From Candidatus Hydrogenedentota bacterium (lineage in GTDB: Bacteria > Hydrogenedentota > Hydrogenedentia > Hydrogenedentales > JAJRTN01): a DNA stretch of 40,815 nt. Positions 1 to 40,815 of this stretch are shown here, piece after piece; within the stretch, counting starts at the first letter, position 1; each line of letters begins with the position of its first letter. The stretch is from assembly GCA_024278275.1 (NCBI GenBank), contig JAJRTN010000099.1, positions 1 to 40,815 of the forward strand, read 5' to 3'. Both the position numbers and the translations under genes were made by a program. The notes beneath the pieces are model-generated. The model ran no database searches, was not told the origin of the DNA, and saw nothing but the letters and a program-made list of their open reading frames with translations.

Positions 1-136
1 ATCAGAGTGACACGTCGTCGAAGCAACCGTCCTCGTCCGCCTTCTTCAGGCTCCCCTTCAAGCCACCTCCATAGAAATCAATCAATCAATAAAATCGGCT
101 TTGGAATAAGGGGTTGAAAAGGTCGGTCCATATCAG

Positions 137-153
137 GGTGCCTTCAGGGCACC
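137..153. terminator. Small hairpin downstream of ispE
   Basis: A perfect 6-bp stem (GGTGCC / GGCACC) with a 5-nt loop lies about 30 bp past the ispE stop. No clear T-run follows on either strand, so it may be a weak terminator or a 3' stabilising hairpin. The rest of positions 1-183 holds no convincing gene, only a short run of TGAT/ATCA units at about 79-93. Confidence 0.3.
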
Positions 154-183
154 GGCGGTGGTTATCCGCGCCCTCGTCGCGCT

Positions 184-1074
184 TTACCCGGCGGATGGGC
201 CGGCAGTCCTCCGAATGCCGAAGGGCACCCCGTGGGTCACGGTGGTGCGCACGTCCTCCAGCGTTTTCGCGGCGTGCCGCGCGGCCTCGTGGGAAAGACA
301 CAGGCCGAACACGGTCGGACCGCTGCCGCTGACCAGGGCGGCCACGCAACCGCCCCGGAGAAGCCGCACGCGAAGACGGGCCAACTCCGGGTAATCCACC
401 ATCAAGGGTTCCACCAGGCGGTTGAAGCACAGGCGGGGCAGGTCGCCGTCGGCCAGGGCGCGAAGGGCGATCCGGAAATCCCGGGTTCGCCCGGCAAAAC
501 GGGGCCGTGTGTTGCGGGTGAGGGCCGGGTGGCCATAGGCCGCCCCCGCGCTGATTGCCAGGTCGGGATGGGCCAGGACGTACCACACGCCGCGAAGGCG
601 CGAGAGGGGCGTCAGGCGTTCGCCCCGGCCCGTGGCCGCCATGGTGCCCCCACGCAGACAGTAGGGGACGTCGGACCCCAGCCGCAGGGCCAAACGGGCC
701 AGTTTCGCCGGGGCGAGGTTCAACTTCCACAGGGTGTCGAGGGCGACCAGCGTGGCGGCGGCGTTGCCCGACCCGCCCGCCAGGCCGGCGGCCAGGGGGA
801 TGCGTTTTTCGAGGTGGATGGCCACCCCTTTCGTCGTGTCCGTCTCCCGCTGAAGCAGCCGCGCCGCGCGAACGACCAGGTTGTCCTCCCCTGTGGGGAG
901 ACGCGGGTCGGAACAGGTAAGTGAAATACCCTTTTCCGCCGGGGTGAAGCGGAGATCATCATGGAGGCCCACGGTCTGAAAAATGGTCTCAATATGGTGG
1001 ATCCCATCGCGCCGACGGTTGAGGACGTCAAGGTAGAGGTTGATCTTGGCGTAGGATCGATAGCGCAGGGTCAC
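184..1074 (-). CDS. ispE: 4-diphosphocytidyl-2-C-methyl-D-erythritol kinase
   Basis: This 296-aa protein has the usual IspE length. It phosphorylates CDP-methylerythritol with ATP, the fourth step of the non-mevalonate (MEP) isoprenoid pathway in the cytoplasm. The N-terminus has the conserved AKINLYL segment (residues 9-15). The GHMP-kinase ATP loop PLAAGLAGGSGNAA is at 93-106, GSDVPYCL at 133-140, and a late SGSGPTVFGL glycine loop closes the fold. The start is GTG, supported by GAGGT 8 nt upstream. The gene begins 10 nt after the ubiB-like stop codon, so the two are probably co-transcribed and the ribosome-binding site sits on the preceding stop. Both genes serve isoprenoids: IspE makes the precursor and UbiB-type kinases act in isoprenoid-quinone metabolism. 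Confidence 0.95.
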   Translation of the reverse strand: MTLRYRSYAKINLYLDVLNRRRDGIHHIETIFQTVGLHDDLRFTPAEKGISLTCSDPRLPTGEDNLVVRAARLLQRETDTTKGVAIHLEKRIPLAAGLAGGSGNAAATLVALDTLWKLNLAPAKLARLALRLGSDVPYCLRGGTMAATGRGERLTPLSRLRGVWYVLAHPDLAISAGAAYGHPALTRNTRPRFAGRTRDFRIALRALADGDLPRLCFNRLVEPLMVDYPELARLRVRLLRGGCVAALVSGSGPTVFGLCLSHEAARHAAKTLEDVRTTVTHGVPFGIRRTAGPSAG

Positions 1075-1084
1075 CGTGGGTACC

Positions 1085-2809
1085 TCAGAACTTTCGCGAC
1101 CACAGGATGGAGATGACGAGGAACGATCCCAGCAGGGCGGCGAAAACGTAGCCCGCCATGCCGAGGTGGGTCATGGAGGATTCGGTGGTAATGAGCAGGC
1201 TGGAGCCCACGATGAGGGAACCCACGATCATGCCCACCGTGTTGCGGCTGCTGGAGCGGTCGATGGTTTTGGCTAGGTTTTCCAGGTGTTCGTGGTGGAT
1301 CATGAAACGCATGTTGCCGCGCCGTAATTGCTTGAGCAGGTACGAGAGATCCCCCGGCATCTGGCGGCCCAGCTTCATCAGGGCGTTCGCGTTCACCCGC
1401 GCTTCCTTGAGCAGTTCCACCGGCTGAAAACGCGCGGCAATGAGTTTTTCCACGTAGGGCCGGATGATGGGCACCATGTCCAACTTGGGATTCAGTTGAT
1501 GGCCCACGATTTCGATGGTGGTCAGGGCTTTCAGCAAGAGCGAGAAACGGGGGGCCAGTTCCAGATCGAAACGCCGAATGATCTGGGTCGCCCGCTCGAT
1601 ACCCTTCGCCACCTGGCCCCCGCCGACAATGGCGCCGGCTTCGAAGGCCATGAACTCGGCTATCTCCCGCTCCAGCTTGGCCATGTCTTCGGGTTCGGAT
1701 CGCGTGGTGAGGGTCAGGATGGCATTCGTACACTCCCGCGAGTCCTGGTGGAAAATGGCCAGTAACACATCGGCGATGGCCGCCACGTCGGTGCGCTCCA
1801 GGTGGCCCGCCATGCCCAGGTCCAGGAAAGCCAACTGGTTGTCGTAGGTGATAAAGATGTTCCCCGGGTGCGGGTCGGCATGGAACAATCGGTTCTCGAA
1901 AACCATTCGGCAGAGAATGTCGCAACCCAGTGCGGCGATTACGTCGGGCTCGCAACGCCGCTCCGCGTAGGCGTCCAACTTGTCCACGCGGACACCATCC
2001 ACCCAGTCCATGGTGAGAACGTGGCGCCCCGAGTGCTCCCGGTACACCCTGGGCACAAAGACCTCTTCGATGTCGGCCATGTTTTCGCGGAATCGCTCGA
2101 TGACGCGCGCCTCGATATTGAGGTCCAACTCCCGGTGTACGGACCGCGCGAATTCATCCACCATGCCCGCGGGATCCAGCCACTTCATATCTTCCGTGTG
2201 ATCCCCGGCCCACGAGGCAAGCTGGCGCATCAGGCTCAAGTCGGATTCGATGACCTTTTCGATCCCGGGCCGCATGATTTTCACCGCCACGTCCTGGCCG
2301 TCCCGCAGGCGCGCGCGATAGACCTGGCTGATCGAAGCGGAAGCTATCGGCGTGGGCTCCAGGGTATCAAAAAACTCTTCGACCGCCCCCCCCAGTTCCT
2401 CTTCCAGCACACCGCGCATCGTGTCGAAGGGAAGCGTATCGACCTCGTCCTGGAGCTGGCTCAGATCCTGTGCCACCTCGGGCGTCACCAGGTCCGGCCG
2501 GGTGCTGAGGATCTGGCCGAACTTGACATAGGTCGGACCTAGTTGCGTGAAGGCGGCGCACAATCGTTTGCCGAAACTGGCCTGGATCCCCGTGGGGGCG
2601 TCCATCAGCTTCAAACCTCGCAGCATGCGGGCCGGCAGGCTGTCAAAAAAGCCCGCCCGGCGCATCAGGTCGGCAAAGCCATGGCGCGCCAGCACCTGCA
2701 ATACCTCCGCCAGGCGCACCGCGTTGACCGTATGTTTTCCGAGCTTCGTGTAGTGCAAAGGTCGCAATTCCTTCCGCGGGGACCTGCTTCGACGGCACTG
2801 TTTTCCCAT
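1085..2809 (-). CDS. ubiB: ABC1/UbiB-family atypical protein kinase
   Basis: A 574-aa membrane-anchored kinase-like protein of the ABC1/ADCK/UbiB family, which supports ubiquinone or other isoprenoid-quinone and lipid metabolism. Visible motifs are the family-specific KFGQ (96-99), VAVKIMRPG with the nucleotide-binding lysine (175-182), HADPHPGN catalytic loop (310-317) and DLGM in place of DFG (330-333). The last 50 or so residues form two hydrophobic segments separated by a short turn, ending in a basic SRKF tail, as in bacterial UbiB. The ATG has an AGG 8 nt upstream. It is the first gene of a two-gene operon with ispE. The gene symbol reflects the family; the exact substrate is not known from sequence. 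Confidence 0.9.
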   Translation of the reverse strand: MGKQCRRSRSPRKELRPLHYTKLGKHTVNAVRLAEVLQVLARHGFADLMRRAGFFDSLPARMLRGLKLMDAPTGIQASFGKRLCAAFTQLGPTYVKFGQILSTRPDLVTPEVAQDLSQLQDEVDTLPFDTMRGVLEEELGGAVEEFFDTLEPTPIASASISQVYRARLRDGQDVAVKIMRPGIEKVIESDLSLMRQLASWAGDHTEDMKWLDPAGMVDEFARSVHRELDLNIEARVIERFRENMADIEEVFVPRVYREHSGRHVLTMDWVDGVRVDKLDAYAERRCEPDVIAALGCDILCRMVFENRLFHADPHPGNIFITYDNQLAFLDLGMAGHLERTDVAAIADVLLAIFHQDSRECTNAILTLTTRSEPEDMAKLEREIAEFMAFEAGAIVGGGQVAKGIERATQIIRRFDLELAPRFSLLLKALTTIEIVGHQLNPKLDMVPIIRPYVEKLIAARFQPVELLKEARVNANALMKLGRQMPGDLSYLLKQLRRGNMRFMIHHEHLENLAKTIDRSSSRNTVGMIVGSLIVGSSLLITTESSMTHLGMAGYVFAALLGSFLVISILWSRKF

Positions 2810-2838
2810 GGGGTGACCTGCCGATCCTTCCCGGTATC

Positions 2839-2847
2839 ATCATAACA
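2839..2847 (-). promoter_or_regulatory. Candidate extended -10 promoter for ubiB-ispE
   Basis: On the minus strand the sequence TGTTATGAT fits an extended -10 (TG, one base, then TATGAT, five of six matches to consensus), about 30 bp ahead of the ubiB ATG. No good -35 is seen. The stretch 2810-3148 is a divergent intergenic region; apart from this and the facing promoter at 3070 I see nothing in it. Confidence 0.35.
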
Positions 2848-3069
2848 GGATAGCCTTGGCGCCGACATTCTGCAAACGCCACTTCACCAAGGGCTGCGAC
2901 TCTTTGATAGTGTATCCGCGGATTGCGCAGATGAACGCCGATTCTCCCGTTTCCACGCAGGGCGCGGCGGGTAGGGACAGGCTCCCGCATGTCCGTTGTG
3001 ACCGAAGCGGGCCGCGCTTCACCACGGAGCGCCCTGTTGGCGCGGGGCCGTGATTGTTGGCGTCTCGCG

Positions 3070-3078
3070 TGCTATGCT
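3070..3078 (+). promoter_or_regulatory. Candidate extended -10 promoter for the Gfo/Idh gene
   Basis: TGCTATGCT is an extended -10 (TG, one base, TATGCT) about 70 bp ahead of the oxidoreductase start. No clear -35 is present. Similar TGCTATCAT sequences occur ahead of proS (40588-40596) and upstream of the PilZ gene (34902-34910). Confidence 0.35.
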
Positions 3079-3148
3079 CTTCCAGAATAAACACGCCGCG
3101 CATTGTGGCATGGGGAAACCATCCGGTGTGGACCGGAAGAGGAACGGG

Positions 3149-4165
3149 ATGATGCGTAAGAAGCTGCGGGTCGGTATCGTGGGATGTGGAAAGATCGCCA
3201 ACGTGGATCACGTGCCGGGTTACCTGAGAGTTCCGGACGTGGAGGTGGTGTCGCTCATGGACATCAAGCCGGCACAAATGAAAAAGCTCAATCAGAATCA
3301 TGGTTTTAACGCCAGGCCTTACCGGGATCTCGCCATGTTCCTCACCTCCGGCCTCGATGCGGTTTCCATCTGCACGCCCAACCGTTTCCATTACGAGCAG
3401 ACCCTCGCCGCCCTCAAGGCCGGCCTTCACGTGCTCTGTGAGAAGCCCATGGCGGCCTCGGTGCGTGAGGCCACGCGCATGGTCAATGCGGCCAAGACGG
3501 CCGGAAAGGTTCTCCAGATCAACCAGAGCCTTCACTATCATCCGACCTACGTTAAGCTGGCGGACCTGGTCCACCAGGGTAAAATCGGCCAGCCCATTCA
3601 CGTGCGTTGTCTTCGTTCCGGCGGCACAACGCCCGACATCGGCTGGTCGGTCGGGGCGAAATGGTTCGTTTCAAAGGCCTTCCAGGGCGGCGTGGTGCTC
3701 GATATTGGTGTACACATGGCCGAGCTGATGCAGTGGGTCGCCGGGGAAATCACCGAAGTGGCGGCCTTCGTGGACACACGCCTCAAGCACATCGACGTGC
3801 CCGACAACGCCGCGGTCCTCATGCGTTTCGCCAACGGCGCCACGGGGACGCTGACCCTCAGTTGGACCACCCCCGTCGGCGGAGGCTATTTCGAGGTTTA
3901 CGGCACGGAGGGCACCATTCGCCAGGGCTTTGGCCCGGAACCGATGGAAATGATCCGGACCGGTGGAAAGGGCGGTCGCGCCCGGACGACCCATCCCAAG
4001 CCCGGAACCCAGCGCAAACACAGCCAGCGGAGTTTTGTGGACGCCATCCTGGGGAAAGCCCCGTCCATCACCCCCGGCGAGTTGGGCCGGGAAGCCGTCG
4101 CTCTCTGCGCCGCCATTCAGGATTCCTCCGACAAGGGGCGTTTCGTGAAGGTGAAGCGATTTTAA
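3149..4165 (+). CDS. Gfo/Idh/MocA-family NAD(P)-dependent oxidoreductase
   Basis: A 338-aa soluble dehydrogenase of the glucose-fructose oxidoreductase / inositol dehydrogenase family, which oxidises or epimerises sugars and cyclitols with bound NAD(P). The N-terminal Rossmann fold begins GIVGCGKIA (residues 9-17) and the family hallmark EKP is at 98-100 in CEKPMAAS. The C-terminal half has the expected alpha/beta substrate domain, including the GGVVLDIGVHM segment. There is no signal peptide, so it acts in the cytoplasm. The chosen ATG (or the one directly after it) follows AGAGGAA at the right distance. Longer in-frame extension to 3050 lacks a binding site and family similarity. It precedes a secreted glycosidase on the same strand, which suggests a carbohydrate-use role; the substrate is unknown. 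Confidence 0.88.
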   Translation: MMRKKLRVGIVGCGKIANVDHVPGYLRVPDVEVVSLMDIKPAQMKKLNQNHGFNARPYRDLAMFLTSGLDAVSICTPNRFHYEQTLAALKAGLHVLCEKPMAASVREATRMVNAAKTAGKVLQINQSLHYHPTYVKLADLVHQGKIGQPIHVRCLRSGGTTPDIGWSVGAKWFVSKAFQGGVVLDIGVHMAELMQWVAGEITEVAAFVDTRLKHIDVPDNAAVLMRFANGATGTLTLSWTTPVGGGYFEVYGTEGTIRQGFGPEPMEMIRTGGKGGRARTTHPKPGTQRKHSQRSFVDAILGKAPSITPGELGREAVALCAAIQDSSDKGRFVKVKRF

Positions 4166-4172
4166 TTTCCTG

Positions 4173-4225
4173 GAGTGCGGCGGCTTGCCGCCGCTTTTAT
4201 TACTGGCCGCTTGCTGCTGTTTGTA
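4173..4225 (+). repeat. GGAGTGCGG double-hairpin repeat, copy 1
   Basis: The repeat starts GGAGTGCGG and holds an 8-bp perfect stem GCGGCGGC / GCCGCCGC around a TT loop (4177-4194), then TTTTATTAC and a second, imperfect hairpin around another TT, then a T-run. It aligns over about 50 nt with 14141-14198, and its first hairpin with the minus-strand copy at 14317-14340. It sits 8 nt after the oxidoreductase stop and probably works as a terminator. Stem bases differ between copies but stay paired. Confidence 0.7.
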
Positions 4226-4263
4226 CCGCAGGCGTCCCGTCTGCATCCCAACATTGCCCGGGC

Positions 4264-4321
4264 GTGGACCCAGTGGACGAAGGTGCCGGCCCACTTGGTC
4301 CACCATGTCCGCTAAGTCCAC
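4264..4321. repeat. GTGGAC / GTCCAC inverted repeat cluster
   Basis: Two GTGGAC units (4264, 4273) are followed by two GTCCAC units (4298, 4316), so the RNA can fold on itself. This degenerate array lies in the gap between the oxidoreductase and the glycosidase. It may be a decayed intergenic repeat; function unknown. Confidence 0.4.
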
Positions 4322-4357
4322 AAAGCTGAGGACACCCGCGATACAGGAGACCGTATC

Positions 4358-7300
4358 ATGTCGCTGAGAATTGGAATGATCGCCTTGTCGGCCCTCGCCT
4401 TGGCCGCCGGCTCCGTGGCGGACACGCTGGAGGACACCTTCCTCCACCCGACACCACAAGCGCGGGAACTGCTTGGCCCACTCTTCTGGCTTCATGGCGA
4501 CGAGTCGCCCGATCTGCTTCGCCGGTACGTGGACATCGTCGCGGAAAGCGGCAACGGCTGCCTCACGGCGGAGTCGCGTCCGCACGTGGACTGGCTTGAA
4601 AAGGGCTGGTTCCGCGATCTGGCGATCCTGCTGGACCAGGCGAAGAAACACGATATGAAGCTGTGGATTTTCGACGAGAAATGGTGGCCCAGCGGCGAGG
4701 TGGGGGGCAGGGTTCCCGAGAAGTACGCGAGCAAATACCTGAAGGTGGCGGTCCGTGAAGCCAACGGCACGGGAGATGCCATCATACACGGCGGTAAACA
4801 CCATGTGGCCACCCTGTTGGGCAAGCGTACCCCCGAGGGCATCGACGGAGATTCGCTGGTCAGCGTCTCCTGGTCGGGGGGACGCTTCCAACCCAAGAGC
4901 GGCGATTGGACGGTGATGAACTTTACCTGGGAATACGGCCACTATCATGGCGCTTCGGAATACCTGGTCGATGGCGCGAGCCGGGATGCCGTGGCGTGGT
5001 ATATCAACACGGTGTATCAGCCGCACTACGACGCCTTTCCCGAGGACTTCGGCAAGACCATCCAGGGCTATTTTTACGATGAGCCGGAGACTATCGGCGA
5101 TTGGGGCACGGAAGTGATCCCCATGCTGAAAGAGCGCGGCGTGGACTGGAAAAAGGCGTTGGTGGCGTGGAAAGTCGGCTTGGCGGGCGAGGAACAGGTG
5201 GCGGCGAAGTACGCCTACCAGGATGCCTTCGCCGAGGCGTGGGGCCGCACCATGTATGGTGGGATCAGCGACTGGTGCGCCGAACACGGGGTAACCTCCA
5301 TCGGCCATTGGCTGGAACACAGTTGGGAGTACCTGCGTCCCGACCGTTGCGCGGGCAACATGTTCCAGGTGCAGAAGTACACGGACATGGGCGGCATTGA
5401 TGCCGTGTTCAAGCAGTTTGTATGGGGTCGGCGCGACATGGGGATCTTCTACACACCGAAACTTGGCAGTTCCATCACCCACGCCTACGGAAAGAAAGAC
5501 GACTTGGCGATGGTGGAGATCTACGGCGCACGCGGTCAGGATATCTCCTACCCCGAGATGAAATGGTGGCTCGATCACATGCAGGTTTCGGGCATCAATT
5601 TCATCATCCCCCATTCCTTCAATCCCCGATCACCCCGGGACCGGGATTGTCCACCCTATTTTTTCAATGGCGGCTATGAACCACGCTATCCCCTTTACAA
5701 GGTGTGGGCCGATTACAGCGTGCGCCTGAGCCACATGCTTTACGGTGGGAAACATGTGTGTCCCGTGGCCTTTCTTTTCCTCGGCAACAGCCACCATGTG
5801 GGGGAGAGCGTCCCCCCGGAACAGATGACGGGGGCGTTGCAGGACGCCTTGTTCGATTGCGACTGGATTCCCTACGAGGTGCTTGAGAAGGACATGACCA
5901 TTGTGGATCGCACCCTCGCCCTCCGCGACGAACGCTACCGCGTGCTTGTCGTGCCGCCGGTCGAGGTGATTCCCTTCGAAACGCTTGTCCGGGTCAAGGC
6001 ATTCTACGACGCGGGCGGCGTTGTCGCGGGCTACGGTTTCCTTCCCGTGAAATCCGCCACGCTCGGGTATGACTCGCAGGACATCGCCGCCTTGCGCGAA
6101 GCCATTTGGGGCGTACCCCGTGGCCCGTCCCTGGCGGCGTGCAACACCAACGCCGCCGGTGGCCGCGCCTACCTGCTGCCGAAGGAACCCGCGCCCGACC
6201 AGGTGTGGAAGGCTCTCGCCGGCGACGCGCGGGTCCGGCCCACGGTGGAAGTGCTCGACGGTGAGACCAATCGTTGGCTTCATGTGCTGCATCGCGTGAA
6301 GGAAGATCGTGACGTGTTCTTCATCACCAACCAGAACATAGACGGCGGCCCGCGCATCTTTCGACTGAAGGTACGGGCCGGGGGAACGCCCGAATGCTGG
6401 GATCCCATGCGCGGGGAAGTGCGCGCGGTCGAACACCAGGCCACGCCCGACGGAACGATCCTGTCCCTGACACTGGAGGAGAACGAAGGCGTGCTCCTGG
6501 TTTTTGGAGAGAAGGACCGCGACCTGCCCATGCGGGATGTGTTGAATGTCCGTGCCACGTTGCCTGTGGAGCGTTACCCGTCGCTGCCCTCCTCATCCCC
6601 CGATATCGATGCGTTGTTGAAGGGTGCCGGCGAAGAACCGCTGTGGGGCGCGTCGTGGATTTGGCACGCCGCCGATGGTGCGATGCCGCCCCCCGGCACG
6701 CGCTACTTTCACCGCGTCCTGAAACTGCCGGTCCATGCCGTGATCGCGGAGGCCCGCTTCAAGCTCTCGGCTGACAATTCCTGTGTCCTTTTCGTGAATG
6801 GTCGCGAGGCGGGTTCCGGCTCCCGGTGGGATCGGCCGGTTGAACTGGACATCACCGCTGATCTGAAACCGGGGGTGAACCACATTACTATCAGGGCCAC
6901 GAATGGCGCAACGTATCCCAACCCCGCCGGCGTCATCGGGCGCCTGACCGTTCGGCTTGAAGACGGCGGCACGCTGGAGCTCACCACCGACGCCTCCTGG
7001 AAAACCGCCGAGTCCGGCGACACCCATGAAGCTTCGTGGGCGCCGGCCGTCGTGCTGGGCGATTTCGGCATTCCCCCCTGGGGCAACATCAGCAACACGG
7101 GCCTGACGCTGCCGCCGGTGAGGATGGCCGATCCCTTCGATGGGATGGTGACCGTTCCCGAAGCGTGGCTGGGCACCGGTCGCGTGCATGTGGCCGTCGG
7201 CGCCATGTCCCCCGAAGAGGGTGCGCGTATCACGGTGAACGGCGTCTACGCGGGCGGTTTCATCGGCAAGCCCTATCGCCTCGACGTGACCGATTTCCTG

Positions 7301-7375
7301 AAACCCGGCGAGAACGACATCCGGGTAGAGCCCTTCGCGCCCGAGTCGGTGGCGCTCGTGTGGGAGCAGCCGTGA
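4358..7375 (+). CDS. Secreted glycoside hydrolase resembling GH106-type rhamnosidases
   Basis: A 1005-aa exported enzyme with a Sec signal peptide (residues 1 to about 21, cut near SVADT). The front half looks like the TIM barrel of GH106-type and related unclassified glycosidases: LLGPLFWLHGDES near residue 40, KLWIFDEKWWPSGEVGG (about 103-119, equivalent to the usual YDE-x-PSG-x-GG signature) and GYFYDEPE (about 237-244) carrying acidic residues suited to catalysis. From about residue 765 a beta-sandwich region like the alpha-L-rhamnosidase N-terminal domain follows (WIWHAADG, then FHRVLKLP), and a final galactose-binding-like jelly roll ends the protein (VTDFLKPGEND). The ATG has AGGAGA 7 nt upstream. 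Its job is probably to release deoxy-sugars from polysaccharide outside the cytoplasm. The exact family and linkage are uncertain. Confidence 0.8.
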   Translation: MSLRIGMIALSALALAAGSVADTLEDTFLHPTPQARELLGPLFWLHGDESPDLLRRYVDIVAESGNGCLTAESRPHVDWLEKGWFRDLAILLDQAKKHDMKLWIFDEKWWPSGEVGGRVPEKYASKYLKVAVREANGTGDAIIHGGKHHVATLLGKRTPEGIDGDSLVSVSWSGGRFQPKSGDWTVMNFTWEYGHYHGASEYLVDGASRDAVAWYINTVYQPHYDAFPEDFGKTIQGYFYDEPETIGDWGTEVIPMLKERGVDWKKALVAWKVGLAGEEQVAAKYAYQDAFAEAWGRTMYGGISDWCAEHGVTSIGHWLEHSWEYLRPDRCAGNMFQVQKYTDMGGIDAVFKQFVWGRRDMGIFYTPKLGSSITHAYGKKDDLAMVEIYGARGQDISYPEMKWWLDHMQVSGINFIIPHSFNPRSPRDRDCPPYFFNGGYEPRYPLYKVWADYSVRLSHMLYGGKHVCPVAFLFLGNSHHVGESVPPEQMTGALQDALFDCDWIPYEVLEKDMTIVDRTLALRDERYRVLVVPPVEVIPFETLVRVKAFYDAGGVVAGYGFLPVKSATLGYDSQDIAALREAIWGVPRGPSLAACNTNAAGGRAYLLPKEPAPDQVWKALAGDARVRPTVEVLDGETNRWLHVLHRVKEDRDVFFITNQNIDGGPRIFRLKVRAGGTPECWDPMRGEVRAVEHQATPDGTILSLTLEENEGVLLVFGEKDRDLPMRDVLNVRATLPVERYPSLPSSSPDIDALLKGAGEEPLWGASWIWHAADGAMPPPGTRYFHRVLKLPVHAVIAEARFKLSADNSCVLFVNGREAGSGSRWDRPVELDITADLKPGVNHITIRATNGATYPNPAGVIGRLTVRLEDGGTLELTTDASWKTAESGDTHEASWAPAVVLGDFGIPPWGNISNTGLTLPPVRMADPFDGMVTVPEAWLGTGRVHVAVGAMSPEEGARITVNGVYAGGFIGKPYRLDVTDFLKPGENDIRVEPFAPESVALVWEQP

Positions 7376-7378
7376 CGC

Positions 7379-7418
7379 GCGCTCCCTTGGGAGCGCCAAT
7401 CTCCCGATTGGCATTTTC
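7379..7418 (+). terminator. Tandem hairpin terminator after the glycosidase gene
   Basis: Two hairpins follow the stop codon within 4 nt. The first is a perfect GCGCTCCC / GGGAGCGC stem around TT (7379-7396). The second is GCCAATC / GATTGGC around TCCC (7395-7412), followed by ATTTTCC. The two share two bases and could compete. The layout, two hairpins with a TT loop in the first and a final T-run, mirrors the repeat at 14141. Confidence 0.65.
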
Positions 7419-7482
7419 CAGGCCCCCATTGGCCCCCTCTCGCCATGCCATGGCATGATTCAGGCCACCGCGGAAGGAAACC

Positions 7483-9477
7483 ATGCGTCAGGACCACACC
7501 ATCGCCGTCATTATTCCCGTCCTCAACGAGGAAGCCTCCATCGGGCGTGTGCTGGATGATATCCCCGCCTGGGTGGACGATATCGTGGTGGCGGACAACG
7601 GGTCCACCGACGGCACGGCGGCGGTGGCCCGCGATCACGGCGCGCGCGTGGTCCATGAGCCGCGCCGGGGCTACGGGTCCGCCTGCCTGCGGGGCATGGC
7701 CCACCTGGAAAACCCGGACATCGTGGTTTTCCTCGATGGCGATTATAGCGACTACCCCGAGGACATGGACACGCTCGTTGCCCCCATACTTACCGGCGAG
7801 GTGGACCTGGTCATCGGGTCGCGGGTGCTGGGGGACAACGAACCAGGCGCGCTCACGCCGCAGGCCGCCTTTGGCAACTGGCTGGCCACGCGCCTCATGC
7901 GCCTTTTCTGGGGCGTGCGCTACACCGACCTTGGGCCCTTCCGCGCCATTCGTTATCGCACGCTGCTCGAATTGGGCATGGCCGACCCCGATTACGGCTG
8001 GACCGTGGAGATGCAGATTCGCGCCGCGCTCCAGGGCGTGCCCCACGATGAGGTGACCGTTCGATACCGCAAGCGCATCGGCCTTTCCAAGGTCTCCGGC
8101 ACCGTGCGTGGTGTTGTGGGCGCCGGCACCAAGATTCTCGGCACCATTTTCCTCGCCCTCGTGGCCTGGCCCCGCACGCGCAAGACGCGGGCCCTCGTCG
8201 TCTTCAGCCGATACCCCGTGCCCGGAGCGACCAAGACGCGCCTCATCCCCGCGCTGGGGGCCGAGGGCGCGGCGGCGCAACAGCGCGCCATGACCGAACA
8301 CACGCTCCAAACCGCCCTGCCCTTCGGACTGGAAACGCTGACCCAGGTCCGCTACACCGGCGGCTCCCGTCACGAAATGCGTGATTGGCTGGGGCCGCGC
8401 TTTGAGTACGTGGAACAGGGCGGCGGCGACCTGGGCGAGCGCATGCTGCGCGCCTTCACCGAGAACTTCGCGCAGGCCTGCGGCAAGGTCGTCATTATCG
8501 GTACCGACTGCCCCGCGCTGGATGCCTGCGTGACCCACCGGGCCTTTCTCGCGCTGGACGATCACGACCTCGTCATCGGTCCCGCGTCGGACGGCGGTTA
8601 CTATCTCATCGGTCTGCGCATCCATGCCGCCGGCGACGAATTGTCCGGGCTCTTCCAGCAAATCGAATGGGGCGGGGAGCACGTGCGCCGCGACACCCTG
8701 GCCAACGCGAAGCGTCTCGGCCTGTCCGTGGGGCAGCTTGACGTGCTGGATGATATTGATTATGCCGAGGATCTGCCCGCGTGGGACCGGGTTCGCGAGG
8801 TCCAACGTATTTCGGTGATTATTCCGGCGCTGAACGAGGCCGGGAACCTGCCCGCCGTGCTTGAACGTCTGGCCGGGGCGGACAACCTGGAGGTTATCGT
8901 GGTGGACGGGGGGAGTGACGACGGCACGCCCGAGGTGGCCGGGAGCCATGGCGCCAAGGTCATTGGGGCGCCCCGGGGCCGTGCCCGTCAGATGAATGCG
9001 GGGGCGCGCGTGGCCACCGGAGGCATCCTCCTGTTTCTCCACGCCGACACCTTGCCGCCGGAAGACTTTGACGGCCTTGCACGGCGGCTCCTGTCCGACC
9101 CCGCCGTGGCCCTCGGCGCGTTCCGCCTGTGCATCAACGCACGGGGCCTCGGCTACCGCTTCATCGAGGCTGCGGTCAGCCTCCGAAATCGCTTGGCGTC
9201 CATGCCGTATGGAGACCAGGCCTACTTCCTTCGGCGGGAGCTTTTCGAGGCCGTGGGCGGGTTTCCCGAAGAGCCCGCCATGGAAGACTATTTACTGGTG
9301 AAACGTCTTCGGCGCCGGGGCGTGATTGTTACCCTGCCCGCCTGCGTTTTCACCTCCCCCCGCCGCTGGCAGCGTGAAGGTCTCCTCCGCACGACGATCC
9401 GAAACGTGGTGGCCTATTGGGCCTATCCGCTGGGGGTTTCGCCCGCCCGCATCGCCCGCTGGCTGGGACGGGGCTGA
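7483..9477 (+). CDS. Triple glycosyltransferase fusion (GT2 + DUF2064 + GT2)
   Basis: A 664-aa soluble protein made of three transferase domains. Residues 1-235 are a GT2 domain like dolichyl/polyprenyl-phosphate sugar synthases: IIPVLNEEASIG, DNGSTDGT and the metal motif DGDYSD. Residues 236-435 match the DUF2064 / TIGR04282 family (FSRYPVPGATKTRL, IIGTDCPALD, GPASDGGYYLIG). Residues 442-664 match the TIGR04283 GT2 family (IIPALNEAGNLP, DGGSDDGT, FLHADT, YGDQAYFLRR). The last two are often neighbours of radical-SAM selenodomain or arsenosugar genes; none is present in this window. GGAAGGA lies 4-10 nt before the ATG. The joints fall at domain edges and no stop or frame change occurs, so the fusion looks genuine. 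Products and acceptors are not known; a two-step glycosylation of one acceptor is possible. Confidence 0.88.
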   Translation: MRQDHTIAVIIPVLNEEASIGRVLDDIPAWVDDIVVADNGSTDGTAAVARDHGARVVHEPRRGYGSACLRGMAHLENPDIVVFLDGDYSDYPEDMDTLVAPILTGEVDLVIGSRVLGDNEPGALTPQAAFGNWLATRLMRLFWGVRYTDLGPFRAIRYRTLLELGMADPDYGWTVEMQIRAALQGVPHDEVTVRYRKRIGLSKVSGTVRGVVGAGTKILGTIFLALVAWPRTRKTRALVVFSRYPVPGATKTRLIPALGAEGAAAQQRAMTEHTLQTALPFGLETLTQVRYTGGSRHEMRDWLGPRFEYVEQGGGDLGERMLRAFTENFAQACGKVVIIGTDCPALDACVTHRAFLALDDHDLVIGPASDGGYYLIGLRIHAAGDELSGLFQQIEWGGEHVRRDTLANAKRLGLSVGQLDVLDDIDYAEDLPAWDRVREVQRISVIIPALNEAGNLPAVLERLAGADNLEVIVVDGGSDDGTPEVAGSHGAKVIGAPRGRARQMNAGARVATGGILLFLHADTLPPEDFDGLARRLLSDPAVALGAFRLCINARGLGYRFIEAAVSLRNRLASMPYGDQAYFLRRELFEAVGGFPEEPAMEDYLLVKRLRRRGVIVTLPACVFTSPRRWQREGLLRTTIRNVVAYWAYPLGVSPARIARWLGRG

Positions 9478-9487
9478 CCGGGGAAAA

Positions 9488-9571
9488 CACGGACAGGCAC
9501 GGGCAAACACGGACGGCCACGGACCAGCACGGACCGGATGCCTCCCTCGTGGTCCGTGTCCGTCCGTGGCC
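9488..9571 (+). repeat. 10-bp-phased CACGGAC array with inverted arm, copy 1
   Basis: CACGGAC-type units start at 9488, 9498 (CACGGGC), 9508, 9518 and 9528, an exact 10-bp period. After a short spacer the inverse GTCCGTG occurs at 9552 and 9562, again 10 bp apart. The arms can pair over about 20 bp with few mismatches. The array begins 11 bp after the glycosyltransferase stop. Two further copies follow other stop codons (11625-11687 and 23840-23901). Confidence 0.75.
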
Positions 9572-9629
9572 TTGTATTGCGCGGCCGCCCTGCAATCCAC
9601 TATCGTGCCCCCTGGTGGAGGAATACCCC

Positions 9630-11613
9630 ATGCCAGGACAACACGGCGTCAGCCGCCGCACGTTTCTTGAAAGGACCGGACTCATGGGCGCATTCGCGGG
9701 ATACTCTCTGATCATCAACGCCAGCGGCGGTGCCGTTTCCGGGGAGCCTCCCGCGCCTTCCCCCGGTGACCGCATGGATGCCCTGTCGCCACCCGACCAG
9801 GAGACCCGTCTCGCGGGCGAACCCCACATGCGGCGTGTCGATCTGTCTTGCGATTTCCTGGTGGCCGGCGGCGGCATGGCCGGCGTGTGCGCCGCCCTGG
9901 CCGCGGCCCGCAACGGCGCGTCCGTGGTTCTCGTGCAAGACCGATCCCGTCTCGGCGGCAACGCGAGCAGCGAAGTGCGCATGCACATCGTGGGTGCCGA
10001 TCACCACGGCAGCCGTCCCGGCTGGCGCGAGGGCGGTCTCATCGAGGAGCTTCGCCTCGACGACGCGGTCAACAACCCCCACTGGTCCTGGGAGCTCTGG
10101 GATTTTCTCCTCTATGACAAGGTGGTCTCCGAAGCAAACATTACGCTCCTTCTTGACAGCACGCTTTATTCCGCCCACATGCGGGACGGCCAAATCGAAA
10201 GCGTGCTGGTTCGCTGCGACAAGACCGAGCATATCTACCGCGTCACCGCCAGGCTCTATGCCGACTGCACCGGCGACTGCCGACTCGGGCTGGAAGCGGG
10301 TGCCACCATCCGCACGGGCCAGGAGGCGCGCGGCACTTTCGACGAGTCCCTCGCACCGGAAGAACCGAGTAGCGGCACCCTGGGCAGCAGCATCCTCTTC
10401 ACATCGAAAGACTATGGCCGCCCCATCGCCTTCCGCCCCCCGGCCTGGGCGCGGAAGATCACGGCGGACCAACTCCGGCACCGGCCCATCGGCAGTTGGG
10501 AATACGGCTACTGGTGGATCGAATGGGGGGGGGGACCGGGACCTTATTCACGACAACGCGCGCATCCGCCACGAGCTGCTTGCCATTGTCATGGGCGTGT
10601 GGGACTACATCAAGAATTCCGGCGACCACCCCGACAGCGCGAACTGGGGAATGGACTGGGTGGGCATGATCCCGGGAAAACGGTCGAGCCGTCGCCTCGA
10701 AGGCCCCTATATTCTGCGGCAGAATGACCTGACCGAAGGCCGTATTTTCGATGATGCCGTGGCCATCGGCGGTTGGCCCATCGACATTCATCCGCCCACG
10801 GGAATCGACGACCCGAGCCTTCCGCCCTATGTTTCAACCAACCTTCTCGACGTGTACACCATCCCCCTGCGGTCGCTCTTCTCGGTGAATATCCCCAACC
10901 TTTTCATGGCGGGCCGCAATATCAGCACGTCCCACGTGGCCTTCGGTTCCACCCGCGTCATGGCCACCTGCGCCGTCGAGGGCCAGGCCATCGGCACCGC
11001 CGCGGCGCTCTGTGCGCGGGAAGGCCTCACCCCCGGCGGCATCGTCGCCGACCCGCGCCGGATCCGGGCGCTGCAACAGTGCCTGCTGCGCGACGACCAG
11101 ACCATCAAGGGCGTTTCCAACGCCGATCCCGGTGACCTGGCGCGGCAAGCCACCGTGACGGCTTCCCATACCGTCGATGGCTGCGACCCCGCCAACGTGA
11201 TCGACGGTTTCGTCCGCGACATGCCGGGCGGTTGGCGGCATCGTTGGGGCGGCTCCATGGAGAAAGGGGAAGCGTGGATCGAGTTGCAGTGGAATACGCC
11301 CCAAACCATCCGCGACGTTCAGCTCTGTTTCGATACCGGCTTCTCACGGGGTCAGCTCACCTTGACCGAGCAAGTCTCCCAGCGCCGCCGGCAAGTGCGT
11401 GGTCCCCAGCCCGAGACCATCAGCGATTACACGCTGAGTTACCGGGCCGAACCCGGTGGCCCCCTTGAACCTCTGGTCGAAATCACGGGGAACTACCAGC
11501 GTCTCCGCCGCCACGCCGTCGGGCCCGTGCGGGTCCGCGCCCTGCGGCTCACCTTCACCAGGACCCACGGCGGTGAAGAAGCCCGTCTCTACGAAATCCG
11601 CTGCTACGGGTGA
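9630..11613 (+). CDS. Tat-exported FAD-dependent oxidoreductase with F5/8-type domain; frameshifted
   Basis: The reading frame from 9630 gives a Tat signal (SRRTFLERTG, residues 8-17), then a Rossmann FAD loop (VAGGGMAGVCAAL) and RLGGNASSEVRMH, as in the FAD_oxidored family. It runs to the G10 tract at 10525-10534. Past it this frame turns to nonsense, while the +1 frame continues the same protein (DLIHDNARIRHELL, then FMAGRNISTSHVA, GSTRVMATCAVEGQAIG) to 11613. Removing one G gives a 660-residue protein with the expected WIEWGGD join. The last 160 residues resemble a discoidin / F5/8 C carbohydrate-binding domain (TASHTVDGCDPANVIDGF). GGAGGAA precedes the ATG by 7 nt. The protein likely oxidises a sugar or related compound in the periplasm. 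The frameshift is real mutation, slippage or assembly error. Confidence 0.85.
10525..10534 (+). other. G10 homopolymer at the frameshift
   Basis: Ten consecutive Gs sit exactly where the oxidoreductase changes frame. Nine Gs would restore one continuous frame. Such a tract is prone to replication or transcriptional slippage and also to sequencing miscalls. Confidence 0.9.
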
Positions 11614-11624
11614 GCGCCGCGAAG

Positions 11625-11687
11625 CACGGACGAACAGGGACAGACATGGACTATCACGGACAAGCCATAAAGCATACGTCGTCCGTG
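11625..11687 (+). repeat. 10-bp-phased CACGGAC array, copy 2
   Basis: Units at 11625 (CACGGAC), 11635 (CAGGGAC), 11645 (CATGGAC) and 11655 (CACGGAC) keep an exact 10-bp period. An inverse GTCCGTG lies at 11681-11687. The array begins 12 bp after the oxidoreductase stop, the same position relative to a stop codon as copies 1 and 3. Confidence 0.7.
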
Positions 11688-11789
11688 TGAGTCCTCCCCG
11701 GGCGCGACGGTCCGCCGCTTGAACCCAATACGCCCACTTGTCATACTGGGCGAACACGTATCTTACGGATTCAACGAAGGAGTAGACCC

Positions 11790-12506
11790 ATGGCCGACCT
11801 TTGCTGTCTTGGCGCGCAGAGTTTCAGTTTTCGCAATTTCGACCTGGAGGGCGCGTTGCGCTGTCTTCGCGACCTGGGGTTGCGCAACATGGAGTTTTGT
11901 GCCGTTCACTTTCCGCCCGACGCGACGGACCCCGGTTTCGAGACCGTGCGGGAAACCATTGCCCGTGCCGCGGTTTCCGTGCCCAGCTTCGGGGTCGAAG
12001 GTTTTGGCGCCGATGTCGCCGCCAACCGTCAGCGTTTCGAGTTTGCCAAAGCCCTGGGCGCCGACATTCTCAGCGCGGATCCCGCGCCGGAGGCCTTCGA
12101 TAACCTGGAGGAACTCTGCGAGGAGTTTCAGATTAAGATCGCCATTCACAACCACGGCCCCGGCGCCCGTTACGACAAGGTGGCCGACACCCTCAAAGCG
12201 GTCGAAGGGCGTCACCCCTTTATTGGCGCCTGCGTGGACACGGGGCACTACCTGCGATCCTCGGAAGCGCCCCATGAGGCGCTGGAAGCCCTGGGCGACC
12301 GGGTGCATTCCGTCCATCTGAAGGACTGGGTCGTGGGCGGAGACGAGAAGATCGTCGGCGAGGGCGACATGGATTTGGCGAAGGTTGCCGCGGCCCTGAA
12401 GGCCATCGACTTCGACGGCCCCATCGCTTTCGAATACGAGCTCAGTCCCGATGCCCCGGTGGAGGACATGCTCCAGGGACTCACCAACTGGCGTGCCGTG
12501 CAATAG
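11790..12506 (+). CDS. Sugar phosphate isomerase/epimerase-like TIM-barrel protein
   Basis: A 238-aa cytoplasmic protein of the AP-endonuclease-2 / xylose-isomerase-like superfamily, whose members isomerise or epimerise sugars, cyclitols or keto acids using a divalent metal. Candidate metal and active-site residues are visible in order: AIHNHGP (about 117-123), CVDTGHYL (about 148-155), SVHLKDW (about 172-178) and FEYE near residue 215. AAGGAG precedes the ATG by 8 nt. Glycerol kinase starts 13 nt after the stop, so the two are almost surely one operon. At 238 aa it is slightly short for the family, but the barrel motifs are complete. The substrate cannot be told from sequence. Confidence 0.82.
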
Positions 12507-12519
12507 GGAGCTGAACACC

Positions 12520-13992
12520 ATGAGCGGGCGCTACGTGTTGGCCCTCGACCAGGGCACCACCAGTTCGCGCAGCATCCTTTTTGATGTGGGCGGGCGCATC
12601 GTCGCCACGGCACAGCGGGAAATTCGGCCCATCTACCCGCAGGCCGGGTGGGTTGAACATGACCCCGTGGAAATCTGGAATACCCAGCGCGATACCGCCA
12701 TGGAAGCCATGGACCTGGCCGGGGTGGTGCCAAACGATATCGCCGCCGTCGGCATCGCCAATCAGCGCGAAACGACCCTCCTGTGGGACCGGAGGACCGG
12801 CGAACCGTTACACAACGCCATTGTGTGGCAGTGCCGCCGAACGGCCCCGCTCTGCGAGCAGCTTCGGGCCGATGGTTTGGAATCCCTTTTCCGTGAACGC
12901 ACGGGCCTGGTCCTTGACGCCTATTTCTCCGGTACCAAGCTGCGATGGCTGTTGGAGCACATCGACGGCGCGCGGGAGCGCGCGGCCCGGGGCGAACTCT
13001 GCTTCGGCACGGTGGATTCCTGGTTGCTCTACAGGCTCACCGGCCATCACGCCACCGATCTCAGCAACGCCTCGCGCACCCTTATGTTCAACATTCATGA
13101 CCGCGTCTGGGACCCGGAATTGCTCGACATCCTCGGCATACCGTCGGAGGTGCTGCCCGAAGTGTGCCCCACCAGTCACGTCTACGGGAACACCGCCACC
13201 TTTGGTGGCGACATTCCCGTGGCTTCTCTCGTGGGTGATCAACAGGCCGCCTTGTTCGGCCAGGCCGCTTTCACCCCCGGTGACAGCAAGAACACTTACG
13301 GCACCGGCTGCTTTCTGCTTATGAACACGGGTACAACCCCCGTGATGTCTAGGCACGGTCTGTTGACCACCATCGCCTGGGGACTGGGGGACCGCGTGGA
13401 GTACGCCCTGGAAGGCAGTGTTTTCGTGGGTGGCGCGGTGATCCAATGGCTCCGTGACGAACTGGGGCTTATCCCTTCCGCCGGGGAAAGCGCGACCATC
13501 GCCGCCACCGTTCCGGACACCCATGGCGTCTACATCGTGCCCGCCTTTGTCGGACTGGGCGCGCCCCACTGGGCCATGAAAGCTTCCGGCATCATTACGG
13601 GCCTCACGCGAGGCGCCAATCGCGCCCACATCGTTCGTGCCGCGTTGGAGAGCATTGCCTATCAGTCCGCCGACCTGGTCCGCTGCATGGCCTCCGACAC
13701 GGGCGCCGCGATTCGCCTGCTGCGGGTGGATGGCGGCGCGGCGGCCAACAACCTGCTCATGCAGCACCAGGCCGATATACTCGACATCCCCGTTTCGAGG
13801 GGTAAAATCCTCGAAACCACCGCCTTGGGCGCGGCCTATCTCGCCGGCCTGGCCGTGGACTTCTGGTCCGGACAAGAAGCGCTCCGGGATATTTGGCGGG
13901 AAGATCGTCGTTTTGTCCCCAAGTGGGACGAGAAACAGCGGGAGACGGGGGTGAAAGCATGGGGCGAAGCCGTGCGTAAAGCATTGTTATAG
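12520..13992 (+). CDS. glpK: Glycerol kinase
   Basis: A 490-aa FGGY-family kinase that converts glycerol to sn-glycerol 3-phosphate with ATP in the cytoplasm. The N-terminal phosphate loop [14 protein letters not shown] (about 8-21), [39 protein letters not shown], the [10 protein letters not shown] loop and [11 protein letters not shown] are all typical of GlpK rather than other FGGY sugar kinases. The length is normal for GlpK. The ATG follows AGGGAG by 9 nt and lies 13 nt after the isomerase stop. No glpF or glpD is present in this window, so the glycerol source is not evident from the neighbours. Confidence 0.95.
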
Positions 13993-14030
13993 AAGACTTT
14001 AAGAATCCTTACAAGAATTGCATGGATTAT

Positions 14031-14059
14031 TTGCCCGGTGACGGATTCCATGGTACAAT
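14031..14059 (+). promoter_or_regulatory. Sigma-70-type promoter in the glpK-mnmE gap
   Basis: TTGCCC (14031-14036), a 17-bp spacer and TACAAT (14054-14059) make one of the best promoters visible in the window. Transcription would begin near 14066 and run away from glpK into a region with no credible coding sequence before mnmE, which is on the other strand. It may drive a small RNA. Confidence 0.5.
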
Positions 14060-14065
14060 TCTTGT

Positions 14066-14140
14066 GGTCAGCGCCACATGTGGCGTTTCTCCTTCCGCGG
14101 AGGCCTGGTGCGCACGGCGTGTCAGGCCTCTTCTCTTGTT
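14066..14140 (+). ncRNA. Candidate small RNA ending in a terminator hairpin
   Basis: Starting from the promoter above, the predicted transcript of about 75 nt holds a perfect 14-nt palindrome CGCCACATGTGGCG (14072-14085) followed by TTTCT. It then holds an 8-bp stem GAGGCCTG / CAGGCCTC (14100-14107 with 14123-14130) followed by TTCTCTTGTT, which looks like an intrinsic terminator. I do not recognise a known RNA family; no 4.5S, tmRNA or 6S hallmark is seen. Alternatively the hairpins may simply end glpK transcription. Confidence 0.35.
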
Positions 14141-14198
14141 GGAGTGCGGAAGCTTGCTTCCGCTTTCATTACCGGCAGCTTGCTGCCGCATTTTCTTT
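14141..14198 (+). repeat. GGAGTGCGG double-hairpin repeat, copy 2 (terminator)
   Basis: The repeat holds GCGGAAGC / GCTTCCGC around TT (14146-14163), then TTTCATTAC, then CGGCAGC / GCTGCCG around TT (14173-14188), then CATTTTCTTT. It aligns with 4173-4225. Both hairpins followed by T-rich sequence make it a strong terminator candidate for glpK or the small RNA. Confidence 0.72.
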
Positions 14199-14289
14199 GT
14201 CCTGCCAGCGACCATTCCAGGTGTGCCCCATGGAACGTGTCAACCTAACCCGGCCAAGCCGGAACCAAGAATCGTTACAGCCGTCCATG

Positions 14290-14342
14290 CCACGACCAAC
14301 CGTCATCCCCGCGAAAGCGGCAGCAAGCTGCCGCACTCCAAA
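14290..14342 (-). repeat. Composite repeat: REP-like unit joined to GGAGTGCGG copy 3
   Basis: Positions 14290-14320 are an exact 31-nt reverse-complement match to 27655-27685, part of a REP-like family with CCCCGCGAAAGCGG. Directly joined at 14317-14340 is a minus-strand GGAGTGCGG element whose stem is GCGGCAGC / GCTGCCGC around TT. Read from mnmE, this hairpin followed by TTTCGC would act as its terminator. The rest of 13993-14383 contains only the elements listed here. Confidence 0.7.
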
Positions 14343-14383
14343 ACGGGCGGATCCCGCAGGAATTCGTGGGCTGATGCGCCACA

Positions 14384-15763
14384 TTACTTGCCGATGCAGA
14401 AGGAGGAGAAGACCATTTCCAGGATATCATCCGGCGTGGTTTCTCCCGTGATTTCGCCCAGTGCCCGCAATGCGTCTTGCAGATCCGCCGCAAGAAACTC
14501 GGGTGACAAATGCGTGTTTTCCAGGAGCCGCCCCACGCTGTCGGCGGCCCGGCGCAGGCTTTCTTTCTGGTGGAGGCGGGTGAGCATCACCTGGCCCGCC
14601 GAGGCCTGAAGGCCCCCCAGTAACAGGTCGCCAAGGCATTGTTCCAGGTCGTCCAGGCCCGTACCTTCCGTGGCCGACAGGGCAACGCATCCCTGCGTCG
14701 CGGGCAGGGCATCGCCCGGTGGCGGCGCAGCGAGGTCAATCTTGTTCCATGCCACCACGACGGGCAGGTCTTGCGCCGCCAGCTCTGCAGCCAGGTCGCG
14801 GTCCTCCGGGGTCACCCCCGTGGTGGCGTCCAATACCAGGAGCACGAGATTGGCGCCGCGAAAGGCCGCTCGTGCCTGCTCCACGCCGATGCGTTCCACC
14901 TCGTCCACCGTATCCCGAAGACCCGCCGTGTCGATGAGTTTCACGGGAACCCCGGCGAGGGTGATGTATTCTTCGAGGCGGTCGCGGGTGGTTCCCGGCC
15001 GTGCCGTCACGATGGCGCGTGCATCGCGGAGCAAGGCGTTGAAAAGGCTCGACTTGCCCACGTTGGGCCGCCCGGCGATGGCCACCGTCACCCCCTCGCG
15101 GTACAGGCGTCCCGCCTCGCACGTGTCCAGGAGCGCGACCATCTCCCCGTGGGCCGTCCGCAGGCCGTCGATCAGGGCCGTGTCGATGAGTTCCGGCAGG
15201 TCGTCCTCCGGGAAATCGACGGCGGCTTCCACCCGCGCGAGGGCGCCGGCCAGGCGCTCCCGCATGCCGTGGATGGCGTTTGACAGGGCGCCACCCGCGG
15301 CGGCGTTGGCCGCCTGAAGACCGGCGCGCGTGCGGGCGCGAATCTGATCGATCACGGCCTCCGCCTGCACCAGGTCGATGCGGCCATTGAGGAAAGCGCG
15401 TTGCGTGAACTCGCCGGGGCGCGCCGGCCGCGCCCCCTGGCGCAGCACCTCTTCGAGAATGGCGTTGAGCGGCCCCGCGCCCCCGTGCCCGTTGATCTCG
15501 GCCACGTCCTCGCGGGTATAGCTGTGAGGCGCCCGCATGAGATGGAGAAGCACCTCATCAACGGGATGCCCCGCGCCATCCAGTATATGGCCGTGAAAGA
15601 CCCGTTGGGCGCCGGTCCGGATATCCCGTCCGTGTCCCGAGCGGAAAACCCTGGCCGCGATCTCCACGGCCCGGGGCCCGCTAATGCGGACAATCCCCAC
15701 GCCGCCTTCGCCGGGCGGGGTGGAGATTGCCGCAATGGTGTCAGTCGCCGAAGGTGCCGGCAT
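14384..15763 (-). CDS. mnmE: tRNA modification GTPase MnmE (TrmE)
   Basis: A 459-aa GTPase that, with MnmG, installs the carboxymethylaminomethyl group on wobble uridine 34 of some tRNAs. The N-terminal folate-binding domain starts DTIAAISTPPGEGGVGIVRISG (residues 8-29). The G domain has GRPNVGKS (231-238), DTAGLRDT (278-285) and NKID. The C-terminus ends in the family hallmark FCIGK with the conserved cysteine. The ATG at 15763 gives the normal length; longer in-frame starts add an Ala/Gly-rich segment not seen in the family. It overlaps the end of jag by 23 bp, implying translational coupling at the end of the rpmH-rnpA-yidD-yidC-jag cluster. Confidence 0.96.
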   Translation of the reverse strand: MPAPSATDTIAAISTPPGEGGVGIVRISGPRAVEIAARVFRSGHGRDIRTGAQRVFHGHILDGAGHPVDEVLLHLMRAPHSYTREDVAEINGHGGAGPLNAILEEVLRQGARPARPGEFTQRAFLNGRIDLVQAEAVIDQIRARTRAGLQAANAAAGGALSNAIHGMRERLAGALARVEAAVDFPEDDLPELIDTALIDGLRTAHGEMVALLDTCEAGRLYREGVTVAIAGRPNVGKSSLFNALLRDARAIVTARPGTTRDRLEEYITLAGVPVKLIDTAGLRDTVDEVERIGVEQARAAFRGANLVLLVLDATTGVTPEDRDLAAELAAQDLPVVVAWNKIDLAAPPPGDALPATQGCVALSATEGTGLDDLEQCLGDLLLGGLQASAGQVMLTRLHQKESLRRAADSVGRLLENTHLSPEFLAADLQDALRALGEITGETTPDDILEMVFSSFCIGK

Positions 15764-16871
15764 CGGGATCCGAATCCTGTTGACGGGCGTTGCCGCCACC
15801 ATTGCGCCCGCGCCCGCCACGGCCCCGCCGTCCGCGGCCCCCGCGTCCGCCGCGCTCCTGGGGAGGACGGTCGTTCTTGGCATCCTTGGGGCTGATGATG
15901 ACGCTCCGGTAGAGGGATTCGCCCAGGCTGTAGGTGCGCAGGTCGGGGTCGTTCTCCAAGGTGACGTGGATGATGCGTCGTTCCTGCGGACTGAGCGGTT
16001 TCAGGCGCATGTTGCGCCCCGTGGACTTCGCTTTCTCGGCGAAGGTTTTTGCCATGTCCTCCAGCGAGGCGCGGCGCCGGTCCACGTAGCCCTCCACGTC
16101 CACCACCAGCCGTTCCGTGTTCTCCGCCGTGTCATTGCGGGAGATGATACGGTTGATGAGATACTGCATGGCGCTCAGGTTGCGGCCTTTGCGGCCAATG
16201 AGAATGGCGCTGTCTTCCGACGCGACGTTCAGGCGCGAGCTGCCGTCCTCCATGCGGGCGAATTCCACCGTGCCCGCGAGGCCCATCTTGGCGATAATCT
16301 CCTGAAGCAGGATGGCCGCTTCCAGCCCCTGCTCATCCGTGATCTGGAGGTCCAGGTCTTCCTCGGGACGTTCCCGGCGTGCCTTTGGCGGAGTGTTGAC
16401 CGGACGTTGCTCCGTGCGTGCGGGCTTGGAGCGGTTCTGATCGCCACGCCGGGCGTCCCCTTTGTCCGCGCCCTGCCGTTCACCACGCTGGCCCCGCCCC
16501 CGGCCTTTGCCCGGGCGGCTCTTCTGCTCCGCCCGTGCCGGGCGTTCGCCGTCCTTATCCGTCCGCGGCGATTGCCCCGGCCGCCCCCCCCGCGACTTGC
16601 GTTCCTGGCGCCGGTTTTCAGGGCGCCGGCCCCGGTCCCCCGAAGAGCGTTCCCGGCGCTCCCCTTCGCCCACGCGGCGCCGGGGTTCAGCGGGAAGGTT
16701 CTCCACGATGACTTTTACCTGGACGGGGCGCGCGCCGAATCCGAAGAGGCCCTTGCTGCCCTCGTCCACGATTTCGATCTTATCTACTTCGTACATTTCG
16801 ACGCCCAGTTCCCCGAGCGCTTTTTTAATGGCTTCCTCGCGCGTTTTCGCGCTTGCATTTACCGAACGCAT
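15741..16871 (-). CDS. jag: Jag/KhpB RNA-binding protein (Jag_N-KH-R3H)
   Basis: A 376-aa RNA-binding protein related to SpoIIIJ-associated Jag/KhpB. The Jag_N domain is at residues 1-55 (SAKTREEAIKKALGELGV, then KGLFGFG). A long Arg/Gly/Pro-rich, probably disordered segment spans about 57-170. The KH domain follows (LIGRKGRNLSAMQYLINRI), then R3H (LKPLSPQERRIIHVTL). An RGG-rich tail (GGRGGRGRRGRGGRG) closes the protein. The ATG has AAGGAGAT at ideal spacing; upstream in-frame codons overlap yidC and lack family similarity. The gene lies between yidC and mnmE, its conserved place, and likely links RNA binding to envelope protein production. The two RG-rich segments are longer than in most relatives I know. 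Confidence 0.93.
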   Translation of the reverse strand: MRSVNASAKTREEAIKKALGELGVEMYEVDKIEIVDEGSKGLFGFGARPVQVKVIVENLPAEPRRRVGEGERRERSSGDRGRRPENRRQERKSRGGRPGQSPRTDKDGERPARAEQKSRPGKGRGRGQRGERQGADKGDARRGDQNRSKPARTEQRPVNTPPKARRERPEEDLDLQITDEQGLEAAILLQEIIAKMGLAGTVEFARMEDGSSRLNVASEDSAILIGRKGRNLSAMQYLINRIISRNDTAENTERLVVDVEGYVDRRRASLEDMAKTFAEKAKSTGRNMRLKPLSPQERRIIHVTLENDPDLRTYSLGESLYRSVIISPKDAKNDRPPQERGGRGGRGRRGRGGRGRNGGGNARQQDSDPDAGTFGD

Positions 16872-16926
16872 CGATTCATATCTCCTTGATGCCGCCTGCC
16901 CATACGGGGCGGGGCACATGCTGAGG

Positions 16927-18873
16927 TCACTGTTTCTTGCCTCGGCCCGTTTTCTTGACGGAGCCGTCGGTTGCCCTCGGGTGAGGGCGTTTCTTGCGGC
17001 GCATTTCCTTGGCCGCTTCCCGCTTGCGGGCCTGGGCCGCCGTGTAGAAATTGCCGTATTTCTTGGCGCCCGCCTTTTTCTTCGGCGCCACATCCACATC
17101 GATGTCGCTGATGTGGACAATGTAGTTCTGGGCGATTCCCAGCAGGGTGCTGGTGAGGATATACAGGTTCAGACCCGACGCCATGTTGTAGCAGATAACG
17201 CTGAAGAAGATGGGCATGATCCGCATCATAATTTTCTGCTGCGGGTTCTGCACCGTGGCCGAACTGGGCTGGAACTTCATGCTGAGCACCATGGCGAACC
17301 CCATCAGGATCGGCAGCAGGTTCACGCTGCTGATGGGATTGGGAGAGAGTGGAATGGGGATGTTGAAAGGCAATTCCATCATCCGGTCCGGCTCCGACAG
17401 ATCCGTGATCCAGAAAAAGAAAGGCGCCCGGCGCAGTTCAAACGCCATGGCCAACATCCGGTACAGCGCGATGAACACCGGCATTTGCAGCAGCAGCGGA
17501 AAGCAACCGCCCAGTGGGTTTACACCCCGCTCGCGCCACATCTCCATGGTGCGCCGCTGCAACTCCTCCTTGTCATCGCCCACCTCTTCCTTCAGCTTCT
17601 CAATCTCGGGCGCCAGCTTCTGCATTTTCTTCATGCTCTTCATGCCCTTGAGCGTGAGCGGAAGCATGATGACGCGCACCAGGACCGTGAGGAATATGAT
17701 CGCCAGGCCATAATTGGCGATCACATGGGCATGGAACCAGTTGAGAACGCTGAGAAGGAACTTCGCGAACTGGTCCATGAATCTCACGGAAATGATGAAC
17801 TGGAGGGCATCATCCAGCCCGTCCCAACCGGCTTTCAGGCTGGCGAGATTGGTTGGACCGAGATAGACCTGGAACCGGTACGTCAGCGTTTGCCCGGGCG
17901 CCACTTCGGTGCGCGGCACGCCGATCCCCACCTCGAAGTGTTTCGTGCTGCCCTGGTAATAACCCAGGCAATCGGGCGAACCCTTTTCCCCCTCCTGTGC
18001 CGGTTCCAGTTTCAAGGCCGCCAGGAAATAGGCGCTTTTGATACCCACGAATTCCGGGTCGTGGACCTGCCCCTGGTCGCCTTCCTTGAACTTGGAGGTG
18101 TAGTGGTACTCGTTCTTACCGTTCACGCGCCACAGCACGGCCTGATGCGCCATCCGGTTGTTCTCGTCCCCCGAGGTCACGTTCGGCGCCCAACCCAGTT
18201 TCAGGGCGGGTTCCTTCATATCCATCCCGAGGCGGCGCGTTTCCGTCCCGAGATTCGTGTAGGCCACCTCCACCTCGAAAACGTGGGGATGCCCGTTGCG
18301 CCGGAAGGTCTTGGTGAGACGCGCCCGGCCCGGCCACTCGAACTGAAAGCGCGCTTCATTGTCCCCCCGGGACGGCAAAACCTCCCAACGGCGACTGTTC
18401 GCCTTATCCCCCAGCGCCCCGCTTACCCACACCCCCAACGGGTACGCATCCTCCGCGTCAATGCCCGTCTCGCCTTCGGGCACCAACTGAACCGAATCAT
18501 CCCCGTTGTCTCCCAGGAGCACCGTGGCCTGCTTCAAACGCGCGCCCACCCGCGTAAAACGCAGGTCGAGCAGATCGCCTTGCAGCACCACCTCGTCGTC
18601 CGCCGCGTCGGCGGGCGCCGCGGCGACGGGGGGAAGCCCCGACACTTCCTCGGGCAGGGCGCGGTCATGTTCCGCGGTGTTCGTTTCGGCGGGAACCGTG
18701 CCGGGTGTTTCCGCTGTCTCGCGGGTTACGGCGGTGTCTGGCGCCACCGGCTGCCGGGGGGGCTGGGGCGGCATGGCGAAATAGCTCCACGCCACCAGCA
18801 GACCCGTCATCAACACGATCCCGATGATCTGGTTCCGCTGTAACGAGCGGTCTCTTTCGTTATCACCCAGCAC
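16927..18873 (-). CDS. yidC: Membrane protein insertase YidC
   Basis: A 648-aa inner-membrane insertase and chaperone that inserts proteins alone or with SecYEG. The Gram-negative type architecture is clear: an N-terminal TM (about 16-34), a large periplasmic domain (about 60-385, with a low-complexity Thr/Ala/Pro linker first), then five TM helices beginning near FLLSVLNWFHAHVIANYGLAIIF. The conserved segments LKGMKSMKKMQKLAPEIEKLKEE, NPLGGCFPLLLQMPVFIALYR and the late AQNY are present. The last 50 residues are strongly basic (KKKAGAKKYGNF, then RKREAAKEMRRKKR), a ribosome-binding type extension. It lies 53 bp after yidD and 55 bp before jag in one probable operon. Confidence 0.97.
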   Translation of the reverse strand: MLGDNERDRSLQRNQIIGIVLMTGLLVAWSYFAMPPQPPRQPVAPDTAVTRETAETPGTVPAETNTAEHDRALPEEVSGLPPVAAAPADAADDEVVLQGDLLDLRFTRVGARLKQATVLLGDNGDDSVQLVPEGETGIDAEDAYPLGVWVSGALGDKANSRRWEVLPSRGDNEARFQFEWPGRARLTKTFRRNGHPHVFEVEVAYTNLGTETRRLGMDMKEPALKLGWAPNVTSGDENNRMAHQAVLWRVNGKNEYHYTSKFKEGDQGQVHDPEFVGIKSAYFLAALKLEPAQEGEKGSPDCLGYYQGSTKHFEVGIGVPRTEVAPGQTLTYRFQVYLGPTNLASLKAGWDGLDDALQFIISVRFMDQFAKFLLSVLNWFHAHVIANYGLAIIFLTVLVRVIMLPLTLKGMKSMKKMQKLAPEIEKLKEEVGDDKEELQRRTMEMWRERGVNPLGGCFPLLLQMPVFIALYRMLAMAFELRRAPFFFWITDLSEPDRMMELPFNIPIPLSPNPISSVNLLPILMGFAMVLSMKFQPSSATVQNPQQKIMMRIMPIFFSVICYNMASGLNLYILTSTLLGIAQNYIVHISDIDVDVAPKKKAGAKKYGNFYTAAQARKREAAKEMRRKKRPHPRATDGSVKKTGRGKKQ

Positions 18874-18926
18874 GATAGACTTCTCCTAATGGAACCCTTG
18901 GCCCCATGGCGGACGCGGTGTTTCCG

Positions 18927-19172
18927 TCACGAGTGCGATTGCCTCTGGCGGCGGGGGCGTCGTTCCGGAACCGGGTCGAAACCGCCGGCGCAGAACGGCT
19001 GACAGCGCAGAATACGCCACAGGGCGTACCCCGTGCCCGCGATGATTCCGTGGATGCGGAGGGCTTCAATGGCGTACTGCGAACAGGAAGGATGGAATCG
19101 GCAGTTTTGACCCAGCAGGGGCGAGATCAGTTTCTGGTAGAGGCGGATACACGCTATCAGTATCCTGGACAT
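18927..19172 (-). CDS. yidD: Membrane protein insertion efficiency factor YidD
   Basis: An 81-aa protein of the YidD (Haemolytic/DUF37) family, which binds the inner face of the membrane and helps YidC-dependent insertion. The family core is complete: [30 protein letters not shown], then a [13 protein letters not shown] segment with conserved cysteines. The ATG overlaps the rnpA stop as TGATG, which fixes the start and points to coupled translation. A longer in-frame start exists inside rnpA but adds unrelated residues. Confidence 0.95.
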
Positions 19173-19519
19173 CAGATGAGTCCACCTCGTTTCAACAGCT
19201 TTCCAAACTCCGCGGCGCACCCGGCGTAATCCAGTTGCGCGGCCGAGGGTCGTGCAACCATCACCAGGTACGCCTCCTTCAAGAGCGTCGGCCGGCGCAT
19301 GCGGTAGTATTCCCGCAGGTAACGCTTCACGCGGTTTCGGACCACCGCGTTGCCGACCTTGCGCGACACGGCCAGCCCCAGCTTGCCGCCCGGCCTGTCC
19401 CGCTCCACCCAGTAACAGATGAAATACCTGCCTGGAATGCGATGGCCACTCTTGAACGTCAGGGCGAAATCCGCCTTGCGAACGAGCCGTGCATCGCGGG
19501 GAAATCCAAAGCGCTTCAT
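19172..19519 (-). CDS. rnpA: Ribonuclease P protein component
   Basis: About 115 aa, the protein subunit of RNase P, which aids RnpB RNA in cleaving 5' leaders from pre-tRNAs. The family motif [13 protein letters not shown] is present, as are [11 protein letters not shown] and [13 protein letters not shown], typical of the RnpA fold. Either ATG at 19519 or the GTG just before it (19522) may be used; the binding site is weak, with AAGG nearly touching the start. It lies 22 bp after rpmH and overlaps yidD by 1 bp. The RNA subunit gene is not in this window. Confidence 0.95.
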
Positions 19520-19541
19520 CACCTTACGGAACGCGGCAAGC

Positions 19542-19676
19542 CTACAGGGCCAGACGCTTACGTCCCTTGCGCCGGCGATTGGCGATCACCCGGCGGCCCC
19601 CCTTGGTGGCCATGCGGGCTCGGAATCCATGGGTCCGCTTGCGGCGGATATTCGACGGTTGAAACGTCCGTTTCAC
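19542..19676 (-). CDS. rpmH: 50S ribosomal protein L34
   Basis: A 44-aa highly basic ribosomal protein. The translation begins (V)[20 protein letters not shown] and ends with GRKRLAL, with the MATKGGRRV core in the middle, which is diagnostic of L34. The start is GTG, preceded by GAGGAGA at good spacing. The gene heads the rpmH-rnpA-yidD-yidC-jag-mnmE cluster. Confidence 0.97.
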
Positions 19677-19792
19677 GGCAATCTCCTCTCAAAAGTCGTG
19701 TTGATTCTTGGTGCGCGGGAAGTGGCGCGGGGGATGGGAGAACCCCGGATTGAACAACAGCGCCCGGCTGTCCTGCCCCGTGCAAGTGCGGT

Positions 19793-19822
19793 AGTCTACG
19801 ACACTTACACCCGGCCAGTCAA
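19793..19822 (-). promoter_or_regulatory. Promoter of the rpmH operon
   Basis: On the minus strand TTGACT (19817-19822) is separated by 18 bp from TAGACT (19793-19798), about 115 bp ahead of the rpmH start. This is the best match in the 200-bp gap upstream of rpmH and probably drives the whole cluster. No run of DnaA boxes (TTATCCACA) is visible here, so I do not call an origin. Confidence 0.5.
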
Positions 19823-19880
19823 ACTATTCGCCTATCGAGCGAAGTCTTCGGGCAGCCGCCGGCAGGGTTCTTGTTCGACC

Positions 19881-20285
19881 TTATGCAACCCGGTAGATCA
19901 GCGCATCCTCGATGAAATGCCCATTGATGACATTCTTCGAGAATCGAACATAAGCAATACCGGCACCGGTTTTCTGCATGGTTTTTAGAAGTTTGACGAG
20001 TTCGGCATTCTCGTCGAGCAGCCGAATCACGGAAAGTGGTATCGCGGATGCCTTGGGACCCAATTGTTTCAAGGCATCACGGATCGTTTTATACACTTCA
20101 CGGGGCCCCTTTTCAGACACCTCTGGCGACGCAAACAAGAGGCACCACTCGTTGATTTCGGGAATGAACAACCACAGTGCCGCCTCGGTGCGCAGTCCGG
20201 CTTCGTCGAGTTTTCGAGTTAACTCGGCTCCGGCCTCGACCATCGCATCCGTAAGCTGGTCTTTCACCACTGTGTCCTCAGCCAT
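19881..20285 (-). CDS. Small protein of unknown function paired with a HEPN gene
   Basis: A 134-aa soluble acidic protein. I do not recognise a named domain. It has an alpha-rich N-terminus (VKDQLTDAMVEAGAELTRKLDEAG), a hydrophobic beta-like core (AALWLFIPEINEWCLLFASPEV), a further helix, and a C-terminal stretch GAGIAYVRFSKNVINGHFIEDALIYRV that resembles a beta-hairpin. The ATG follows GGGAG by 9 nt. It overlaps the upstream HEPN gene by 22 bp, so the two are made together. The pairing suggests a partner, regulator or antitoxin of the HEPN protein, which is inference. It lacks the GSxxxxxDxD signature of MNT nucleotidyltransferases, the usual HEPN partners. Confidence 0.75.
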   Translation of the reverse strand: MAEDTVVKDQLTDAMVEAGAELTRKLDEAGLRTEAALWLFIPEINEWCLLFASPEVSEKGPREVYKTIRDALKQLGPKASAIPLSVIRLLDENAELVKLLKTMQKTGAGIAYVRFSKNVINGHFIEDALIYRVA

Positions 20286-20680
20286 GAAAGTACTCCCGAG
20301 GACGGATCGACAATAGCTTCGAGCATGTCACGGGCCATTGCTTCCGTCGTTGAATGATCATAACGCGACGTTTCATTCCAATCACGAATGGCGTTCCAGT
20401 TCAACTCGAATCGTTGATCTTTCTTGGCTTGTGCCTCCAGAGCGCTCTTTACGCCGGAGATATTGAGAAGTTGGTCGAGCCGGTGTGTGTAGAAGTCCCT
20501 CACGATGGTCTTGTCAGGCACCTCATGTTCACGGAACTGCTTTGAAGCACACGCCTTCAAGGCGCATTCAACCGCGTAGCCGAGCAGGTAATACGCGGCG
20601 GCCCAGCGCCCTTGTCGCAGGAGCGCCTCGGCATCCGCGACACGCATTTCGGCCAGTATATGCAAGTCGGCTCGATCCAT
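20264..20680 (-). CDS. HEPN-domain protein, candidate RNase/toxin
   Basis: About 138 aa, all-helical, with the HEPN signature GRWAAAYYLLGYAVECALKACASKQF in the first helix pair. HEPN proteins are often metal-independent RNases using an R-X4-6-H motif. Here RDFYTH (R61 to H66) fits R-X4-H in the second half of the fold. The start may be ATG at 20680 or a GTG at 20689; neither has a strong binding site. Overlap with the 134-aa gene forms a two-gene unit. Known HEPN toxins work in pairs with MNT antitoxins; this partner looks different. Toxicity is not shown by sequence alone. Confidence 0.75.
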   Translation of the reverse strand: MDRADLHILAEMRVADAEALLRQGRWAAAYYLLGYAVECALKACASKQFREHEVPDKTIVRDFYTHRLDQLLNISGVKSALEAQAKKDQRFELNWNAIRDWNETSRYDHSTTEAMARDMLEAIVDPSSGVLSWLRTQW

Positions 20681-20784
20681 CAATACCACGCATCGAATAG
20701 GGCAACCGAAGATACCGACAGTCAGTCACTATTCATTCCGTCAAGTTTGATTGCCGCGGCGGTTTTCAGCAATGGCACCGGGTT

Positions 20785-20793
20785 AGTTTAGCA
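20785..20793 (-). promoter_or_regulatory. Candidate extended -10 for the HEPN pair
   Basis: On the minus strand TGCTAAACT (TG, one base, TAAACT) lies about 105 bp ahead of the HEPN start in the 160-bp gap after the HisG-like gene. There is no good -35. It suggests the pair has its own promoter. Confidence 0.3.
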
Positions 20794-20852
20794 CTTTTCC
20801 CACGGTGTGTATACGGCGAGAAGCGACAAGTGTCATACTGAACGGTTCCGTT

Positions 20853-21905
20853 TCAAAACGCTATGGCGTCAATGCCGGGGATACAGGAATCCAGCGGCAC
20901 GGTCTCGATGCCGGTGGCGCCCAGCCTGGCCAGTTCATAGCGGGCCCTGGCGAAGGCCAGGGTTTTGTCCCGCGTGTCCATCTGCACGCTGAATTCCGTG
21001 TAGGCTTGGCCCGCGTTGCTGGTGGGCTCGTCCGCGTAAAGCCGGTTTTCCCGAAGATAGTCCAGGATTACGGGCACCTTCTCATTGGGCACATTGAAGA
21101 GTACCAGCACCTTGTTGGCCGCCGAGATGGAACCATGGAGATTCAGCAGAAACATGCGGGCCAATTCATATTTTTCCGGGTCCTTTTTGACCTTGGGATT
21201 GACCCAGATGCCCGTCTCGGACCGCATGATTTCTTCGCCGATCTGCAAGCCGTAATTGCGGATGGCGCTTCCGGTCTGGGTGATCTCCAAGCCGAAATCG
21301 GCGGCGCCGTGTACCACCTTCGCCTCCGTTTTACCCCAGGTTTCATAGATAACGATGCCCTGTTTGATACGGGGGGGCGTCTTGAATTTCTGTATCGAGT
21401 AGTCCCCGTGGCTTTCGCCGAAACCCTGGGCCTTGGCCTTGGCCCGGAACCACTCCAGCGCGAGATAGGGCATCTCGGAAACCATCGTAATCAACGGTTT
21501 TTCCGACAGGAGGGCCTTGAACCAGTCGTCATAGCCTGCTCCGTCGTCAATCCTGTTGTTGATGGTGACGATACGGACATGACCGCGCTGCAACGAAAGC
21601 ACCTTCTCCAGCTCAATCGTTTCGCCGTACTCGTAGCGGTATTCGAGAATACGCTCGCGAACCCAGTCATCACCCGCGATGGCGATATCCAATTCACCCA
21701 GCGCCAACTGCGCCCCGAATTCCTGGGGGCGCCCGTCCCAACCCACGAGGGCGGCGTTGAAGGGAAAGTTCGTGGGACCGCCCTGATCATACCCCTTGGT
21801 CTGAAAGCCCGCATGTTCAAGCAGGCTGATGAGGTTGCCCCCGCGGTTCGGGTCGGCCAGCGATCCGGCCGGCATGCCAATAACAAGTTTCGCATCGTTC
21901 ATCAT
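20853..21905 (-). CDS. hisG: HisG-like ATP phosphoribosyltransferase
   Basis: A 350-aa protein resembling ATP phosphoribosyltransferase, the first enzyme of histidine synthesis, which joins ATP and PRPP. Typical features are an opening LVIGMPAGSL with a following LLEHAGF, a GELDIAIAGDDWV segment, and the PRPP-region-like HGAADFGLEITQTGSAIRNYGL followed by IMRSETGIWVNP. The C-terminal 100 residues end with a small alpha/beta part (GATGIETVPLD) like the HisG regulatory domain. The ATG at 21905 follows AGGAA by 5 nt; longer starts add unrelated residues. It stands alone with no other his genes in the window. The sequence is divergent, so a related phosphoribosyltransferase function remains possible. 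Confidence 0.7.
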   Translation of the reverse strand: MMNDAKLVIGMPAGSLADPNRGGNLISLLEHAGFQTKGYDQGGPTNFPFNAALVGWDGRPQEFGAQLALGELDIAIAGDDWVRERILEYRYEYGETIELEKVLSLQRGHVRIVTINNRIDDGAGYDDWFKALLSEKPLITMVSEMPYLALEWFRAKAKAQGFGESHGDYSIQKFKTPPRIKQGIVIYETWGKTEAKVVHGAADFGLEITQTGSAIRNYGLQIGEEIMRSETGIWVNPKVKKDPEKYELARMFLLNLHGSISAANKVLVLFNVPNEKVPVILDYLRENRLYADEPTSNAGQAYTEFSVQMDTRDKTLAFARARYELARLGATGIETVPLDSCIPGIDAIAF

Positions 21906-22215
21906 TCGTGTTCCTGTCAGGCTGGGTTGGCGCCGGCGTGCAAGAGGGGACGTCAGGAAACCGCTTGGGAAAGCGGAGTCCTGGTACACCAGGGGTGGGA
22001 CACGAGAGGGCCGGCCGGCTCATTTTCCTCACCCAATAACGGGTGATAGTATACGGGCCTGCCGCGGTGTCTTTCCACCTGCCCTTGCAGGGTTTTCAGG
22101 AGGCGATTCGCGGTCTGGTAAATGGCCGCCCCGGGTGGTAGGCTTCCCCTTTCAGGCCGGGGCGCGTCCCCGGTCCGTTCCGCAACGCTGAAAAACCCTT
22201 TGGAGTATCCTTTCC
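21906..22215. other. Divergent intergenic region between the HisG-like gene and a secreted protein
   Basis: This 310-bp gap holds a TATACT (-10 like, minus strand, 22048-22053) next to a CACCC / GGGTG hairpin at 22030-22045, and a GC-rich hairpin (GGCCGGGG with CCCCGGTCC) near 22155-22175. No gene is seen. The TATACT may serve the HisG-like gene but has no -35 partner. Confidence 0.4.
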
Positions 22216-23841
22216 ATGCGCCTCTTGCCGGTTCTACTGCTGATTTCCTGCGCCGCCACGGCCGGGGAAATGCCCCGCTTCTCCATGGGCCATGACCATA
22301 TGGCGCGGCTCGGGGCGGCCGGGTGTGACTGGTCTTTCGTGCAGGACAACCTCGCTGTCTGCCAACTCCAGATCAATGCGGTGGCCTATCTTTCACCGCA
22401 AGAAGAACTTCGGGGGCTGGTGAAGATTCTCAGGAGGAAGAACATTGCCATTGCCGTGGAGTGCGCCTATTTTGACCGGCGCAGCACGATGGAGGACTTC
22501 TCGGGACCCAACCCGAAGGGCATCCATGACGTGCCGCGGAAAGTGCTTGAACCGGGCGTGGGCCGGGAAACGGCGCGCCTGGAAATCGCCAAGCTCGCCC
22601 CATTGTTCGCGGCGGGCGGCACACCGGACCGAATCGTGATGGACGGTCCTTTCCGCCGCCTCATGGAACCCAACGGCGACCGGGCGGCGGGCATTCCGCT
22701 GACGGACGCGGTGAAAGAAATCATCGCCTACATGCGGACCTGGCTGGAGACCTATCCCGAGATCAAGTTTACGTGCATCACCAACTTCCCCAATTGGGCC
22801 TGGAAAGACTACCCCGCCTACCGCGCCGACAAGAAAGGACACGGCGACTGGTACCCGTGCATCCGCCCATTGGTGGCGGCAACCAAGGCGGCGCAGCTCC
22901 CCCTCACCGCCATCCGCGCGGACAACCCCTACGAATACGCCCAGGGGATGATTCCCGTGCCGTGGAACGCGAAAGGCGTGGACTGGATGGCACGGCTCCG
23001 GGATCTCGAACGGTATGCCGAGGGCGAGGGTCTGGATTTCGAGATGACCCTCAACTCTTCATACGGCGGGATGGCCTCGGCGCAAGGCTTCTATCGGGAT
23101 ACGCTGAAGTTCCTGGGCGCGTACCGCGAATCCGGCGGCACGCCGTCGCTCTACATGATTCACACGTGGTACCCTTTTCCGAAGAAGCTCTGTCCCGAGG
23201 ATGAACCCTATACCATGACCAACCTCGTGAAAGCGGTCATGGAGGACTGCCGGGGTGAGGTCGGCGCGGCCCTGGCGCGGGAACTTGCCCGGCCCCGGCC
23301 GAAGGTGGCCCACTCCGTGCTCGACATGGCGCCGCCCACGGGGGAAGGGGGCAATCGTCACCCCGATTTCCCCGGCACGGGAACGTGGTCGTATTGGACC
23401 GCGACCGGCGTGGACAGCCCCGTCGAACTTGGTCCCGGAAAAGTGCGCTACCGGCCCATGGCGTGGAACGGGAAAACGGTCCCGGGCCGGGGCTACGAGG
23501 GAAAGGGCACGCGGATTACCCTGGATCACGTGGAGCGCACCGAGATGGTCCCCCAACGGGGCGGCACGCCCGTGTTGCGCTGGACCAGCGGCATCACCGG
23601 GACCGTCCGCGTGTCGGGCACCTGGTGGATGTCCGCTCCCGGCAACATGAATCTCGTCATTTTCGCGAAGGGCAAGCCCATCGTGGAACGCCGGAACTAC
23701 ACCGAGACGAGAAACCCCGGCTTCGCCTTCGACGAAGCGGTCGAGGTAGAGCCCGGCGACACCATCGAATTCTGGGCCGACGCCAACACCGATCCGCGTC
23801 ACGACGCCGCCCGGCTGCGGGCGACGATTGCCGAATGGTAA
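22216..23841 (+). CDS. Secreted protein of unrecognised family, glycosidase-like barrel suspected
   Basis: A 541-aa exported protein. The hydrophobic start MRLLPVLLLISCAATAG is a signal peptide; LISC at 9-12 would fit a lipobox, though the signal would be unusually short. I do not recognise the family. Residues about 25-370 show alternating beta/alpha texture of a TIM barrel, with DRIVMDGPFR, KFTCITNFPNWAWKDYP, LTAIRADNPYEYA and LDFEMTLNSSYGG, as seen in glycosidase-like enzymes. Residues about 390-541 are beta-rich with paired WT/WW motifs (TVRVSGTWWMSAPGN, then EPGDTIEFWADAN), typical of a sandwich domain. GGAG lies about 12 nt before the ATG. It is convergent with the M4 peptidase gene. 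Confidence 0.75.
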   Translation: MRLLPVLLLISCAATAGEMPRFSMGHDHMARLGAAGCDWSFVQDNLAVCQLQINAVAYLSPQEELRGLVKILRRKNIAIAVECAYFDRRSTMEDFSGPNPKGIHDVPRKVLEPGVGRETARLEIAKLAPLFAAGGTPDRIVMDGPFRRLMEPNGDRAAGIPLTDAVKEIIAYMRTWLETYPEIKFTCITNFPNWAWKDYPAYRADKKGHGDWYPCIRPLVAATKAAQLPLTAIRADNPYEYAQGMIPVPWNAKGVDWMARLRDLERYAEGEGLDFEMTLNSSYGGMASAQGFYRDTLKFLGAYRESGGTPSLYMIHTWYPFPKKLCPEDEPYTMTNLVKAVMEDCRGEVGAALARELARPRPKVAHSVLDMAPPTGEGGNRHPDFPGTGTWSYWTATGVDSPVELGPGKVRYRPMAWNGKTVPGRGYEGKGTRITLDHVERTEMVPQRGGTPVLRWTSGITGTVRVSGTWWMSAPGNMNLVIFAKGKPIVERRNYTETRNPGFAFDEAVEVEPGDTIEFWADANTDPRHDAARLRATIAEW

Positions 23842-23901
23842 CGGACAGACACGGACGGCACGTCATTTCCGCCTCACGGTGCTGGTTCGTGTTCGTCCGT
23901 G
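23840..23901 (+). repeat. 10-bp-phased ACGGAC array, copy 3
   Basis: Units at 23840 (AACGGAC, overlapping the stop codon) and 23850 (CACGGAC), and inverse units at 23885 (GTTCGTG) and 23895 (GTCCGTG), again 10 bp apart. The hairpin sits between convergent genes and may end transcription from both sides. Confidence 0.65.
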
Positions 23902-23908
23902 TTTTCTT

Positions 23909-26900
23909 CTACGGGAGCGCGCCCGCTCGGACCGTGCCGGAGGGGGCTTCCAGCCGCATGGGCTTGGTGATGCGAAGGGCTTCCGCCGTGTTGCCGGATT
24001 TCACGTAAACGGTCCCCGCCGGGGTGACGAAATCCGTTCCTTCCGCGAGGGTGTTGAAAGGACTGGTTTCGCTGCCTTCCTCCGGTCCCCCGTGGGCGAA
24101 ATCGACCCACAGGGGGTCCGTGAAGCCCGCGGCAGGATCCACGCCGTTGCCGGTGAGGATGACACTGGCGGGGGAGTCGTCCGGGTCGTCCGACGCGACC
24201 GACAGCGCGGCAGTCTTGTTGCCTTCGGCGGCAGGGTTGAACTGGAGCGTCACCGTGCGCGATGCGCCAACGGCGAGTGCCGTCTCGCCGGTGTCACCCG
24301 CGATGGCAAAATCCGCCGCGTTTGCGCCGGTGATGTGGACACTTGCAATGTTGAGCGTGCTTTCGCCCGTGTTGCCGATGGAGACGGATTGGGAAGCCGT
24401 CGGCCCGGCGGTAACGCTCTGGTATCCGAAATCGAGACTTGTGGGGGAGAGGACGATATTCGGCGCGCCTTCGGCCACGCCCCAGAGATAGATGCCCACC
24501 GAGGGATCCGCCGGGTCGTTGGATTCGACGGTCACGTAAGCGACCTTGTCGCCCGGTGTGAGCGGGTTGAAGGCCACTTGTACCGTTCGTGTCGTGCCGG
24601 CGGCGAGGGTGGTTTCGCCCGTATCGCCGGTAATTGCATAGTCCACGGCCGCGTCGCCCGTGAGCCCCACGCTCGTGATGCGCAAGTCGTCGGGACCCGC
24701 GTTGCCGATGGTGAAGGCCACGGAAGCCGTCGGGCCGGCGCCCGCCACGCGATTCGGGAACAGGTAATAGGTGGGTGAAACATTGATATCGTTATCCGCG
24801 GCGAAGGTGCCGCACACACCAACATTGTCGATCATGAGCAGGAAATCGTCGTAGGAATTGTTTCGGAAGGCGATATGGACCGCCTGGTTGGCATAGCCCG
24901 CCGCGGCGAGGTCCACCTCCCGCGTGGTCCACACCGCGTTTTCGGACGGCGTGGTGAAGAGCGGCGCGTTCGCCAGGAATGCGGACATGCCCGGCCCCGC
25001 GGCGGAAATGCGCACCTCGTAGCCGTCGGAAAATGTCGGGTCCAGCGCGGCGGCGTCCCACTGGAGGGTGCTGCCCGCGTCGAGGGTGATAGCCGGGGTG
25101 ATGAGCCAGTCATCCGCCGCGCCCACCGGGTTGTACCAGGAGGTACTGACCGCCTCCGTATCCGTGTCGCTTTCGAGCCCCGTCATGGCAATCCAGGCCG
25201 CCGTAAAGTCCTGAAGCACCGGGGTGCGCCCGTCGTTGTCGATGAGGGTCCAGGTGGGCGGGATGCCGTTCGAGAAATCCTCGTGGAGCAGCACCTTCTC
25301 GCAAGCCCCGTCGCCGGAAGCCGTGGAGATGCGCAGACTGTAGGCGCCAACGGCGCTGCCGAAGCCGGCGAGTCGAACGAGGTAGGGCGTGCCCGCCGTA
25401 AGATCCAGGATTACCTCGGATTGGACACTGCATGTGTCGTCATTGCAGCCGAGGCTGGTCAGGTTGCCGCAGGTGCCGCTGAAGACCGACAGGGTGGTGT
25501 CGAAGTCACTGCCGCAGGCCGAGATGATATGGCTCTCCGTGGTGATGGGGGTGAAGCGGAACCACACGTCACGGTAGTCCTCAAGGTCCATATTGTTGCA
25601 CGTCACGTGCCCCACGCCCGTGGCGGTGACGGTGGATCCCGTGTAATACCGGTCCGCCACGATGTCCATGGCGTTCTCGCAGTCATTGTTGTCCGGCGGC
25701 GGCTGGCAGGAAGTTTCCGGCGTGATGGCCACGGCCTTGCAGGCGTTCGCGATGTTGGCCCGTTGCGCCGCGGAGAGGCCCAGATTGATGGCGGCCTGGG
25801 TGAGGGCGTTGTAGAGGTCCACGAAATCCGCGGCCTGGGTGAGCAGGTTCACCTGGCATTCATAAAACAGGTCCGCCACCAGGGAGATGCCCATGCCGCT
25901 GATGGTGTAGCCGCGGAAGGAGGCGCCATCGGTAAGCAGGTAGCACAGCTTATTGGGTACGCCGGAGTTGATGTGAACCCCGCCGTTGTCGGAGCCCACC
26001 TCCCACCAGTAAGGGCTGCACGTGCTGTCCGGCTGTCCGCTGTTGACGGGGTTTTTCATGTCGCGAATGGCGCCGTTGGGCAAGTCTTCCCCCATGAGCC
26101 AGCGGACCCCGGCCGCGTCGTTCCCCGCGCCGTTGGTGAGATCGATGAACTCTCCCCAGATATCGGAGAAAGACTCATTCATCGCCCCGGAAAGGCCGAA
26201 GTAAATAAGGCTGGACGTGTGTTGCGTCACGCCATGGGTCAACTCATGGCCCACCACGTCGTCCGCCCCGGCGAAGCCTTCGCCGAAATACATGCGCGCC
26301 CCGTTCCAAAAGGCGTTGGCCATGGGACACGGCGAGGGCGATCCGGGGCAAAAGCGTACCGTGCCACTGATCACCATGCCGTTGCCGTCGATGCTGTCCC
26401 GGCCGTGCTCGTTCCAATAGAAGTCATAGGTGTCGCCGAAAAAGTCATAGGCGTCATCGGCATCGGGGACCGCCACGCCGTTGGTGCGCGTATTGTTGGG
26501 GTCCGAGGTCGCCGGTTCGCCTTCCGTGCGCACCAGATTGCCGGGGTCCGACGTGCTGTTCGCCGCGTCATGCACCTCCCGGGCGAGCGCCTCCTGGATG
26601 AGCGAGAAGTGAAGAAAAACTTCCCCCGTCCGGGCATCCACGAACACGCGCTCCTTCACCCAGGGCGCATCGACGCCCGCCCGGACCATGGACCACGCCA
26701 GCCGGTTCACGCCGCCGAGCCCCAGCACCTCGGGCGCGAAGATAAGCAACTCCGGGCCTTCCACGACCACCGTCGCCACCCCCGGCGCGCCCCGCACCAC
26801 CAGTTGCTCCGCCCGGGACACGGCTTCGGCCGCGTCCACGGCGGGTGTGAGGGGAATTTTGCCCGTGTCCAGGCCCGCGGTATTGCGCATGACATCGCTC

Positions 26901-27367
26901 ACGGCGCTCTCGATGCCCCGCTTCCGGTGTACCTGGACGATGGCCTCCGCGCCGAAAACGGGCAAGCCGCCGTAGGTCTGGCGCATGCGCACCGACGTGC
27001 GGAGTCCCGTAACCGTGGCGCGCGTTGTTTCAAGAGCCGTCGCGGGGCTGTCGAGGCCGAAGGCCGTGGCACGCTCCATCATGAACCGCCGGGCGGCGGC
27101 CTCGGGTGTCGTCCCCGGGGGCGACAAACTTCCTGACGGCGGCGCGCCCAGGAAACGCAGACTGCCGTCTTCGGCATGGGTGGTGCGCGCCGGTTCCGCG
27201 CCCGACCCAAGATGAACGCCTTCGGTCAATCGGCGGGCGGCCTTGGCGCGCGGCGAGGAGGGACCGTCTTCGTTGAACACCGGCCCCGCGAAAGCGGATG
27301 CGGAAAGAGCCGTCACTGCAAGGAAAAACACCGGGCACAAACGTCTTCGGTATGCGGCTACCTGCAT
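23909..27367 (-). CDS. Secreted M4 (thermolysin-type) metallopeptidase with C-terminal sandwich domains
   Basis: A 1152-aa exported zinc protease. Order: signal peptide (1 to about 28), FTP/PepSY-like propeptide (about 60-220, RQTYGGLPVFGAEAIVQV), then the M4 catalytic domain with HELTH at 374-378, the third zinc ligand in NESFSD (E398) and the HINSGVPN segment holding the catalytic histidine. A PPC-like beta domain follows (CENAMDIVADRYYTG), then a cleaved-adhesin-like jelly roll (LLHEDFSNGIPPTWTLIDNDG) and two choice-of-anchor-D / HYDIN-type Ig repeats (TFSIGN-type motifs FTIGNAGPDDLRI and VSIGNTGESTLNI). It ends with a short segment that has a VYVKSGNTAEALRI pattern. AAGGGG precedes the ATG. 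It should degrade protein outside the cell; no sorting tail is seen. Confidence 0.93.
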   Translation of the reverse strand: MQVAAYRRRLCPVFFLAVTALSASAFAGPVFNEDGPSSPRAKAARRLTEGVHLGSGAEPARTTHAEDGSLRFLGAPPSGSLSPPGTTPEAAARRFMMERATAFGLDSPATALETTRATVTGLRTSVRMRQTYGGLPVFGAEAIVQVHRKRGIESAVSDVMRNTAGLDTGKIPLTPAVDAAEAVSRAEQLVVRGAPGVATVVVEGPELLIFAPEVLGLGGVNRLAWSMVRAGVDAPWVKERVFVDARTGEVFLHFSLIQEALAREVHDAANSTSDPGNLVRTEGEPATSDPNNTRTNGVAVPDADDAYDFFGDTYDFYWNEHGRDSIDGNGMVISGTVRFCPGSPSPCPMANAFWNGARMYFGEGFAGADDVVGHELTHGVTQHTSSLIYFGLSGAMNESFSDIWGEFIDLTNGAGNDAAGVRWLMGEDLPNGAIRDMKNPVNSGQPDSTCSPYWWEVGSDNGGVHINSGVPNKLCYLLTDGASFRGYTISGMGISLVADLFYECQVNLLTQAADFVDLYNALTQAAINLGLSAAQRANIANACKAVAITPETSCQPPPDNNDCENAMDIVADRYYTGSTVTATGVGHVTCNNMDLEDYRDVWFRFTPITTESHIISACGSDFDTTLSVFSGTCGNLTSLGCNDDTCSVQSEVILDLTAGTPYLVRLAGFGSAVGAYSLRISTASGDGACEKVLLHEDFSNGIPPTWTLIDNDGRTPVLQDFTAAWIAMTGLESDTDTEAVSTSWYNPVGAADDWLITPAITLDAGSTLQWDAAALDPTFSDGYEVRISAAGPGMSAFLANAPLFTTPSENAVWTTREVDLAAAGYANQAVHIAFRNNSYDDFLLMIDNVGVCGTFAADNDINVSPTYYLFPNRVAGAGPTASVAFTIGNAGPDDLRITSVGLTGDAAVDYAITGDTGETTLAAGTTRTVQVAFNPLTPGDKVAYVTVESNDPADPSVGIYLWGVAEGAPNIVLSPTSLDFGYQSVTAGPTASQSVSIGNTGESTLNIASVHITGANAADFAIAGDTGETALAVGASRTVTLQFNPAAEGNKTAALSVASDDPDDSPASVILTGNGVDPAAGFTDPLWVDFAHGGPEEGSETSPFNTLAEGTDFVTPAGTVYVKSGNTAEALRITKPMRLEAPSGTVRAGALP

Positions 27368-27406
27368 AACGCACCCCTTAAGTGGCAAATGTCACAACAC
27401 CATGAT

Positions 27407-27436
27407 CACATAACGTCAATGCCCGGTGGCCGTCAA
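27407..27436 (-). promoter_or_regulatory. Possible promoter of the M4 peptidase gene
   Basis: On the minus strand TTGACG (27431-27436) is followed after 18 bp by TATGTG (27407-27412), a weak -10, about 40 bp ahead of the ATG. A second TTGACG lies at 27414-27419. The -10 match is poor, so this is tentative. The other content of 27368-27910 is the REP-like repeat and the TATAAT element listed below. Confidence 0.3.
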
Positions 27437-27653
27437 GTGTTTACGCTCCACCATTTTCAATTCAGTATTACACTACAGGGGCACCTTTATTCTGTCAATG
27501 AGCCATTTTCGAATGGGTATCCCGAATGTGGGCACGATCTGCCCTGGAATGGAAACCATTGCCGAGACATGAAGAATGGGAATGACAGGCGGGGCGTCCA
27601 AGCCTTCCGCCAGTCCCGCAGGCGGGGAAATCCACGGGAAAGGCCAGGTGTTG

Positions 27654-27735
27654 CCCGCTTTCGCGGGGATGACGGTTGGTCGTGGCCCGGGCGGCTGTTG
27701 TGATTCCGGGTGTCGTCAAGCCGGGTTAACCGACT
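27654..27735 (+). repeat. REP-like repeat, copy 2
   Basis: A CCCGCTTTCGCGGG hairpin starts at 27654; 27655-27685 is an exact 31-nt inverted match to 14290-14320. Looser similarity continues for about 50 nt past the match, ending in an AAGCCGGGTTAACCGAC-type segment. The element lies between divergent transcription units. A shorter third copy is at 32281-32302. Confidence 0.65.
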
Positions 27736-27898
27736 ACCCCCATTTCAGGGAGGCCATCCTTTGACCCGCCGGGAGCAGGAAGTTGAAACGGGTGGAGCCG
27801 TCTCGGGCCGGGCGCACAGGTCCATCTACGTGTTTTTCCCCTACGACTTTTTTGCAAATGCCGTGTTTTTCACCGATGTGTATTTTGGAATTCCATCC

Positions 27899-27904
27899 TA
27901 TAAT
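27899..27904 (+). promoter_or_regulatory. Consensus TATAAT directly ahead of a small ORF
   Basis: A perfect TATAAT ends 6 bp before the ATG at 27911. Transcription would be expected to start at or within a base or so of that ATG, giving a leaderless mRNA. No good -35 is seen 16-18 bp upstream. It may also supply the downstream cytochrome genes. Confidence 0.45.
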
Positions 27905-27910
27905 TTCAAC

Positions 27911-28054
27911 ATGCGTACCGTGGAATATAACCGAGAATCGCGAAAACATGCCCGAAGCATGGTGGACTTGGGCGATGTGCTGTCGCTGGCGGCTTTCTGC
28001 CTCCTCGCCACGTTGTTCGCGATACTTATCCTTGGGAATGTTGTGCCCGCTTAG
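27911..28054 (+). CDS. Small single-span membrane protein (47 aa)
   Basis: This short frame encodes a charged N-terminus (MRTVEYNRESRKHARS) and one clear TM helix (VLSLAAFCLLATLFAILIL) near the C-terminus, giving an inside-basic topology. There is no Shine-Dalgarno site, but the consensus TATAAT just upstream would make a leaderless message. The frame is open for longer upstream, yet the upstream part reads through a repeat and does not look coding. It precedes the cytochrome genes by 115 bp on the same strand. Function unknown; it could be a small accessory or leader peptide. Confidence 0.5.
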   Translation: MRTVEYNRESRKHARSMVDLGDVLSLAAFCLLATLFAILILGNVVPA

Positions 28055-28075
28055 GGATGGCTGGGAGCCAACCAG

Positions 28076-28127
28076 CTTGCGGGATACGTGACGGGTTCCC
28101 GGGTGCCCGTGATCCTGTCCGGGCAAG
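28076..28127 (+). promoter_or_regulatory. Nested hairpin in the leader of the cytochrome genes
   Basis: Three stems nest: CTTGC with GCAAG (28076-28080 / 28123-28127), GGAT with ATCC (28082-28085 / 28112-28115) and ACGGG with CCCGT (28091-28095 / 28106-28110). The structure lies 20 bp after the 47-aa ORF and 40 bp ahead of the cytochrome start. It could be an attenuator or RNA stabiliser. I do not recognise a riboswitch; cyclic-di-GMP (GEMM) consensus bases are absent. Confidence 0.3.
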
Positions 28128-28168
28128 AGGCTGAACACGCCGGCGCGGGTTAAAAAAGGGGTTGTACG

Positions 28169-28831
28169 ATGAACAAGGGTGTGATGGCTGGGGTGGCCGC
28201 CGTGGCCGTGGTGTTTTTCGCTTCATCCGGCAAGGTGACGGGGGAGATTCGCGAGTCCCATCACGACTTCAGTACGGCGGGCTGGAGCGGTGGCGAGATT
28301 TGCATTGTATGTCATACCCCGCATGGTGCGAATACCACGGTGGCGGACGCGCCTTTATGGAATCACGAAGTCACAAATGCGGCATATACAGTCTATACTA
28401 GCCTGTCCCTTGACGCGCTCCCGAGCCAACCGAGCGGGGATTCCAAGTTGTGCCTGTCGTGTCACGACGGGACGGTCGCCGTGGACAGTTTCGGGGGAAA
28501 TACGGGAAGCTGGACGGCGGGTTTTGGGAACCTGGGGACCGACCTGACGCGCCACCACCCCATTTCGTTTGTTTATGATGACGCCCTGGCACAAACGGAC
28601 GGCGAGTTATACGCTCCATCAAGCCAGTCTTCCGGGCTTGGTAGCACCATCGACGCGGACCTGCTTCGGGGGGGGCGGATGGAATGTACCTCTTGCCATG
28701 ACGTTCACATTTCCCGGAACAGCGCGGGTTGCGCCGGTTGCCACTTCGTGGGCGGCGTGACAACCAAAACACTTTCTCTTTGGAAATCCAACGACGGCAG
28801 TGCGCTCTGCCTCACGTGTCACAACAAGTAA
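28169..28831 (+). CDS. Exported five-haem c-type cytochrome
   Basis: A 220-aa protein with a Sec signal peptide (1 to about 25) and five CXXCH haem sites: CIVCH, CLSCH, CTSCH, CAGCH and CLTCH, the last at the very C-terminus (CLTCHNK). Seven other histidines (SHHD, TPHG, WNHE, RHHP, DVHI) give enough distal ligands for bis-His haems. The pattern CHTPHGANT, then APLWNHEVT, SKLCLSCHDGTVAVDSFGG, HHPISFVYDD and CTSCHDVH is that of small multihaem cytochromes found in metal-reducing and anaerobic bacteria. AAGGGG lies 8 nt or so before the ATG. It is the first of three exported proteins on this strand and likely carries electrons across or outside the envelope. Confidence 0.92.
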   Translation: MNKGVMAGVAAVAVVFFASSGKVTGEIRESHHDFSTAGWSGGEICIVCHTPHGANTTVADAPLWNHEVTNAAYTVYTSLSLDALPSQPSGDSKLCLSCHDGTVAVDSFGGNTGSWTAGFGNLGTDLTRHHPISFVYDDALAQTDGELYAPSSQSSGLGSTIDADLLRGGRMECTSCHDVHISRNSAGCAGCHFVGGVTTKTLSLWKSNDGSALCLTCHNK

Positions 28832-28858
28832 GCCCGATCTGGCCGGAAAAGAGGCGAA

Positions 28859-29986
28859 ATGCTGTCATCCATGCATCATCAAGCCGTGGTTTCATTGGCC
28901 TTTCTCGCACTTGCGTTTTGCGGTTTCTCCCCGGCCGCGGAACCATTGTCCATGCCCTCCTTCGTAAGAAGTCAACCCCTTGTCTCCGGACTGGGCGCGC
29001 CAACCGCCGTCGCGTCGGATGTACGGGGCCAGGTGTACGTGGTCGAGTCCGGGAAAAACAGGCTTTCCGTCTTTTTCGAGGGCCGGGTGGTGGGCGAAAT
29101 CAGCCAATTGCATCGCCCTATCAGCGTCGCGGTTGACAGGGAACAGCAGATTTACGTGGGCAACGCGGACACCGGCAGCGTTGACGTATACGGCGAAGAC
29201 TTGCGGTTCATTCGCAAGCTGGGCGCGGGTGACGGCGCGTTTCTCCATCCCGCGGGCATCGCCGTTCGCGAGAACGGAACGGTATACGTGGCAGACAGCA
29301 AGAAAAACGAGGTCCACGTGTTTGACGCGGAGGGCGCATTCCAGTTTGCCATAGGATCTCCGGGCAGTAATGCCGGGGAGTTCACGTTCCCCGTTTCGCT
29401 GGCTTTGGACGAATCCGCAGACCGCCTCTTCGTGACCGACCTTCAACTGGTTCCCACCTTTGAACACGGATTGAGCGGGGGGGAAGGGGTGCAGCAGGGG
29501 GCGCGAATCCAGGTGTTTGGTCTTGACGGGACCTTTCAAAGTGCTTTCGCGCCCCATGGCCGTGGCGAAGGACGCCTTGTCCGCCCGCTCGGTGTTGCCG
29601 TGGACCCGGCTGGCCGGCTGTACGTGAGCGACGCCTATCAGAACGTGGTTCAGGTGTATTCCAGCGCGGGGGCAAGCCTGGGCGCGCTTTATGATTTGGC
29701 GTCCCCCTTTCAAACGCCTTTGGGCATCGCCTTCGGCAAGGCCGGCAACACCCTGTTCGTGGTGTCGCAAAACGCCGGATTGGTGGAGACCTTCGATCTG
29801 TTCTTCACCGGCGAGGGTGAGGGTGAAGGCGAAGTTGGGGAAGAAACAGGTAACACCCTGGGCTGCATGGCGTCGCAAGACCGGGGTTCTTTTGTCGGCG
29901 CCATGGCGGATTTGACGCTGCTGATCATTGCCTTGGCCGTATTGGGTTGGAAGGCGAAGCCCGGAAGAACTCCATCCGCCTCATGA
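28859..29986 (+). CDS. NHL-repeat beta-propeller with Gly-Glu linker and C-terminal Cys-TM tail
   Basis: A 375-aa exported protein between two cytochrome genes. After the signal peptide (to about residue 27) come about six NHL-type blades with the usual PxGIAVxxxGxVYVADxxxxxVxVF pattern, for example HPAGIAVRENGTVYVADSKKN and RPLGVAVDPAGRLYVSDAYQN. The tail from about 322 has an acidic GEGEGEGE linker, a TLGC cysteine, a 15-20-residue hydrophobic helix (LTLLIIALAVLGW) and a short basic end (KAKPGR). This is the layout of C-terminal sorting signals. GAGG precedes the ATG. The propeller probably binds a partner, maybe one of the cytochromes, and the tail anchors it in the membrane or directs it to the surface. 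Confidence 0.85.
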   Translation: MLSSMHHQAVVSLAFLALAFCGFSPAAEPLSMPSFVRSQPLVSGLGAPTAVASDVRGQVYVVESGKNRLSVFFEGRVVGEISQLHRPISVAVDREQQIYVGNADTGSVDVYGEDLRFIRKLGAGDGAFLHPAGIAVRENGTVYVADSKKNEVHVFDAEGAFQFAIGSPGSNAGEFTFPVSLALDESADRLFVTDLQLVPTFEHGLSGGEGVQQGARIQVFGLDGTFQSAFAPHGRGEGRLVRPLGVAVDPAGRLYVSDAYQNVVQVYSSAGASLGALYDLASPFQTPLGIAFGKAGNTLFVVSQNAGLVETFDLFFTGEGEGEGEVGEETGNTLGCMASQDRGSFVGAMADLTLLIIALAVLGWKAKPGRTPSAS

Positions 29987-30015
29987 GACTTCGGGGATCC
30001 CGGAGTCGGGTGGAA

Positions 30016-32100
30016 ATGATTATGAGGCATGTGCATTCGATGAAAAGACGAGCGTTGACAATAGCCGCGAGCTTGGCGATGGTCTTGGGGTGTGCCTGTG
30101 TTTTCGCGCAAGATTACCCGCACACGGAAGCCAACAACGGTATTACCTGCGATACCTGTCATTTTATTTTTCATAGCGAAGAAAACCTGTTGGTGGAATG
30201 GATCACACAGGACGCCCCCCAGGACATAGACGACACGCCCACGAACCGGCTTTGCCGCAGTTGTCACAACGATTTGGTTGCCCCGCGGATGGAAACCCAT
30301 TCCAGCCTCACGACGAGCACGGCCTACGGAGACTGGTCCGTGGAATGCAGCACCTGCCATGATCCGCATTTGCAGCAGCAGATCTGGGCCGCTGACAGTT
30401 CAGCGTTTATCTATGAGGGGATCTCGACAAGTATCAGTGCCACCGCGTTGAGCCAGGCGGGGGCCGGGTGGACGCCGGACGCCTTTGCGGGCATGGTTCT
30501 GGTGCCGAATCTGCTCAATCGCGAGTACAGCTACAAGATTACAGCCAACACCACCGATACCTTGTCGGTACAGGGACCCATCAACCTGGACGCCGCGTCG
30601 CCGGGGGACGCTTTTGCCATCGTTTACGGCAAGCTTATTCGCGACTTGGTGCCCCTTCCCGGGGGCGGGAGCGGGGTGGTGAAGTTTTATGCGCCAACGG
30701 GGCTGAACTCCTTCGCCGACGGCGTCGGCGCGTTCGACGGCATTTGTGAAGCATGCCACACGCAAACCTATCATTTCCGGCGCAATGGAAGCGGTCCGGG
30801 CCAGAATCATGGGGGTAAAGCGGGTGAAAACTGCACCACGTGCCACGATCACTTGAACGGTTTCGCGCCGTCCGGCACCTGTGTTGACTGTCACGCGGTC
30901 CCGAAGGGTTCCCGGCGCGCCGTGGTGGGCGAATTCCCCTCGAATGATGTCCATGGGCACTACGGCGCCGAACTGGACCCCGAGGATTGCCTGGTCTGTC
31001 ACAGTGTGGCCACCCACATGAACGGGTACGTGGAACTGGTTGACCCGGACACGGGAAGTCTCTACACCTTTCAGCAGCCGACCGATTTAACGGCCAGTCC
31101 CGATCTCTCCGATTTCTGTTCCGCATGTCATGATGCCGATGGCGCCAGCCGGCTTCCCACCCCCTTTGATCCCTTTGGCAATGGCAACGCGGCGCCCAAC
31201 GTGGCCGACCGCTTCAAGGGAACGCTTCAATGGTCCGAATGGTACGGTGACTTTTGTTTCGGCGAGGAAGGGACGCAGCGCGCGGTCAACAGTCATCATG
31301 ATATCGGGGATGGGGACCAGGCGTTCAGTGGCGCCAAGCTGGAATGCCTGAATTGTCACGGCGCGCACACCGCTTCTGCGTCGCAGCCGTTGGCCGATCC
31401 CTACGACACGGTCAAGGCCTGGACGGGCACGGACAACGGGTTCTGCCTGTCGTGCCATAATGGCGGCAACGGCCCCGCCGACCCGGGGTTCCCCCCCACC
31501 GTCACCGGCCCCACCGTGGCCCTGCGCGGTCTGGACACCTGCGATTACACCGTGGCCCCCTGGCATGTGGATTACACCTGGACCAATTCCGCGCACGGGG
31601 GGGATTCCAAACGGGGCTGGGCGGGTTACTCGGGCGCCCCCGGCGCGGAGGTGGCCTGCATGTCGTGCCATGATCCTCATGGCTCCTACACGCCCGCCAA
31701 TCCCGCGGGCAACCCCTACATGATCCGGGACTTCGTGGACGGCACGCCGTATGTCGATGACGGCGTTCGCCCCGGCGCGCAATGGAACGGGCCGCCGTGG
31801 GAAACGTTCGGAACCCAAAAGGCAGTGGTGATCCCCATCACGGGCGTGGAAGTGGGCATGGACAATCTTTGCGTGACGTGCCATGCGGACTGGGTGCAGG
31901 CCTACAGCTGGCACACGAGCTGCAACGGTTGCCTGACCTGTCATGGCCACGGCCAAACCTGGGGCAACTATGATTGGGGTCCCGGAAATGACGACGGGGC
32001 GCCTTGCCCGCCGGTGAAGAGCCAGCCCAAGATAAATCTTGGGTTGGAGACGCCCCCGCTTCATTCCTACTTTCTCCCCGACGACGAGGACGGAAAGTAA
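30016..32100 (+). CDS. Exported thirteen-haem c-type cytochrome
   Basis: About 694 aa (686 if translation starts at the ATG at 30040), with a signal peptide ending near VFAQDY. Thirteen CXXCH motifs are visible in order: CDTCH, CRSCH, CSTCH, CEACH, CTTCH, CVDCH, CLVCH, CSACH, CLNCH, CLSCH, CMSCH, CVTCH and CLTCH. The last is part of CNGCLTCH, with an extra CxxC directly ahead. Between haems 3 and 4 a beta-rich stretch of about 120 residues without cysteine interrupts the haem domain, ending VKFYAPTGLNSFADG, a pattern seen in large exported cytochromes. A start ATG is hard to fix: none has a strong binding site. With its two upstream neighbours it suggests an envelope or extracellular electron path. 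No porin gene is adjacent. Confidence 0.92.
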   Translation: MIMRHVHSMKRRALTIAASLAMVLGCACVFAQDYPHTEANNGITCDTCHFIFHSEENLLVEWITQDAPQDIDDTPTNRLCRSCHNDLVAPRMETHSSLTTSTAYGDWSVECSTCHDPHLQQQIWAADSSAFIYEGISTSISATALSQAGAGWTPDAFAGMVLVPNLLNREYSYKITANTTDTLSVQGPINLDAASPGDAFAIVYGKLIRDLVPLPGGGSGVVKFYAPTGLNSFADGVGAFDGICEACHTQTYHFRRNGSGPGQNHGGKAGENCTTCHDHLNGFAPSGTCVDCHAVPKGSRRAVVGEFPSNDVHGHYGAELDPEDCLVCHSVATHMNGYVELVDPDTGSLYTFQQPTDLTASPDLSDFCSACHDADGASRLPTPFDPFGNGNAAPNVADRFKGTLQWSEWYGDFCFGEEGTQRAVNSHHDIGDGDQAFSGAKLECLNCHGAHTASASQPLADPYDTVKAWTGTDNGFCLSCHNGGNGPADPGFPPTVTGPTVALRGLDTCDYTVAPWHVDYTWTNSAHGGDSKRGWAGYSGAPGAEVACMSCHDPHGSYTPANPAGNPYMIRDFVDGTPYVDDGVRPGAQWNGPPWETFGTQKAVVIPITGVEVGMDNLCVTCHADWVQAYSWHTSCNGCLTCHGHGQTWGNYDWGPGNDDGAPCPPVKSQPKINLGLETPPLHSYFLPDDEDGK

Positions 32101-32229
32101 GAGCGCGTTCTTCCACCGATGGAGATGGGTTCCGGCGTGGTCGTTTCAGGACCGGGCCATGGTGTTCCCCGGCGGGGATCCTGTTGGGCACGAGCGACCG
32201 GGGGGGCTTCCGAAGGAGCCGCCGCTAAT

Positions 32230-32277
32230 GTAGAAGAGGCTTCCAGCCTCTTCAAAGCGGCTGGAAGCCGCTTCTAC
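32230..32277. repeat. 48-nt near-perfect inverted repeat (clover-type), terminator candidate
   Basis: GTAGAAG and CTTCTAC flank two internal hairpins: AGAGGCT / AGCCTCT and GCGGCT / AGCCGC. The whole 48 nt is also almost its own reverse complement, so it can form one long or two short hairpins. It lies between the convergent 13-haem cytochrome and response regulator genes and may end both transcripts. The rest of 32101-32347 holds the REP-like piece below and no gene. Confidence 0.6.
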
Positions 32278-32280
32278 GTT

Positions 32281-32302
32281 ACCGTCATCCCCGCGTTCGC
32301 GG
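32281..32302 (-). repeat. REP-like repeat, partial copy 3
   Basis: A CCGTCATCCCCGCG core with a CCCGCG / CGCGGG hairpin matches the family seen at 14290-14320 and 27654-27686, with one interior change and truncation. It directly follows the 48-nt inverted repeat. Confidence 0.5.
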
Positions 32303-32347
32303 GGGTACAACTACAGCGGCCGTTATCGTGGCGTGGAAGGCGCGGGT

Positions 32348-33001
32348 TTAGTCCTTTCCCAACAGTCCGTTGTCGAGGGCGAAGCGGACCAACTCGGCCC
32401 GGTTTTTCATGTCCAGCTTCGTCATGATGTTGGTACGATGGGTTTCCACCGTTCGGACGGAAACATTCAGTTTCTCGGCGATCTCGACGTTGGTGTAACC
32501 GTGGGCGACATGGGTGCAAATGTCCCGTTCCCGGGGGGTAAGGATCTCCAGGCGGGTAGGTTTCTGCTTCATGGGCTTTCCCACGTAGGGTGAGATCACC
32601 AACTTGGCCAGGGCGGGATCGACAAAGTTATCGCCCCGGTACGCCGCGTGAATCGCCTGCACAAGCTCGGTGCTGGTCGATTTCTTGAGCACGTAGCCCC
32701 GCGCGCCGATACGAAAGAACTCCTGCAGATAGTACTCATCCTGGTGCATGGACAAGACGATGATGGCAAGATTGGGCTTCAGTTCAAGAATCGCCTCGGC
32801 GGCCTTCACGCTGGGAATGCCCGGCATGCTGATGTCGAGAATCAGCACATCGAAATCCAGGCGACCGGCGAGTTCGATGGCCTTCTCGCCCCTGTCGGCT
32901 TCGCCGACCACTTCGATGTCCTCTTCTTTCTCCATGAGTGAACGCAGACCACTCCTGAACACGGCATGATCGTCGGTGATCACGATTCGAATCATTGTCA
33001 T
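32348..33001 (-). CDS. NarL/FixJ-type response regulator
   Basis: A 217-aa two-domain regulator. The receiver domain has the acidic pair D10-D11 (ITDDH), the phospho-acceptor D56 (LILDISMPG), a switch serine region (VLSMHQ) and the lysine in VLKKS. The C-terminal LuxR-type HTH follows LTPRERDICTHVAHGYTNVEIAEKL, then VSVRTVETHRTNIMTKL. The start at 33001 overlaps the kinase stop as ATGA; the ATG at 32995 has better spacing from GGGAG and is also possible. The pair should control genes in response to the sensor's redox or haem input. The convergent cytochrome cluster is the obvious candidate target, which is inference. Confidence 0.93.
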   Translation of the reverse strand: MTMIRIVITDDHAVFRSGLRSLMEKEEDIEVVGEADRGEKAIELAGRLDFDVLILDISMPGIPSVKAAEAILELKPNLAIIVLSMHQDEYYLQEFFRIGARGYVLKKSTSTELVQAIHAAYRGDNFVDPALAKLVISPYVGKPMKQKPTRLEILTPRERDICTHVAHGYTNVEIAEKLNVSVRTVETHRTNIMTKLDMKNRAELVRFALDNGLLGKD

Positions 33002-34509
33002 TCTCCCTCTTCCACCAGGGGAACCATGATGCGAACGATGGTTCCCGTGCCGATCTGCGACTCGATGTCGAGCTGGCCGCCGATGAGTAGCGCGCGCTCT
33101 TCCATCCCCATTAAACCCAGCGACGAGCCGTCGGTTTTCGACAAGCTGGACGTGTCGAACCCCCGGCCATTATCCTCGATAACCAACACGACGGCTCCGT
33201 CACGTTCCACTTCCGTTATACTGACTTCGCTGGCCTGGGCATGACGCAACACGTTGGTAACCGCCTCCTGGGCCACGCGGTAAAGGGTCACCTCTATTCT
33301 TCCGGGCAAACGCCTTCCCTCGGGCACGGTGGATTGAAAAGCGACATGCACACCGGTGCGTTGTGATATTTCCTGGGCATAACGGTCCAGCGCGGATTCG
33401 AGTCCATAATCATCCAAAATAGAAGGCCTCAAATCCCAGGCAAGCTGTCGAACCTCTTCGATCAACTCCCGAAGCTCCTCAACCACCGCGGTACAGTCAT
33501 CCCCCGCGCATCCACAGCGTTTTCGCATGGTTTGAAAGGACATGAGGGTTTTCAAGAGAGACTGACCCAATTGATCGTGCAATTCGCGCGAGATATTCTT
33601 GCGTTCGTCTTCCTGGGCCTGGACGATCCTGTCCAGGAGGTTTTTTTGCGCGGCGCTCTTTTGCCGCACTTCCTCACGGTACTCCTGAACCGTTTCGGCC
33701 ATGTCATTGAACGTGGAGGCAAGGGCCCCGATTTCATCCATGGAAAAAACTTCCGCGCGGGCGTCAAAGTCACCATTTCGCGTCCGATTTGTCGCCTTGA
33801 GCAGATCCCGGAGAGGATGAATCAGGACGTAGGACAGACATGCCGACAGAAACAACGCCACGATACAGGAAACGGCGAAACCACGTACCAGGGCGCTGTT
33901 GATCGAGGCGGCTTCCCGCGTGATCATCTCATCGGAAACGCCCAGCAGAACGGAGCCCGCGCCGGATTCGCCGATAGGCGCCTGTGCCTCGATGATGGCC
34001 CCCCCGTCCCGTGCGTAAAACTTGAAATGACCATTGGCCAAAGATGAACTCCTGGCAAGCTTGGGCAAATCCCTCGCAACCGTGAGGGTATCGGGAAGGG
34101 TGTGGCAGGACTCGCAAATACGGGGCCGTATCCTTGTCGCCACCGCGGATGTTTCCTTCGAGAAGGCAAACTGATGCGCCACCAGCTTCCCCTGGGCGTC
34201 CAGTACCACGACATAACGTGCGTCCGGCAGAATCCGGAAGAGGTCATCCAGGTTTTTTTGGATAGCCGGTATATCGCCGTCTCTCATGGGCGGCTCCAGT
34301 TGGGCCGCCAGGGAGTGGACACTGAAATGGATCGCCCGAATGTGATGCTCGTAATAGGTTCCACCCCGCGTCCCCCATTGCACTTCCAAGTACGTGACGG
34401 TACAAAACACGACGGTTACCAACAGGACGATTCCAAAAACCTTCACCGAAACGGGCACGGAAAGGATATGCCAGAACAAGCGATGTCCCCGATGTTCAGA
34501 ATCCACCAT
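32998..34509 (-). CDS. NarX/DegS-like sensor kinase with a periplasmic haem c motif
   Basis: A 503-aa membrane sensor kinase. TM1 is about 14-42, a periplasmic domain about 43-205, TM2 about 207-230, HAMP about 231-283, HisKA_3 with the phospho-acceptor H311 in SRELHDQLGQS, and a HATPase_c domain with NGRGFD and GLMGMEERALLIGG. The periplasmic part contains CESCH at 132-136, a c-type haem attachment motif, in RIRPRICESCHTLPD. A cluster C332-x-C334-x4-C339 lies just after the dimerisation helices. GAGGGA precedes the ATG by 5 nt. The protein is translationally coupled to the regulator. The CXXCH makes a covalently bound haem the likely sensory group for redox state or a small gas. Confidence 0.93.
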   Translation of the reverse strand: MVDSEHRGHRLFWHILSVPVSVKVFGIVLLVTVVFCTVTYLEVQWGTRGGTYYEHHIRAIHFSVHSLAAQLEPPMRDGDIPAIQKNLDDLFRILPDARYVVVLDAQGKLVAHQFAFSKETSAVATRIRPRICESCHTLPDTLTVARDLPKLARSSSLANGHFKFYARDGGAIIEAQAPIGESGAGSVLLGVSDEMITREAASINSALVRGFAVSCIVALFLSACLSYVLIHPLRDLLKATNRTRNGDFDARAEVFSMDEIGALASTFNDMAETVQEYREEVRQKSAAQKNLLDRIVQAQEDERKNISRELHDQLGQSLLKTLMSFQTMRKRCGCAGDDCTAVVEELRELIEEVRQLAWDLRPSILDDYGLESALDRYAQEISQRTGVHVAFQSTVPEGRRLPGRIEVTLYRVAQEAVTNVLRHAQASEVSITEVERDGAVVLVIEDNGRGFDTSSLSKTDGSSLGLMGMEERALLIGGQLDIESQIGTGTIVRIMVPLVEEGE

Positions 34510-35097
34510 TTCATCCCTCGGAACGCTTCAGGTATCGAATGCCACGAAACGGTACCATTGCGGCGACAGTCGGGCAATTGCCCATCCCTCTTGTTGGGCA
34601 TGATCCGTTATACCCGCTTTCGCCCTTCGACGTGGGTTCCCGGAGGGGCCATCATTCCCGTGCACTCCCAAGAGAGATGGGACGCCAATGAATTACTTCC
34701 CATGCCAAAACACAGGGTTTCGACAGATCCGCCGGGTCATCCCTTGGCCGCCTTTCAGCACTTGGGCAAGTGCCTGTCGGCGTGCTGGATTCCGCTCCCA
34801 CGAAACCAGCTTCCATTCAACCCGACCCCATCACGTTACGCGACAAGGGTTTCCATATTCAACCCAGCCATCCGTTTGTTTGCCCCGGTATGGACAAAAC
34901 CTGCTATCATGCCTTGGATGATGAATGATGAGACGACAAACGCCCGCGGTCAAGGCCGGGGCATGACAATGGCATTTGCGGAGTAGAGAATCTTTTTCGT
35001 GCAATCCGTGAGAACGTGTTCGGTCCCGGTGTTTCGTATGGGGCGGTTTTGCTGATAATCGCCTTTTCGCAAATGGCATATGACAGGGAGGCGCAGT
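34510..35097. other. 588-bp divergent regulatory region
   Basis: No credible gene is seen here. It holds a perfect GGGCAATTGCCC palindrome at 34572-34583 and a TATAAC (-10 like, minus strand, 34607-34612), both ahead of the sensor kinase. On the plus strand there is an extended -10 TGCTATCAT at 34902-34910 and a GATAAT at 35054-35059 about 40 bp before the PilZ gene. Open frames in this stretch run out of the kinase antisense strand and look spurious. Confidence 0.5.
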
Positions 35098-36180
35098 ATG
35101 TTGGACGGGGGTGACATGGAGCAGTTGCAGGAAGATGCTTCGGGCGAAGCCTGTTCGACCAGCGAACTGGTTGATCAGCTTGAGGTGGGGAGTCCCGCGT
35201 TTCTTGATCTTAACCCCAATGGAGACCTTGATCAGCGCTTTCGGACGGTGTTTCAGGGGTGGGAGCTGGGGAAGTACATCGTGCTCAAGCGCCCCGAAGC
35301 CTGCAAAGCCCTCACCATGGCCAAGGGTCGCCTGTGCGCGGTTCGCTTCATCTCCAATGGCGATGTATGGGGTTTTTTCGCCTCTCTCCGCAGTGAACTG
35401 CGCCCGTTCACCGAAGACCACACGATCCTGGTTACATGGCCCAAGGGCGCGCGGCGGCTTCGGGTTCGACGCTACGAACGCATCTCGCTCGGCATCCCCT
35501 GCGAGGTTTCGTTCCAGAATGGGGGGACGGAACCCGGCAAAATCGAGGATTTGAGTGCGGGGGGGTGTCGGGTCCGTGTCAGCCGGGCGCTTGAACTGGG
35601 TGACGTGGCCGAGCTTACTTTTGAAATGCCTCAGACGGGCGAGGCCATGCGCCGCACCGTTCTTATAAGAAACCGTAGCGCGGGCACCGACGGCATCATG
35701 CAATATGGTTGTCAGTTTCAGGAGGAAGCGGACGACGCGCAATGTGGTATTGAATACTACGTGGCCCGGGCCTTGGCGGACAGCCGCGGCGAGGAACCGC
35801 CCCATCCCCCGGTCTTTGTGTTGTCCAGTGACAAGGGAGATGCGGTGCAAGTGCGTCATGCGCTGCGGAATACAGGGTACGATATCATTGCCGCCGGCAG
35901 CGTGCTCAACCTTGGCGCGAGGATGGAACACGCCAAACCGGTGGGGCTGCTAATCAGCGGCGCCTTACCCGATATCGAAGCCACCGCCGCATGCCGCCTG
36001 GTGCGTCGGACCGAGGGTTACGCCGACCTGCCTGTGGTCATTTTTGGCGGGGATCCCTCGCTTGAGCGCAAAGCGATTGCTGCCGGGGCCAGCGCTTGGA
36101 TAAAAGGACCGGAGGAGGCGGCTTCCATATCGCATTTTTTCAAGTGCGACGAACTCGATGAGGATAACGGTGCGGTTTGA
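35098..36180 (+). CDS. PilZ-domain protein with a degenerate receiver tail
   Basis: A 360-aa cytoplasmic protein. Residues about 28-115 resemble the YcgR-like N-terminal (PilZN) domain. Residues about 120-230 are a PilZ domain with the complete c-di-GMP binding signature: R124-x3-R128 (RRYER) and D151-x-S153-x2-G156 (DLSAGG). Residues about 243-345 have a receiver fold (VFVLSSDKGDAVQVRHAL, then LPVVIFGG and AWIKGP), but the phospho-acceptor position reads LLISGALPD with no aspartate, so it is a pseudo-receiver. GGGAGG lies 6 nt before the ATG at 35098; this binding site lies inside the longer frame from 35080 and rules that start out. It likely transmits c-di-GMP levels to motility, adhesion or another partner. 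Confidence 0.88.
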   Translation: MLDGGDMEQLQEDASGEACSTSELVDQLEVGSPAFLDLNPNGDLDQRFRTVFQGWELGKYIVLKRPEACKALTMAKGRLCAVRFISNGDVWGFFASLRSELRPFTEDHTILVTWPKGARRLRVRRYERISLGIPCEVSFQNGGTEPGKIEDLSAGGCRVRVSRALELGDVAELTFEMPQTGEAMRRTVLIRNRSAGTDGIMQYGCQFQEEADDAQCGIEYYVARALADSRGEEPPHPPVFVLSSDKGDAVQVRHALRNTGYDIIAAGSVLNLGARMEHAKPVGLLISGALPDIEATAACRLVRRTEGYADLPVVIFGGDPSLERKAIAAGASAWIKGPEEAASISHFFKCDELDEDNGAV

Positions 36181-36512
36181 GAGCACCGATGGAATGGGGG
36201 GATGGGGGGAACCGTTCATGGCGTGATCCATGGTCGGCCACGCGGCACCCAACACCGCCGGCAACGCCATGCCCGCCCGGGAAGTCGGGAACCTGTGTCG
36301 CGGGCCGGTGCTTTCCCGGTGTGGCATGGCATCCCCGGATGTTGCGTTGTCTTGTGCCCATGCCGGGCTTTCGGATGCTGGATCATGGCGGCCCTGAGTA
36401 GCCATAATACGTCGGATCCTGTTCAGGTGACGTTGACGGCTTTTTTTCCCAACCCGCGTCCCCGTGGCGGTTCGTTCGCCCGTTTTGCCCTGGTCGTGGA
36501 GGAGGATGAATC
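36181..36512. other. 332-bp gap with no recognised gene
   Basis: I see no gene, RNA or strong promoter here. A CATAAT lies at 36403-36408 without a good -35, and a T7 run follows TTGACGGC at 36433-36447. A strong GGAGGAGG binding site at 36498-36505 belongs to the next gene. Confidence 0.5.
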
Positions 36513-38923
36513 ATGCCCAACCTCTTGCTGGAGAGTGTCAGGACGCTTGTTCTGCTCGGCCTTTTTCTTTACCTTTGGAGCGCGGGAAAAGGGCGGTCCC
36601 GAATCGAACAAGAAGGGTGGCGGCTCATCCTGGCCGGCTTCTTCCTTCTTTTTGCCGGGAGCCTGGTGGGGCTCACCGGCTATATGGACGCACTGAATCG
36701 TTTCACGCTCATCCCGAATGTGGGAAATCTGGTGTTTTTGGGGGAGAGGCTCCTTTTTCTGGGCGGGGTCGCGGTCTTGGCGTTCGGGGTGCTTCACCGG
36801 ATGCAGCCGAATACGAAAACATGCAAGACGGCATGGAGCGTGGGGAGTCCGCAAGATCATAAGCACGCCGCGGCCGATTATGAACTGCTCATGCTGGCCA
36901 TCGAGCAGGCGAAGGAAACCATTGTCATCACCGACGCTGACGGCGGGATCCAGTACGCGAATCCCGCATTTGAGACCACCACGGGCTACACCCGTGAAGA
37001 GGCTGTCGGTCAGAATCCGCGCATTCTCAAAAGTGGAAAGCACGATGCCGCTTTCTATAAAGCCATGTGGGATACGCTCGCCGGGGGTGAAACATGGAGC
37101 GGTGAGATAATCAACCGGAAAAGGACGGTACGCTGTATACGGAAGAGGCCACGATTTCGCCCGTCCGCAATTCCGCGGGGGAAACGGTGAGCTACGTTGC
37201 CGTCAAGCACGATATCACCGAGCGAAGGCGGGTGGAGGAAGAATTCCGCGGAATAAACGAGGTCCTGGAGCAACAAACCGCCTTGGCCAATTCGATGGCC
37301 GCCGCCGCGGAAATGGCCAGCGCGGCCAAGAGCGAGTTTTTGGCCAACATGAGCCATGAGATACGCACTCCCATGAACGGGGTGATCGGCATGATTGGCT
37401 TGCTCTTGGATACGGATCTCAGCGATGAGCAGCGAAGCTATGCCGGAACGGTAAAGAGCTGTGCCGATTCGCTCCTGACGCTGATCAACGATATCCTGGA
37501 CTTCTCCAAAATCGAGGCGGGCAAGTTGGAGATGGAGACGATTGATTTTGATCTGTATTCCCTGATGGATGATTTTTCGGAGATGATGGCCATCAGGGCT
37601 CAACAAAAGGGGCTTGAATTTCTCTGCGCCGCCGCGCCTGAGATCCCCCCTCTCCTCCAGGGCGATCCGGGTCGTCTTCGGCAGGTGTTGACCAACCTGA
37701 CGGGCAATGCCATCAAGTTCACCGACAAGGGCGAGGTGGCGGTGCGCGCCCGCCTGGAATCGGAGACGGAGACGGCGGTAGTACTGCGCTTCTCAGTTCG
37801 GGACACCGGCATCGGCATACCCGCCAACCGTCAGGCACACCTCTTTCAGCAGTTTACCCAAGTGGACGCCTCCACCACGCGCAAGTATGGCGGCACGGGC
37901 CTGGGCCTGGCCATTTCCAAGCAATTGGCCGAGGCCATGGGGGGTGAGATCGGTATCCACTCGGAAGAGGGGAAGGGCTCGGAGTTTTGGTTTACGGCCC
38001 GTTTTCTCAAACAGCCCTGCGGCTCCAAGAATCTCGAACCGCAGACCGATTTGCGTGGTGTTCGCATCCTGGTGGTGGACGATAACGCGACGAATCGTGA
38101 AATCCTCCTGACACGCCTGGGTGCTTGGGAAATGCGGCCGGAAGAGGCCGCCGAGGGTGAAGATGCGCTTAATATGTTGCGCGAGGCGGCAGCCGGGGGA
38201 GACGCTTTCCCAATGGCCATTCTCGATATGCAGATGCCGGGGATGAGCGGGGAAGAACTGGGCAAAGCCATCAAGGCGGACCCCGGACTTGCTGATACGC
38301 GCCTTGTGATGATGACCGCCCTTGGGCGGCGGGGAGATACCAAGCGCCTCAAAGAGATCGGTTTTGCCGCGTATCTCACCAAACCCCTGCGCCAATCTGA
38401 CCTGTATGACACCTTGGCCGCAGTGCTGAACGGGGAATCGAATACGGCTGAACGTTCCTTGATCACGCGCCACTCGATCCGCGAGGCACGGCGCGGCAAA
38501 GCCCGTATTTTGCTCGCCGAGGACAACCCGGTCAACCGAAAGGTCGCCTTGGCCGTCCTCAGAAAGCTGGGTTTGGCGGTCGACGCCGCGGTAAACGGAG
38601 CCGAGGCCGTCAAAGCGCTGGAAACACTGTCCTACGACTTGGTGCTGATGGACTGCCAGATGCCTGAAATGGACGGCTACGAGGCAACGGCCGCGATTCG
38701 CAATCCCCAATCCAAAGTCCGCAACCACGACATCCCGATTGTCGCCATGACCGCCCACGCCATGCAGGGCGATCACCAGAAATGCCTGGATGCGGGCATG
38801 AACGACTACCTTTCCAAACCCGTTGACCCCGATGCTTTGGTGGAGATGCTTGAAAAATGGTTACCTCGGTGGAAAGACGAAGGTTCATCAAAGGAAATGG
38901 CGGGGCATGGCTCCACGGGTTGA
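36513..38923 (+). CDS. Hybrid histidine kinase (TM-PAS-HisKA-HATPase-REC-REC); frameshifted
   Basis: The first frame (36513 to about 37122) encodes three hydrophobic segments (about 5-22, 36-55 and 78-100) and a PAS domain ([25 protein letters not shown]). It loses sense after EIINRK. The -1 frame restores the usual PAS/PAC end ([15 protein letters not shown], then VKHDITERR) and continues through HisKA ([19 protein letters not shown]), HATPase_c ([28 protein letters not shown]) and two receivers with DMQMPG and DCQMPE. One base is missing near the A4 run at 37119-37122. Corrected, the protein is 803 aa. GGAGGAGG precedes the ATG by 7 nt. No HPt domain is present, so phosphate must pass to another protein. 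It could serve the neighbouring PilZ or cytochrome genes. Confidence 0.88.
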
Positions 38924-38946
38924 GGCCGCCTTCGCGGGGAAATGTA

Positions 38947-38964
38947 GGGTGGCCTTGGCCCACC
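38947..38964. terminator. Hairpin between convergent kinase and proS genes
   Basis: GGGTGGCC and GGCCCACC surround a TT, pairing with a one-base bulge. It lies 24 bp past the hybrid kinase stop and 140 bp from the proS stop. No long T-run follows. It belongs to the same TT-loop hairpin style as other intergenic elements here. Confidence 0.4.
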
Positions 38965-39103
38965 AAGACAGAAACCTTGACGACGAAAGAGCCCCCCTTC
39001 GCGACACGCGGCCTTTTCCGTCGGCGCGAAGCATTCCGCGTCAACGGTTATGCCACAGCATGAAAAGTTTCGCTTTTTATATGGCCTTCTTGAGAGTAAG
39101 GCA

Positions 39104-40543
39104 CTAATACGATTGCGCGGCGATCACCCGGCCCTTACAGGGTTTTCCGCTGATCATACAGGGACCTTCCTCGGCCTTCTCCGCTTCATCCAGGTCGAAG
39201 GGGATGCACCGCACGGTGGATTTGGTGTCTTCCTGCATGCGCGCTTCCACCTCCGGGTTCGCCACGTCGAGGAAGACTTTGTAGAACCCGCCCTGGCCGA
39301 CGCGCTCCTTGTATTCCTCATAGCAATCGACCACGTGGGTGTTGGCGTCCATGCGTTCCCTGGCGGCGGCGAAGAGATCCTGCTGCATGGTGTCGAGCAG
39401 GGTTTCAAGTTTTTCACGCAGTCCTTCCATGGGCAGCGTCATTTTTTCGCTCGTGTCCCGCCGCGCCACGACCACCTGGTTGTTCTCCACGTCGCGCGGA
39501 CCGATCTCCACGCGGAGCGGAATGCCCTTCAACTCCCACTCGGCGAACTTGTAACCGGGCTTATACTGGTCGCGGTCGTCGATCCTGTAGAAGAGAGGAT
39601 CCCAGTCCCGCGTAATCTCACGGGCCTTGTCGAGCACGGCGTTCCGTTGTTCCTCGCCACGCCAGATGGGTACGAAAACCACCGGCAGGGAGGCCATGTT
39701 CGGTGGGAGCACCAGCCCTTTGTCGTCGCCATGGGTCATGATGAGACCGCCCACGAGCCGCGTGGAAACGCCCCAGCTCGTGCCGTGAACATACTTCAAC
39801 ACGCCGTCCTTGTCCTGGAACTTCACGTCGAAGGCCTTGGCGAAGTTCTGGCCCAGGTTATGCGACGTGCCCGCCTGGAGGGCCTTCCCGTCCTGCATCA
39901 TGCCCTCGATACAGTAGGTATGCAGCGCACCCGCGAACTTCTCGCTCTCCGTTTTCCGGCCCACGTAGACCGGCATGGCCATGAAATCCTCGGCGAAGCG
40001 CTGGTAGACCCGCACCATGCGCAGGGTCTCTTCCTCGGCCTCCTCGTGGGTGGCGTGGGCCGTGTGCCCCTCCTGCCAGAGGAACTCCGTGGTGCGCAGG
40101 AAGAGGCGCGTGCGCATCTCCCAGCGGCACACGTTGGCCCACTGGTTGATGAGCAGGGGCAGGTCCCGGTGCGAACTGATCCAGTCCTTGTAGGCCGACC
40201 AAATGATGGTTTCCGACGTGGGCCGGATCACCAGGTTCTCCTCCAGCTTTTTCCCCCCCGCGTGGGTGACCACCGCGCACTCCGGCGCGAAACCCTCCAC
40301 GTGCTCCGCTTCCTTCTGGAGGAAACTCTCGGGCACGAAAAGCGGAAAATAGGCGTTCACGTGGCCCGTCTCCTTGAACATGCGATCCAGGGCCTGCTGC
40401 ATCTTCTCCCACACACCGTAGCCCGTGGGCTTGATGACCATGCAGCCGCGCACGGGTGAGTAGTCGGCCATCTCCGCCTTGCGGACCAAGTCCACGTACC
40501 ACTGTGAATAATCCACGGAGCGCTTGGTGATGCCCTTCGCCAT
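39104..40543 (-). CDS. proS: Prolyl-tRNA synthetase, archaeal/eukaryotic type
   Basis: A 479-aa class II synthetase that charges tRNA-Pro. It is the short type without the bacterial editing insert. Class II motif 2 and neighbours are visible ([18 protein letters not shown], then [24 protein letters not shown]), and motif 3 lies in [24 protein letters not shown]. An anticodon-binding domain follows, then a C-terminal zinc-like region with CxxxGKPC ending in the terminal tyrosine typical of this type. The ATG at 40543 starts the conserved [14 protein letters not shown]; an upstream in-frame start lacks similarity. AAAGGCG is about 12 nt upstream. A tRNA-Pro gene is not in the window. Confidence 0.96.
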
Positions 40544-40587
40544 GGGTGACAACGCCTTTCTCTTGGTTTTTCCGGGGGGTGGTCCAG

Positions 40588-40596
40588 ATGATAGCA
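40588..40596 (-). promoter_or_regulatory. Candidate extended -10 promoter for proS
   Basis: On the minus strand TGCTATCAT (TG, one base, TATCAT) lies about 45 bp ahead of the proS start. There is no clear -35. The insertion sequence starts about 80 bp further upstream, so the promoter itself seems intact. Confidence 0.4.
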
Positions 40597-40676
40597 CAGG
40601 CGCTCCGGACCGCGCACGCGCGCCGGACGCGTCGGGATTTTCATTGACAGGAGAAAATAAAAATGATACTACTATC

Positions 40677-40815
40677 GTAACCGTTCAGGCCACTTGAGCC
40701 AGGATTTCGGTGGACACGGGCAGTAGCGATGAAGCAGGACGACCGTGAAGACGCGCGACGCAGGCCCGTGTGATGTATTCCGTGACGTTGCGGTCGTGCT
40801 GTTTGCAGGTGGCGG
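40677..40815 (-). mobile_element. IS66-family element, one end
   Basis: The end of the element is placed at GTAACCG (40677), since IS66 elements commonly begin GTAA, and the transposase stop lies 8 bp inside. The element continues past the window edge. The 8 bp outside, CTACTATC (40669-40676), would be the predicted target duplication. The other end is not in the window. Confidence 0.6.
40685..40813 (-). CDS. IS66-family transposase, C-terminal 42 codons (partial)
   Basis: The partial frame reads ATCKQHDRNVTEYITRACVA, then RLHGRPASSLLP, and ends EILAQVA at a TGA. The NVTEY, GRPA and SLLP pattern is that of the extreme C-terminus of IS66-type DDE transposases. The gene runs off the right edge of the window, so integrity cannot be judged. 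Confidence 0.75.
   Translation of the reverse strand, partial: ATCKQHDRNVTEYITRACVARLHGRPASSLLPVSTEILAQVA

Follow-up and report, generated by a model that had tools for sequence, protein, structure and literature searches.

Do multihaem cytochrome genes that face a two-component system, whose sensor itself carries a haem c motif, form a regulated route for electrons out of the cell? To our knowledge, little is known of how cytochrome nanowires are regulated outside Geobacter. We examined this question for one locus in a 40,815-nucleotide stretch (the window) from the genome of an uncultured Candidatus Hydrogenedentota bacterium. We consider it fairly likely that this locus encodes a module for extracellular electron transfer, centred on a nanowire cytochrome of OmcE type and regulated, together with operons on a second contig (C197), by a haem c kinase.

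The cytochrome and propeller genes

Three genes lie in a row on the + strand and would form one operon. They encode a secreted five-haem cytochrome of OmcE type (28169-28831, 220 aa, five CXXCH motifs), a haem-free NHL propeller of the six-blade type (28859-29986, 375 aa, Pfam NHL 2e-21) and a secreted cytochrome with thirteen CXXCH motifs (Pfam Cytochrome_C7/Paired_CXXCH). The open frame of the last runs from 29947 to 32100, but 29947 falls inside the NHL gene, so the real start is probably the ATG at 30022 or 30040 and the likely coding extent 30022-32100. Convergent to these genes on the - strand are a NarL/FixJ-type response regulator (32348-33001, Pfam Response_reg and GerE) and a sensor histidine kinase (32998-34509), whose frames share a 4-nt overlap. 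Frames, CXXCH counts and orientation agree with the original prediction, as does the haem motif of the sensor, CESCH (residues 132-136; 34102-34116, - strand). Control stretches of the same phylum (476 kb) held no ORF with at least three CXXCH, so the cluster lies far beyond chance.

The five-haem protein had been recognised as a cytochrome with five haems, while its OmcE-type identity had been missed. It is homologous over its full length to OmcE (7tfs_A; E 4e-15 as a single sequence, 3e-31 as a profile) and also matches 9yuq_N (1e-17). The order of four CXXCH motifs and four distal histidines is that of OmcE, and these motifs and H32, H52, H130 and H180 are invariant or nearly so across 33 alignment rows. 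The five-haem form equals the four-haem form plus an insert of about 17 residues that bears the fifth CXXCH (28724-28783; motif CAGCH, codons 28730-28744, + strand) and an extra histidine, His31, in the sequence SHHDF (codon 28259-28261, + strand). The insert is absent from four-haem forms in both alignments (A1 and A2), and His31 adjoins the invariant N-terminal histidine, giving an HHD signature in 26 of 27 five-haem rows vs 1 of 84 four-haem rows. His31 is most likely the distal ligand of the fifth haem, judging by this pattern. With five CXXCH, against four haems per subunit in OmcE, the window protein belongs to a five-haem sister clade of OmcE, rather than to OmcE; the clade (100/94) spans several phyla. 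AlphaFold2 models built on the 33-row alignment were too poor for geometry (pLDDT 53), and a Foldseek search with this low-confidence model gave no match.

We think it likely that the five-haem protein polymerises like OmcE, or that it forms a cap or a branch on the four-haem OmcE filament that C197 encodes. The four OmcE haems would keep their conserved distal histidines, while one further haem would sit on the inserted loop, ligated by the extra histidine, and would provide a side contact where electrons leave (or enter) along the wire. Four-haem OmcE nearly always accompanies the five-haem form (in the same genome, in four relatives and in at least 8 of 9 genomes of a further sample) and within its cluster the five-haem gene usually comes last among the OmcE-like genes, which argues that the five-haem form is accessory and not a replacement. 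Both observations suit a non-polymerising protein, a soluble or surface adaptor that passes electrons between the four-haem filament and the 13-haem protein as a cap or terminal connector; such a role, which would leave the remaining scheme unchanged, appears possible although the less probable one, as the full-length homology and all four distal histidines, including the N-terminal one, are what a polymerising subunit needs, and two genomes (L037 and L043) each carry three five-haem genes in tandem. A point against the module as a whole is that the five-haem gene occurs alone in G026 and G054.

The two partners are putative surface proteins. The propeller ends in GEGEGEGE, a hydrophobic or transmembrane stretch and a basic end; this tail matched no known sorting profile, but the counterpart in L040 has a putative sorting tail with a Por_Secre_tail/CHU_C match below cut-off. 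An orthologue in G054 (45%) has the same tail, and a relative occurs in L047 (35%). The propeller is a candidate surface anchor and may serve as anchor or scaffold. The C-terminal half of the 13-haem protein matches a 17-haem protein of L040 (62% over 469 aa) and its N-terminal half a 19-haem protein of L046 (43% over 316 aa); it is a candidate for the outermost contact cytochrome. A search of related genomes for the gene order, expected to be kept in relatives, recovered the trio of five-haem OmcE, NHL propeller and large multihaem protein, in this order, in L040 and L042 (Bacteroidota), and parts of it, with partners bearing surface extensions, in G033, L046 and L047. The combination of an OmcE-type cytochrome with a propeller that carries surface-sorting extensions in relatives supports the proposed envelope or surface electron path.

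This path had been described as having no adjacent porin. Within the window that is correct, as no outer-membrane barrel gene was found, but at the genome level it probably does not hold. Contig C197 carries a cluster in which further cytochromes accompany a four-haem OmcE and a candidate porin, and this type of cluster is also present in all four other OmcE-bearing Hydrogenedentota. The candidate porin (about 660 aa, secreted, haem-free, ending in RREF) is conserved in the cluster and matched no known porin or family in PDB, Pfam or NCBIfam. Because the C197 cluster shares the promoter site described below, the electron path is probably not porin-free genome-wide; the porin lacking at the window locus is probably the one on C197, and electrons would enter the module via the cytochrome/candidate-porin conduit encoded there.

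The haem-carrying kinase and a candidate regulator site

The kinase consists of a transmembrane segment, a Cache-like sensor with the haem motif, a second transmembrane segment, HAMP, HisKA_3 and HATPase_c (Pfam and alignment A3, 20 family members). It belongs to a phylum-wide family in which the CXXCH lies in a block of about 24 residues, present in 14/14 haem-type members and missing from non-haem paralogues. In all 14 the motif falls in a short insert of a Cache-like domain, an assignment that is weak (sCache_3_2, E 0.0012, below cut-off). The PF11845 (sCache_heme) profile did not match the window kinase even with E values up to 1 allowed, nor any of the 20 family members with a limit of E 0.01; PDB sequences gave chance matches to the sensor domain only, and an AlphaFold2 model of the sensor from two rows was too poor for geometry (pLDDT 38). 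The domain layout is that of a NarX/NarL-type pair, but scores against the NCBIfam equivalogs fall far short of their cut-offs (NarX 103 of 578 bits, NarL 139 of 250 bits).

Within 7 kb of the haem kinases, multihaem genes of several unrelated kinds occur at 9 of 14 loci, compared with none in 476 kb of control sequence. This supports, across the phylum, the idea that the sensor shares a cofactor class with the multihaem proteins encoded beside it. These neighbours are of Hmc, MtrC and c554 type, and NrfHA nitrite reductase was rejected as their identity. An OmcE-specific kinase family was likewise rejected, since the majority of members come from genomes that lack OmcE and there adjoin multihaem genes of other types. 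Relatives of the response regulator (62-67%) always lie beside members of the kinase family. At OmcE loci of other phyla, c-haem kinases account for 18 of 31 cases vs 1 of 21 genome-wide, the baseline being 21 HisKA kinases from three genomes.

The sensor had been called haem-sensing; haem-carrying is the better term. It probably carries haem c and responds to redox state or to a gas, for example NO, but not to haem itself. The sCache_heme domains of signalling type that have been examined to date bind NO (PMC12889525), and the sensor could accordingly detect NO or another gas, serve detoxification or a respiratory switch, and read no conduit redox state at all. We regard this as a real but minority possibility: the window family lacks a PF11845 match, and the neighbours profiled or read are electron-transfer cytochromes only, with no NO- or nitrite-handling enzyme above its family cut-off.

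The promoter region, close to the stretch proposed for footprinting (27870-28168), holds a shared site. The sequence CCGTGTTTTNNNNNGATGT has exactly three exact matches in the 5.35-Mb genome, before the window operon (27861-27879) and before two OmcE-cluster operons of C197, a count that is partly post hoc since the sequence was noticed by comparing promoters. The window copy, CCGTGTTTTTCACCGATGT (27861-27879, + strand), is the main candidate regulator site and contains the dyad CCGTG-TTTTT-CACcG; its centre, 27868, would lie at about -43 if the TATAAT at 27899-27904 (+ strand) serves as the -10 box. A weaker copy, TACGTGTTTTTCCCCTACG (27825-27852, + strand), precedes it by 33 nt and scores 14.3 bits vs a best matrix score of 13.5 in the 476-kb control. 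In G047 the site was present in 3/3 OmcE-type promoters first examined, and the matrix found a fourth. Genomes with a haem kinase are enriched for the site (17 hits in 14 genomes vs 10 in 54; controls 1 and 7), and in held-out cases it stands directly before multihaem genes. The OmcE modules in G026 and in G054 lack the site, and none was found in G033. A search of the promoters for NarL heptamers (TACYYMT) gave one single heptamer and no pair. The site is linked to the regulator, which is predicted to bind it, by co-occurrence only.

Regulatory model and alternatives

Comparison of many genomes suggests that a haem-bearing kinase turns on electron-export genes via a shared DNA site. The kinase would hold haem c in its extracytoplasmic Cache-like domain, and a change in the redox state of this haem, or in its binding of a ligand such as NO, may alter phosphorylation of the NarL-type regulator. 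The regulator would then bind the dyad CCGTG-N5-CACGG at about -43 and presumably activate the window operon together with those of C197. We read the locus as a variant of the OmcE-type nanowire module, probably placed in the regulon of a c-haem two-component system. Homology, the clade, the insert with its extra histidine, the conserved order, the second cluster, the shared site and the haem-kinase/multihaem association are themselves read from sequence.

It is unlikely, though worth weighing, that the pair controls something else and adjoins the cytochromes by chance or old linkage, the site being that of another regulator. Many haem kinases occur in genomes without OmcE, 5 of 14 haem-kinase loci lack any multihaem gene in the surrounding 7 kb, and the same genome holds a second, non-haem pair of the family; in G033 a non-haem paralogue adjoins the OmcE module and the haem kinase lies elsewhere, without cytochromes. 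Chance linkage does not account well for the recurrence of several unrelated kinds of multihaem gene beside these kinases, for site enrichment confined to haem-kinase genomes, or for where the site lies: in G049, G055, G054 and, weakly, G015 it separates the regulator gene from the cytochrome operon, and in G010 it precedes the kinase gene. Ordinary periplasmic cytochromes with a propeller, no electron export and an incidental CXXCH in the sensor, as a propeller/multihaem operon of syntrophic sulphate reducers has been read (PMC5539420), are very improbable here given the OmcE homology, the surface-sorting extensions and a motif found in 14/14 kinase members and missing as a block from paralogues.

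A broader version of the favoured module is tentative, and we hold it somewhat less probable than not. The five-haem clade would form an OmcE-type nanowire with one lateral haem per subunit, tappable lengthwise. A haem c kinase monitoring redox state in the same compartment would turn on this wire and the whole conduit, making a self-monitoring, phylum-wide export regulon; c-haem NtrB-type kinases would act likewise in Bacteroidota and Calditrichota. If so, the site and haem kinase could serve as markers for electron-export genes in uncultured Hydrogenedentota, and the recurrence of c-haem kinases at OmcE clusters of other phyla would point to a general way for cells to sense how heavily their own electron conduit is loaded. 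The locus is a compact, testable case: the structure of the filament subunit OmcE is known, the five-haem variant has a predicted ligand pair (H31 and the inserted CXXCH), and sensor, regulator and site make up a predicted circuit that joins two nanowire loci on different contigs. The role of OmcE-type filaments as conduits at all is disputed (PMC11077965).

Comparison with known systems

The sCache_heme (DUF3365/Tll0287) sensors, such as GSU0582 and GSU0935 (PMC12889525, PMC3460858), likewise place a CXXCH in a short insert of an extracytoplasmic Cache/PAS-like sensor of a signalling protein. In contrast to them, the window kinase and its relatives have no PF11845 match, some members of one and the same kinase family have the insert and others lack it, and multihaem gene clusters lie next to it. 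NarX/NarL nitrate systems share the gene pair of a HAMP-HisKA_3-HATPase kinase and a GerE-type regulator, whereas the window sensor carries haem, kinase and regulator score far below the NCBIfam cut-offs, and the promoter has no NarL heptamer pair.

Among cytochromes, OmcZ of Geobacter (PMC9473688) has in each subunit one haem that lies outside the main chain, a functional likeness offered as a hypothesis only, but it is unrelated in sequence and has eight haems. The pentahaem cytochromes of cable bacteria (PMC11976967) share five haems and a proposed relation to nanowires, but belong to another, ExtKL/AvECN-related family described as lacking an NHL/OmcE context, and not to the window clade. 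The counterpart of the C197-type cluster is the OmcE-NHL-MtoA-type locus of Geoalkalibacter ferrihydriticus (PMC12016550), where an OmcE homologue is accompanied by two NHL proteins and more multihaem cytochromes; the five-haem form and the haem kinase are not reported there. OmcE of Geobacter sulfurreducens (PDB 7TFS) is secreted and homologous over the full length, has the same order of four CXXCH and four distal histidines, and also neighbours NHL proteins and other multihaem cytochromes. The window protein differs in the fifth CXXCH on its insert of about 17 residues and in the extra His31, and its gene shares a putative operon with those for the candidate surface propeller and the 13-haem cytochrome.

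The window operon and its OmcE-type cytochrome

The original prediction placed a cytochrome and beta-propeller cluster convergent to a NarX/NarL-type pair, and every gene was confirmed at its position by open reading frame, CXXCH count, and domain content. On the forward strand, the operon opens with a gene carrying five CXXCH motifs (28169-28831), followed 27 nt downstream by an NHL propeller gene (28859-29986) and then by a 13-haem gene, whose open frame spans 29947-32100 and whose true start is probably the ATG at 30022 or 30040. The reverse strand carries two genes convergent to these, one for a response regulator of GerE type (32348-33001) and one for a kinase with HAMP, HisKA_3, and HATPase domains (32998-34509), whose single CXXCH occupies residues 132-136. 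The convergent genes are separated by a palindromic element, GTAGAAG...GCGGCTGGAAGCCGCTTCTAC (32235-32300, core 32257-32277), after which comes a second short palindrome, CCCCGCGTTCGCGGGG. The 21-mer of the core has 34 copies in the genome, including just outside the C197 cluster described below, and the element is a dispersed repeat, perhaps terminator-like. Upstream of the operon and on the opposite strand, 23909-27388 (-) encodes a thermolysin-type (M4) protease with a propeptide and HYDIN/anchor-type repeats. Elsewhere in the window, a PAS gene (36513-37190) shares 4 nt with a second gene (37187-38923), which encodes a hybrid kinase containing two receiver domains and starts with what resembles the end of the PAS domain; 36513-38923 is probably a single hybrid kinase split by a frameshift, either real or an assembly error.

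The five-haem protein is almost certainly related to OmcE, the tetrahaem filament cytochrome of Geobacter sulfurreducens. As a single sequence, it matches 7tfs_A, identified as OmcE (PMC12954529), over its full length (E 4e-15), and likewise 9yuq_N, a solved cytochrome (E 1e-17). With a 33-row family profile these matches strengthen to E 3e-31 and 4e-29, respectively, and OmcS is also weakly detected. Aligned with the genome's own four-haem paralogue, the protein shows one change of plan, an insert of about 17 residues whose CXXCH sits 15 residues past the third CXXCH. Beyond the haem motifs, the four-haem forms conserve four histidines (H32, H52, H130, and H180), one distal ligand per haem. 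In five-haem forms H31 is added to these, so that the sequence reads S-H-H-D-F; we infer that H31 is the ligand of haem five. Among 114 OmcE-like proteins, HHD is present in every five-haem row except a truncated ORF (26 of 27) vs 1 of the 84 four-haem rows. The sole exception to the pairing of extra histidine and fifth haem is a four-haem protein (L045:9176-9829) that keeps HHD and has lost the inserted CXXCH. Because the five-haem rows form a single clade (support 100/94), the plan is a conserved package and not repeated convergence; the clade spans Hydrogenedentota, Bacteroidota, Chlorobiota, Ignavibacteriota, Calditrichota, Deferribacterota, and Thermodesulfobacteriota, as these phyla are named in MAG records. 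Other OmcE-like proteins with five CXXCH motifs (L054:2599-3282, L056:10667-11371, and L077:1609-2367) carry the fifth elsewhere and lack the extra histidine, and thus haem gain occurred more than once in this fold. Two MAGs (L037 and L043) each contain three tandem five-haem OmcE genes. It is reasonably likely that the window variant forms filaments, and we suggest, tentatively, that its fifth haem could be lateral and contact-making.

Conservation of the trio and the proposed wider electron path

Gene order in relatives was the test set by the original prediction, and it is retained, with the trio in order in two loci and parts of it in three others. On a Bacteroidales contig (L040), an NHL propeller and then a 17-haem protein directly follow the five-haem gene. 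Over 469 residues, the 17-haem protein shares 62% identity with the C-terminal part of the 13-haem protein in the window. L042 keeps this order as far as its contig end. In G033 (Hydrogenedentota), five-haem OmcE is followed by a single ORF that combines 11 haem motifs with an NHL propeller and dockerin-like repeats; because a segment resembling a signal peptide lies at the junction, the fusion may reflect a sequence error. In Desulfobulbia, an 868-aa NHL protein precedes five-haem OmcE in L047, with the window NHL protein as its best match (35% over 322 aa), and L046 encodes five-haem OmcE, a kinase, a regulator, and a 1747-aa 19-haem protein, the start of which is 43% identical to the window 13-haem protein over 316 aa. 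The five-haem gene stands alone in G026 and G054. Surface-type extensions of the partners differ by lineage: the L040 tail is type IX sorting-like, L046 and L047 carry repeat domains, and the Hydrogenedentota proteins have GEGEGE or TM tails.

Another contig of the same genome, C197, encodes a cluster comprising a 13-haem cytochrome, a thioredoxin-like/TPR protein, four-haem OmcE, an NHL protein, a five-haem cytochrome of another family, a haem-free protein of about 660 aa, a 7-haem cytochrome, a second NHL protein, and an 11-haem protein with an OmcE-like domain at its start. The haem-free protein, with C-terminus RREF, is a candidate porin. This type of cluster is kept in all four other OmcE-bearing Hydrogenedentota and occurs in rearranged order in other phyla. 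The four-haem form also accompanies five-haem OmcE in 5/5 Hydrogenedentota and in at least eight of nine other genomes tested, where matches extending to the query end were counted as four-haem. OmcE-NHL neighbourhoods as such were already known from Geoalkalibacter ferrihydriticus (PMC12016550). L026:5728-7491 and its relatives in many phyla represent a widely conserved protein of 560-660 aa with 10-11 haems, the first ~200 residues of which are an OmcE-like domain; proteins of this kind are natural candidates for a role as base or cap in OmcE-type filaments.

A haem kinase family and a candidate promoter site

A phylum-wide search recovered 14 Hydrogenedentota kinases, the window kinase included, that align over their length at 40-45% identity. 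CXXCH occupies the same place in all 14, the entire CXXCH block of about 24 residues is absent from paralogues, and no family member matches PF11845. Genes with at least three haems occur within 7 kb of the kinase at 9/14 loci (16 genes in 160 kb) and are absent from 476 kb of control stretches, which begin at contig ends (p = 3e-10 by bases and 4e-7 by loci, related genomes not being independent). These neighbours are of different kinds, namely MtrC/OmcA family in G002 (462 bits), Hmc-like in G015, G055, and, judged by gene order, G049, c554-like with CcsB/ResB in G016, and the OmcE module in the window. Outside Hydrogenedentota, CXXCH is found in 18/31 kinases of OmcE loci vs 1/21 HisKA kinases sampled from three genomes, and that single kinase is itself an OmcE neighbour. 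The c-haem kinases there lie 0.6-2.2 kb from an OmcE-like gene and are of NtrB type, with NtrC-type regulators in the pairs read.

Two C197 operons have ATTTCCGTGTTTTA in common in their upstream regions, and its gapped form CCGTGTTTTNNNNNGATGT also precedes the five-haem gene of the window, by about 290 nt, with no other exact match in the 5.35-Mb genome. Spacing to TATAAT (27899-27904) places the dyad centre near -43, a usual position for an activator. The site is present in three OmcE-type promoters of G047, and a matrix trained on these and three own-genome sites gave 30.7 bits for a fourth, untrained promoter of this type in G047. Among other held-out sites scored by the matrix, those of G049, G055, and (weakly) G015 separate the regulator from an Hmc-type operon, those of G010 and (weakly) G002 precede the haem kinase, and one in G047 precedes an NHL gene; control scores reach 13.5 bits at best, which the weak sites do not attain. 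Scanning the phylum with CCGTGTTTTTCACKGATGY, allowing two mismatches, yielded 27 matches vs 8 control matches. The 14 genomes with a haem kinase account for 17 matches and 1 control match, and the remaining 54 genomes for 10 and 7, an enrichment with p = 8e-5 (held-out p = 0.002) for a pattern chosen post hoc. Seven of 23 held-out matches have a multihaem gene no more than 1.5 kb away. The single perfect one is immediately before a six-haem gene in G002, and another, in G054, lies between a window-family regulator and a four-haem gene. Neither haem kinase nor site was found at the G033 OmcE module. At L250 (G054:C227), a contig-end fragment of a family kinase and its regulator is followed by the dyad site and a four-haem cytochrome gene; this kinase was missed by the kinase search because it is truncated.

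Proposed regulation and known systems

As the most economical reading, we prefer a c-haem two-component system that would activate multihaem electron-export genes via the dyad, with a nanowire module containing the five-haem OmcE variant as its putative target in the window. The adjacent kinase/regulator pair probably regulates the window operon. Redox state as the sensed signal would fit the neighbouring genes, and NO would fit by analogy with tested sCache_heme sensors. Our literature search, the scope of which did not extend to key OmcE and archaeal nanowire papers, found neither the five-haem OmcE clade nor such a regulon described. The presence or absence of the CXXCH block as a unit among the window kinase and its paralogues is reminiscent of how sCache_heme sensors (PF11845) are proposed to have acquired theirs by insertion (PMC12889525).
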